Source: an uncultured Eubacteriales bacterium (GTDB lineage Bacteria; Bacillota; Clostridia; Lachnospirales; Lachnospiraceae). Taken from it: a stretch of DNA of 35,465 nt. A program made the translations under genes and the position numbers. Position 1 is the stretch's first letter. The number at the start of each line of letters is the position of its first letter. The DNA lies in assembly GCA_900319355.1 (NCBI GenBank), contig ONOC01000010.1, forward strand, positions 1-35,465. Reading direction: 5' to 3'. The notes below the pieces were generated by a model. The model was not told the origin of the DNA. It saw only the letters and a program-made list of their open reading frames with translations, and searched no databases. This document shows, in pieces, positions 1 through 35,465 of this stretch.

Positions 1-2
1 GC

Positions 3-134
3 AATTAATTTGCGGGAGTTTTTCAGTTTCCGTGTAATGTGCCGAAACAGCTCCGAATAATGTGACGGTCATTACGCACACACCCGTGAAAAGTCGAAAT
101 AATGTGACGAATCAGGCAACGTTTAATTTGCCGG
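3..134. repeat. IS21-like end repeats (degenerate)
   Basis: Five related 13-nt copies of a motif close to AATAATKTGMCGG start at about 3, 32, 55, 97 and 121. Iterated subterminal repeats of this look are typical of IS21/IstA-type element ends in Clostridia (family knowledge, from memory). No transposase lies inside the window, so this would be the remnant or the inner end of an element extending to the left. The link to IS21 is inference. Confidence 0.4.
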
Positions 135-141
135 ATGACAG

Positions 142-237
142 CTATTTTTTATGTCTGAAAAATTGCGCAATGGCAATTCCAACACCAATACATGTAATCG
201 TGTATTCGATGAAATTCATCAAATCTGTTACATTCAT
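142..237 (-). CDS. Small toxin-like membrane peptide, 31 aa
   Basis: This 31-codon ORF has an acidic/polar N-terminus (MNVTDLMNF), one hydrophobic segment (about residues 13-27, ITCIGVGIAIAQFF) and a basic end (RHKK). That is the general build of type I toxin peptides and other small membrane proteins. The ATG at 237 is preceded by a strong Shine-Dalgarno (AAGGGAGGG), which supports translation. The upstream region is unusually structured (see the hairpins at 244-268 and 279-299). No antitoxin gene is visible; an antisense RNA would be expected if it is type I. I do not recognise the exact family. An annotation pipeline would probably miss it because of its size. Confidence 0.5.
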   Translation of the reverse strand: MNVTDLMNFIEYTITCIGVGIAIAQFFRHKK

Positions 238-243
238 GGGCAG

Positions 244-299
244 CCCTCCCTTCTGATAGTCAGGAGGGTGACATAAATGTCCTCCTGCGTGAGGAGGAC
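244..299 (-). promoter_or_regulatory. Structured 5' leader hiding the SD of the 31-aa ORF
   Basis: Two hairpins are visible. CCCTCC (244-249) pairs with GGAGGG (263-268), and its left arm overlaps the Shine-Dalgarno of the 31-aa ORF, so it would mask it. GTCCTCCT (279-286) pairs perfectly with AGGAGGAC (292-299) around a 5-nt loop. SD sequestration is common in type I toxin mRNAs (family knowledge); its role here is inferred. Confidence 0.45.
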
Positions 300-340
300 T
301 AACCGACTACCGCTTTTGGCAGCATCCGGTATTTCTGTGA

Positions 341-655
341 CCGTTCCATAATAACATCCTTCTACATACAGGGCCTGCCTGTCATCGACTTTTTAAAATC
401 GGGAATTACCGGCTGACAAGCCCAACCTGGCTGATCACGCCTGATTTCATCTCAGCTTTTATTTTCGCATCATCTGTGCAGGTTTTTAAACGACAAACCT
501 ATTACAATGTTGTAATTCTTGCAGCAGCCTCTTTCACCTTGACATGGGAAATATACGAACATCCGCTTATTTTTGTCATGATCGGTTTCGGGATAGTTAT
601 GTTGATCTGTTCTGGCAGCCGGAAACGCACAGACAAAGTGGATAAACAAGGCTGA
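341..655 (+). pseudogene. Membrane-protein C-terminal fragment without a start
   Basis: The frame is open for 104 codons between stop codons at 338-340 and 653-655. There is no plausible start or ribosome binding site at its left end. The translation looks like coding sequence: two hydrophobic stretches (around FISAFIFASSV and LIFVMIGFGIVMLIC) followed by a basic hydrophilic tail (SGSRKRTDKVDKQG). It looks like the 3' end of a transporter gene whose 5' part is gone. Chromate transporter or EamA-type permease are guesses only. It lies between the small-peptide leader and the ATPase gene, in what appears to be a rearranged patch. Confidence 0.35.
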
Positions 656-751
656 TTGTAGTGACAGGCGACTTGACAAAACAAGCTTTTTTTGAGTAGG
701 CTATGAATAGGTTCGAAACTGTAAAAAATTTTCAATTTCGGAAGTGATATT

Positions 752-1951
752 ATGAAATACATAGAGCGACCACAATACATGCAGCGGCTGCTTGACCTTA
801 TGGGAACGCCGGATATCAAGATTATCACTGGGATACGACGCAGTGGTAAGTCAGAACTTATGAAGGCATATATCCGGAAAATCACAGAAACGCAGCCTGA
901 TGCCAATATCATTTTCGTGGATTTTTTTAATCTGAAATATGAGGATCTCAAGGAATATCATGCCCTTTATAATTATATTGAGAGTCATTATGCCCCGGGG
1001 AAAATAAACTATGTTTTCGTTGATGAGGTTCAGCTTTGCGAGAAGTTTGAGCTGGCGATCAACAGTCTGCATGCCTCACGAAAATATGATCTCTATATCA
1101 CTGGATCCAATGCTTTTTTGTTGAGTTCAGACCTGACGACACTGTTTACAGGCAGATATGTTGAGATTCATGTGTTTCCATTCAGTTTTGCAGAATTTTG
1201 CAGTTATTATGCGGAAGAGAGAGATATTCAAAAACTTTTTGAGGAGTATGTGATCAAGGGCGGACTGGCCGGATCTTATGAATACCGAACGGAGCGAGAT
1301 CGAACAACCTATATAAGGGATGTGTACGATACGATTATTAATCGTGATCTGGTTGCCAAATATAATCTGTCGGATACTACAACATTGGAGCATTTGGCAG
1401 AGTTTATGATGGACAATGTTTCCAACCTGACCTCACCAAATAACATCAGCGATACACTAACGGCAAATATAATCGTCACCAATCATAAAACGATAGGCAA
1501 TTATATCAAGTACCTCTGCAATGCATATGTTTTCTATGGTGTCCGCAGATATGACATCCGGGGAAAGAAATATCTTAAGACCTCCATGAAGTACTATCTG
1601 AGTGATACCGGCATCCGCTTTGCAAGGCTCGGAAGACGGAATCTTGATTATGGACGGATGTATGAGAATATTGTCTGCATTGAATTGATGCGTCGTGGGT
1701 ATGAAGTACATGTTGGCAAGCTCTATCAGAAGGAAATTGATTTTGTGGCTATTCGAGGTGATGAAAAGTTATATATTCAGGTAAGTGACGATATTTCCCG
1801 ACAGGATACATTTGAACGCGAGTATGATCCGCTTTTAAAGATCAAAGATGCCTATCCTAAGCTGATACTGGCCAATACAAGGCATGAGACCTATGATTAT
1901 GAGGGAATCAAAATCTATAATCTTCCGGATTGGTTGCTGCAACAGGAGTGA
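752..1951 (+). CDS. AAA ATPase with DUF4143 domain
   Basis: A 399-residue protein of the widespread AAA_14/DUF4143 family. The Walker A motif is GIRRSGKS (residues 27-34) and Walker B is YVFVDE (about 87-92), followed by the sensor segment YITGSNAFLLSSDL and the FPFSFAEF motif that leads into the DUF4143 region. The C-terminal part contains KEIDFVAIRGDEKLYIQV, which resembles a PD-(D/E)XK-like core. Length is normal for the family and the frame is intact. The ATG at 752 follows GGAAG with about 7 nt spacing. The function of these proteins is not settled; they are often found in accessory DNA and vary between strains. This copy is visibly more AT-rich than the genes to its right and sits beside IS-like repeats, consistent with horizontal acquisition (inference). 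Confidence 0.9.
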   Translation: MKYIERPQYMQRLLDLMGTPDIKIITGIRRSGKSELMKAYIRKITETQPDANIIFVDFFNLKYEDLKEYHALYNYIESHYAPGKINYVFVDEVQLCEKFELAINSLHASRKYDLYITGSNAFLLSSDLTTLFTGRYVEIHVFPFSFAEFCSYYAEERDIQKLFEEYVIKGGLAGSYEYRTERDRTTYIRDVYDTIINRDLVAKYNLSDTTTLEHLAEFMMDNVSNLTSPNNISDTLTANIIVTNHKTIGNYIKYLCNAYVFYGVRRYDIRGKKYLKTSMKYYLSDTGIRFARLGRRNLDYGRMYENIVCIELMRRGYEVHVGKLYQKEIDFVAIRGDEKLYIQVSDDISRQDTFEREYDPLLKIKDAYPKLILANTRHETYDYEGIKIYNLPDWLLQQE

Positions 1952-2003
1952 AATCATAAAAAGCATGAGCAAAAAGAGAAGCTTAAGGACTGTCGGATGA
2001 CGA

Positions 2004-2039
2004 CTATATAAAGAAAACAGATCAGGCTTCCCTGATCTG
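2004..2039 (-). terminator. Terminator-like hairpin, U-tract on minus strand
   Basis: CAGATCAGG (2018-2026) and CCTGATCTG (2031-2039) form a perfect 9-bp stem with a CTTC loop. The T-rich run (TTTTCTTTATATA) follows on the minus strand, so it would stop leftward transcription. No minus-strand gene lies immediately to the right, so it may protect the ATPase region from antisense transcription or be a remnant. Confidence 0.45.
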
Positions 2040-2154
2040 GTCCGGGACTATATGAACATTGAAAGGTTATTACCCGCAGTTTTCCGGATTTTCCTTTCCT
2101 GTTTCCCACCAGATGGAGTACAATATAAACTTCGAAAGGAAGGAAACAGCTGCG

Positions 2155-3354
2155 ATGAAAACTGACCGTGCAAAAGTAACAGCATCATTTCAGAAATATG
2201 CGGAACATTATAATCTCTCGGACGTCAAGGTAAAACTGAAGTATGACCACACGTTCCGTGTGGCGCAGAACGCAGAAAGAATCGCGAAAAGCCTCAGCCT
2301 GTCCCCGGACGACATCGATCTCGCATGGCTTCTCGGCATGCTCCACGACATCGGCAGGTTCGAACAGGTACGGCGCTACGGCACCTTTCAGGATAAGTCA
2401 AGCGTAAATCATGCCGCACTTTCTGCGGACATCCTGTTTCACGACGACCTGATCCGGAGCTTCTGTGAGGACAGCAGCGAGGACCGTCTGATAGAAAAAT
2501 CAATCCGTCTCCACAACGTGTACCGTCTTCCGTCCCTCCCGGACAGGGAATACCTGTTCTGCACCATCCTTCGCGATGCAGACAAGGTGGATATCCTGCG
2601 TGTCAACTGTGAGACCCCGAGGACCGAGATCTATGATCTGCCGGAAGAAGCCTTCCGCACCTCCGCTGTCACCCCTGCGGTGTATGAGGACATCATGAAC
2701 GAGCGGAACGTAGACCGGACAAATTCCACAACCGGAATTGATTTTATCCTTGGCCACATTTCTTTCGTATACGGCCTCGTCTGGCCGGAAAGTCTCCGGA
2801 TGGTCAGGGAGCAGGGCTTCCTTGAGCAGCTCCTCTCGTTTCAGAGCGACAACCCTGACACCCGGCAGAAGATGGACCTGATCCGTGAAAAAATCCACAG
2901 CTTCATCGACCGCCGCATCGGCTCCGACAGAAAAAATCACATCCCCGGCGCGGAAAAAGGTTATTTCGAAACCTCAGAGCAGATGCACCATCACTTCGAT
3001 CATGATCACTTTGCCGTGGAAAACGGCATCACCATCGACTCCTTCGGAAAGAAAACGGCTGTATGCTCCGTGCATCTGACCGATCATCACCGGAATGCCA
3101 TGGGCCGCGTCATGGGCGGCGTCGTATTTACACTCGCCGATTATGTCTTTGCCATTGCGGCCAGCAGTGTCCACGTGCCCACCGTCACCCAGCAGGTCAG
3201 CGTGAGCTTCCTCACTTCCCCGAAGGGTGATCATCTGACCGCACGGGCAGACTGCGTCCGTGACGGCCGCACCTCTGCCGTATACAACGTCGACGTCTTC
3301 GACGGCAGCGGAAACCTCACGGCAAAACTGCTGATTACCGGTGCCAAGATATAA
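2155..3354 (+). CDS. HD hydrolase fused to PaaI-type hotdog thioesterase
   Basis: A 399-residue two-domain protein. Residues about 25-200 form an HD-superfamily metal-dependent phosphohydrolase: H32, the H64-D65 pair in LLGMLHDIGRFEQ, H86 and D141 in LRDADKVDIL. Residues about 270-399 form a PaaI-like hotdog acyl-CoA thioesterase: FAVENGI, then NAMGRVMGGVVFTLADY, the usual N-x-G...GG...LAD helix motif, with Met where many members have His before GG. I chose the ATG at 2155 because AAGGAAGG precedes it; an in-frame ATG at 2059 would add 32 residues with no good Shine-Dalgarno. The natural substrates of either half are unknown. The fusion suggests one protein that acts on a nucleotide or phosphoester and on an acyl thioester (inference). 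Confidence 0.85.
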   Translation: MKTDRAKVTASFQKYAEHYNLSDVKVKLKYDHTFRVAQNAERIAKSLSLSPDDIDLAWLLGMLHDIGRFEQVRRYGTFQDKSSVNHAALSADILFHDDLIRSFCEDSSEDRLIEKSIRLHNVYRLPSLPDREYLFCTILRDADKVDILRVNCETPRTEIYDLPEEAFRTSAVTPAVYEDIMNERNVDRTNSTTGIDFILGHISFVYGLVWPESLRMVREQGFLEQLLSFQSDNPDTRQKMDLIREKIHSFIDRRIGSDRKNHIPGAEKGYFETSEQMHHHFDHDHFAVENGITIDSFGKKTAVCSVHLTDHHRNAMGRVMGGVVFTLADYVFAIAASSVHVPTVTQQVSVSFLTSPKGDHLTARADCVRDGRTSAVYNVDVFDGSGNLTAKLLITGAKI

Positions 3355-3479
3355 AACCGAGCACGATATAAAACCGAAAGATAAATCCGGATTTCAGAAG
3401 CAAAAACTGAAACAAGAAGAACCAGAAACAGAAATCGAAACAATAAGAAGAATCAGAAACAGAAACAGGAACCAAAGAA

Positions 3480-3516
3480 GGGAACCCGGGCCGCTGCGGT
3501 CCGGGTTCCCTTCTTT
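3480..3516. terminator. Bidirectional intrinsic terminator
   Basis: GGGAACCCGG (3480-3489) pairs perfectly with CCGGGTTCCC (3501-3510). TTCTTT follows on the plus strand and the mirror run lies on the minus strand (AAAGAAG at 3473-3479). It separates the HD-PaaI gene from the convergent alcohol dehydrogenase pseudogene. The stretch before it (3355-3479) is purine-rich, with repeated CAGAAAC-like words, and holds no gene. Confidence 0.85.
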
Positions 3517-3575
3517 ATGGTATGAAATAAGCTTTATCCGCCGGAGCGCTTTACCCTCCGGTGTCATGCGGCTCT

Positions 3576-4653
3576 TTACATGAGCTTTCTGTACATCTCA
3601 ATAACCTGCTCTTTTGTTGCTTCTCTCGGGTTGCCCGGATAGCATGCATCGTTCAGGGCATCTGTTGCCAGTGTATCCAGATCCTCCTCACGGATGCGCT
3701 CGTTCTTCTGCGGAATCTTCACATCCATGGAAAGCTGCTTTACAGCATTGATGGCTGCATCTCTGTACTCTTCCTGCGTCATAGAACTCCATGCAGATCG
3801 GCAGAAGCTGTGCGCAGGCCATGCCATGCGGCGTGTCATAATGTGCGGACAGGCAGTGTGCCATGGAATGGTCGATACCAAGGCCTACGTTGGAGAAGCC
3901 CATGCCGGCTACATACTGTGCCATCGCCATGCCCTTGCGTCCTTCCGGCTCATTCTTTACAGCGGAACGGAGATTCTTCGAGATCAGCTTGATTGCCTCG
4001 AGATGGAACATATCGGTGATCTCGAAGGCTGCCTTTGTGATATATCCCTCAATCGCATGGGTCAGTGCGTCCATACCTGTGCATGCGGTCAGGCCTGCCG
4101 GCATGGAGGACATCATATCGGGATCGACAACAGCGATTGCCGGGATATCATTCGTATCAACGCAGACGAATTTACGTTCTTTCTCCGGATCGGTGATAAC
4201 GTAGTTGATGGTAACCTCAGCTGCGGTACCGGCAGTCGTCGGAACGGCGATGGTCGGAACAGCGTGATTCTTCGTCGGAGCAACACCTTCCAGAGAACGT
4301 ACATCTTCAAATTCCGGATTGGTGATGATCACGCCGATGGCCTTTGCGGTATCCATGGAGGAGCCGCCGCCGATGGCGATGATGGCATCAGCGCCCGCTT
4401 CCTTAAATGCCTTAACACCGTCCTGCACGTTCTTGATCGTCGGGTTCGGCTTGATGCCGGAATATACGGTATAATCAATCCCCGCCTCGTCAAGCAGGCT
4501 GGTAACCTTTCCCGTCACACCGAACTTTACCAGATCAGGATCGGATGTGATAAAAATCTTCTTATATCCGCCTCTTCTGATCTCCGGAACGATCTCCTGG
4601 ATCGCGCCCGCGCCATGATAGGAAATGTTATTTAATACAATTCTGTCAGCCAT
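3576..4653 (-). pseudogene. fucO: Lactaldehyde reductase-like Fe-ADH, frameshifted by internal deletion
   Basis: A group III iron-dependent alcohol dehydrogenase closest in motif pattern to FucO (lactaldehyde to 1,2-propanediol, NADH). The first 288 codons are intact: GGGSSMD nucleotide-binding motif, PTTAGTAAE, and all metal ligands (GMDALTHAIEGY, SMAHCLSAHYDTPHG). The frame then reads LLPICMEF followed by one extra T, and the correct C-terminus resumes in another frame as MTQEEYRDAAINAVKQL and ends GNPREATKEQVIEMYRKLM. Compared with FucO-like proteins about 22 residues are missing at the junction (near 3785), so a deletion of 3n+2 nt, roughly 65-68, would explain both the gap and the frameshift. 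The start at 4653 has GGGAGG 10 nt upstream. An assembly error cannot be excluded. A rhamnosidase gene lies about 4 kb away, and rhamnose breakdown yields lactaldehyde. Confidence 0.85.
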
Positions 4654-4701
4654 AATGAAAAATCCTCCCAATAAAATTGACTAAAAATTAATTTCGTTAC
4701 C

Positions 4702-4730
4702 ATTATATATTGTGAAAAATGACGCATCAA
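4702..4730 (-). promoter_or_regulatory. Promoter of the Fe-ADH pseudogene
   Basis: On the minus strand TTGATG (4725-4730) and TATAAT (4702-4707) are separated by 17 bp, a good sigma-A promoter about 50 bp upstream of the ATG. The palindrome at 4738-4775 lies just upstream of the -35 element. Confidence 0.7.
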
Positions 4731-4737
4731 ATAACAA

Positions 4738-4775
4738 ATGACCGGCAATGTTACATTCGTAACATCCCGGTCATA
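4738..4775. promoter_or_regulatory. Nested palindrome, likely TetR-type operator
   Basis: ATGTTAC-ATTC-GTAACAT (4748-4765) is a perfect inverted repeat. It is flanked by a second pair, ATGACCGG and CCGGTCAT, giving a 15-bp cruciform with a small bulge. The inner repeat has the shape of a TetR-family operator, and a TetR gene lies immediately upstream. It could also act as a weak terminator for that gene. Confidence 0.5.
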
Positions 4776-4899
4776 TTGTCATCGATTTGTCTAGATACTG
4801 CTTATGGTCCCGCGAAGCATGCCTGCGGGTTTGCCTGTGCTGGTTTACGCAATGATCTCTGAACGCCCCGTACCTGTATCTGCGGGTTTACCTGCCGTC

Positions 4900-5451
4900 T
4901 TACTCAAGATTCCGGAACAGGTCATGCAGTTTCTCCGGCATGGCCTCAATCAGCCAGCCGACGATCTGCTCGGGACGAATCGTCATGCCGTTCCGCGCCC
5001 AGTCTGCTGTCATATCGATGGAACCCCGGCAGTACATTTTCAGCAGGAATTCGATCTCGGGTGTGAACTCCACCTCGCCCTGCTTCCGGATATAATCCGA
5101 GTAAAACCGGTAGATGCACTCATAATCGTATTCGACGAGATTATTCTGCGCCTCACAGGCAAAGGCAAAATCAAAAAAGACCTGCTCACTTTTCAGGAAA
5201 ATAAATTTCTTTGTCAGCGCCTCACGGAGATTCATGGAAATCCCCATCTGCAGGAAGGATTTGTCGCAGAGCTTCTGAAAATACCAGTTCACCAGATCGT
5301 ACTTGTCTTTAAAGTACCGGTAAAACGTCGGACGCGAGACCTGTGCTTCCTCAAGAATCTCCGTAACGGTAATCTTCTCCAGACTCTTGCTTTCCATCCG
5401 TTTCTTTAAAGCTTCAGCAATTTTATAAGGCGTCACCTGAGGGCCATTCAT
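4900..5451 (-). CDS. TetR/AcrR family regulator
   Basis: A 183-residue protein. The N-terminal helix-turn-helix spans about residues 10-55 (KITVTEILEEAQVSRPTFYRYFKDKYDLV), including the hallmark TFYRYF-KDK recognition helix. The C-terminal ligand-binding region resembles the DhaS-like TetR_C_8 group. It lies upstream of, and in the same direction as, the broken alcohol dehydrogenase, with the palindrome at 4738-4775 between them. Control of that gene is the likely job (inference). If its target is now broken, this regulator may be orphaned. Confidence 0.88.
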   Translation of the reverse strand: MNGPQVTPYKIAEALKKRMESKSLEKITVTEILEEAQVSRPTFYRYFKDKYDLVNWYFQKLCDKSFLQMGISMNLREALTKKFIFLKSEQVFFDFAFACEAQNNLVEYDYECIYRFYSDYIRKQGEVEFTPEIEFLLKMYCRGSIDMTADWARNGMTIRPEQIVGWLIEAMPEKLHDLFRNLE

Positions 5452-5488
5452 GATCTGTATCTCCGTTTCAAATATTATTCATACGGCT

Positions 5489-5517
5489 ATTATATCATCA
5501 CAAAAGTATGACTGAAA
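5489..5517 (-). promoter_or_regulatory. Promoter of the TetR gene
   Basis: On the minus strand TTTCAG (5512-5517) and a perfect TATAAT (5489-5494) are spaced by 17 bp. The -35 match is weak. Confidence 0.5.
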
Positions 5518-5597
5518 CCCTGAATCTGCCGGAAATGACATAAATTCCGTCAGCACTGCAGCTGCACGGTTTCATGCCTCAGACACATTCGCTCACA

Positions 5598-6173
5598 TCA
5601 GACATAATCCCGCACAAAGGTATGCTTTCCGTTCTCGCAGTCGTAAACCCTGATCTCACAGTTCTTCGGATGCGGATGCCAGCGGATGCCGCCCGGCTTG
5701 TCTTCCAGATAACCGCAGAGCGGGCGGATGATGCCGCCGTGGCAGACAACAAGCACATTGCCGCTCTCCTTCTGCTCCAGCTCCTTCAGAAAATCATGAC
5801 TTCTCTTCACGGCCGAGGCAATCGTCTCGACCGACTTCGGGGCGGGGATGAGCTGAGGCAGCATCCAGTATGCCGTCATCGCCGGCCCGAGCAGATAATA
5901 TTTCTTTCCCTCATATCTGCCGAAATCAAACTCAATAATTCTCCTGTCCGTGATCACTTCGGAGGGATCCACATTTCCGATGATCGATGCCGTCTTCACT
6001 GCGCGCACCAGAGGGCTCGCGTATACGGCATCAAACGTCACCGCGCCGATTTTTTCACGTGCCGCCTCCGCCTGTGCGACGCCTGTATCATTCAGCGGGA
6101 TGTCCGTCCTGCCGGCCATCAGCTTCTGCCTGTTCATATCTGTCTGTCCGTGTCGGGTAAGGTAAATTCTCAT
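5598..6173 (-). CDS. Histidine phosphatase family protein
   Basis: A 191-residue phosphoglycerate-mutase-like phosphatase. It begins with the catalytic LTRHGQT motif (phosphorylated His at residue 8). It then has ASPLVRAVKTA, EFDFGRYEGK with the acid/base Glu, and the second His in VVCHGG (about residue 150). Length and motif order fit small-molecule phosphatases of the GpmB/CobC type; the substrate cannot be told. Start at 6173 with GGAG close upstream. No operon partner is evident. Confidence 0.88.
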   Translation of the reverse strand: MRIYLTRHGQTDMNRQKLMAGRTDIPLNDTGVAQAEAAREKIGAVTFDAVYASPLVRAVKTASIIGNVDPSEVITDRRIIEFDFGRYEGKKYYLLGPAMTAYWMLPQLIPAPKSVETIASAVKRSHDFLKELEQKESGNVLVVCHGGIIRPLCGYLEDKPGGIRWHPHPKNCEIRVYDCENGKHTFVRDYV

Positions 6174-6272
6174 ACCTGCTCCTTTCCTCCTGTGCCGGTG
6201 TTCGCTGACTTTTCTATTTTACACCCGTAACCAGGCTGTGTGGACACGATTCTGCCATATCACGGAACACAT

Positions 6273-6323
6273 GGTTACTGTTCACTCTTTGCCAGCCACT
6301 GTCACACATGGAGACTCCCGGGC
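6273..6323. repeat. Dispersed palindromic repeat, single-arm copy
   Basis: This stretch matches the arm of the element at 30875-31070: GTTACTGTTCA, then CAGCCACTGTCACACATGG and AGACTCCCGGG. Only one arm is present; the other side runs into the terminator at 6338-6359. Confidence 0.6.
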
Positions 6324-6359
6324 TGTAAAAGACAAAAGGACCCGGACTTCTCCGGGCCC
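6321..6359 (-). terminator. Intrinsic terminator of the antiporter gene
   Basis: On the minus strand GGGCCCGGA (6359-6351), a GAAG loop and TCCGGGTCC (6346-6338) form a 9-bp stem with one G-U pair, followed by TTTTGTCTTTT. Confidence 0.85.
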
Positions 6360-6411
6360 CTCGCTTATTCAGATTCACGGCAGATTCTCTTTCTGCTGTT
6401 CAGGCTTTCTC

Positions 6412-7608
6412 TCAGGACGCAGCCTGTGCTTTCTCCTTTGCGTCCGTCTTCATATAAAGACTCTTCAGAATGATCGGTGTCACGATCGAGCTGATGATGA
6501 TCAGCAGAATAACGGAAGTGAAGAACTGGCTGTCCATCATGCCCGCCTTCAGTCCTCTCTGTGAGACGATCAGCGCCACCTCTCCTCTGGTCATCATGCC
6601 GACGCCGATTTTCAGGCTTTCATCCTTCGAATACTTCAGGATTCTGGACATGAGGCCGCAGCCGATGACCTTCGCGATCATGCCGACCGCAACAAATGCG
6701 AGCGAGAAGACAATGACCGAGGGATCGATCTGCTTCAGATTGGTCTGAAGTCCGATGCTGACGAAGAAAATCGGTCCGAAGATCATGTAGCTGTTGATAT
6801 CCATCTTGCGCTCGATGTACGCGGAATCATCCAGTGAGCTCAGAATAATGCCCGCGCAGTAAGCACCTGTGATATCGGCAACGCCGAAAAATCTGTCCGC
6901 CACATAGGACATCCCGAAGGCGAGTACCAGTCCGATGATCGGGATTCTTCTGGTGTGGGGATAACGCGCATCAACCCATTTCATGATCTGGTAAATGATA
7001 TAGCCCACACCGATGGCGAAGACGAAGAAAAGAACCATCTTCAGAACAACGATGCCCAGATTTGCCTTCGGGTCCTTCAGGCTGATCACGGCCGTCAGAA
7101 CAATGATGCCGAGCACATCATCGATCACCGCCGCATTCATGATCGTCATGCCGACTTCAGTAGACAGCTTGCCCATATCACGGAGCGCCTGCACCGTGAT
7201 GCTGACGGAGGTAGCCGTCAGGATCGTGCCGATAAACAGCGCACGGATGAAATTCTCCGAACCCCAGCCGCCGAAACCGTAGAACGCCATGTACAGAATC
7301 GTGCCGCAGATCAGCGGAACCACAACGCCCGCCGTAGCAATCAGGGTTGCCTTTGCGCCTGAGCGCTTCAGCTGTCCGATATCCGTCTCCAGTCCGGCAC
7401 TGAACATCAGCAGAATCACACCGATCTCAGCCATGTCAGTCAGAAAATCATTGGTCTGGATCAGATTCAGCAGACTCGGCCCGATCAGAAGGCCGGCCAC
7501 GATTTCACCTGCAACCTCCGGTGCCTTGATTTTTCTCGCCAGAAGCGCAAAAAACTTGGCAAAAATCAGAATAATCGCAAGCTCTTCCAGCATATCCAGC
7601 GTATCCAC
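6412..7608 (-). CDS. CPA2-type cation:proton antiporter
   Basis: A 398-residue integral membrane protein with about 12-13 hydrophobic segments, of the Kef/NapA-like CPA2 family (Na+/H+ exchanger fold). Family signs are the PEVAGEIVAGLLIGPS motif near residue 30, the SVSITVQALRDMG segment, and the paired Asp in NAAVIDDVLGI (about residues 157-167) that carries protons and cations. It lacks the C-terminal TrkA-N and RCK domains of KefB/C, so it is a stand-alone exchanger. The start is GTG at 7608 with AAGGGG upstream; the ATG five codons further in is an alternative. Ion specificity cannot be read from sequence. Confidence 0.9.
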   Translation of the reverse strand: MDTLDMLEELAIILIFAKFFALLARKIKAPEVAGEIVAGLLIGPSLLNLIQTNDFLTDMAEIGVILLMFSAGLETDIGQLKRSGAKATLIATAGVVVPLICGTILYMAFYGFGGWGSENFIRALFIGTILTATSVSITVQALRDMGKLSTEVGMTIMNAAVIDDVLGIIVLTAVISLKDPKANLGIVVLKMVLFFVFAIGVGYIIYQIMKWVDARYPHTRRIPIIGLVLAFGMSYVADRFFGVADITGAYCAGIILSSLDDSAYIERKMDINSYMIFGPIFFVSIGLQTNLKQIDPSVIVFSLAFVAVGMIAKVIGCGLMSRILKYSKDESLKIGVGMMTRGEVALIVSQRGLKAGMMDSQFFTSVILLIIISSIVTPIILKSLYMKTDAKEKAQAAS

Positions 7609-7663
7609 AATAAAGTCCCCTTTCCCTTTACTGTGGCACCACCTTCCGTGATGCGCACAGTTT

Positions 7664-8530
7664 TCAGTTCAGTACCATGCCAAGTCCGATCGCGGCATGT
7701 CCGCCATGGCAGGTAATGACCGCGCCGCAGACATCATAGCTGCAGCGTTTAAAACCGAGTTCCTTCGCAGTACGTTCCATCTCATCAAGAACCTCCTGCT
7801 TCACGCCCTCTGTATACATGATATAAAGCGTATCGCGCTTCACGTCATACTTCTCACACATGTCGCGGATGTATCTGCCGCAGATCTTCAGCATGTTGCC
7901 GCGGTAGCGTCCGGCTGCGAACAGATGTCCATCCTTGTCCGGCACGATCAGCGGCTTGATTTTCAGCACATTCGAAGCAATGTAGGCCGCATTCGTCACC
8001 CGTCCGCCCGCGCGCAGGAATTCAAGCGAATCCGGCACGAAGGAACACTGAATGTGATCCGTGATGGCATCAAACTCGTGGAAAAGCGCATCATAATCGG
8101 TGATGGCCTCCGCGCCGCCCTTCGAATTGAGAAGCGCCCGCGCCTCCGCAATATAGGCGATGCAGCCCGCGCCGAATCGCTGCGTATCAATCGTGTAAAT
8201 ATCCTTAAACTCCCTGACCGCAACGACGGAATGCTCATAATTGGTAGAAATGCCCGCCGCCAGCGCAAAATGATAGATGACGCTGTCCGGATGCTGTTCC
8301 CTCAGCTTCGTGAAAAAATCGATATAATCCTGTACATTATCGGCGGAACTCTTCGGCGTATCGCCTGTTCTGTCGAAATAATCGTACAGTTCACTGATGG
8401 GAATCGAGCCGTCATCGAAAGTTTTTTCTCCCATGGTCACATGCATGGGCAGGACAATCACGCCCAGCTTCTCCTGCAGTTCCTTCGGCACATCCGATCC
8501 GCTCTCTGTCGTAAACAATATTTCTTTCAT
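7664..8530 (-). CDS. DegV family fatty-acid-binding protein
   Basis: A 288-residue DegV protein. Members bind a fatty acid and deliver it to the FakA kinase for acyl-phosphate formation in Gram-positive bacteria (family knowledge). The N-terminal FTTESGSDVP corresponds to the T-x-S-x-D-x-P ligand-contact motif. Others are the KSSADNVQDY segment and VPDSLEFLRAGGRVTNAA followed by IKPLI, all typical. I chose the ATG at 8530 because GGGAG lies 9 nt upstream; upstream in-frame starts lack a site. No fakA gene is nearby. Confidence 0.92.
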   Translation of the reverse strand: MKEILFTTESGSDVPKELQEKLGVIVLPMHVTMGEKTFDDGSIPISELYDYFDRTGDTPKSSADNVQDYIDFFTKLREQHPDSVIYHFALAAGISTNYEHSVVAVREFKDIYTIDTQRFGAGCIAYIAEARALLNSKGGAEAITDYDALFHEFDAITDHIQCSFVPDSLEFLRAGGRVTNAAYIASNVLKIKPLIVPDKDGHLFAAGRYRGNMLKICGRYIRDMCEKYDVKRDTLYIMYTEGVKQEVLDEMERTAKELGFKRCSYDVCGAVITCHGGHAAIGLGMVLN

Positions 8531-8604
8531 ATTAAAATGCTCCCAACTCATTCCCCTCGGATAACTCATCGCATCATCAAGAAAAAAAAGCGTTTTCAGA
8601 GCAG

Positions 8605-8633
8605 ATTATACAATGCCCGGAAGATTGTGTAAA
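8605..8633 (-). promoter_or_regulatory. Promoter of the DegV gene
   Basis: On the minus strand TTTACA (8628-8633) and a perfect TATAAT (8605-8610) have 17-bp spacing, a strong sigma-A promoter. The rest of the 8531-8867 gap shows no gene. Confidence 0.75.
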
Positions 8634-8770
8634 GTTGTCTCCTTTCACAAAATCTTCGCCCGGTGCATCCGACAGCCGCATCCGTCTGTCCGCCCTGTGT
8701 CTCCGGCAGCGCCCGAACTGTCATGTTTACTCAGAACATCGGAATAACCAAAAGATAATACGATAATCGC

Positions 8771-8800
8771 ATGACATTCCCCGGGCGATTGTGTCATAGT
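8771..8800 (+). promoter_or_regulatory. Possible promoter/operator of the rhamnosidase gene
   Basis: ATGACA (8771-8776) and CATAGT (8795-8800) at 18-bp spacing could be -35/-10. ATGACA and TGTCAT (8792-8797) also form an inverted repeat overlapping it, a possible operator. Weak match. Confidence 0.3.
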
Positions 8801-8867
8801 ACTGTATAAGTCCGTCGCATGCCAGAGGCGGACTATCACTTTCGGTTTTTTCAGGAGGATAATAAAA

Positions 8868-11672
8868 ATGATCAGAAACTGTCAGGTCTGCCATCTGGAT
8901 AATCCACTTGGCTTTCGCATGGATGATACACTGATGTTCCGCTGGACTGCGGAAGATCTCCCGGGTACCCGGACGGATACCGCCCGCATCGTCATTTACG
9001 AGCTCTCACCTTCCGGTGAAAAAATCGCCGTCGCCCGCGACACAGGCTTCACGCATCTGGATTCCCTCGCCGCTGAAATCCGTCTCCCGCTGAAGCCGGA
9101 GACACGCTATGCCTGGAATGTAACCGTCCGGACAGACACCGGTGCCGAAGAGGCCGGCCCGGAGCAGTATTTCGAAACCGGCCGCATGGACACTCCGTGG
9201 CATGCCCGCTGGATCGGCTGCGACGACACCGATCCCCGCCATCCCGTTTTCTCAAAGGAAATCCATCCGTCCGGAAAAGTCGTGCGGGCCCGCCTGTACA
9301 TCACCGGCCTCGGCCTGTACGAGGCGTCTGTCGACGGACAGAAAATCGGAAACGAATTCCTCACCCCGGGCTGCAACAACTACAGCAGCTGGATTCAGGT
9401 GCAGACCTTTGATGTCACAGACCTCATCACCGACGGCTGCACGCTCTCCGTCACGCTCGGAAACGGCTGGTATAAGGGACGTTTCGGTTTCACCGTTCTG
9501 CCGGAACCGTGGTACGGCGACTCCTGGAAGCTGCTGGCCGAGCTGGTTCTCTGCCTCGATGACGGCACAGAACAATATATCGGGACCGACGAGAGCTGGC
9601 AGGTGACGCGTTCTTCCATCACCTTCTCCAACATCTATGACGGCGAGCACAGAGACGACACGCTGCCGCCGGTCCCCGCCGTTCCGGCGCGCCTGACCGA
9701 TGCCCCGGAAGGTACACTGACGGACCGTCTCTCCGTACCTGTCACTGTCGCAGAAGAGCTTCCCGTAAAAGAAAAAATCCTCACGCCCGCCGGTGAAACC
9801 GTCATGGACATGGGGCAGAATATCGCCGGAATTTTCAGACTGAAGCTTCATCACCCGGCGCGTGGCAAAAGGATTCACCTTCAGTTCGGAGAAGTCCTGC
9901 AGGACGGTTGCTTTTACCGGGATAACCTGCGCTCCGCGAAAGCTGAATACTGGTACACCTCCGACGGATCCGATACGACGCTTCAGCCGGCCTTCACCTT
10001 TTACGGATACCGCTATGTAAAAATCGAAGGCATCGAAAATCCCGATCCGGCCGACTTCACCGCCCTGGTTCTGACTTCTTCGATGAACCGCACGGGAGAA
10101 CTGCATACCGGCGACGAACGCATCAACCGCCTCATCGCCAATGCCGACTGGAGCCGGAAGGACAATTTCATCGATGTGCCGACAGACTGCCCGCAGCGCG
10201 ACGAGCGCATGGGATGGACCGGTGACGCAGAGGTCTTCTGCCCGACCGCCCTTTTCGAGAGCGATGCCACGGCTTTTTACAGAAAATTCCTGTATGACCT
10301 GAGAACGGAACAGAAGTCTCTCGGCGGCATGGTGCCTGTCGTCATTCCTTCCTTCGATCAGAAAAAGCTCTGCGGCGCAGCGTGGAGCGATGCCGCCACC
10401 ATCATGCCCTGGACCATTTACCAGTACATGGGAGATGTGTCCGTGTTAAGGGAAAGCTTTGATTCCATGAAGGACTGGGTGGAATATATGCGCACCCGCG
10501 AAGAAGACGGACACCGCTGGATGAAGCAGTTCCAGTTCGGAGACTGGCTTGCCCTTGACGGAGACGGAAAAAAAGACTCCGTCTTCGGCGGAACCGACAA
10601 CGGATTTATCGCCGAGGTTTATTACCTGTACAGCACAAGGATCACGGCGCAGTCGGCCGCGCTGATCGGCAGAGACGAGGACGCCGCTGCATACGGAAAA
10701 CTGGCGGAGGACATTCTCAGGGATATCCGCTTCACTTTCTTCACACCCGCCGGTCACTGCAGCATCCGGACGCAGACCGCCTGTCTTCTGTCACTGGCCC
10801 ACGGTCTTTCCCCGCGCCCGGAAACCGTCGCCTCCGACCTGAAGGACCTGCTCCTGCACAGCGACAACAAACTGAAGACCGGCTTCATCGGAACGCCGAT
10901 GCTCTGCGAAGCGCTCTCGGAAACCGGCAATCCGTACCTCGCATGGCAGATTCTGTTCAACGAGGAATTCCCGGGATGGCTGTATGAAATCAATCTGGGC
11001 GCCACCACGATCTGGGAGCGGTGGAATTCACTGGAACCGGACGGACACGTATCCTCCACGGGCATGAACAGCTTCAACCACTACTCCTATGGTGCCATTG
11101 TGACATGGATCAGAGAACGCGCCGCGGGACTCCGCCGCGATCCGGAGGTACCGGGATTCCGGAAGGTCATCTATGCGCCGGAGCCGCACATCAGGCTGAA
11201 ATACGCCGATGTATCCTATGATTCCGCCGCAGGCAGGTGGTCGGCGCACTGGGAACTCTCCTCGGAGCGGGCCATCTCCGTCCGTCTCCATGTTCCCTTT
11301 GACTGCACGGCCGATGTGATGCTTCCTCAGGCACCGGCATCGGTATATGAGGACCGCCTGAATCCGCTCTTTGCTTCTGTGACGGAAGAAGGAGAAAAAC
11401 GGATCTGCCACGTGGGTCCCGGCGACTACAGCGTCGAGTACATGACCGCAGAGCCTTTCCGCAGAGTATGGAACACCTCGCTCACGCTCCGTGAGCTGCT
11501 CAGCTATCCCGCCTGTGCCCGCACGATCCGCGAGGTATGCCCGGCTGCCGAACAGCTGCCCGCCATGTACCGCGAGTTCCCGCTGCCGGAAGCTGTCGAT
11601 GCCTGGGATCCGGCGCTCATTCCGGAAGAGAAAATGAAAAAGCTTGACGAAGCGCTCCGCCGCGTCGTCTGA
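8868..11672 (+). CDS. GH78 alpha-L-rhamnosidase
   Basis: A 934-residue enzyme of glycoside hydrolase family 78, releasing terminal L-rhamnose from plant glycosides or polysaccharides by an inverting mechanism. Layout: an N-terminal Fn3-like domain (about 1-110); the Bac_rhamnosid_N beta-domain with GNGWYKGRFGF (about 198-208); the CBM67-like rhamnosid domain (DMGQNIAG, YGYRYVKIEG); the (alpha/alpha)6 catalytic domain, with DVPTDCPQRDERMGWTGD around residue 435 supplying the acidic catalytic residues and GATTIWERW further on; and a C-terminal beta-domain. There is no signal peptide, so it acts inside the cell on imported rhamnosides. The ribosome binding site is AGGAGG with 8 nt spacing. It is convergent with an AraC regulator that probably senses its substrate (inference). 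Confidence 0.94.
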   Translation: MIRNCQVCHLDNPLGFRMDDTLMFRWTAEDLPGTRTDTARIVIYELSPSGEKIAVARDTGFTHLDSLAAEIRLPLKPETRYAWNVTVRTDTGAEEAGPEQYFETGRMDTPWHARWIGCDDTDPRHPVFSKEIHPSGKVVRARLYITGLGLYEASVDGQKIGNEFLTPGCNNYSSWIQVQTFDVTDLITDGCTLSVTLGNGWYKGRFGFTVLPEPWYGDSWKLLAELVLCLDDGTEQYIGTDESWQVTRSSITFSNIYDGEHRDDTLPPVPAVPARLTDAPEGTLTDRLSVPVTVAEELPVKEKILTPAGETVMDMGQNIAGIFRLKLHHPARGKRIHLQFGEVLQDGCFYRDNLRSAKAEYWYTSDGSDTTLQPAFTFYGYRYVKIEGIENPDPADFTALVLTSSMNRTGELHTGDERINRLIANADWSRKDNFIDVPTDCPQRDERMGWTGDAEVFCPTALFESDATAFYRKFLYDLRTEQKSLGGMVPVVIPSFDQKKLCGAAWSDAATIMPWTIYQYMGDVSVLRESFDSMKDWVEYMRTREEDGHRWMKQFQFGDWLALDGDGKKDSVFGGTDNGFIAEVYYLYSTRITAQSAALIGRDEDAAAYGKLAEDILRDIRFTFFTPAGHCSIRTQTACLLSLAHGLSPRPETVASDLKDLLLHSDNKLKTGFIGTPMLCEALSETGNPYLAWQILFNEEFPGWLYEINLGATTIWERWNSLEPDGHVSSTGMNSFNHYSYGAIVTWIRERAAGLRRDPEVPGFRKVIYAPEPHIRLKYADVSYDSAAGRWSAHWELSSERAISVRLHVPFDCTADVMLPQAPASVYEDRLNPLFASVTEEGEKRICHVGPGDYSVEYMTAEPFRRVWNTSLTLRELLSYPACARTIREVCPAAEQLPAMYREFPLPEAVDAWDPALIPEEKMKKLDEALRRVV

Positions 11673-11724
11673 AAAAAAACAGGGGCAGGTGCCTTATTCA
11701 GGCACCTGTCCCCGTATTTTCTTT
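11672..11724. terminator. Bidirectional terminator overlapping the AraC stop codon
   Basis: GGGGCAGGTGCC (11682-11693) pairs with GGCACCTGTCCCC (11701-11713) with one bulged T. A run of eight A lies to the left and TATTTTCTTT to the right. It serves both convergent genes, and the AraC stop codon (11698-11700) lies in its loop. Confidence 0.85.
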
Positions 11725-12669
11725 CAGATCAGGCAGAACGGCGCCGACGCTCTGCAGCTCCGATGTCCTGATCCCCTTCCCGTAATAAAACTTCCGGTAT
11801 TCCTTCGGCGTAATGAAATTCAGTTTCTTAAAGACCGAACAGAAATAATTGCTCGTGGAGAACCCGAATTCAAAGGCAATATCCGTGATGCTCTTGTCGG
11901 TCTGGATCAGCTCTCTCTTTGCGTATTCCAGTTTCTGAACGGTCACATATTCCGCCGGCGTCACCCCGATCGACTCCTTGAACTTCACCTTGAAGCGTGA
12001 GAGCGAATACCCGCTTCTGTCCGCGAGCTCGCTGAGCCGGATTTTGGCGTGAATGTTGTCACGCACATAATTCAGCGCGTTCTTGATGCCGGGGTCAATC
12101 TCCACGGCACTCTGTTCCTTCACCGGCTGCAGAAACTGCAGCGTGAACAGAAAAGCCGTCAGAAACTGAACGCCGATCCTGTTGCTCTCCTCATTTCGCT
12201 CGCTGAAAAAGTTAAACGCGCTGCGCAGGTAATTGAAATGTGTCTGCGTCAGCCGGAGCTGCCTGCTCCTTACCGCCATCAGCGACCGGATCAGTGCCCT
12301 CGAGTATTCCGGATTGAGCCCCAGCATCTGATCCGGCTTCGAAATGTCAATCTGGAACGCAAAAAACTCGCACGGCGCCATCGGTTTCGTTCCATTGGAA
12401 TGAATCTCAAACGGAAAGACGATCATCGCCTCATTGCCTGTGGTGGTGTAATTATAGAAGGCCCCGTCCTTCTCGATCTGCGTGAACCGGGTGCCCTTGA
12501 TCATGCAGTGAATCTCAATGATATCCGAATGCAGGTGCGGCGGCGCCGGCGTCACGGACGTCGTATAATTCCAGTAGGAAAAGTTGCCGAGTCCCTGGAT
12601 GTGATGGTCATTTTTTGTCAGTACCTTCTTCTGCCTCGTCCAGCAGTAGGAATCAAAAATCTCAAACAC
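11698..12669 (-). CDS. AraC family transcriptional regulator
   Basis: A 323-residue activator with an N-terminal cupin-like sensing domain (HLHSDIIEIHCMIKG near residues 46-60) and two C-terminal helix-turn-helix motifs (about 205-300: RLSELADRSGYSLSRFKVKFKESIGVTPAEYV, and SITDIAFEFGFSTSNYFCSVFKK). The start is GTG at 12669 with AAGGG 8 nt upstream. It begins 12 nt after the YcxB-like gene ends, so the two are probably co-transcribed. Neighbouring GH78 and aldolase/TRAP genes make a sugar-responsive activator likely (inference). Its last codons are encoded inside the terminator stem. Confidence 0.9.
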   Translation of the reverse strand: MFEIFDSYCWTRQKKVLTKNDHHIQGLGNFSYWNYTTSVTPAPPHLHSDIIEIHCMIKGTRFTQIEKDGAFYNYTTTGNEAMIVFPFEIHSNGTKPMAPCEFFAFQIDISKPDQMLGLNPEYSRALIRSLMAVRSRQLRLTQTHFNYLRSAFNFFSERNEESNRIGVQFLTAFLFTLQFLQPVKEQSAVEIDPGIKNALNYVRDNIHAKIRLSELADRSGYSLSRFKVKFKESIGVTPAEYVTVQKLEYAKRELIQTDKSITDIAFEFGFSTSNYFCSVFKKLNFITPKEYRKFYYGKGIRTSELQSVGAVLPDLKENTGTGA

Positions 12670-12681
12670 AGCCGTTTCCCT

Positions 12682-13248
12682 TCAGTTCAGAAAATCTGTG
12701 GCCCGCGGTTTCCGGGTCTTCCTGGGCATCACGCGGTCGGCTGTTCTGGCGATAAACGCCGTCAGATCCTCGGAGCAATGATCCGTGTCGAGGATATAGG
12801 CTTTCGTTTTATCCACCATCAGATAGGTATTGCTCCTCGTAAAAATCACGTCCTTCAGTTCCCTGTAGAGCACGCGCGATCTCCCGTACTTATTCTCAGC
12901 GGTGAAATAATCCCGGTAAAAGACAAATTCCGTCGTCACGCCCTCCATCCGGGCGGCCATCTTCTTATATGCGGAATGCGTTGACTGCCTGAGGCTCGCA
13001 TACATGCCGAGCGGAAACAGGACCGCCAGAATCAGAAAAGACACACCCATCATGGTCTTCCCCTGCAGAAAATACCCGACGCAGAACACCAGCATAACCA
13101 GTTCAAAGCAGACCATAAAAGTCCAGTACGGTCTCCGCCTCTGCTGCATCGCCAGCGTCATCCGCCGGAACTCGTCATACGAGAATGTCGTCTCTGACCG
13201 GTAGAGCGGCGTATCCTGTGCTGCTGTATCCTTACACTTTTCTTCCAA
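12682..13248 (-). CDS. YcxB-like membrane protein
   Basis: A 188-residue protein with two adjacent membrane segments (about residues 43-61 and 66-84). A soluble C-terminal part, TEFVFYRDYFTAEN...YRELKDVIFTRSNTYLMVDKTKAYILD, matches the YcxB C-terminal pattern (a PH-like fold). Function unknown in the family. The start appears to be TTG at 13248, with GGAGG 10 nt upstream. It is followed directly by the AraC gene in the same direction. Confidence 0.7.
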   Translation of the reverse strand: MEEKCKDTAAQDTPLYRSETTFSYDEFRRMTLAMQQRRRPYWTFMVCFELVMLVFCVGYFLQGKTMMGVSFLILAVLFPLGMYASLRQSTHSAYKKMAARMEGVTTEFVFYRDYFTAENKYGRSRVLYRELKDVIFTRSNTYLMVDKTKAYILDTDHCSEDLTAFIARTADRVMPRKTRKPRATDFLN

Positions 13249-13302
13249 TTGTAAAAGACCTCCATACCTGATTTTATAATTTTCTTCATTATAGCAGATT
13301 GT

Positions 13303-13371
13303 CAGCGAAAAAATTATAAAATCGTACTGCGGACTATATCGAAAGTTTTCGCTGTCAGGATTGTGTATAGT
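13303..13371 (+). promoter_or_regulatory. Operator/promoter region of the aldolase-TRAP operon
   Basis: CAGCGAAAA (13303-13311) and TTTTCGCTG (13346-13354) form a perfect 9-bp inverted repeat with centres about 43 bp apart, roughly four helical turns. CGAAA-GT-TTTCG (13340-13351) forms an inner palindrome. A -10-like TATAGT follows at 13366-13371. The pattern suits a repressor or activator working by looping; which protein binds is not shown. Confidence 0.45.
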
Positions 13372-13460
13372 AAGGGGCAGATAAGATAAAACGTTTTTCT
13401 GTTCATCAGCAGACAGGGCGGCCGACCTGAGCTCTGCAATTAATGAAGGAGGCAGAATTC

Positions 13461-14387
13461 ATGGAGGCAGGCAGAGGTGTCTGGCCCGTTATGATCACTC
13501 CGTTCACGGAGGATATGAAAATTGATTATAACGGCGTTGAGAAAATTATTGAATGGTATGACCGCCTCGGTGTAACGGGGATTTTTGCCGTATGTCAGTC
13601 AAGTGAAATGTTCGAGCTGAACGCACAGGAGAGACTGGAACTGGGCAAATTCGTTATTGATCATACACCGAAGCACATTCAGGTTGTCGTATCCGGCCAC
13701 GTAGCCGAAAAACCGGAAGATCAGGTGCGCGAAGCACAGGCAATGATCGATGCCGGAGCCGACACGTATGTATTTATTTCAAATCAGTTTGCAAAACCGG
13801 ATGAAAGCGAAGATGTGGCGAAGAAGAATATCGAGTATCTGATCAGCCATATTGACGCGCCGGCATTCGGCGTATACGAATGCCCTTATCCTTACAAGAG
13901 AGTGATCTCTCCGGAACTGCTCCGCTGGATGGCGGACACCGGAAAGTTCTCCTTCCTGAAGGATACCTGCTGCGATCTGGATATGCTGAAGGCAAAGGCA
14001 GACGCAGTAAGGGGCACGGGACTGAAGATCTACAACGCCAACGGCGCTACGCTTCTTGAATCACTGAAATACGGATGTGCTGGCTATTCGGGTGTGATGT
14101 GCAACTTCTTCCCGGATCTCATCGTATGGCTGGTCGATCAGTTCGACAAACAGCCGGAGCTGGCCGAGGAGATGCAGGACTTCATCGGAGCCGCATCAAC
14201 CATCGAGTGTCAGGTTTACCCCTGCAACAGCAAGTACTACCTGCAGCTGGAGGGACTTCCGATCACCACGAAATCCAGAAAACAGGACGACGCACTGATG
14301 ACCGGATCAAGAAAACTGGAAATCATACAATATCGGAATGTTGTACAGCGTTTCCGTGAGTATTTTTTCAATAAGGTAAAGCAGTAA
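13461..14387 (+). CDS. DapA/NanA-superfamily aldolase
   Basis: A 308-residue class I aldolase of the dihydrodipicolinate synthase/N-acetylneuraminate lyase superfamily. The Schiff-base lysine is K167 (FSFLKDTCC) and the catalytic tyrosine is Y139 (GVYECPYPY). At the substrate-carboxylate loop, where DapA has GTTGE and NanA has GSTGE, this protein reads CQSSE (residues 45-49), so it belongs to a divergent clade whose substrate I cannot name. I chose the ATG at 13461 because AAGGAGG lies 8 nt upstream; the ATG at 13443 precedes that site. It is the first gene of a run with TRAP transporter, YhcH-like and PfkB genes, which points to catabolism of a sugar acid or deoxy-sugar (inference). Sialic acid is possible, but no nanE or nagB is in the window. 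Confidence 0.88.
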   Translation: MEAGRGVWPVMITPFTEDMKIDYNGVEKIIEWYDRLGVTGIFAVCQSSEMFELNAQERLELGKFVIDHTPKHIQVVVSGHVAEKPEDQVREAQAMIDAGADTYVFISNQFAKPDESEDVAKKNIEYLISHIDAPAFGVYECPYPYKRVISPELLRWMADTGKFSFLKDTCCDLDMLKAKADAVRGTGLKIYNANGATLLESLKYGCAGYSGVMCNFFPDLIVWLVDQFDKQPELAEEMQDFIGAASTIECQVYPCNSKYYLQLEGLPITTKSRKQDDALMTGSRKLEIIQYRNVVQRFREYFFNKVKQ

Positions 14388-14420
14388 AAATGCCATATAA
14401 CGTATTAAGGAGGGAAAGAA

Positions 14421-15611
14421 ATGAAACGTAAACTTTTCGCAATCCTGATGAGCACAGCCATGGTTGCAGCTATGGCCGGATGCGGCAGCAGCAGTGCATC
14501 ATCCGCAGCTTCTTCCGCTTCATCAGCATCTTCGGCAGCTTCATCATCATCCACAGCTGAGGCTTCCGCATCTGAGACATCTTCAGCTTCTTCGGCATCA
14601 TCCGAATCCTCGGAGAGCGCATCGTCTTCTTCAGCAGAGACGGTATCCGCTGACAGCTCCGCTGCTTCAGGAGACGTCGGTGATCCGGTAGAGCTGGTAT
14701 TCACCTCAGTATCCGTTACCGGAGACTCCCACACAACGGCTATGCAGGCTTTCGCCGACAAAGTCAATGAGCTGTCCGGCGGCAACGTAACCTGCAAGAC
14801 CTACTCCGACGGCACACTCTTCGCAGCAGACGCCGAGTGGGATGCTCTTGTTTCCGATCAGGCAGATATCGCCTATATCTCCTTCCCGACTCTGGCTACA
14901 CAGGAAGGTCTGGAATGGTGCTCCATGTTCGGTACCGCTTATTTCTGGAACAGCTACGATCATATGACCTCTGTTCTGAACGGCGACATCGGCAAGAACG
15001 AAATCTTCCCGGCTATCGAAGAGAAGGTTAACGCCGTACCGCTTTCCGCTTTCTATCTCGGCGTTCGTGTCATCAACACCAGAAACAAAGAGATCAACTC
15101 CTACTCCGATATGAACGGCGTTCTCCTCAGAATGCCGAACTCCGAGACATGGCTGCATCTCGGCGAGGCACTCGGTGCCAACCCGACCCCGCTGGCTTTC
15201 TCAGAGCTCTATACCGCACTGCAGACCGGCGCCGTTGACGCACAGGATAACCCGCTGCCGACCGACGTTTCCGCCAAGTTCTACGAAGTAGCTCCGTACA
15301 TTGCCATGACCAACCACGTTGTTGACTCCATCATCCCGATGATCAACAAGGATAAATGGAACAGCATGACCGAGCAGCAGCAGAAATGGGTAACCGAGGC
15401 TATGGAATATGCCCGTAAGGTCAACGATGACGCCCGTAAGGAAGAGGAAGACAAGGATGTGCAGACACTGAAGGACAACGGATGCACCATCACTTATCCG
15501 GATATCGACGAGTTCAAGCAGAAAGCAAAAGAGTACTACGATGCTCATCCGGATCAGGAAGCAACCTGGAACATGGATCTGTACAATGAGATTCAGGATG
15601 CTGCAAAGTAA
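14421..15611 (+). CDS. TRAP transporter substrate-binding lipoprotein (DctP)
   Basis: A 396-residue extracytoplasmic solute receptor. Residues 1-21 form a lipoprotein signal with lipobox MAGC (lipidated Cys about 21), followed by a Ser/Ala-rich tether of about 65 residues and then the DctP fold. The conserved Arg that binds the substrate carboxylate lies in GVLLRMPNSETW, and PLAFSELYTALQTGAVDAQDNP is the family's hallmark segment. A carboxylate ligand is therefore expected. Its ribosome binding site is AAGGAGG, 33 nt after the aldolase gene. The tether is long even for Gram-positive receptors. Confidence 0.94.
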   Translation: MKRKLFAILMSTAMVAAMAGCGSSSASSAASSASSASSAASSSSTAEASASETSSASSASSESSESASSSSAETVSADSSAASGDVGDPVELVFTSVSVTGDSHTTAMQAFADKVNELSGGNVTCKTYSDGTLFAADAEWDALVSDQADIAYISFPTLATQEGLEWCSMFGTAYFWNSYDHMTSVLNGDIGKNEIFPAIEEKVNAVPLSAFYLGVRVINTRNKEINSYSDMNGVLLRMPNSETWLHLGEALGANPTPLAFSELYTALQTGAVDAQDNPLPTDVSAKFYEVAPYIAMTNHVVDSIIPMINKDKWNSMTEQQQKWVTEAMEYARKVNDDARKEEEDKDVQTLKDNGCTITYPDIDEFKQKAKEYYDAHPDQEATWNMDLYNEIQDAAK

Positions 15612-15676
15612 ATTCGTTATCAGGGACCTGTAAAACTGCAGACAGCGTCTTTACAGACGTCACATAAATTCATTGC

Positions 15677-15713
15677 GGGCCGGGCGGTATCAAGTCTGTC
15701 CGGTCCGTTTTGT
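15677..15713 (+). terminator. Intra-operon terminator between DctP and DctQ
   Basis: GGGCCGGG (15677-15684) pairs with TCCGGTCC (15699-15706) with G-U wobbles, followed by GTTTTGT. A partly effective terminator here would give more binding protein than membrane subunits, as is common in transporter operons. Confidence 0.6.
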
Positions 15714-15733
15714 GACTTGAGGAGGACAAATTC

Positions 15734-16315
15734 ATGTCGGACGAAAAAAAGAAATCCTCGATCGGCAAAAAAATCCTCGATATCTTCGATGTGGGTGTGA
15801 CGAGTTTCTCGTTTCTGATGGTCTTCATTGCATTCATGATTTCCATCGTCTCCCGCTACTTCCTGCGTGTAGCCGTTTCATGGACCTATGAAATTTCCAT
15901 CCTGGGCTATATGTGGGCGATGTATTTCGGGGTTGCAAAATGTATGGAAAGCGACAGTCATGTCGTCTTCTCTCTGCTTTATGACAAACTTGGTTTCAAA
16001 GGAAAGAAATTCTGTTACATTCTGAACAATACCATGCTTGCTGTTCTGCTGATCATCTGCATCTATCCGTCCATCAAATCATGGGCAGCCAGCAAAATGG
16101 TAACCGGAGTTCTGAAAATCCCGTACAAGGCAGCTTTCTTCCCGTATTTCTATATGGTGATCATGGTCATTGCCCGTGCGATCATTAATATCCGAAAGGG
16201 AATTCATAACGACGTTCCCGGAAACGAAAACGCAGAGCTGTTCGATGCGGCTGCAGAGGCCGGCGAGCAGATTGAGTCAGATCTTTCAGAAGCGAAAGGA
16301 GGAAAAGCAGAATGA
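15734..16315 (+). CDS. TRAP transporter small permease (DctQ)
   Basis: A 193-residue membrane protein with four predicted helices (around residues 17-38, 50-68, 92-110 and 133-155), the standard DctQ topology. SWTYEISILGYMWAMYFG and the following helix match the family. The hydrophilic C-terminus is longer than usual. Its stop codon overlaps the DctM start by 4 nt (ATGA), indicating translational coupling. It forms the membrane complex with DctM. Confidence 0.9.
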   Translation: MSDEKKKSSIGKKILDIFDVGVTSFSFLMVFIAFMISIVSRYFLRVAVSWTYEISILGYMWAMYFGVAKCMESDSHVVFSLLYDKLGFKGKKFCYILNNTMLAVLLIICIYPSIKSWAASKMVTGVLKIPYKAAFFPYFYMVIMVIARAIINIRKGIHNDVPGNENAELFDAAAEAGEQIESDLSEAKGGKAE

Positions 16316-17598
16316 ACTGGCCTATTCTGATCCTGTTTGTTTCCATGGCGTTCTGCTTCTGCATAAGAATGCCGATTTCCTTCTCCATGCTGGCGGCCTC
16401 CGTCATCTACTTCCTGACGAGTGACGTTTCTCAGCTGACACAGGTATTCTCCGTTATCAACGGCAACACCTTCTCGAATTACACCATGCTTGCCGCCCCG
16501 CTTTTCATCTTCATGGCCAACATCATGAATGAATCCGAGGTTACCGACAAGATGTTCGCCTTCTGTAACGGTCTTCTCGGAAAACTGAAAGGCGGCACCG
16601 CACAGGTAAACGTTCTGCTGTCGCTGATTTTCTCCGGTATGACAGGATCCGCCATCGCGGATGCCTCCGGTATCGGTACCATGGAGATCGCTCAGATGAA
16701 GAGCGAGGGTTATGACGCACCGTTCTCGGCAGCCATCACAGCGGCTTCCGCAACGATCGGACCGATCTTCCCTCCGTCCATCCCGATGATCATCTACGCC
16801 ATGCTTTCCGGCGCTTCCGTCGGGCAGCTCTTCATCGGCGGCGTCGTTCCCGGCGTCATGCTGACCATCGTACTTGCCATCTATGTCGGCATCATCTCCT
16901 ATAAGAGAAATTATCCGGCCGGCGTCATTATGACCGGAAAAGAGTTCGGCATGGCAACCCTGAAGGCGCTTCCCGCCCTGCTGACCGTTGTTATCCTTCT
17001 CGGCGGCATCTACACCGGTGTCTGCACACCGACCGAGGCAGGAGCCCTGGCATCTGCCTACGCGCTGATCATCTCCACCTTCGTGTACAGAACGATGGGA
17101 CTGAAAAAGCTCTGGCACATCATCAAGGTTTCCGCAGCCAACACCGCAACGCTGGCGCTGCTGACCGGTACATCCATGCTCTTCTCCTACATCGTTTCCA
17201 GAGAGCAGGTGGCGCAGGTCATCGCAAAAGCCGTTATGTCCATGACGGACAACAAGTACATCTTCCTGCTGATCGTCAACATCGTCTTCCTGTTCCTCGG
17301 AGCAGTCATGGATGTCAGCACGATCCAGCTGGTATTCGTACCGATGATTCTTCCGCTTGTCAAACTGATGGGCATCGACCTCGTACACTTCGGTGTATGC
17401 ATCTGCTTCAACATGATGATCGGTCTGTCCACACCGCCGTTCGGCATGCTGCTGTTCATTGTAACCGGCATCTCGCGGGCAAAAATCAGCGATGTCATAC
17501 GGGAGATCCTGCCCATGGTACTGCTGATGATCGGCGAGCTCTTCCTTCTGGTCTATGTGCCGCAGATCATCATGTTCCTTCCAACTCACATGAAATGA
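16312..17598 (+). CDS. TRAP transporter large permease (DctM)
   Basis: A 428-residue membrane protein with about 11-12 helices. Characteristic segments are PLFIFMANIM, the GSAIADASGIGTMEI stretch, the IGPIFPPSIPMIIYA reentrant motif, and the repeated counterpart STPPFGMLLFI near the C-terminus. It is the sodium-coupled transport subunit of the tripartite system. Length is normal and the frame intact; a terminator follows at 17627. Confidence 0.94.
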   Translation: MNWPILILFVSMAFCFCIRMPISFSMLAASVIYFLTSDVSQLTQVFSVINGNTFSNYTMLAAPLFIFMANIMNESEVTDKMFAFCNGLLGKLKGGTAQVNVLLSLIFSGMTGSAIADASGIGTMEIAQMKSEGYDAPFSAAITAASATIGPIFPPSIPMIIYAMLSGASVGQLFIGGVVPGVMLTIVLAIYVGIISYKRNYPAGVIMTGKEFGMATLKALPALLTVVILLGGIYTGVCTPTEAGALASAYALIISTFVYRTMGLKKLWHIIKVSAANTATLALLTGTSMLFSYIVSREQVAQVIAKAVMSMTDNKYIFLLIVNIVFLFLGAVMDVSTIQLVFVPMILPLVKLMGIDLVHFGVCICFNMMIGLSTPPFGMLLFIVTGISRAKISDVIREILPMVLLMIGELFLLVYVPQIIMFLPTHMK

Positions 17599-17626
17599 CA
17601 GTAACGGTACTGAGAACACGAAACGA

Positions 17627-17659
17627 AGCTGTCCGGAACGTATCCGGGCAGCTTTTTTT
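17627..17659 (+). terminator. Intrinsic terminator after DctM
   Basis: AGCTGTCCGG (17627-17636) pairs with CCGGGCAGCT (17644-17653) with one wobble, followed by seven T. Because the YhcH-like and kinase genes follow on the same strand, this may be partial readthrough control. Confidence 0.8.
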
Positions 17660-17688
17660 ATCAGAATCAATCGACGGAGGTAATGAAA

Positions 17689-18141
17689 ATGATTATTGAC
17701 ACTTTATCCCATGCATCTGTCTATCACCGGATGCCGGATCTTTCCGGTGTACTCGACTTCATCAGCCGCACAGACCTGAACAGCCTTCCTGACGGGAGGA
17801 CGGACATTGACGGCGACAATCTCTACGTCATGATCCAGCGCCCGGAGCTGAAACAGGCTGCCGAAGCCCTGCCGGAGGCTCATGACAGGTATATTGATTT
17901 TCAGCTTGTGCTGAAGGGCGAAGAGCTGATGGGATATGCAAAGCGAAGCGAACTGGGAGACCCGGTAAAATCCGACGCGGCACACGACATCTATTTCTAC
18001 CGGCAGCCGGAGGGCATGCCGCTTTTACCGGTCCGCGAGGGCATGTTCGCGGTCTTCTATCCCGGTGATGCCCATGCGCCCTGCATCCGGACCGGTGCCT
18101 GCGGTGCCAGCGTCAAAGCCGTCTTCAAAATAAAGGTATAA
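17689..18141 (+). CDS. YhcH/YjgK/YiaL family protein
   Basis: A 150-residue beta-sandwich protein of the family that includes EbgC and the sialic-acid-operon protein YhcH/NanQ. Members are thought to speed up sugar anomer conversion or otherwise assist sugar catabolism. The conserved EAHDRYIDFQLVLKGEELM segment and the later PGDAHAPC carry the metal-binding His/Glu set. I chose the ATG at 17689 (GGAGG, 8 nt spacing); the ATG at 17683 is too close to the ribosome binding site. Its position after a TRAP system and before a sugar kinase supports a role with the imported sugar. Confidence 0.88.
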   Translation: MIIDTLSHASVYHRMPDLSGVLDFISRTDLNSLPDGRTDIDGDNLYVMIQRPELKQAAEALPEAHDRYIDFQLVLKGEELMGYAKRSELGDPVKSDAAHDIYFYRQPEGMPLLPVREGMFAVFYPGDAHAPCIRTGACGASVKAVFKIKV

Positions 18142-18232
18142 GGCTGCGATTTTCTCTGTATTGTGATAGTATATGGCTGTCGGCTGTACCGGCAGAACCG
18201 CACACCGAAGGTGGGTACCAGAAGGAGTTTTC

Positions 18233-19126
18233 ATGCGCGTATTAAATTTCGGATCACTGAATGTAGATTATGTATATAAGGTTGACCATATCCTCGTCAG
18301 GGGCGAAACCCTGCAGTCCGGTTCGCGCCGTATCTTCAGCGGCGGCAAGGGGCTGAACCAGTCGGTTGCTCTCGCAAGGGCAGGCCTTGAGGTATATCAT
18401 GCCGGCAGCACCGGTCAGGGCGGAGAATTTCTCACCGGTGTTCTCGAAGATGCCGGCGTCCACACGGATTTTGTCCGGGTGCTGAAGGACACACCGTGCG
18501 GGCACACCGTCATTCAGAACGATAAAGACGGTGACAACTGCATCCTCCTCTTCGGCGGCGCCAATCAGTGCATCACCGATGAACAGGTCGATGAGGTACT
18601 CTCTCACTTCGGCAGCGAGGACACCCTGGTTCTCCAGAACGAAATCAACGCCAATGTGAAGATCATGGAGAAGGCGCACGAGAAAGGACTCACGATTGTG
18701 CTGAATCCCTCTCCCTTCGATGAAAAAATCGCGGCACTTCCGCTTTCGTACGTCGATATCTTCTTCATGAACGAAATCGAAGCCGCGCAGATGGCAGGCA
18801 TCCGCTCTGACGATCCGGATGCGCTTCTGGACAGTCTCGAGGCGAAATTCCCGGAGGCACGGCTGGTGCTCACCCTGGGCGGGGCAGGCTCCGTGTGCAG
18901 CTTCCGGGGCGAAAGAACCCGCCAGCAGATCTATCCGGTGCATGCGGTTGATACTACGGCGGCCGGCGATACTTTCACAGGATTTTTCCTCTCCGGTATT
19001 CTCCGGGGGCTTGACACAAAGGAAGCGCTCGATCTGGCATCCCGGGCTTCCGCGGTCGCGGTCACACGGCCGGGCGCAGCGCCGTCCATACCGACGCTGA
19101 AAGAGGTGGAGGCATACCGGTTCTGA
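18233..19126 (+). CDS. PfkB/ribokinase family sugar kinase
   Basis: A 297-residue ATP-dependent carbohydrate kinase. The N-terminal signature is SGGKGLNQSVALARAG (about residues 37-52). The C-terminal signature is DTTAAGDTFTGFF (about 239-251), with the catalytic Asp in AAGD forming the anion hole. NPSPFD and MNEIEA are typical of ribokinases. The ribosome binding site is GAAGGAG, 5-6 nt before the ATG. The closest named relative is ribokinase, but its place after an aldolase/TRAP/YhcH set suggests the substrate is a product of that pathway. Confidence 0.9.
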   Translation: MRVLNFGSLNVDYVYKVDHILVRGETLQSGSRRIFSGGKGLNQSVALARAGLEVYHAGSTGQGGEFLTGVLEDAGVHTDFVRVLKDTPCGHTVIQNDKDGDNCILLFGGANQCITDEQVDEVLSHFGSEDTLVLQNEINANVKIMEKAHEKGLTIVLNPSPFDEKIAALPLSYVDIFFMNEIEAAQMAGIRSDDPDALLDSLEAKFPEARLVLTLGGAGSVCSFRGERTRQQIYPVHAVDTTAAGDTFTGFFLSGILRGLDTKEALDLASRASAVAVTRPGAAPSIPTLKEVEAYRF

Positions 19127-19202
19127 GACACAGGCAAACGACCGATACCGCCACCGGCAGATGCGGTAAACATCCATATCATGAAAGACAGGGGCAATCC
19201 AC

Positions 19203-20057
19203 ATGGAGGATAAGAAAACAGGACTGATCATGGAAGGCGGCGCCATGCGCGGCATGTTCACCTGCGGCGTCATCGACGTCATGATGGAGAACGACATCAC
19301 CTTTGACGGCGCCATCGGCGTTTCGGCCGGCGCGGTTTTCGGCTGCAACTACGAATCCCGGCAGATCGGGCGGCCCATCCGCTACAACAAACGTTTCTGC
19401 AGGGACAGACGGTACGAAAGCTTTCACTCTCTTGTCACGACAGGCAATCTGTACAACGCGGATTTCTGCTACCGGCAGCTGCCGGACGAACTGGATCCCT
19501 GGGACTATGAAACCTTCACGGCAAACCCGATGGATTTTTATGTATGCTGCACGGATGTGGAGACCGGCAGCGCCGTCTATCACCGCTGCACCACGGGCAT
19601 CGGCGACGACATGACCTGGATGCGCGCATCCGCCTCCATGCCGATCGTCTCAAGGATCGTCGAGGTCGACGGTTATAAACTGCTGGACGGCGGTGTGGCC
19701 GATGCCGTTCCCCTGCAGTACTTTGAATCCATAGGCTACAACCGGAATGTCGTTCTGCTGACTCAGCCCAGGGGCTTCCGCAAAAAGAAAGGCCGTCTCA
19801 CGCCGATCGTCCGCCGCAGATACAGAGACTATCCGGCATTCATCAGCACCTGGGAACACATGGAGGAGCGCTACAACGATCTCATGGACGAGATCGACCG
19901 GCAGGAGTCGGAGGGAAAAATCCTCGTCATCCGGCCGGTCACCGGCCTGAAGATCGGCAAAATCGAGAAAAATCCCGCCGAACTTGAGCGCGTCTATCAG
20001 GCCGGCCGCCGGGCCGGCAGGCGCGCGCTCCCTCAGATACGGGATTTCCTCGCATAA
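19203..20057 (+). CDS. Patatin-like phospholipase family protein
   Basis: A 284-residue serine hydrolase with the Ser-Asp dyad of patatins. The oxyanion loop is GGAMRGMF (residues 12-19), the nucleophile is S41 in GVSAG, and the catalytic Asp is D162 in LDGGVADAVP. It has no signal peptide, so it is cytoplasmic or peripheral at the membrane. It resembles the small YjjU/RssA-type proteins whose lipid substrates are not defined. SD-like AGGGG precedes the ATG at 19203. Confidence 0.9.
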   Translation: MEDKKTGLIMEGGAMRGMFTCGVIDVMMENDITFDGAIGVSAGAVFGCNYESRQIGRPIRYNKRFCRDRRYESFHSLVTTGNLYNADFCYRQLPDELDPWDYETFTANPMDFYVCCTDVETGSAVYHRCTTGIGDDMTWMRASASMPIVSRIVEVDGYKLLDGGVADAVPLQYFESIGYNRNVVLLTQPRGFRKKKGRLTPIVRRRYRDYPAFISTWEHMEERYNDLMDEIDRQESEGKILVIRPVTGLKIGKIEKNPAELERVYQAGRRAGRRALPQIRDFLA

Positions 20058-20160
20058 AATTCAGCATCATCATAACATTCAGCATCGTCATAACATTCAG
20101 CATCGTCATAACATTCAGCATCGTCATAACATTCAGCATCGTCATAACATTCAGCATCAT
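20056..20160. repeat. 18-bp tandem repeat, five full copies and one partial
   Basis: Units AACATTCAGCATCGTCAT start at 20056, 20074, 20092, 20110 and 20128, with a partial unit at 20146. Copies 2-5 are identical and the outer ones vary. The array begins at the stop codon of the patatin gene and ends at the terminator. It has no spacers, so it is not CRISPR. Confidence 0.95.
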
Positions 20161-20165
20161 TGGGT

Positions 20166-20206
20166 AAAAACGGGAGCGGCCAAAATCATGCCGCTCCCGT
20201 TTCTTT
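20166..20206. terminator. Bidirectional terminator (patatin gene / pgi)
   Basis: ACGGGAGCGGC (20170-20180) pairs perfectly with GCCGCTCCCGT (20190-20200). AAAAA lies to the left and TTTCTTT to the right. It separates two convergent genes. Confidence 0.88.
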
Positions 20207-20246
20207 ATATCATTCCTGTCTGATATCCGTTTTCGGATGTCCGGTT

Positions 20247-21827
20247 TCAGATATTCAGCAGTCTGCTGTACTCGGTCAGTGCGCCCTCGGTATCGTGTGC
20301 CAGAACCTGCTTTGCCAGCGTCTTGCCGAGCTGTACGCCCTCCTGGTCGAAGCTGTTGACGTTCCACAGGAATCCCTGGAACATGACCTTATTCTCATAG
20401 TGAGCAAGCAGCGCACCCAGTGTCTTCGGTGTCAGCTGATCCGCAATGATGATGCTGGACGGACGGCCGCCCTCAAAGTTCTTGTTCAGGTTCTCATTCT
20501 CTCTGCCGCAGGCAAAGGCAACGATCTGCGCCGCTACGTTCGCGCAGAGCTTCTGCTGGCTGGTGCTTCCCTGAATCTCCACATCATTGCCGATCTGGTT
20601 CTTCTTAAATCCGATGAACTGAAGCGGAACAATCGTCTTTCCCTGATGGAGCAGCTGATAGAAAGAATGCTGTCCGTTTGTGCCGGGCTCTCCGAAAATG
20701 ATCGGTCCGGTCACATAGGAAACCGGTTTGCCGAAACGGTTGACCGACTTTCCGTTGGACTCCATATCCAGCTGCTGCAGATGTGCCGGGAAGCGGGACA
20801 GGGCCTGTGAATAAGGCAGCACTGCGGTTGCCGGATAACCAAGGATATTGCGCTCATATACGCCGATCAGCGCATCCAGCATATCCGGGTTCTTCAGCGG
20901 GTCGGCTTCCTTTGCCGCCTCATCCTCTTCATGTGCGCCGTCCAGAATCTCCGCGAATACCTCCGGTCCGAAGGCAAGCGACAGAACCGCGCCGCCGACC
21001 ACAGACGAAGAAGAATAACGTCCGCCGATATAATCATCCATAAAGAAAGCGTCCAGATATCCGCCGTTCTTTGCCAGAGGTGAAGTCTCGCTGGTGCAGG
21101 TGATCATATGCTTCGCAGGATCAAAGCCTTCCTTCGTCAGCGCATTCTTAACGAAGGCTTCGTTGGTCAGCGTCTCAAGCGTCGTGCCCGACTTTGATAC
21201 CAGAATAAAAATCGCGTGCGCGACATCAACGGATTTCAGCACTGCCGTGGCGTCATCCGGATCTACGTTGCTGATGAAATGAGCATCCATGAACAGCTTT
21301 CCGTTCGCTCTTGCCCAGTTCTCCAGCGCGATATACAGCGCGCGGGGACCGAGGTCACTTCCGCCGATACCGATCTGCACGACCGTCGTGAATTTCTCGC
21401 CGGCTTCATTCGTGATCTCGCCGTTATGAACCTTATCTGCAAAATCAGCGATCCGCTGCTGCTGTTCTCTGTAAAAATCTCTCTTGTTGACGCCGTCGGC
21501 AATCACGTCGTCGCCCAGCTGTCCTCTGCAGAGCTGATGCAGCACCAGTCTGTTCTCGCCGGTGTTGATCACGGCGCCGTTGTACAGCTCCTTATACTTC
21601 TCCTGCAGCTGTGCCTCATCGGCCAGTTTCACCAGGGCTTCAAGAACCGTGTCATCGACTTCCTTTGCCGCATAGTTGTACGCCATGCCGCATGCCATCG
21701 GAACACTGTACTTCCGTACTCTCTCTGCTCCGCTCTCTCCGCTCATGACCTCGCGGAGGCTGACGCGCTTCACGCCGCCCAGTGCCTTAAACGAATCAAG
21801 CTCGTCCAGATTTTTCCAATCTGCCAT
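20247..21827 (-). CDS. pgi: Glucose-6-phosphate isomerase
   Basis: A 526-residue glycolytic enzyme interconverting glucose-6-phosphate and fructose-6-phosphate. Its motifs include GIGGSDLGPRALY and SKSGTTLETLTNE (phosphate site). Further on are GGRYSSSSVVGG, FGEPGTNGQHSFYQLLHQG (with the catalytic Glu and His) and the signature FDQEGVQLGK near the C-terminus. Its length is close to the long bacterial form (about 550). Start at 21827 with AGGAGG upstream. It stands alone between a terminator and the thioesterase gene. Confidence 0.97.
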   Translation of the reverse strand: MADWKNLDELDSFKALGGVKRVSLREVMSGESGAERVRKYSVPMACGMAYNYAAKEVDDTVLEALVKLADEAQLQEKYKELYNGAVINTGENRLVLHQLCRGQLGDDVIADGVNKRDFYREQQQRIADFADKVHNGEITNEAGEKFTTVVQIGIGGSDLGPRALYIALENWARANGKLFMDAHFISNVDPDDATAVLKSVDVAHAIFILVSKSGTTLETLTNEAFVKNALTKEGFDPAKHMITCTSETSPLAKNGGYLDAFFMDDYIGGRYSSSSVVGGAVLSLAFGPEVFAEILDGAHEEDEAAKEADPLKNPDMLDALIGVYERNILGYPATAVLPYSQALSRFPAHLQQLDMESNGKSVNRFGKPVSYVTGPIIFGEPGTNGQHSFYQLLHQGKTIVPLQFIGFKKNQIGNDVEIQGSTSQQKLCANVAAQIVAFACGRENENLNKNFEGGRPSSIIIADQLTPKTLGALLAHYENKVMFQGFLWNVNSFDQEGVQLGKTLAKQVLAHDTEGALTEYSRLLNI

Positions 21828-21943
21828 TGTCTTCGTCCTCCTGTATCTGATGAATTACTTTTTCAGACTGCCTTATCAATATCAAAAGTACCACAAAAAA
21901 GCGTTTCTATAAAGTCCGTATGCGCAGAAGCGGATGACGGGCT

Positions 21944-22333
21944 TCAGCCTTCTTTTCTCTTCTCCGCCTTTGCGGTGAATCTGTCATTGCTGATGATAAA
22001 ACGCTCGTGCGTTCCCTCACCGATCACGCCTTTTTCATCGCGCACTTCCACATCAAATACCAGACGGCGGCCGTCGACCTCTTTCAGAACCGTCTTCGCA
22101 GTCACCTTCATGCCCACCGGTGTCGGCGCCTCATGCTGAACATTCAGCAGCGTTCCGACGGTACCCTGTCCGCTTTCCAGCTGATCCGCAACGCTTCTCC
22201 ACGCCGCCTTCTCGATCAGTGCCATCATACAGGGCGTCGCGTACACCAGAAGCTCACCGCTTCCGACCTTCCACGCCGTCTTCTCCTCCGTCACCGTTTC
22301 TTCAGCTGTTCCTGTGATCCCAGTCTCAAGCAT
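21944..22333 (-). CDS. FlK-like hotdog thioesterase
   Basis: A 129-residue single-domain hotdog protein. Pattern: the helix segment ATPCMMALIEKAA with a Glu typical of the fluoroacetyl-CoA thioesterase (FlK)-like group, VGTLLNVQHEAPTPVGMKVTA, and FDVEVRDEKGVIGEGTHERFII with the conserved His. It probably hydrolyses a short acyl-CoA; the true substrate is unknown. GGAGG lies 7 nt before the ATG. Confidence 0.85.
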   Translation of the reverse strand: MLETGITGTAEETVTEEKTAWKVGSGELLVYATPCMMALIEKAAWRSVADQLESGQGTVGTLLNVQHEAPTPVGMKVTAKTVLKEVDGRRLVFDVEVRDEKGVIGEGTHERFIISNDRFTAKAEKRKEG

Positions 22334-22423
22334 AGCCCGTCCTCCATGATTTCAGCTTTATTATCAGTGTAAGCGGGGATTCTCCGCTCCCTTCAGAAGA
22401 GCGGTATCTCCCGCACAGCCTCT

Positions 22424-22451
22424 ATCATAACACAACAGCGCATCCTGTAAA
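22424..22451 (-). promoter_or_regulatory. Promoter of the FlK-like gene
   Basis: On the minus strand TTTACA (22446-22451) and TATGAT (22424-22429) have 16-bp spacing. A leader hairpin CCGCTC/GAGCGG follows between promoter and gene. Confidence 0.6.
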
Positions 22452-22460
22452 ACCGGACGC

Positions 22461-23306
22461 TCACTGCTTTTTCGCATCGGCAAGCATGGTGCAGAGCTCC
22501 GGGATCGTCGTTTCAAAATCAACGCCGTACCACGGCTTTGCCGGATTGTCGAGCGTCGTGCGGATGGTGTCCGCGGTGTAGTCCGCCGCCAGACGGAAAG
22601 ATTTTTCCAGAGACAGACCGTTCATCAGCGCACCGACCGAAACGCTGGCGAAGATATCGCCCGTTCCGTGATAGGAGGCGTCCACACGGTCATTCTCATA
22701 GCTGAAATATCTGCCGGTTTCCGTATCCAGTCCGTACACGCCGGTCCTGCCCGGTGTAAAGGCGATGCCGGTCAGCACGACCTTCTTCGCTCCGAGCTTC
22801 GCCAGCTTCTGCAGCAGCGTCTCGATCCAGGCGCGGTCGTAGTCCTCGCGGTACGGCGTATCCGTCATGAAGCATGCCTCCGTCAGATTCGGCACAATGA
22901 CATCTGCACTGCCGCACAGGCCCGCGTTCAGCTTTGCGTAGGATTCGTCGAACGCCGGATACAGTTTGCCGTTGTCGGCCATGACAGGATCGATGAAGAT
23001 CAGCGTATCGTCCGTGCGGAACATGTCAAAAATCTTCTTCGCGATATCAATTTCCTCTGCTGATCCGAGATAACCGGTGTAAATGGCGTCAAATTTCACG
23101 TTCTGGGATTTCCAGTGCTCCGCGATCGGCAGCAGCTGATCCGTCAGGTCTTTGCAGGTAAATCCCTGAAACATGGTGTGTGTCGAAAGAACCGCGCTCG
23201 GAAGAATCACGGTCTCCACCCCCATCGCTGAAATAATCGGAAGCGCCACCGTCAGGGAACACTTGCCGAGACAGGAAATATCCTGGATCGTTAATACTCG
23301 CTTCAT
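22461..23306 (-). CDS. pdxY: Pyridoxamine kinase (PdxY-like)
   Basis: A 281-residue ribokinase-superfamily kinase that phosphorylates vitamin B6 vitamers for salvage to PLP. Family motifs: TIQDISCLGKCSLTVALPIISAMG at the N-terminus (long-known PdxY/Lachnospiraceae form), VMADNGKLYP, PNLTEACFMT and the active-site HGTGDIFASV near residue 220. I chose the ATG at 23306 (AGGAGG, 9 nt spacing); longer in-frame starts run through the promoter. PLP supply is relevant to the GabT-like aminotransferase nearby, although the two are not adjacent. Confidence 0.88.
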   Translation of the reverse strand: MKRVLTIQDISCLGKCSLTVALPIISAMGVETVILPSAVLSTHTMFQGFTCKDLTDQLLPIAEHWKSQNVKFDAIYTGYLGSAEEIDIAKKIFDMFRTDDTLIFIDPVMADNGKLYPAFDESYAKLNAGLCGSADVIVPNLTEACFMTDTPYREDYDRAWIETLLQKLAKLGAKKVVLTGIAFTPGRTGVYGLDTETGRYFSYENDRVDASYHGTGDIFASVSVGALMNGLSLEKSFRLAADYTADTIRTTLDNPAKPWYGVDFETTIPELCTMLADAKKQ

Positions 23307-23368
23307 TGATTTTATCCTCCTGAATCTGTCATCTTCCGGATCCGCATAAAAAAAGCGGCCGGACGGGA

Positions 23369-23409
23369 TTTCTGACCTGTTAACCGGGATTATAGTCGTT
23401 TTCTGACCT
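23369..23409 (-). promoter_or_regulatory. Promoter of pdxY with flanking direct repeats
   Basis: A minus-strand -10 TATAAT (23389-23394) lies between two identical copies of TTTCTGACCT (23369-23378 and 23400-23409; plus-strand sequence). They are 31 bp apart, about three helical turns. Direct repeats around a B6-gene promoter recall MocR/PdxR-type operators; that link is inference. Confidence 0.5.
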
Positions 23410-23542
23410 TTATAAAATGTCCAGATCATCTGATTTTTATATATCCAGAATCTTTGCATGTGGTATGGGTGTTTACACAGGAAGTTTATCTGTGGTATTC
23501 TGTGAAATGCCTATGAAATAAGAAAGAAATCAGGAGAAAATC

Positions 23543-24274
23543 ATGCACAAGCTTCAGCGTGCCGGAATGCAGGATACAGAGGAATGCTGTGCCATCCTCG
23601 AGGACGGGAAAAAGTATCAGAGAGCCCAGGGATTTGTTCACTGGCCCGACGACTATCCGCAGAAAAGAGATGTCGTGGACGACATCTCTCATCATGCAGG
23701 TTATATCTATGTGATTGACGGTCAGATTGCGGCCTGCCTCAGCCTTCATCTGGACGGTGAGCCCTTCTACAGTGACCCGAGAGCGAAATGGCGCACTGAC
23801 AGTCCGTGTGCGGTTCTGCAGAACCTGGCCGTTGCCGCTCCGTTCCGCAGCCGTCATCTCGCAGGAGAGATCCTCGATGCGGTCGGACTGCTCTGCTGCG
23901 TCTTGGGCATCAGTTACATCCGGACCGACATCACCATGCCCAACCGCCGCATGCAGCACATCGCGGAAAAGCACGGCTTCGTCAGATGCGGTCTCGTCAG
24001 CTGGAACGGCGGCGATCATTTCTCCTATGACCGGATTCTCACGCGCAGCCTCCAGAAACTTGCAGATGAGGAGATGGCACGCGCCGCTGCTGCCCGGAAA
24101 GCTCAGCCTGCCGCCGTCATGCCGCAGGACAGCGTTCCGTCACATACAGGTGCGGCTGATCCTGCCATGGCCACCATGGTGATGCCGGAAAGGCTTGCAC
24201 GTGCCACAGCTCCTGCCGGGAGTTCCATGGTTACGACCGGCACGGTTCATGTGAGCGCCAGTTCAAACCCGTAA
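23543..24274 (+). CDS. GNAT family N-acetyltransferase with Ala-rich tail
   Basis: A 243-residue protein. Residues about 1-175 form a GNAT domain: YIYVIDGQIAACLSL (beta4), then VLQNLAVAAPFRSRHLAGEIL with a loose acetyl-CoA loop, and NRRMQHIAEKHGFVRCG at the end, a typical GNAT closing motif. The last 65 residues are a low-complexity Ala/Pro/Met-rich tail without a recognisable fold. Its 3' end overlaps the convergent GNAT gene by 28 bp. The acceptor substrate is unknown. Ribosome binding site AGGAG, 6 nt before the ATG. Confidence 0.8.
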   Translation: MHKLQRAGMQDTEECCAILEDGKKYQRAQGFVHWPDDYPQKRDVVDDISHHAGYIYVIDGQIAACLSLHLDGEPFYSDPRAKWRTDSPCAVLQNLAVAAPFRSRHLAGEILDAVGLLCCVLGISYIRTDITMPNRRMQHIAEKHGFVRCGLVSWNGGDHFSYDRILTRSLQKLADEEMARAAAARKAQPAAVMPQDSVPSHTGAADPAMATMVMPERLARATAPAGSSMVTTGTVHVSASSNP

Positions 24275-24681
24275 CAGCTTTTCTCAAAGCCGTAATTTTC
24301 GTAAAACTGATGCGCGTCCTTCCTCGGAAGGCCGGAATCAAGAATCAGCGCCTTGCATCCTTTTTCTCTGGCCATCTCCGCGGCGCGGTCCATCATCATT
24401 CTGCCGTAGCCCTTGTGGCGCTTTTCTTTCTTTGTAATGATGCTGGATACGTAGCAGGTCAGGCCGCACATCCAGAACGTCTGAAAATAATCCCCGTGGC
24501 AGAAGCCCGTGTATTCTCCGTCATCCAGCAGGAAAAATGCAAAACTGTCCGGATCGTTTATGACCTTTTCATACACCTTCTTCGTCGGCTCATCCTCATA
24601 GGTGTTGTAATCCCACAGCGCTCTGATAAATTTCATTGCCTCCGGGAAATCGTCCATCGAAGCCTTTCTGAATTCGATCAT
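24247..24681 (-). CDS. GNAT family N-acetyltransferase
   Basis: A 144-residue compact GNAT protein. FFLLDDGEYTGFCHGDYF forms beta4. The acetyl-CoA loop is EKRHKGYGRMMMDRAAEMA (Q/R-x-x-G-x-G/A type, here RHKGYG), and the closing motif is HQFYENYGFEK. It probably acetylates a small molecule or protein N-terminus; the substrate is unknown. It converges with and overlaps the other GNAT gene. A 15-nt tandem repeat lies just upstream of its ribosome binding site. Confidence 0.88.
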   Translation of the reverse strand: MIEFRKASMDDFPEAMKFIRALWDYNTYEDEPTKKVYEKVINDPDSFAFFLLDDGEYTGFCHGDYFQTFWMCGLTCYVSSIITKKEKRHKGYGRMMMDRAAEMAREKGCKALILDSGLPRKDAHQFYENYGFEKSCYGFELALT

Positions 24682-24695
24682 CCGTCTCTCACCTG

Positions 24696-24732
24696 CCCTT
24701 TCTTACGGGGCCCTTTCTTACGGGGCCCTTTC
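24696..24732. repeat. 15-nt tandem repeat
   Basis: CCCTTTCTTACGGGG occurs twice in tandem (24696-24710, 24711-24725), followed by CCCTTTC. It lies between the fusion gene stop and the GNAT gene start. Its ends pair through GGGGCCC, so the junction may fold. Confidence 0.9.
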
Positions 24733-24748
24733 ATGACCGGTTCTGACC

Positions 24749-27577
24749 TCAGGACACGGCCTCGCTGCCTCTTCTGTAGAGTGCCTTCCTGTACAGTGCC
24801 TCGATATCCTTCTGGTTCAGCTCAACCGGTGTGTTGGTCAGATTGCCTGCGGAAACCTTCATGCAGTTCTCAGCCAGCCATGCCACATCGCTCTCCTGTA
24901 CGCCGAGATCTGACAATGTGATATCCAGATCCAGATCGCGGAGGAACGAGCGGATTTTTTCCGCGCAGTCCTCAGCGGTATAGCCGCCCATCATGCGGGC
25001 GAGCCGGCCGAATTTATACCGGTTACCGCTCCAGGTTGCTTCAACTACTGTCGGCGCCAGTGCGGCAAGTCCCTGCCCGTGAACGACATTCTTCAGTCCG
25101 CTTACCGGATGCTCCATGCCGTGGGCCAGCGTCACACCGGCGGTATTGATGACCATGCCTCCGATCGTGCTCGCGATCGACATTTCCTCCCACGCCTTCA
25201 TGCTTTCTTTGCCGTGGTACAGATCAGGCAGATTCTTCAGAATCAGCGGGATCGCATACATGGCAAGTGCGTCCGTGAAAGGCTGCGACCTGTTCGCCGT
25301 ATATGCCTCGATGCAGTGGCACAGCGCGTCGAAGCCGACCGATGCCAGAACCTTCTTCGGCATCGTCATCATGCACTCCGGGTCGACGATGGAAACTTTC
25401 GCCACAATCGCCGGGCAGCGCAGTGATTTCTTGTCTCCGTTCTCCGGATTGGTGAGAACCGCGAAGCCATTGCCCTCCGAACCTGTACCGCAGGTCGTCG
25501 GGATCAGGACAAGCGGCAGTGCGTTGTCGCTGTGTTTTCTGTTGTAGATGTAGTCATTGATATCACCGTCATTGACGGCCATGAAGGCCATGCCCTTCGC
25601 AGCATCCATGATGGATCCGCCGCCGATGGCAACGATGACATCCGCACCGGTCTTCTTCGCGAGCTCAGCACCCTCGATGGCTGTCGTTGTCAGCGGGTTC
25701 TGCGAAACCTTATCATACAGTTCCGTCTCAAATCCTGCCTTCTTCAGGCTGTTGTTCACCTTGTCATACAGGCCGGACTTCTTCGCACTGGAATGGCCGG
25801 TAACGATCAGTGCCCTGCTGCCGTAGGGCTTTGCCAGTTCTCCGACCTGACCGGCTTTTCCCGGTCCGAATACAATATTCACCGGAAGGAAATAGCTGAA
25901 AGCCGCTTCCTTTGCCGCAGTAACCGTTCTGCCGGCAGCGGACACGCGGTCCAGTGCCGCAGCCACCTCGGCCTGCTCTACCGTTGCCGCCGTAGCGCCT
26001 GCAGGAACTGCTGCCGGACGTGGAGCCGATACCGCAGCGCCTGCCGCAGGAGAAGCTGCTCCCGGAACGGCGGCCGCAGGTGCACCGGCTTCTTTCGCAG
26101 CGATATCCGCCGCAGCCTCGCGCTCCTTCGCATATTCCTCATCAAGCTCCGCGTTGGCGATCTCGACAAGCGTACCGAACTTTTCACCGTAAACGGCTCT
26201 GCAGCCAAACAGGAAGACAACACCCAGAGCAAACCAGCCGCCGACAATAAGCCATTCTACCGGCTGAAGCGTTGCACCGGTTCCGGGCAGAATGTACATG
26301 ATAACCATAAAGCCGGACATGATAATGGTCATCGCGCCAACCAGCTTATAATGCTTTACCTTATAAGGTCTCGGCATCGTCGGCTCTTTCTTCCGGAGGA
26401 TAACAAACGACATGGCAACCATGCAGTAGGCAAGGCAGCACGCCAGGTTGCCGGCATCAACGATCCATACCAGCATCTTCCGGCCGAGAAGCGGTGCGAG
26501 ACAGCTCAGCAGACCGATCAGAATCAGAGCAGTGATCGGAGTCTTGTATTTCGGGTGAAGCTTTCCGAATGCCTTCGGGATCATGTAGGAAACAGCCATG
26601 GAATACATCGCACGGCTGCCGCCGATCAGGAAAGAGTTCCAGCTGGTCACAATACCGCAGAGACCGCCGACAATCAGTACCTTCGCCATCACCGAGCTGT
26701 TAAACGCCGCCGCCATCGCGTCGGCTGTCACCAGACCGCTGCCGGAAGTCGCCGCTGCCGTGATCTGGTCATGATTCATCACAAGGCCGACAGACAGGAT
26801 GATCAGTGCATAGAAGGTAACGGCCAGAATGATCGAAAGCAGAAGCATTCTGGCGATTTTTTTCAGCGGGACATTGATTTCCTCCGCCGCCTGCGGGATG
26901 ACGTCGAATCCGATGAAATAGAAGGGGCTCATCATGGCCACGCGGAGGATATTTCCGAAGATGCTGCCGCTGCTGCCGCCGATGAAGGCCTGCGAAGAGA
27001 CGTTGGACGGATCTCCATTGATCACCGAAGCCGCGATCAGAAGAATGCCGGCGCCGCCGATAATGCAGGTCAGAATGGTCTGCATGATCGCAGCGGTTTT
27101 TGCACCCCGGATGTTGATCCAGGTGATAAAAACCGCCACCGCAATGGCCACGGCAAGCCAGGACGCATAGACGTCAAAGCCCGCTACCGTATACAGATAA
27201 CCTTTAAGGAAATGCGGATCCAGATAAGTGATAATGGTGGGCAGCGCACATGCCTCAAAGCAGACAACGCTGACGTAGCCCAGAATGATCGCCCAGGTGC
27301 AGACAAAAGATCCGTAGGGACCCATCGCACGATAGCTGAATACGTGCTCGCCGCCGCATTCCGGCATGGCGGGCGTCAGCTCCGCATAGGTCAGTCCAAT
27401 GAAGAAAATCATCACGCCGCCGAGAATAAATCCGAGCATGGCGCCAATGACACCGCCGCGGTCGATCCAGTCACCGGTCGAAACGACCCATCCCCATCCG
27501 ATCATAGCGCCGAAGGCAATCACCAGGATGTCCCATGCGCTGAAGACCTTATTGAATTCCGATTGCTGTTTTTCCAT
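24749..27577 (-). CDS. APC amino acid permease fused to iron-dependent alcohol dehydrogenase
   Basis: A 942-residue fusion in one open frame. Residues about 10-465 are an APC-superfamily permease with 12 predicted helices; helix 1 has AFGAMIGWGWV, and PECGGEHVFSYRAMGPYG follows helix 2. Both ends should be cytoplasmic. Residues 470-500 are charged. About 498-555 form an Ala/Pro-rich linker. Residues about 561-935 are a complete group III Fe-dependent alcohol dehydrogenase: GGGSIMD (652-658), PTTCGTGSE (693-701) and metal ligands D750, H754, H819 and H833. I chose the ATG at 27577 (GGAGG, 8 nt spacing); an upstream start would add 41 residues read through the leader hairpin. With the GabT-like gene upstream, the likely role is import of an omega-amino acid and reduction of its semialdehyde (for GABA, succinate semialdehyde to 4-hydroxybutyrate). 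The substrate is inferred. Confidence 0.92.
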   Translation of the reverse strand: MEKQQSEFNKVFSAWDILVIAFGAMIGWGWVVSTGDWIDRGGVIGAMLGFILGGVMIFFIGLTYAELTPAMPECGGEHVFSYRAMGPYGSFVCTWAIILGYVSVVCFEACALPTIITYLDPHFLKGYLYTVAGFDVYASWLAVAIAVAVFITWINIRGAKTAAIMQTILTCIIGGAGILLIAASVINGDPSNVSSQAFIGGSSGSIFGNILRVAMMSPFYFIGFDVIPQAAEEINVPLKKIARMLLLSIILAVTFYALIILSVGLVMNHDQITAAATSGSGLVTADAMAAAFNSSVMAKVLIVGGLCGIVTSWNSFLIGGSRAMYSMAVSYMIPKAFGKLHPKYKTPITALILIGLLSCLAPLLGRKMLVWIVDAGNLACCLAYCMVAMSFVILRKKEPTMPRPYKVKHYKLVGAMTIIMSGFMVIMYILPGTGATLQPVEWLIVGGWFALGVVFLFGCRAVYGEKFGTLVEIANAELDEEYAKEREAAADIAAKEAGAPAAAVPGAASPAAGAAVSAPRPAAVPAGATAATVEQAEVAAALDRVSAAGRTVTAAKEAAFSYFLPVNIVFGPGKAGQVGELAKPYGSRALIVTGHSSAKKSGLYDKVNNSLKKAGFETELYDKVSQNPLTTTAIEGAELAKKTGADVIVAIGGGSIMDAAKGMAFMAVNDGDINDYIYNRKHSDNALPLVLIPTTCGTGSEGNGFAVLTNPENGDKKSLRCPAIVAKVSIVDPECMMTMPKKVLASVGFDALCHCIEAYTANRSQPFTDALAMYAIPLILKNLPDLYHGKESMKAWEEMSIASTIGGMVINTAGVTLAHGMEHPVSGLKNVVHGQGLAALAPTVVEATWSGNRYKFGRLARMMGGYTAEDCAEKIRSFLRDLDLDITLSDLGVQESDVAWLAENCMKVSAGNLTNTPVELNQKDIEALYRKALYRRGSEAVS

Positions 27578-27630
27578 AACCAAATCCTCCGCAGCAGACT
27601 GACGTGAAACGGATACAAACGCTTCATAAT

Positions 27631-27686
27631 ATAAATAAAGACGCCGGAACAGACCCGTATTCCCGGGTTGTTCTGGCGCCTTCGCC
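27631..27686 (-). promoter_or_regulatory. Leader attenuator of the permease-ADH gene
   Basis: On the minus strand a long stem (GGCGCC at 27680-27675 with GGCGTC at 27645-27640, inner GAACA/TGTTC and ACCCG/CGGGT) is followed by TTTATTTAT. The 5' arm can instead form a small hairpin GGCG-AAGG-CGCC (27686-27675). The same arrangement occurs before gabT at 29921-29969. It may also serve as a partial terminator after the kinase-like gene. Confidence 0.65.
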
Positions 27687-27735
27687 CTGCCGTTCATCAT
27701 TGTAACAGGCTATGCCTCATCAGAAGACATGTCTG

Positions 27736-28332
27736 TCATTCACCAAGCATCTCAACAAGCATCAGAAGATACTTTGCTGTTTTTTCCCATCCGAGCAGGC
27801 TGCTGTCGATCAGCAGATTTCTCTGCGAGCGGTCACCCCTGTAGGTACCTGTAATGTACTTATGTCTCGAATGGTTCATCTCATCATTATAGTCGATAAT
27901 TTCTTTTGCTTTGTCCTCAGCTACGTGATCCTGTTCCATAATGGAGCGCACGCGCACATCCTTCGGTGCATAGATAAAGATGTTCAGCACATTATCTCTG
28001 TCCTTCAGAATGTAGTTGGCACTCCGTCCGATGATCACGCACGGGGATTTTTCCGCCATCTGATTGATGACTTCATACTGCGTATAAATAACGCGGTTCG
28101 TAAGATTGGCATATCTGGGTCCGAGGGAAGTCTCGAAGCTGTACTGAACGCTTTTCTTTTTATCCGCTTCCTCGACAAGTCCGCGGTCTACGCCCAGCTG
28201 CTCAACTACCTTATCCACCAGATCCCTGTCGTAATACTCGATACCGAGTTTCTGCGAGAGCATCTTACCGATCTGCGGACCGCCTGCTCCATATTCGCAT
28301 CCGATGGTGATGACCAGATGTTCTCTGTCCAT
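27736..28332 (-). CDS. Cytidylate kinase-like family protein
   Basis: A 198-residue P-loop protein of the cytidylate-kinase-like group, common in Clostridia next to metabolic and transport genes. The P-loop is GCEYGAGGPQIGK (variant of G-S-G-G-x-x-I-G-K), followed by LGIEYYDRDLVDKV. VIIGRSANYIL and the R-rich lid DVRVRSIMEQDHV come later. True CMP kinase activity is doubtful, since a separate cmk is usual in these genomes; a regulatory or other small-molecule kinase role is possible. The ATG at 28332 has AAGGAG 6 nt upstream. It lies between gabT and the fusion gene on the same strand. Confidence 0.85.
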   Translation of the reverse strand: MDREHLVITIGCEYGAGGPQIGKMLSQKLGIEYYDRDLVDKVVEQLGVDRGLVEEADKKKSVQYSFETSLGPRYANLTNRVIYTQYEVINQMAEKSPCVIIGRSANYILKDRDNVLNIFIYAPKDVRVRSIMEQDHVAEDKAKEIIDYNDEMNHSRHKYITGTYRGDRSQRNLLIDSSLLGWEKTAKYLLMLVEMLGE

Positions 28333-28363
28333 AATAATCTCCTTATCAGTCCGCCGCATGTCT

Positions 28364-28413
28364 CAGAACAGAACTGCACACCTTAAGGGGGTGTGCAGTG
28401 CCGGTCTGTTCTG
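28364..28413 (-). other. Long stem-loop between gabT and the kinase-like gene
   Basis: ACTGCACACC (28373-28382) pairs with GGTGTGCAGT (28390-28399), and CAGAACAG (28364-28371) with CTGTTCTG (28406-28413), an 18-bp two-part stem. No U-tract follows on either strand, so it is more likely an mRNA processing or stability element than a terminator. Confidence 0.6.
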
Positions 28414-28458
28414 TGCAGCGATTACAGGTACGAGGATGAAGTGCGGGAGCACGCAGCC

Positions 28459-29820
28459 TCAGCCCTCAAGTGCTTCCTTCAGAGACTCCTCGAAGATCTC
28501 GAGTCCTCTCTTCGTCTGCTCATCCGTCATGCAGAGCGGTGCAAGGAAACGGACTACATTGCTTGCCGTACCTGCGTTCTCAATCAGAAGGCCCTTGTGA
28601 AGTGCGTTCTGAATCAGCTTCTGTGTCAGCTCGGTCGCCGGCTCCTTTGTCTCAGGATCCTTGACGAACTCGATACCGATCATGGCGCCGAGGCCTCTGA
28701 TATCGCCGATCACCGGATACTTCTTTTGCATTTCCTTATATCCGTCGGTGATCATCTTGCCGATATGACGGGCCTTTGCAGGATAATCTTCTTCCTTATA
28801 AATCTTCATGGCTGCGAGTGCCGAAGCGCAGGAAACCGGGTTGCCGCAGTAGGTGCCGCCGATGGTTCCGGGCTTTGCCGCATCCATCACCTCAGCACGG
28901 CCGGTAATAGCGGAAATCGGCATGCCGCCGCCAAGAGACTTGGCTGTTGTGATGATATCCGGTGCAGCGCCTGCCTCTGCCCAGTACTCGGAAGCGAAAT
29001 ACTTGCCGGTACGGCAGTTACCGCACTGAACCTCATCGGCAATAAGAAGGATGCCGTTGTCGTCGCAGATCTTCCTGATGGCCTTTACCCATTCGATAGG
29101 AGCCGGAATGAATCCGCCCTCGCCCTGCAGCGGCTCAACCAGCATGCAGGCAACTTCATTGGCCGGTGTAGCCTCATCAAATACTCTGTACATCGCATCG
29201 ATGTAATACTTGATGGCTTCGTCTCTGCTGTATCCCTTCGGAGCTCTGTACAGATAAGGATACGGCGCTCTGTAGATACCTGCCGGGAACGGTCCCATGC
29301 CCTGTGAATATGCCTTCTTGGCGGTCAGCGCCATGGTCAGGTTGGTACGGCCGTGGAATGCGCCGGAGAAGCAGATGACGTTGCTTCTGCCTGTGTAAGC
29401 CTTTGCGATCTTGATGGCGTTCTCATCGCACTCAGCGCCGGAGTTTGCAAAGTATGTCTTCTTGTGATCACCGCGGCACGGCATCAGCTCATTCAGGCCC
29501 TCTGCCAGTTTTACATATCCCTCATGTCCGATGATATTGAAGATGGTGTGGAAATACTTCGGTGCCTGCTCCTGAACGGCCTTTACCAGTTCCGGACGGG
29601 AATATCCGATATTCAGTACGCCTACGCCGCCGATCCAGTCAAGGAACTTGTTGCCGTCGACATCCTGGATCATCGCGCCTTCGCCGTGATCGATCACAAC
29701 AGGATAGGTTGTTCCGCACAGTGCCTTCGGCACATTGGCGTCTCTTCTCTCAAAAATGGCCTTGCCCTTCGGTCCGGGAATAGAAGTTACAATTTCAGGC
29801 AGATCCTCACGTAATGACAT
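28459..29820 (-). CDS. gabT: Class III PLP-dependent aminotransferase (GabT-like)
   Basis: A 453-residue fold-type I omega-aminotransferase. Motifs in order: VVIDHGEGAMIQDVDGN, ANSGAECDENAIKIA (PLP phosphate site), SGAFHGRTNLTMALT, LVEPLQGEGGFIPAP, D262 in ADEVQCG (pyridine N), and the Schiff-base lysine K294 in TTAKSLGGGMP. Length and motifs fit 4-aminobutyrate aminotransferase/PuuE. Beta-alanine, 5-aminovalerate or ornithine transaminases are hard to rule out by eye. The ATG at 29820 follows GAAGGAGG. It is divergent from an XRE-cupin regulator and upstream of the permease-ADH gene, so it should supply the aldehyde for that dehydrogenase domain. Its leader contains an intrinsic terminator. 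Confidence 0.9.
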   Translation of the reverse strand: MSLREDLPEIVTSIPGPKGKAIFERRDANVPKALCGTTYPVVIDHGEGAMIQDVDGNKFLDWIGGVGVLNIGYSRPELVKAVQEQAPKYFHTIFNIIGHEGYVKLAEGLNELMPCRGDHKKTYFANSGAECDENAIKIAKAYTGRSNVICFSGAFHGRTNLTMALTAKKAYSQGMGPFPAGIYRAPYPYLYRAPKGYSRDEAIKYYIDAMYRVFDEATPANEVACMLVEPLQGEGGFIPAPIEWVKAIRKICDDNGILLIADEVQCGNCRTGKYFASEYWAEAGAAPDIITTAKSLGGGMPISAITGRAEVMDAAKPGTIGGTYCGNPVSCASALAAMKIYKEEDYPAKARHIGKMITDGYKEMQKKYPVIGDIRGLGAMIGIEFVKDPETKEPATELTQKLIQNALHKGLLIENAGTASNVVRFLAPLCMTDEQTKRGLEIFEESLKEALEG

Positions 29821-29855
29821 AACTTTGTCCTCCTTCAGTTTCCTGCTGGTTTTCT

Positions 29856-29913
29856 GCGGAGTAAAAATCTCCGCGGCAGCCTGTCGCTTTCACCGGTGTC
29901 ACCGGATCCGGTG
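29856..29913 (-). other. Further hairpins in the gabT leader
   Basis: GCGGAG-TAAAAAT-CTCCGC (29856-29874) and the perfect palindrome CACCGGATCCGGTG (29900-29913) lie between the attenuator and the gabT start. They could affect ribosome access or compete with other leader folds. Confidence 0.45.
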
Positions 29914-29920
29914 CAGGAAT

Positions 29921-29969
29921 AAAAAAAACGCCTCCCGCACAGATTGCCTGTGCAAAAGACGCCTTCGTC
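29921..29969 (-). promoter_or_regulatory. Leader attenuator of gabT
   Basis: Reading the minus strand, CGTCTTTTGCACAG (29961-29948), loop GCAAT and CTGTGCGGGAGGCG (29942-29929) form a 14-bp stem with G-U pairs, followed by eight T. It is an intrinsic terminator about 110 nt before the gabT ATG, with no minus-strand gene upstream, so it sits in the gabT leader. Its 5' arm can instead form GACG-AAGG-CGTC (29969-29958). The trigger (protein, ligand or leader translation) is unknown. Confidence 0.7.
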
Positions 29970-30012
29970 ATAACTGGTTACAATGATGAAATTGAAAATA
30001 ATAATTAATTTA

Positions 30013-30043
30013 TTGAACGTTCAACAGGTTCATTATTTTGAAC
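30013..30043. promoter_or_regulatory. Operator cluster between gabT and its regulator
   Basis: TTGAACGTTCAA (30013-30024) is a perfect palindrome; GTTCA (30028-30032) and TGAAC (30039-30043) add a second inverted pair. On the minus strand the region reads CAAAATAATGAACC, close to the E. coli PuuR box as I recall it (AAAATATAATGAACA). The divergent gene encodes a PuuR-like protein, so autoregulation and control of gabT are likely (inference). Confidence 0.55.
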
Positions 30044-30241
30044 ACAGTCTCTTTATAGCACAGCACCAGAGGCATGTCAATCATAAATTAAAACTTTTTA
30101 AGTACAGAATTTCAACACCCCTGGGCCGGCATTTTCCGGTTATTGAGAAGATTTCCCGTCAGAATCTGCTTATTTTCCGGGTCTTTCCGGAATGCGATCC
30201 GGACATACTGTTTTTTCAGTGTTTTTTATATTGCACGGTTT

Positions 30242-30250
30242 TGCTATAAT
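30242..30250 (+). promoter_or_regulatory. Extended -10 promoter of the XRE-cupin gene
   Basis: TGCTATAAT (30242-30250) is a perfect extended -10 element about 45 bp upstream of the ATG. No good -35 is visible, as expected for this type. Confidence 0.65.
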
Positions 30251-30296
30251 CATGGCTGTCATTATCCATTATAAAGTACATTCGGAGGTCGATCCA

Positions 30297-30844
30297 TGGA
30301 CTATCTGGAACACAATATATCGGAAAATCTTCACCGCTACCGCACCAGCCACGGCTGGAGTCTCGACAATGCCGCCGAACAGACCGGCGTCAGCAAGAGT
30401 ATGCTCGCGCAGATAGAGAAGGGCTGTGCAAACCCCTCCATCGGCACGCTCGGCAAAATCGCCACCGGTCTTCGTATCAGCTTCAATGATCTCATCAGCC
30501 CGCCGCCGATGGACACCTGCACCATCGATGTGCTGAACACGGAGCCCATCAAGAAAAGCGAAAACAACTACAGAGTCTGGAACTGCTTCCCCTATGAGGA
30601 CAACCAGATGGTGGAAATCTACCGGATCGACCTCGAAGAAGACGGCGTTTATTCCAGCGGAAGCCACGGCGAGCGAACCAGGGAATACCTGTGCGTCACC
30701 GAAGGCGAAGTCATCATCCGCATCGACGGCAAGAGCTATCCTGTGCCGAAAGACAGCTGCTTCCGCTTCGAATCCGACCGTCCGCACCAGTATATCGGGA
30801 AAAAGAAATCCAATTCTCTCGTGATGTTCTTTGTATCCTGCTGA
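30297..30844 (+). CDS. XRE family regulator with cupin domain (PuuR-like)
   Basis: A 182-residue regulator. It has an N-terminal Cro/C1 helix-turn-helix (about residues 8-65: SLDNAAEQTGVSKSMLAQIEKGCANPSIGTLGKIA) and a C-terminal cupin_2 domain (about 105-180: GSHGERTREYLCVTEGEVIIRIDG...DSCFRFESDRPHQYIG). This is the architecture of PuuR, which represses putrescine/GABA catabolism in E. coli. It is divergent from gabT with inverted repeats between them, so it most likely senses the amine or amino acid handled by this cluster (inference). GGAGG lies 8 nt before the ATG. I place the start at that ATG, 30296-30298, to within one base. Confidence 0.9.
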
Positions 30845-30874
30845 AATCATCACTGAATTTCCAGGCCTGCTGCT

Positions 30875-31070
30875 GTTACCGTTCAGACACTGCCAGAGCC
30901 ACGACACACATGGAGGCTCCCGGGCCGAGACCTCCGCAGGCGCCGGTGATTGGCGAGGACGAGCGAAGTGATGACCGAGCTTACCACCGCTGCGCCGAGG
31001 ACAAGCGAGAGCGCGTCGAGGCCGGAAGTCTCCATGTGTGACCGTGGCTGACCATGTGTGAACAGTAAAC
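30875..31070. repeat. Dispersed palindromic repeat, complete copy (~195 bp)
   Basis: The left arm (30875-30926: GTTACCGTTCAG, CACACATGGAGGCTCCCGGG) is matched in reverse complement by the right arm (31021-31070: GGAAGTCTCCATGTGTG, GTGTGAACAGTAA). The interior is also partly palindromic (GGCGCCGGTGATT against ACCACCGCTGCGCC). Related copies occur at 6273 and 35358. No ORF or transposase is inside, so it is MITE-like or a structured-RNA repeat. It fills most of the gap between the regulator and the GGDEF-EAL gene. Confidence 0.75.
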
Positions 31071-31174
31071 CGCTGTTTTCCGGAAACATTTTCTGGACTT
31101 ACCGCCTGAAGGTTTTATAATTAAATAGCAGAGTTTTTGCTTTTTTGCCAGATCTGACAGTTAGGATGGTTTTT

Positions 31175-34057
31175 ATGCTCGATCATAACAGCAGCGGCCG
31201 CGGAAAGCACAGGGCACACCGCGGGCCGGATGCCGCTTCTCCGGAAATCAGGGATGCAGGCAGCACAGCAGCAGGGAAAAAATATCACGAGCCGGAAGGG
31301 GCAGAGCGGCGCGTCAGCCATGTGGGCGACCGCAACAGCGCCGACGCCTATCTCGAAAGTCAGACGGGCAGTGGCTGGATGACGCCCCGGTACAGAAGAG
31401 CTGTCGCCGTCATCTGCCTCATTTGCCTTCTGATCACCTTCATCAGTTCTTTCATCTGGACCCGTTACCGGCTGGTCACGCTCCGGCAGGAAGTCGGCAC
31501 AAAGACAGAAAACTTAAGCAGCGAGCTTCAGGCAGCACTGAATGACGCCGAGTGGGAAGCGAATTTTCTCGGCCTCCTGATGAGAAATACTTCAGTTTCT
31601 CCTGACGGAAACCAGGAAGAGCTCGACACCGTCATTGATCATCTGGAGCCTGCCGACTCCCCGGTCAGCAGCATTGCCATCACGGCTGGCGATGAAATTT
31701 CCTACTCCTATTCCTTTATGGGTGAGTCGGAAGACTATCTCACGGATCTCATGACGCTGTCCGGTGCCAGAAGATGCATGAATCAGGCCAGAAGAGACCG
31801 CAGCAGCTGCCTCAGCGACCTGACGCAGGACAGCAGCGGGAAAAAGCATTATGTTCTGTATGTCCCGCTCTTCCGTTCAGAATCAGACCGGACGACTGAC
31901 CGCTTCATCGTCCTTTTCCTGGATTATACCCTCCTGTTCGATCAGAGTTCCCTGGATGCACTCATACAGGGCGACGGATGCAGCGTCGTGATTCAGAAGA
32001 TCGAAGACAGCGGCGCGCTCACGAGGATTTTTTCAACGTCGGACAGAACGCCGGGGAACCCGGTCACTGTCGACTTTAAGCTGAGCAATCAGATCTGGCA
32101 CATCGAGGCCGCGCCGGAAAACGGCTGGCTGATGCCCGAGATCATCATGATCTGTATTATTCTGCCGTTCCTGATCTGTGCCATTGTCATCATCTTCAGC
32201 ATTCTGTTTCTCCACATCCACGCCGAGCGGGAGTCTGCGGAATACTTCGCGATGTACGATTCCCTGACAGGCGTGCAGAACCGTCAGGCGCTGAGAACGG
32301 AGTTCCGTCAGCTCGCCACTTCCGGGGATATGATGTTTGTCATGCTGATCGACCTTGACAACTTCAAATCCGTCAACGATATTCACGGGCATTCCGCCGG
32401 AGACATCTGTCTTGCCAACGTAGGACAGGCGCTTTCCAGGTATTTCCCGCGCAACAGCTGCTTCCGTTACGGCGGGGACGAATTCCTCGTGATCGCATCG
32501 GACAAAAATCTCCGCAGCTTCCAGAAAAAGGTGGATGACTTCCGCAGCTGCTATCATGAGCTCGCCACCCGGTCCGGCGTCATCACCACACTCAGTGCGG
32601 GCTTTGTATACGGCACATGCAGCAGCATGGAAGACCTGAGAAAAATGATCTCTCAGGCCGATGTCTGCCTGTATGAGATCAAGAAGGGAAGCAAGGGGCA
32701 CTCACAGAGCAAGCCCTACGACCCGGATGCCGTCTATCAGGATTTTGAAAAGCAGAACGAGGACGACCAGAAGAAAAAGCATTATATTGTGGATTCGATC
32801 CGCACGGCACTTTCCTCCGGATGGATCAGCGTCGTCTATCAGCCGATCATTCGTTCCCTCACGGGTCAGCTCGCCGGCGTGGAGGCGCTGGTGCGGTGGA
32901 ACGATCCCGACAGGGGCTTTGTCAGAACCGAAGAATTCATCCCCGTGCTGGAACAGGCCTACCTGATCACAGATCTTGACCTGTACGTGATCGAACAGGT
33001 CTGCCGTGACTACGTCGAGGAGAGGAACGGGCATTATCCTCAGATTCCGACCTCCGTCAATATTTCCTTTGTCGACCTGCGCGACCCGACCTTTATCGAG
33101 CAGGTAAACGCCATTGTAGATAAATACAAAGTGCCTCACCGCCACCTGAGTTTCGAAATAAAGGAACACCCGAACATCACGGGAGACCTTCTCCGCGAAC
33201 GCACGCAGGAGCTGAAAAATCTGGACTACCGCGTCTGGCTGGATGATTTCGGTTCCTCCTCCAGTTCCCTGAGCGGACTGCTGTCCCTCCCTGTAGAACT
33301 GGTCAAACTGGATATGAATTTCCTGAACGATCTGGTCTCCAACGCCAACGACCGCGAATATGTCGAAGCCATGATCAGCATGCTCAAGGAACTTCACGTG
33401 CAGGTACTGGCCGAGCGGGTAGAGAATGATTTTGAAAAGGATCTGCTGATCTCCTCCGGCTGCGGACTGCTGCAGGGATACTGCTGTGGCAGACCGGTCA
33501 GCGAAAACAGCCTGATCTCGCAGTGGCTCTCCGTTCCGCACCGCGTGGAAAATACCGACAGTCACAATTATTACCGTACGATCAGTCAGGTCAACATCCT
33601 GCATCCTGTCATCAGCTCGCCGGTCAATCTGGAATATCCGTATTCCGGCAATCTGCCGATGTGCATCATGGAAATCCGCAACATGAGTTCCATCCGCATT
33701 CTTTCAGAAAACGAAGCCCATATCGCTGCGCGAAGATCGGATAACTCCCATCGCAGTCAGCCGTTCGGCTCCGATTTCTACGGAGAAGAAGCCTTCAGGC
33801 AGAGATTTTTCAAGGCCGCCACCTACTGCCTCGCCCATCCGGACAGCTGGCAGAACATGGACTTCATCTCGCCCGGCGCTCATTACTGCATCGGCAGAGT
33901 GCATTACCTCGCCACGGATCCGTCGACGGATACCACCGCCTACGAATTCGTCATGATCGATCTGGACGCCTGCTCGCAGGTCGGGCAGAAGCTCTCGGCG
34001 CTGTCCCCCGACAGCGCAGGATCACCCGATCTTGTCATAACGCGGCGCGGCAGCTGA
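31175..34057 (+). CDS. Membrane GGDEF-EAL protein (c-di-GMP turnover)
   Basis: A 960-residue protein. The cytoplasmic N-terminus (1-74) is polar. TM1 lies at about 76-94, an extracytoplasmic sensor region at 95-320 (no family recognised), and TM2 at about 322-347. The diguanylate cyclase domain has an intact GGDEF (433-437) and the metal-binding LIDLDNFKSVND, but no RxxD inhibitory site at the usual position. The EAL phosphodiesterase domain has E570-A-L, VNIS, D690-D691-FG, K711 and the AERVE glutamates; the usual EITE segment reads EIKE. Residues about 795-960 form an extra C-terminal region I do not recognise. Both activities could be present. I chose the ATG at 31175 (AGGA upstream); TTG 31145 and ATG 31166 are in-frame alternatives. 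Confidence 0.9.
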   Translation: MLDHNSSGRGKHRAHRGPDAASPEIRDAGSTAAGKKYHEPEGAERRVSHVGDRNSADAYLESQTGSGWMTPRYRRAVAVICLICLLITFISSFIWTRYRLVTLRQEVGTKTENLSSELQAALNDAEWEANFLGLLMRNTSVSPDGNQEELDTVIDHLEPADSPVSSIAITAGDEISYSYSFMGESEDYLTDLMTLSGARRCMNQARRDRSSCLSDLTQDSSGKKHYVLYVPLFRSESDRTTDRFIVLFLDYTLLFDQSSLDALIQGDGCSVVIQKIEDSGALTRIFSTSDRTPGNPVTVDFKLSNQIWHIEAAPENGWLMPEIIMICIILPFLICAIVIIFSILFLHIHAERESAEYFAMYDSLTGVQNRQALRTEFRQLATSGDMMFVMLIDLDNFKSVNDIHGHSAGDICLANVGQALSRYFPRNSCFRYGGDEFLVIASDKNLRSFQKKVDDFRSCYHELATRSGVITTLSAGFVYGTCSSMEDLRKMISQADVCLYEIKKGSKGHSQSKPYDPDAVYQDFEKQNEDDQKKKHYIVDSIRTALSSGWISVVYQPIIRSLTGQLAGVEALVRWNDPDRGFVRTEEFIPVLEQAYLITDLDLYVIEQVCRDYVEERNGHYPQIPTSVNISFVDLRDPTFIEQVNAIVDKYKVPHRHLSFEIKEHPNITGDLLRERTQELKNLDYRVWLDDFGSSSSSLSGLLSLPVELVKLDMNFLNDLVSNANDREYVEAMISMLKELHVQVLAERVENDFEKDLLISSGCGLLQGYCCGRPVSENSLISQWLSVPHRVENTDSHNYYRTISQVNILHPVISSPVNLEYPYSGNLPMCIMEIRNMSSIRILSENEAHIAARRSDNSHRSQPFGSDFYGEEAFRQRFFKAATYCLAHPDSWQNMDFISPGAHYCIGRVHYLATDPSTDTTAYEFVMIDLDACSQVGQKLSALSPDSAGSPDLVITRRGS

Positions 34058-34090
34058 CAGCAGGCTGCGCCGGGATCTGAAAAACCGACA

Positions 34091-34127
34091 GAAAAAAACG
34101 GGGCCTCGCGGTCCCGTTTTTAATTTT
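34091..34127. terminator. Bidirectional terminator (GGDEF-EAL / response regulator)
   Basis: ACGGGGCC (34098-34105) pairs with GGTCCCGT (34110-34117) with one wobble. There are seven A to the left and TTTTTAATTTT to the right. It lies between convergent genes. Confidence 0.82.
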
Positions 34128-34186
34128 ATCCGTTCAGTTAGTTCCGCCCCGTCTCTGCCATCCCGCCATCCGGCGGGCAGAGCCCC

Positions 34187-35212
34187 TCACAGCGGGAAGG
34201 TACGGATCTCGTACGCCACCTCACAGGGCATATCCTGCAGTTTCCAGTTATGCATGATGCGGTCCGCGACCATTCGTCCGTCCTTCTGATAGCAGTCCAT
34301 GAACATCGCCAGAAGCTGGCAGGACGTGTACCGGACGGTCACATCACATCGCCTCAGGCACTGGCTTACCACCTGCGTGAAGGCCGCCATCATGCCCTCA
34401 AAATCGACGGAATCCCTCTTCACGTCTCCCTTCGGATACATCGTAAACATGACGATCTGGGCTGTTACGTCCTTTCTCTCGCGCTGTCTCTGCATCAGAC
34501 GGTACATGACACAGAATTCAGAGAAAGAAACCTCGCAGGCGCCGAAGGCATTGCCGCCGGTTTCCGAGACTTCCGCCTGAACCTCCGAGAGGTCGCGCAG
34601 CTCATCTACGGCGCCGCTCCCTGCCTTTGCGCCGTTATCCTCATCTCCGGCTTCTCCGCTCACGCCGGAATCTATGAACAGCTGACTGAGGCTTTCCTCG
34701 ACGCGCGTTCTGCGGCTGCCGCTGATCTCAGGCTTCCTGCTGACATCCTCCTGCAGATTGCGCCAGGTTTCCTCCGTATTCAGGATCCTCTCCACCTTGC
34801 CGGTCAGATCCTCCTCGGAAAAAGGCTTGCGGATATAGTAATCTCTGAACCCGAACGCCAGGCTCCGGCTCTCCGTCGTCGTTGACTTCTTCGAAACCAG
34901 GAAAACCACCGGAATCGTATAGGCATCTGCCTGTGCCAGCTTCTCCAGAAATTCTCCGCCGTCCAGGTTCGGCATATCCAGATCGGCAATGATCATATCC
35001 GGCTTCTCTTCCTGCACACACCGGACCGCCTCGCTGCCCGTGGAAACACAGCTGATCAGATAATCATCGCCGAGCGAGTGAAGGATGATCATGCGGATCA
35101 TCTTATTGTCCTCTGTGACCAGAAGTTTCTTCCTCACCGGCTGTCCTGCTCCGTCCTTCGCCGAACTGTCTGTCAGCTCCGGATTTATCCTCTCATCATT
35201 TATTTCATCCAT
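34187..35212 (-). CDS. Response regulator with degenerate GGDEF-like output domain
   Basis: A 341-residue protein. Residues about 28-145 form a receiver domain: acidic pair E34-D35, phospho-acceptor D77 (ADLDMPNLDG), S107 in the switch strand and K129 (IRKPF). A polar linker (about 150-225) joins a C-terminal domain shaped like a diguanylate cyclase: FTQVVSQCLRRCDVTVRY precedes TSCQL (296-300), where an active enzyme has GGDEF. It is therefore probably catalytically dead and may act by binding a partner. Start at 35212 with GGGAG 8 nt upstream; an ATG five codons earlier lacks a site. It converges with the GGDEF-EAL gene. Confidence 0.82.
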   Translation of the reverse strand: MDEINDERINPELTDSSAKDGAGQPVRKKLLVTEDNKMIRMIILHSLGDDYLISCVSTGSEAVRCVQEEKPDMIIADLDMPNLDGGEFLEKLAQADAYTIPVVFLVSKKSTTTESRSLAFGFRDYYIRKPFSEEDLTGKVERILNTEETWRNLQEDVSRKPEISGSRRTRVEESLSQLFIDSGVSGEAGDEDNGAKAGSGAVDELRDLSEVQAEVSETGGNAFGACEVSFSEFCVMYRLMQRQRERKDVTAQIVMFTMYPKGDVKRDSVDFEGMMAAFTQVVSQCLRRCDVTVRYTSCQLLAMFMDCYQKDGRMVADRIMHNWKLQDMPCEVAYEIRTFPL

Positions 35213-35357
35213 CGTAAAAGCTCCCATACCATTTCACGGATGCACCGCCAGTTTCTCCATCTCCCCGCGCCTGAAAAACTCAGCCGGAACAATGTTTAAC
35301 ATGATTTTAGCAGATTTTTCGTCATACTTCCACCTGTTCCGTTCATGCGGCAGGGCC

Positions 35358-35465
35358 TGTGTTACTGTTCAGACGTCCGCCAGAGCCGCCAGGGCCACGG
35401 AACACATGGAGACTCCCAGGCCGAGACCTCCGCAGGCGTCGGTGGTTAATGAGTCCGAGCGTAGC
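35358..35465. repeat. Dispersed palindromic repeat, copy cut by window end
   Basis: Shares GTTACTGTTCAGAC, ACACATGGAGACTCCCAGGC and CGAGACCTCCGCAGGCG with the copy at 30875-31070. The matching right arm would lie beyond the window. Confidence 0.7.

Follow-up and report, generated by a model that had tools for sequence, protein, structure and literature searches.

Enzyme domains attached to transporters represent a generally known kind of arrangement. Among iron alcohol dehydrogenases (Fe-ADHs), ADH/D1 (5yvm), 1,3-propanediol oxidoreductase (3bfj), and lactaldehyde reductase FucO share the same full domain with Asp/His/His/His ligands, while in fusions of the AdhE type (e.g., 9ldl and 8uhw) the Fe-ADH forms the C-terminal part of a fused enzyme. 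A gene row of Ilyobacter polytropus, as annotated, comprises PucR, permease, gabT, and 4-hydroxybutyrate dehydrogenase. No description of a fusion of a permease with an ADH was found in the open-licence full-text literature, a body outside which most subscription journals fall.

Such a fusion is encoded in a 35,465-nt stretch of DNA, called here the window (contig ONOC01000010.1, assembly GCA_900319355.1), of an uncultured Eubacteriales bacterium of the family Lachnospiraceae, whose genome assembly of 2.25 Mb in 131 contigs is 87.8% complete. The fusion is genuine and recurrent, and a read-through accident is excluded.

The Fused Gene and Its Product

The fused gene and its parts are as follows:

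24749..27577, minus strand: fused CDS of 942 aa, comprising an APC permease, a linker, and an iron alcohol dehydrogenase (domain matches, recurrence in relatives)
26087..27577, minus strand: permease part, residues 1–497 (PF13520, 130 bits; PF00324, 128 bits; AlphaFold2 helices)
25895..26086, minus strand: linker, residues 498–561 (pLDDT below 50; variable among relatives)
24752..25894, minus strand: Fe-ADH domain, residues 562–942 (PF00465, 179 bits; PF25137, 158 bits; ligands; Foldseek)

The frame 24749–27577 (−) codes for 942 residues with zero internal stops. An alternative in-frame ATG at 27700 would give a longer frame; it is unlikely to be the start, since GGAGG lies 8 nt 5′ of the ATG at 27577 and the relatives align from the latter Met. 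The initial annotation of this DNA proposed one continuous frame through a 12-TM permease, a linker, and a complete Fe-ADH with the ligands D750, H754, H819, and H833, and all of this is confirmed: the frame is open and recurs open in many relatives, and the properties of both domains agree with the proposal. The permease part belongs to the AA_permease_2 family (PF13520, residues 12–443; 130.3 bits against a gathering cut-off of 27) and likewise to PF00324 (128.2 bits against 24.6), and its helices predicted with AlphaFold2 are compatible with 12 TM segments plus a C-terminal helix, residues 476–497. The ADH part is a member of the iron alcohol dehydrogenases, with Fe-ADH (PF00465) at residues 565–733 and ADH_Fe_C (PF25137) at 745–933, both above the gathering cut-offs, and with the four ligands at the positions named, all of which are retained in 31 of the 33 aligned fused proteins. 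The best 50 Foldseek matches listed are Fe-ADHs, with the best TM score of about 0.9 by target length. AlphaFold2, supplied with an alignment of 33 fused proteins, predicts both the helical membrane part and the ADH part mostly with confidence; the linker pLDDT is below 50 and the pTM 0.53, so the prediction does not extend to the relative placement of the two.

Judging by substitution rates, both domains are under purifying selection: the dN/dS between the window gene and L006 or L012 is 0.07–0.10 for the permease and 0.08–0.12 for the ADH, values that are rough because synonymous sites are close to saturation. A narrow scan of the 46 listed fused genes, duplicates included, found an in-frame start codon at the domain boundary in 16, only one of which (L051) is preceded by a Shine-Dalgarno-like string, so internal initiation is unlikely to supply the ADH as a separate protein.

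The linker was originally delimited as about residues 498–555; the low-confidence stretch covers 498–561, is predicted to be disordered, and holds a weak helix predicted with low confidence at 533–549. It is the fastest-evolving part of the protein, with a dN/dS of 0.18–0.19 (window versus L006 or L012). Its length ranges from 12 to 63 residues across the aligned columns of 33 fused proteins, or from 26 to 89 by a wider definition, and in 34 linkers alanine constitutes 7–40% and proline 0–9%. An alanine content of 26–40% is seen in a ten-row set of the permease tree comprising the window, L006–L012, L034, and duplicates; the remaining linkers have 7–28% alanine and more Glu and Lys, and even L068, L069, and L104, members of the wider clade of the window, have no Ala-rich linker. 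The swinging linker of the E2 type is taken as an Ala/Pro-rich composition conserved across relatives. The linker does not answer to this description: its length and composition vary and it is strongly Ala-rich only around the branch of the window, so the earlier comparison with E2 proteins as a sign of selection fails as a family trait. A short helix motif, defined only after the sequences had been inspected, occurs in 23 of 24 unfused permease tails and in 20 of 36 fused linkers (shuffle means 1.2 and 1.5, respectively), while its hydrophobic moment in the fused linkers hardly exceeds the shuffled maximum; a helix common to the tails and linkers is a lead only.

Occurrence in Relatives

Genome contigs scanned with patterns from the window protein gave 58 loci, and genome samples gave further ones. 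In the resulting set of 72 distinct permease sequences (matches above 380 bits, the window's included), the two-domain architecture recurs in 37, a proportion that is not a natural frequency since the loci were found by likeness to a fused query. The ADH is of the usual kind in 35 of these and diverged in two. Another permease is fused to a kinase, 14 have a separate related ADH within 6 kb, seven have a different Fe-ADH nearby, and 13 have no ADH within the available flanking DNA, one of them (L067) being cut by a contig end, with a frame that extends past the permease before that end. The two domains are thus not always separate genes in the relatives, among which both states are found. A read-through, a frameshift, or an assembly artefact is ruled out by the open fused frame in many independent genomes, and the part of the initial interpretation that opposed the fusion to an accident is borne out by this recurrence and by the constraint on both domains.

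The fusion was found in 15 of the 397 genomes of the family sample, the window's included, which also contained four permease genomes with frames of at most 494 residues. The class sample (391 genomes, E 1e-120) yielded no fused genome other than the window's, and its six permease-match frames have 477–513 residues. Of 121 genomes from the family to which a Pseudoscardovia genome belongs, seven carry the fusion in frames of 913–950 residues (950 in G923). By record title, the carriers comprise Pseudoscardovia suis DSM 24744, P. radai DSM 24742, Clostridium sp. MSJ-8, Oliverpabstia intestinalis, and Anaerostipes sp. MSJ-23; the others are mostly MAGs recorded as Lachnospiraceae, Clostridiales, or Eubacterium, besides two of Megasphaera and one of Epulopiscium. 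The carriers span two NCBI phyla, Bacillota and Actinomycetota. A search of plasmids with the protein (E 1e-60) gave 15 records, none with a single place covering 80% of the query.

Origin and Fate of the Fusion

Of the 14 relatives in which a related ADH is encoded separately, 12 have its gene directly after the permease gene, at most 40 bases downstream or overlapping, which argues that the fusion joined operon neighbours. In L015, L016, L018, L019, and L025 the ADH frame begins straight after a single permease stop. The two exceptions are L040, with a transaminase in between, and L050 of A. hallii, with the ADH upstream.

The quick permease tree contains two main fused clades with unfused permeases in between, at modest support and with L028 unresolved. 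Two origins of the fusion, suggested by this tree, were nevertheless not retained, as a single clade of 38 fused rows is not rejected (p-AU 0.516) in a test from which seven long or distant rows were excluded and for which the group was named after the tree had been seen. The ADH tree has a 45-row set (support 95) comprising 36 fused rows, seven with no permease in the available DNA, and two listed as split. Three of these nine non-fused rows are explained otherwise: L058 is a fused frame interrupted by a frameshift, L071 lies at a contig end, and L049, initially regarded as an ADH without a permease, is most plausibly the L033 sequence assembled in inverted form, with 99.8% identical blocks in reversed order. 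At most six rows therefore point to real fission, and their position inside a mainly fused ADH set suggests that the fusion can be undone. The picture is complicated by the fused L026, in which the ADH groups with unfused ADHs (support 91) and the permease with fused ones. The two Megasphaera rows stand apart in the trees on a very long branch. The Bifidobacteriaceae fusions nest beside the branch of the window in both the permease and ADH trees (support 84–88), a placement that suggests the transfer of an already fused gene.

The Cassette

The fused gene is accompanied by the following features:

24247..24681, minus strand: GNAT acetyltransferase, downstream of the fused gene (Pfam)
27625..27680, minus strand: strong hairpin followed by a T-rich tail, in the gap that separates the kinase and fused genes (read from the sequence)
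27736..28359, minus strand: cytidylate-kinase-like protein (PF13189), cassette partner (Pfam; recurrence upstream of fused genes)
28459..29820, minus strand: GabT-like class III aminotransferase, cassette partner (PF00202, 402 bits; aligned to E. coli GabT)
30296..30844, plus strand: HTH-cupin regulator, divergent (PF01381 and PF07883)

A PF13189 kinase and, usually, a class III transaminase go with the fusion. A PF13189 kinase gene lies on the same strand within 1.2 kb upstream of all 35 fused genes for which 1.2 kb or more of upstream sequence is available, and likewise upstream of 20 of 32 unfused permeases. An aminotransferase gene is present within 6 kb in 21 of the 22 fused loci for which 5 kb or more of upstream sequence is available; these loci have a GabT-like aminotransferase (at least 55%) in 15 cases and one below 45% in 16, a representative of the latter reaching the ArgD subfamily cut-off. 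The GabT-like transaminase of the array, noted from the beginning, is upheld by the Pfam match and the alignment with E. coli GabT. Related ORFs of the HTH-cupin and GNAT types were found in 15 and nine of the 58 loci, respectively, several of which have short flanks.

The region 27575–27740 folds unusually well (z = −4.13), and its hairpin, 27625–27680, is a possible attenuator or terminator; it is not listed by a consensus scan. Each of the three cassette genes is preceded by a hairpin, at 29924–29966 (−), terminator-like with a run of T, at 28373–28399 (−), and at 27640–27680 (−), and these hairpins may act as attenuators. The Rfam scan of the window gave zero matches above the gathering score. 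Two tandem copies of a ca. 15-base unit, seen by eye at about 24695–24732, lie in the intergenic stretch that separates the fused gene from the GNAT gene. Elsewhere in the window, the region 13443–18141 (+) encodes a TRAP transporter together with DHDPS-like and YhcH-like proteins, and a PfkB gene (18173–19126) comes next; the row looks like one for catabolism of the sialic acid type, a name derived from its gene content.

Several loci with related components were also recorded. In Diplocloster modestus (L063:881–2926) a biotin carboxylase carries a fused PF13189 kinase domain, near a LamB/YcsF gene and a transaminase–ADH pair. In L076, L077, L084, L127, L128, and L130 an Fe-ADH adjoins a class III aminotransferase with no permease of this family nearby.

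Substrate and Pathway

Among the matches listed, no NCBIfam equivalog cut-off is reached by the ADH, the permease, or the transaminase, so the substrate has to be deduced from the neighbouring genes. The window ADH scores 181 bits with the 4-hydroxybutyrate dehydrogenase model NF058672 (cut-off 500), a model that does not cover the Ilyobacter branch, as the annotated Ilyobacter enzyme itself scores only 117 bits; it scores 256.3 bits with ErcA NF041833 (cut-off 550), 202.5 with SarD NF050025 (cut-off 700), and 206.3 with lactaldehyde reductase TIGR02638 (cut-off 523.15). The permease gives 53.1 bits with the GABA permease model TIGR01773 (cut-off 678.1), while the transaminase narrowly misses the 4-aminobutyrate transaminase model TIGR00700 (494 bits against 506.65). 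R158, E234, and R424 of the transaminase align with R141, E211, and R398 of E. coli GabT, the residues that hold the carboxylate of GABA.

The permease and GabT of the Ilyobacter row are 53.7% and 43% identical to those of the window, respectively. In genome G418 the row comprises PucR, a transaminase (79% to the window's), a permease–kinase fusion, and, as a gene of its own, an ADH with 42% identity to the Ilyobacter enzyme annotated as 4-hydroxybutyrate dehydrogenase. This permease family is thus paired with at least three Fe-ADH lineages; this pairing and the two rows are the strongest indication that semialdehyde reduction is tied to the transport step and that the substrate is GABA-like. 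The likely task of the cassette is the uptake of GABA or a similar amino acid, its transamination, and reduction to a hydroxy acid. The order import, transamination, reduction put forward in the initial annotation is supported by the cassette and by the rows of the relatives, while the identity of the substrate is deduced from neighbours only.

A butyrate route by 4-hydroxybutyryl-CoA dehydratase, a member of the HpaB family, was considered and set aside: this family is absent from seven of the eight genomes searched, i.e., the window's and six named strains, including the unfused A. hallii, and present in one Megasphaera genome. For the window genome the absence is weak evidence, given its 87.8% completeness; excretion of the hydroxy acid would fit it.

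Diverged and Kinase-Fused Variants

In two Megasphaera MAGs (L035 and L036) the fused ADH domain, from about residue 515, has no metal ligands: D750 is replaced by T or A, H754 by Q, H819 by E or A, and H833 by P, and GGGS has become GGND. The domain is 32–35% identical to its best matches, mostly fused ADHs, and about 23–25% to the other lineage. The frame remains open, and structure prediction still gives an Fe-ADH fold, although 13 of the 15 aligned rows are intact ADHs. The dN/dS between the two MAGs is 0.19 for the ADH domain versus 0.04 for the permease, and both genomes contain other matches to the ADH part. The two domains are apparently catalytically dead, and the pair shows that the ADH domain can persist, at least for some time, after its catalytic site is lost. 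In G418 (L141:5154–7331 (−), the same as L115), a permease of the same family is fused to the PF13189 kinase instead of ADH, in a protein of 726 aa.

Possible Role of the Fusion

The locus is probably best explained as a genuine transporter–enzyme fusion in an omega-amino-acid cassette for import, transamination, and reduction, formed by stop loss and kept. The permease would import GABA or a close analogue (beta-alanine or 5-aminovalerate), a separate transaminase would convert it to a semialdehyde, and the ADH domain, expected to face the cytosol since both termini of a permease with 12 helices lie inside the cell, would reduce the semialdehyde with NAD(P)H to a hydroxy acid; upon its excretion the cell would gain nitrogen and dispose of electrons. 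The fusion would have arisen through loss of the stop between adjacent genes and been retained for fixed stoichiometry and location. Simple channelling from the permease to the ADH does not work, because the intervening transamination step is absent from the chain. As transamination separates import from reduction, the gain from linking these two that makes most sense would be product exchange, in which, as a guess, the product of the reductase exits by the same permease in exchange for the incoming amino acid. Co-localisation or such exchange is ranked first, a harmless fusion second, and gating third.

A near-neutral operon fusion, with the stop lost, the enzymes unchanged, and no channelling, exchange, or regulation gained, is possible but less probable. 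It would account for the five unfused relatives with the ADH frame right after the permease stop (in others the genes overlap or lie within 30 bases), for the drift of the linker in length and composition, and for the separate ADHs inside the mainly fused ADH-tree set; however, the fused form persists in many species of Bacillota and Actinomycetota with both parts constrained, and the scarcity of Shine-Dalgarno-like strings at the boundary starts (1/16) argues against a supply of free ADH. That the ADH domain is chiefly a sensor or gate, binding NAD(H) or the semialdehyde and switching the permease, with catalysis secondary or lost, is unlikely. The Megasphaera domains, kept in frame after loss of the four ligands and GGGS with a dN/dS below 1 and a predicted Fe-ADH fold, speak for it, but they come from two MAGs of one genus, have a dN/dS about five times that of their permeases, and have a fold predicted from an alignment dominated by intact ADHs (13 of 15 rows), while the other 31 of the 33 fused proteins keep every ligand. 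Even less credit is due to taurine, instead of GABA, as the substrate; taurine would be taken up, transaminated to sulfoacetaldehyde, and then reduced to isethionate. The fold matches do include a sulfoacetaldehyde reductase, 6jko of Bifidobacterium kashiwanohense, and the carriers include some Bifidobacteriaceae, yet 6jko is 20th of the best 50 matches listed (28% identity, 146.7 bits), the SarD score is far below its cut-off, and the transaminase resembles GabT and retains the carboxylate-binding arginines. A bolder reading, with a low probability, would make the fusion a self-contained exchange and control unit, in which the permease swaps the omega-amino acid for the hydroxy acid of its own ADH and the redox state of the tail gates it; the Megasphaera tail would then serve gating only, and the kinase fusion would be a second control variant.

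The fused, unfused, kinase-swapped, and apparently dead natural versions constitute a ready test of transporter–enzyme joining. If the GABA reading is true, the cassette may be the gene set with which Lachnospiraceae of the gut and rumen, and some Bifidobacteriaceae, make hydroxy acids from GABA-like amino acids.

Comparison with Known Systems

The Ilyobacter row resembles the window cassette in combining a related permease and a related transaminase with an Fe-ADH; it differs in that these are separate genes, its Fe-ADH is of another lineage (26% to the window ADH), and no kinase is annotated among the 16 features listed. The nearest solved sequence to the permease part is that of 5oqt, a bacterial amino acid transporter of the same APC family (PF13520; PDB sequence match), and the 15 matched solved sequences, one of them a GFP construct, have no enzyme domain in their descriptions, unlike the window protein. 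The ADH domain has the complete domain and the ligands in common with ADH/D1, 1,3-propanediol oxidoreductase, and FucO, the best matches reaching a TM score of about 0.9 by target length at about 30–35% identity, but differs from them in being covalently attached to a permease. The fusion shares with the AdhE type the C-terminal position of the Fe-ADH, while the N-terminal partner is an aldehyde dehydrogenase in the latter and a membrane transporter in the window protein.
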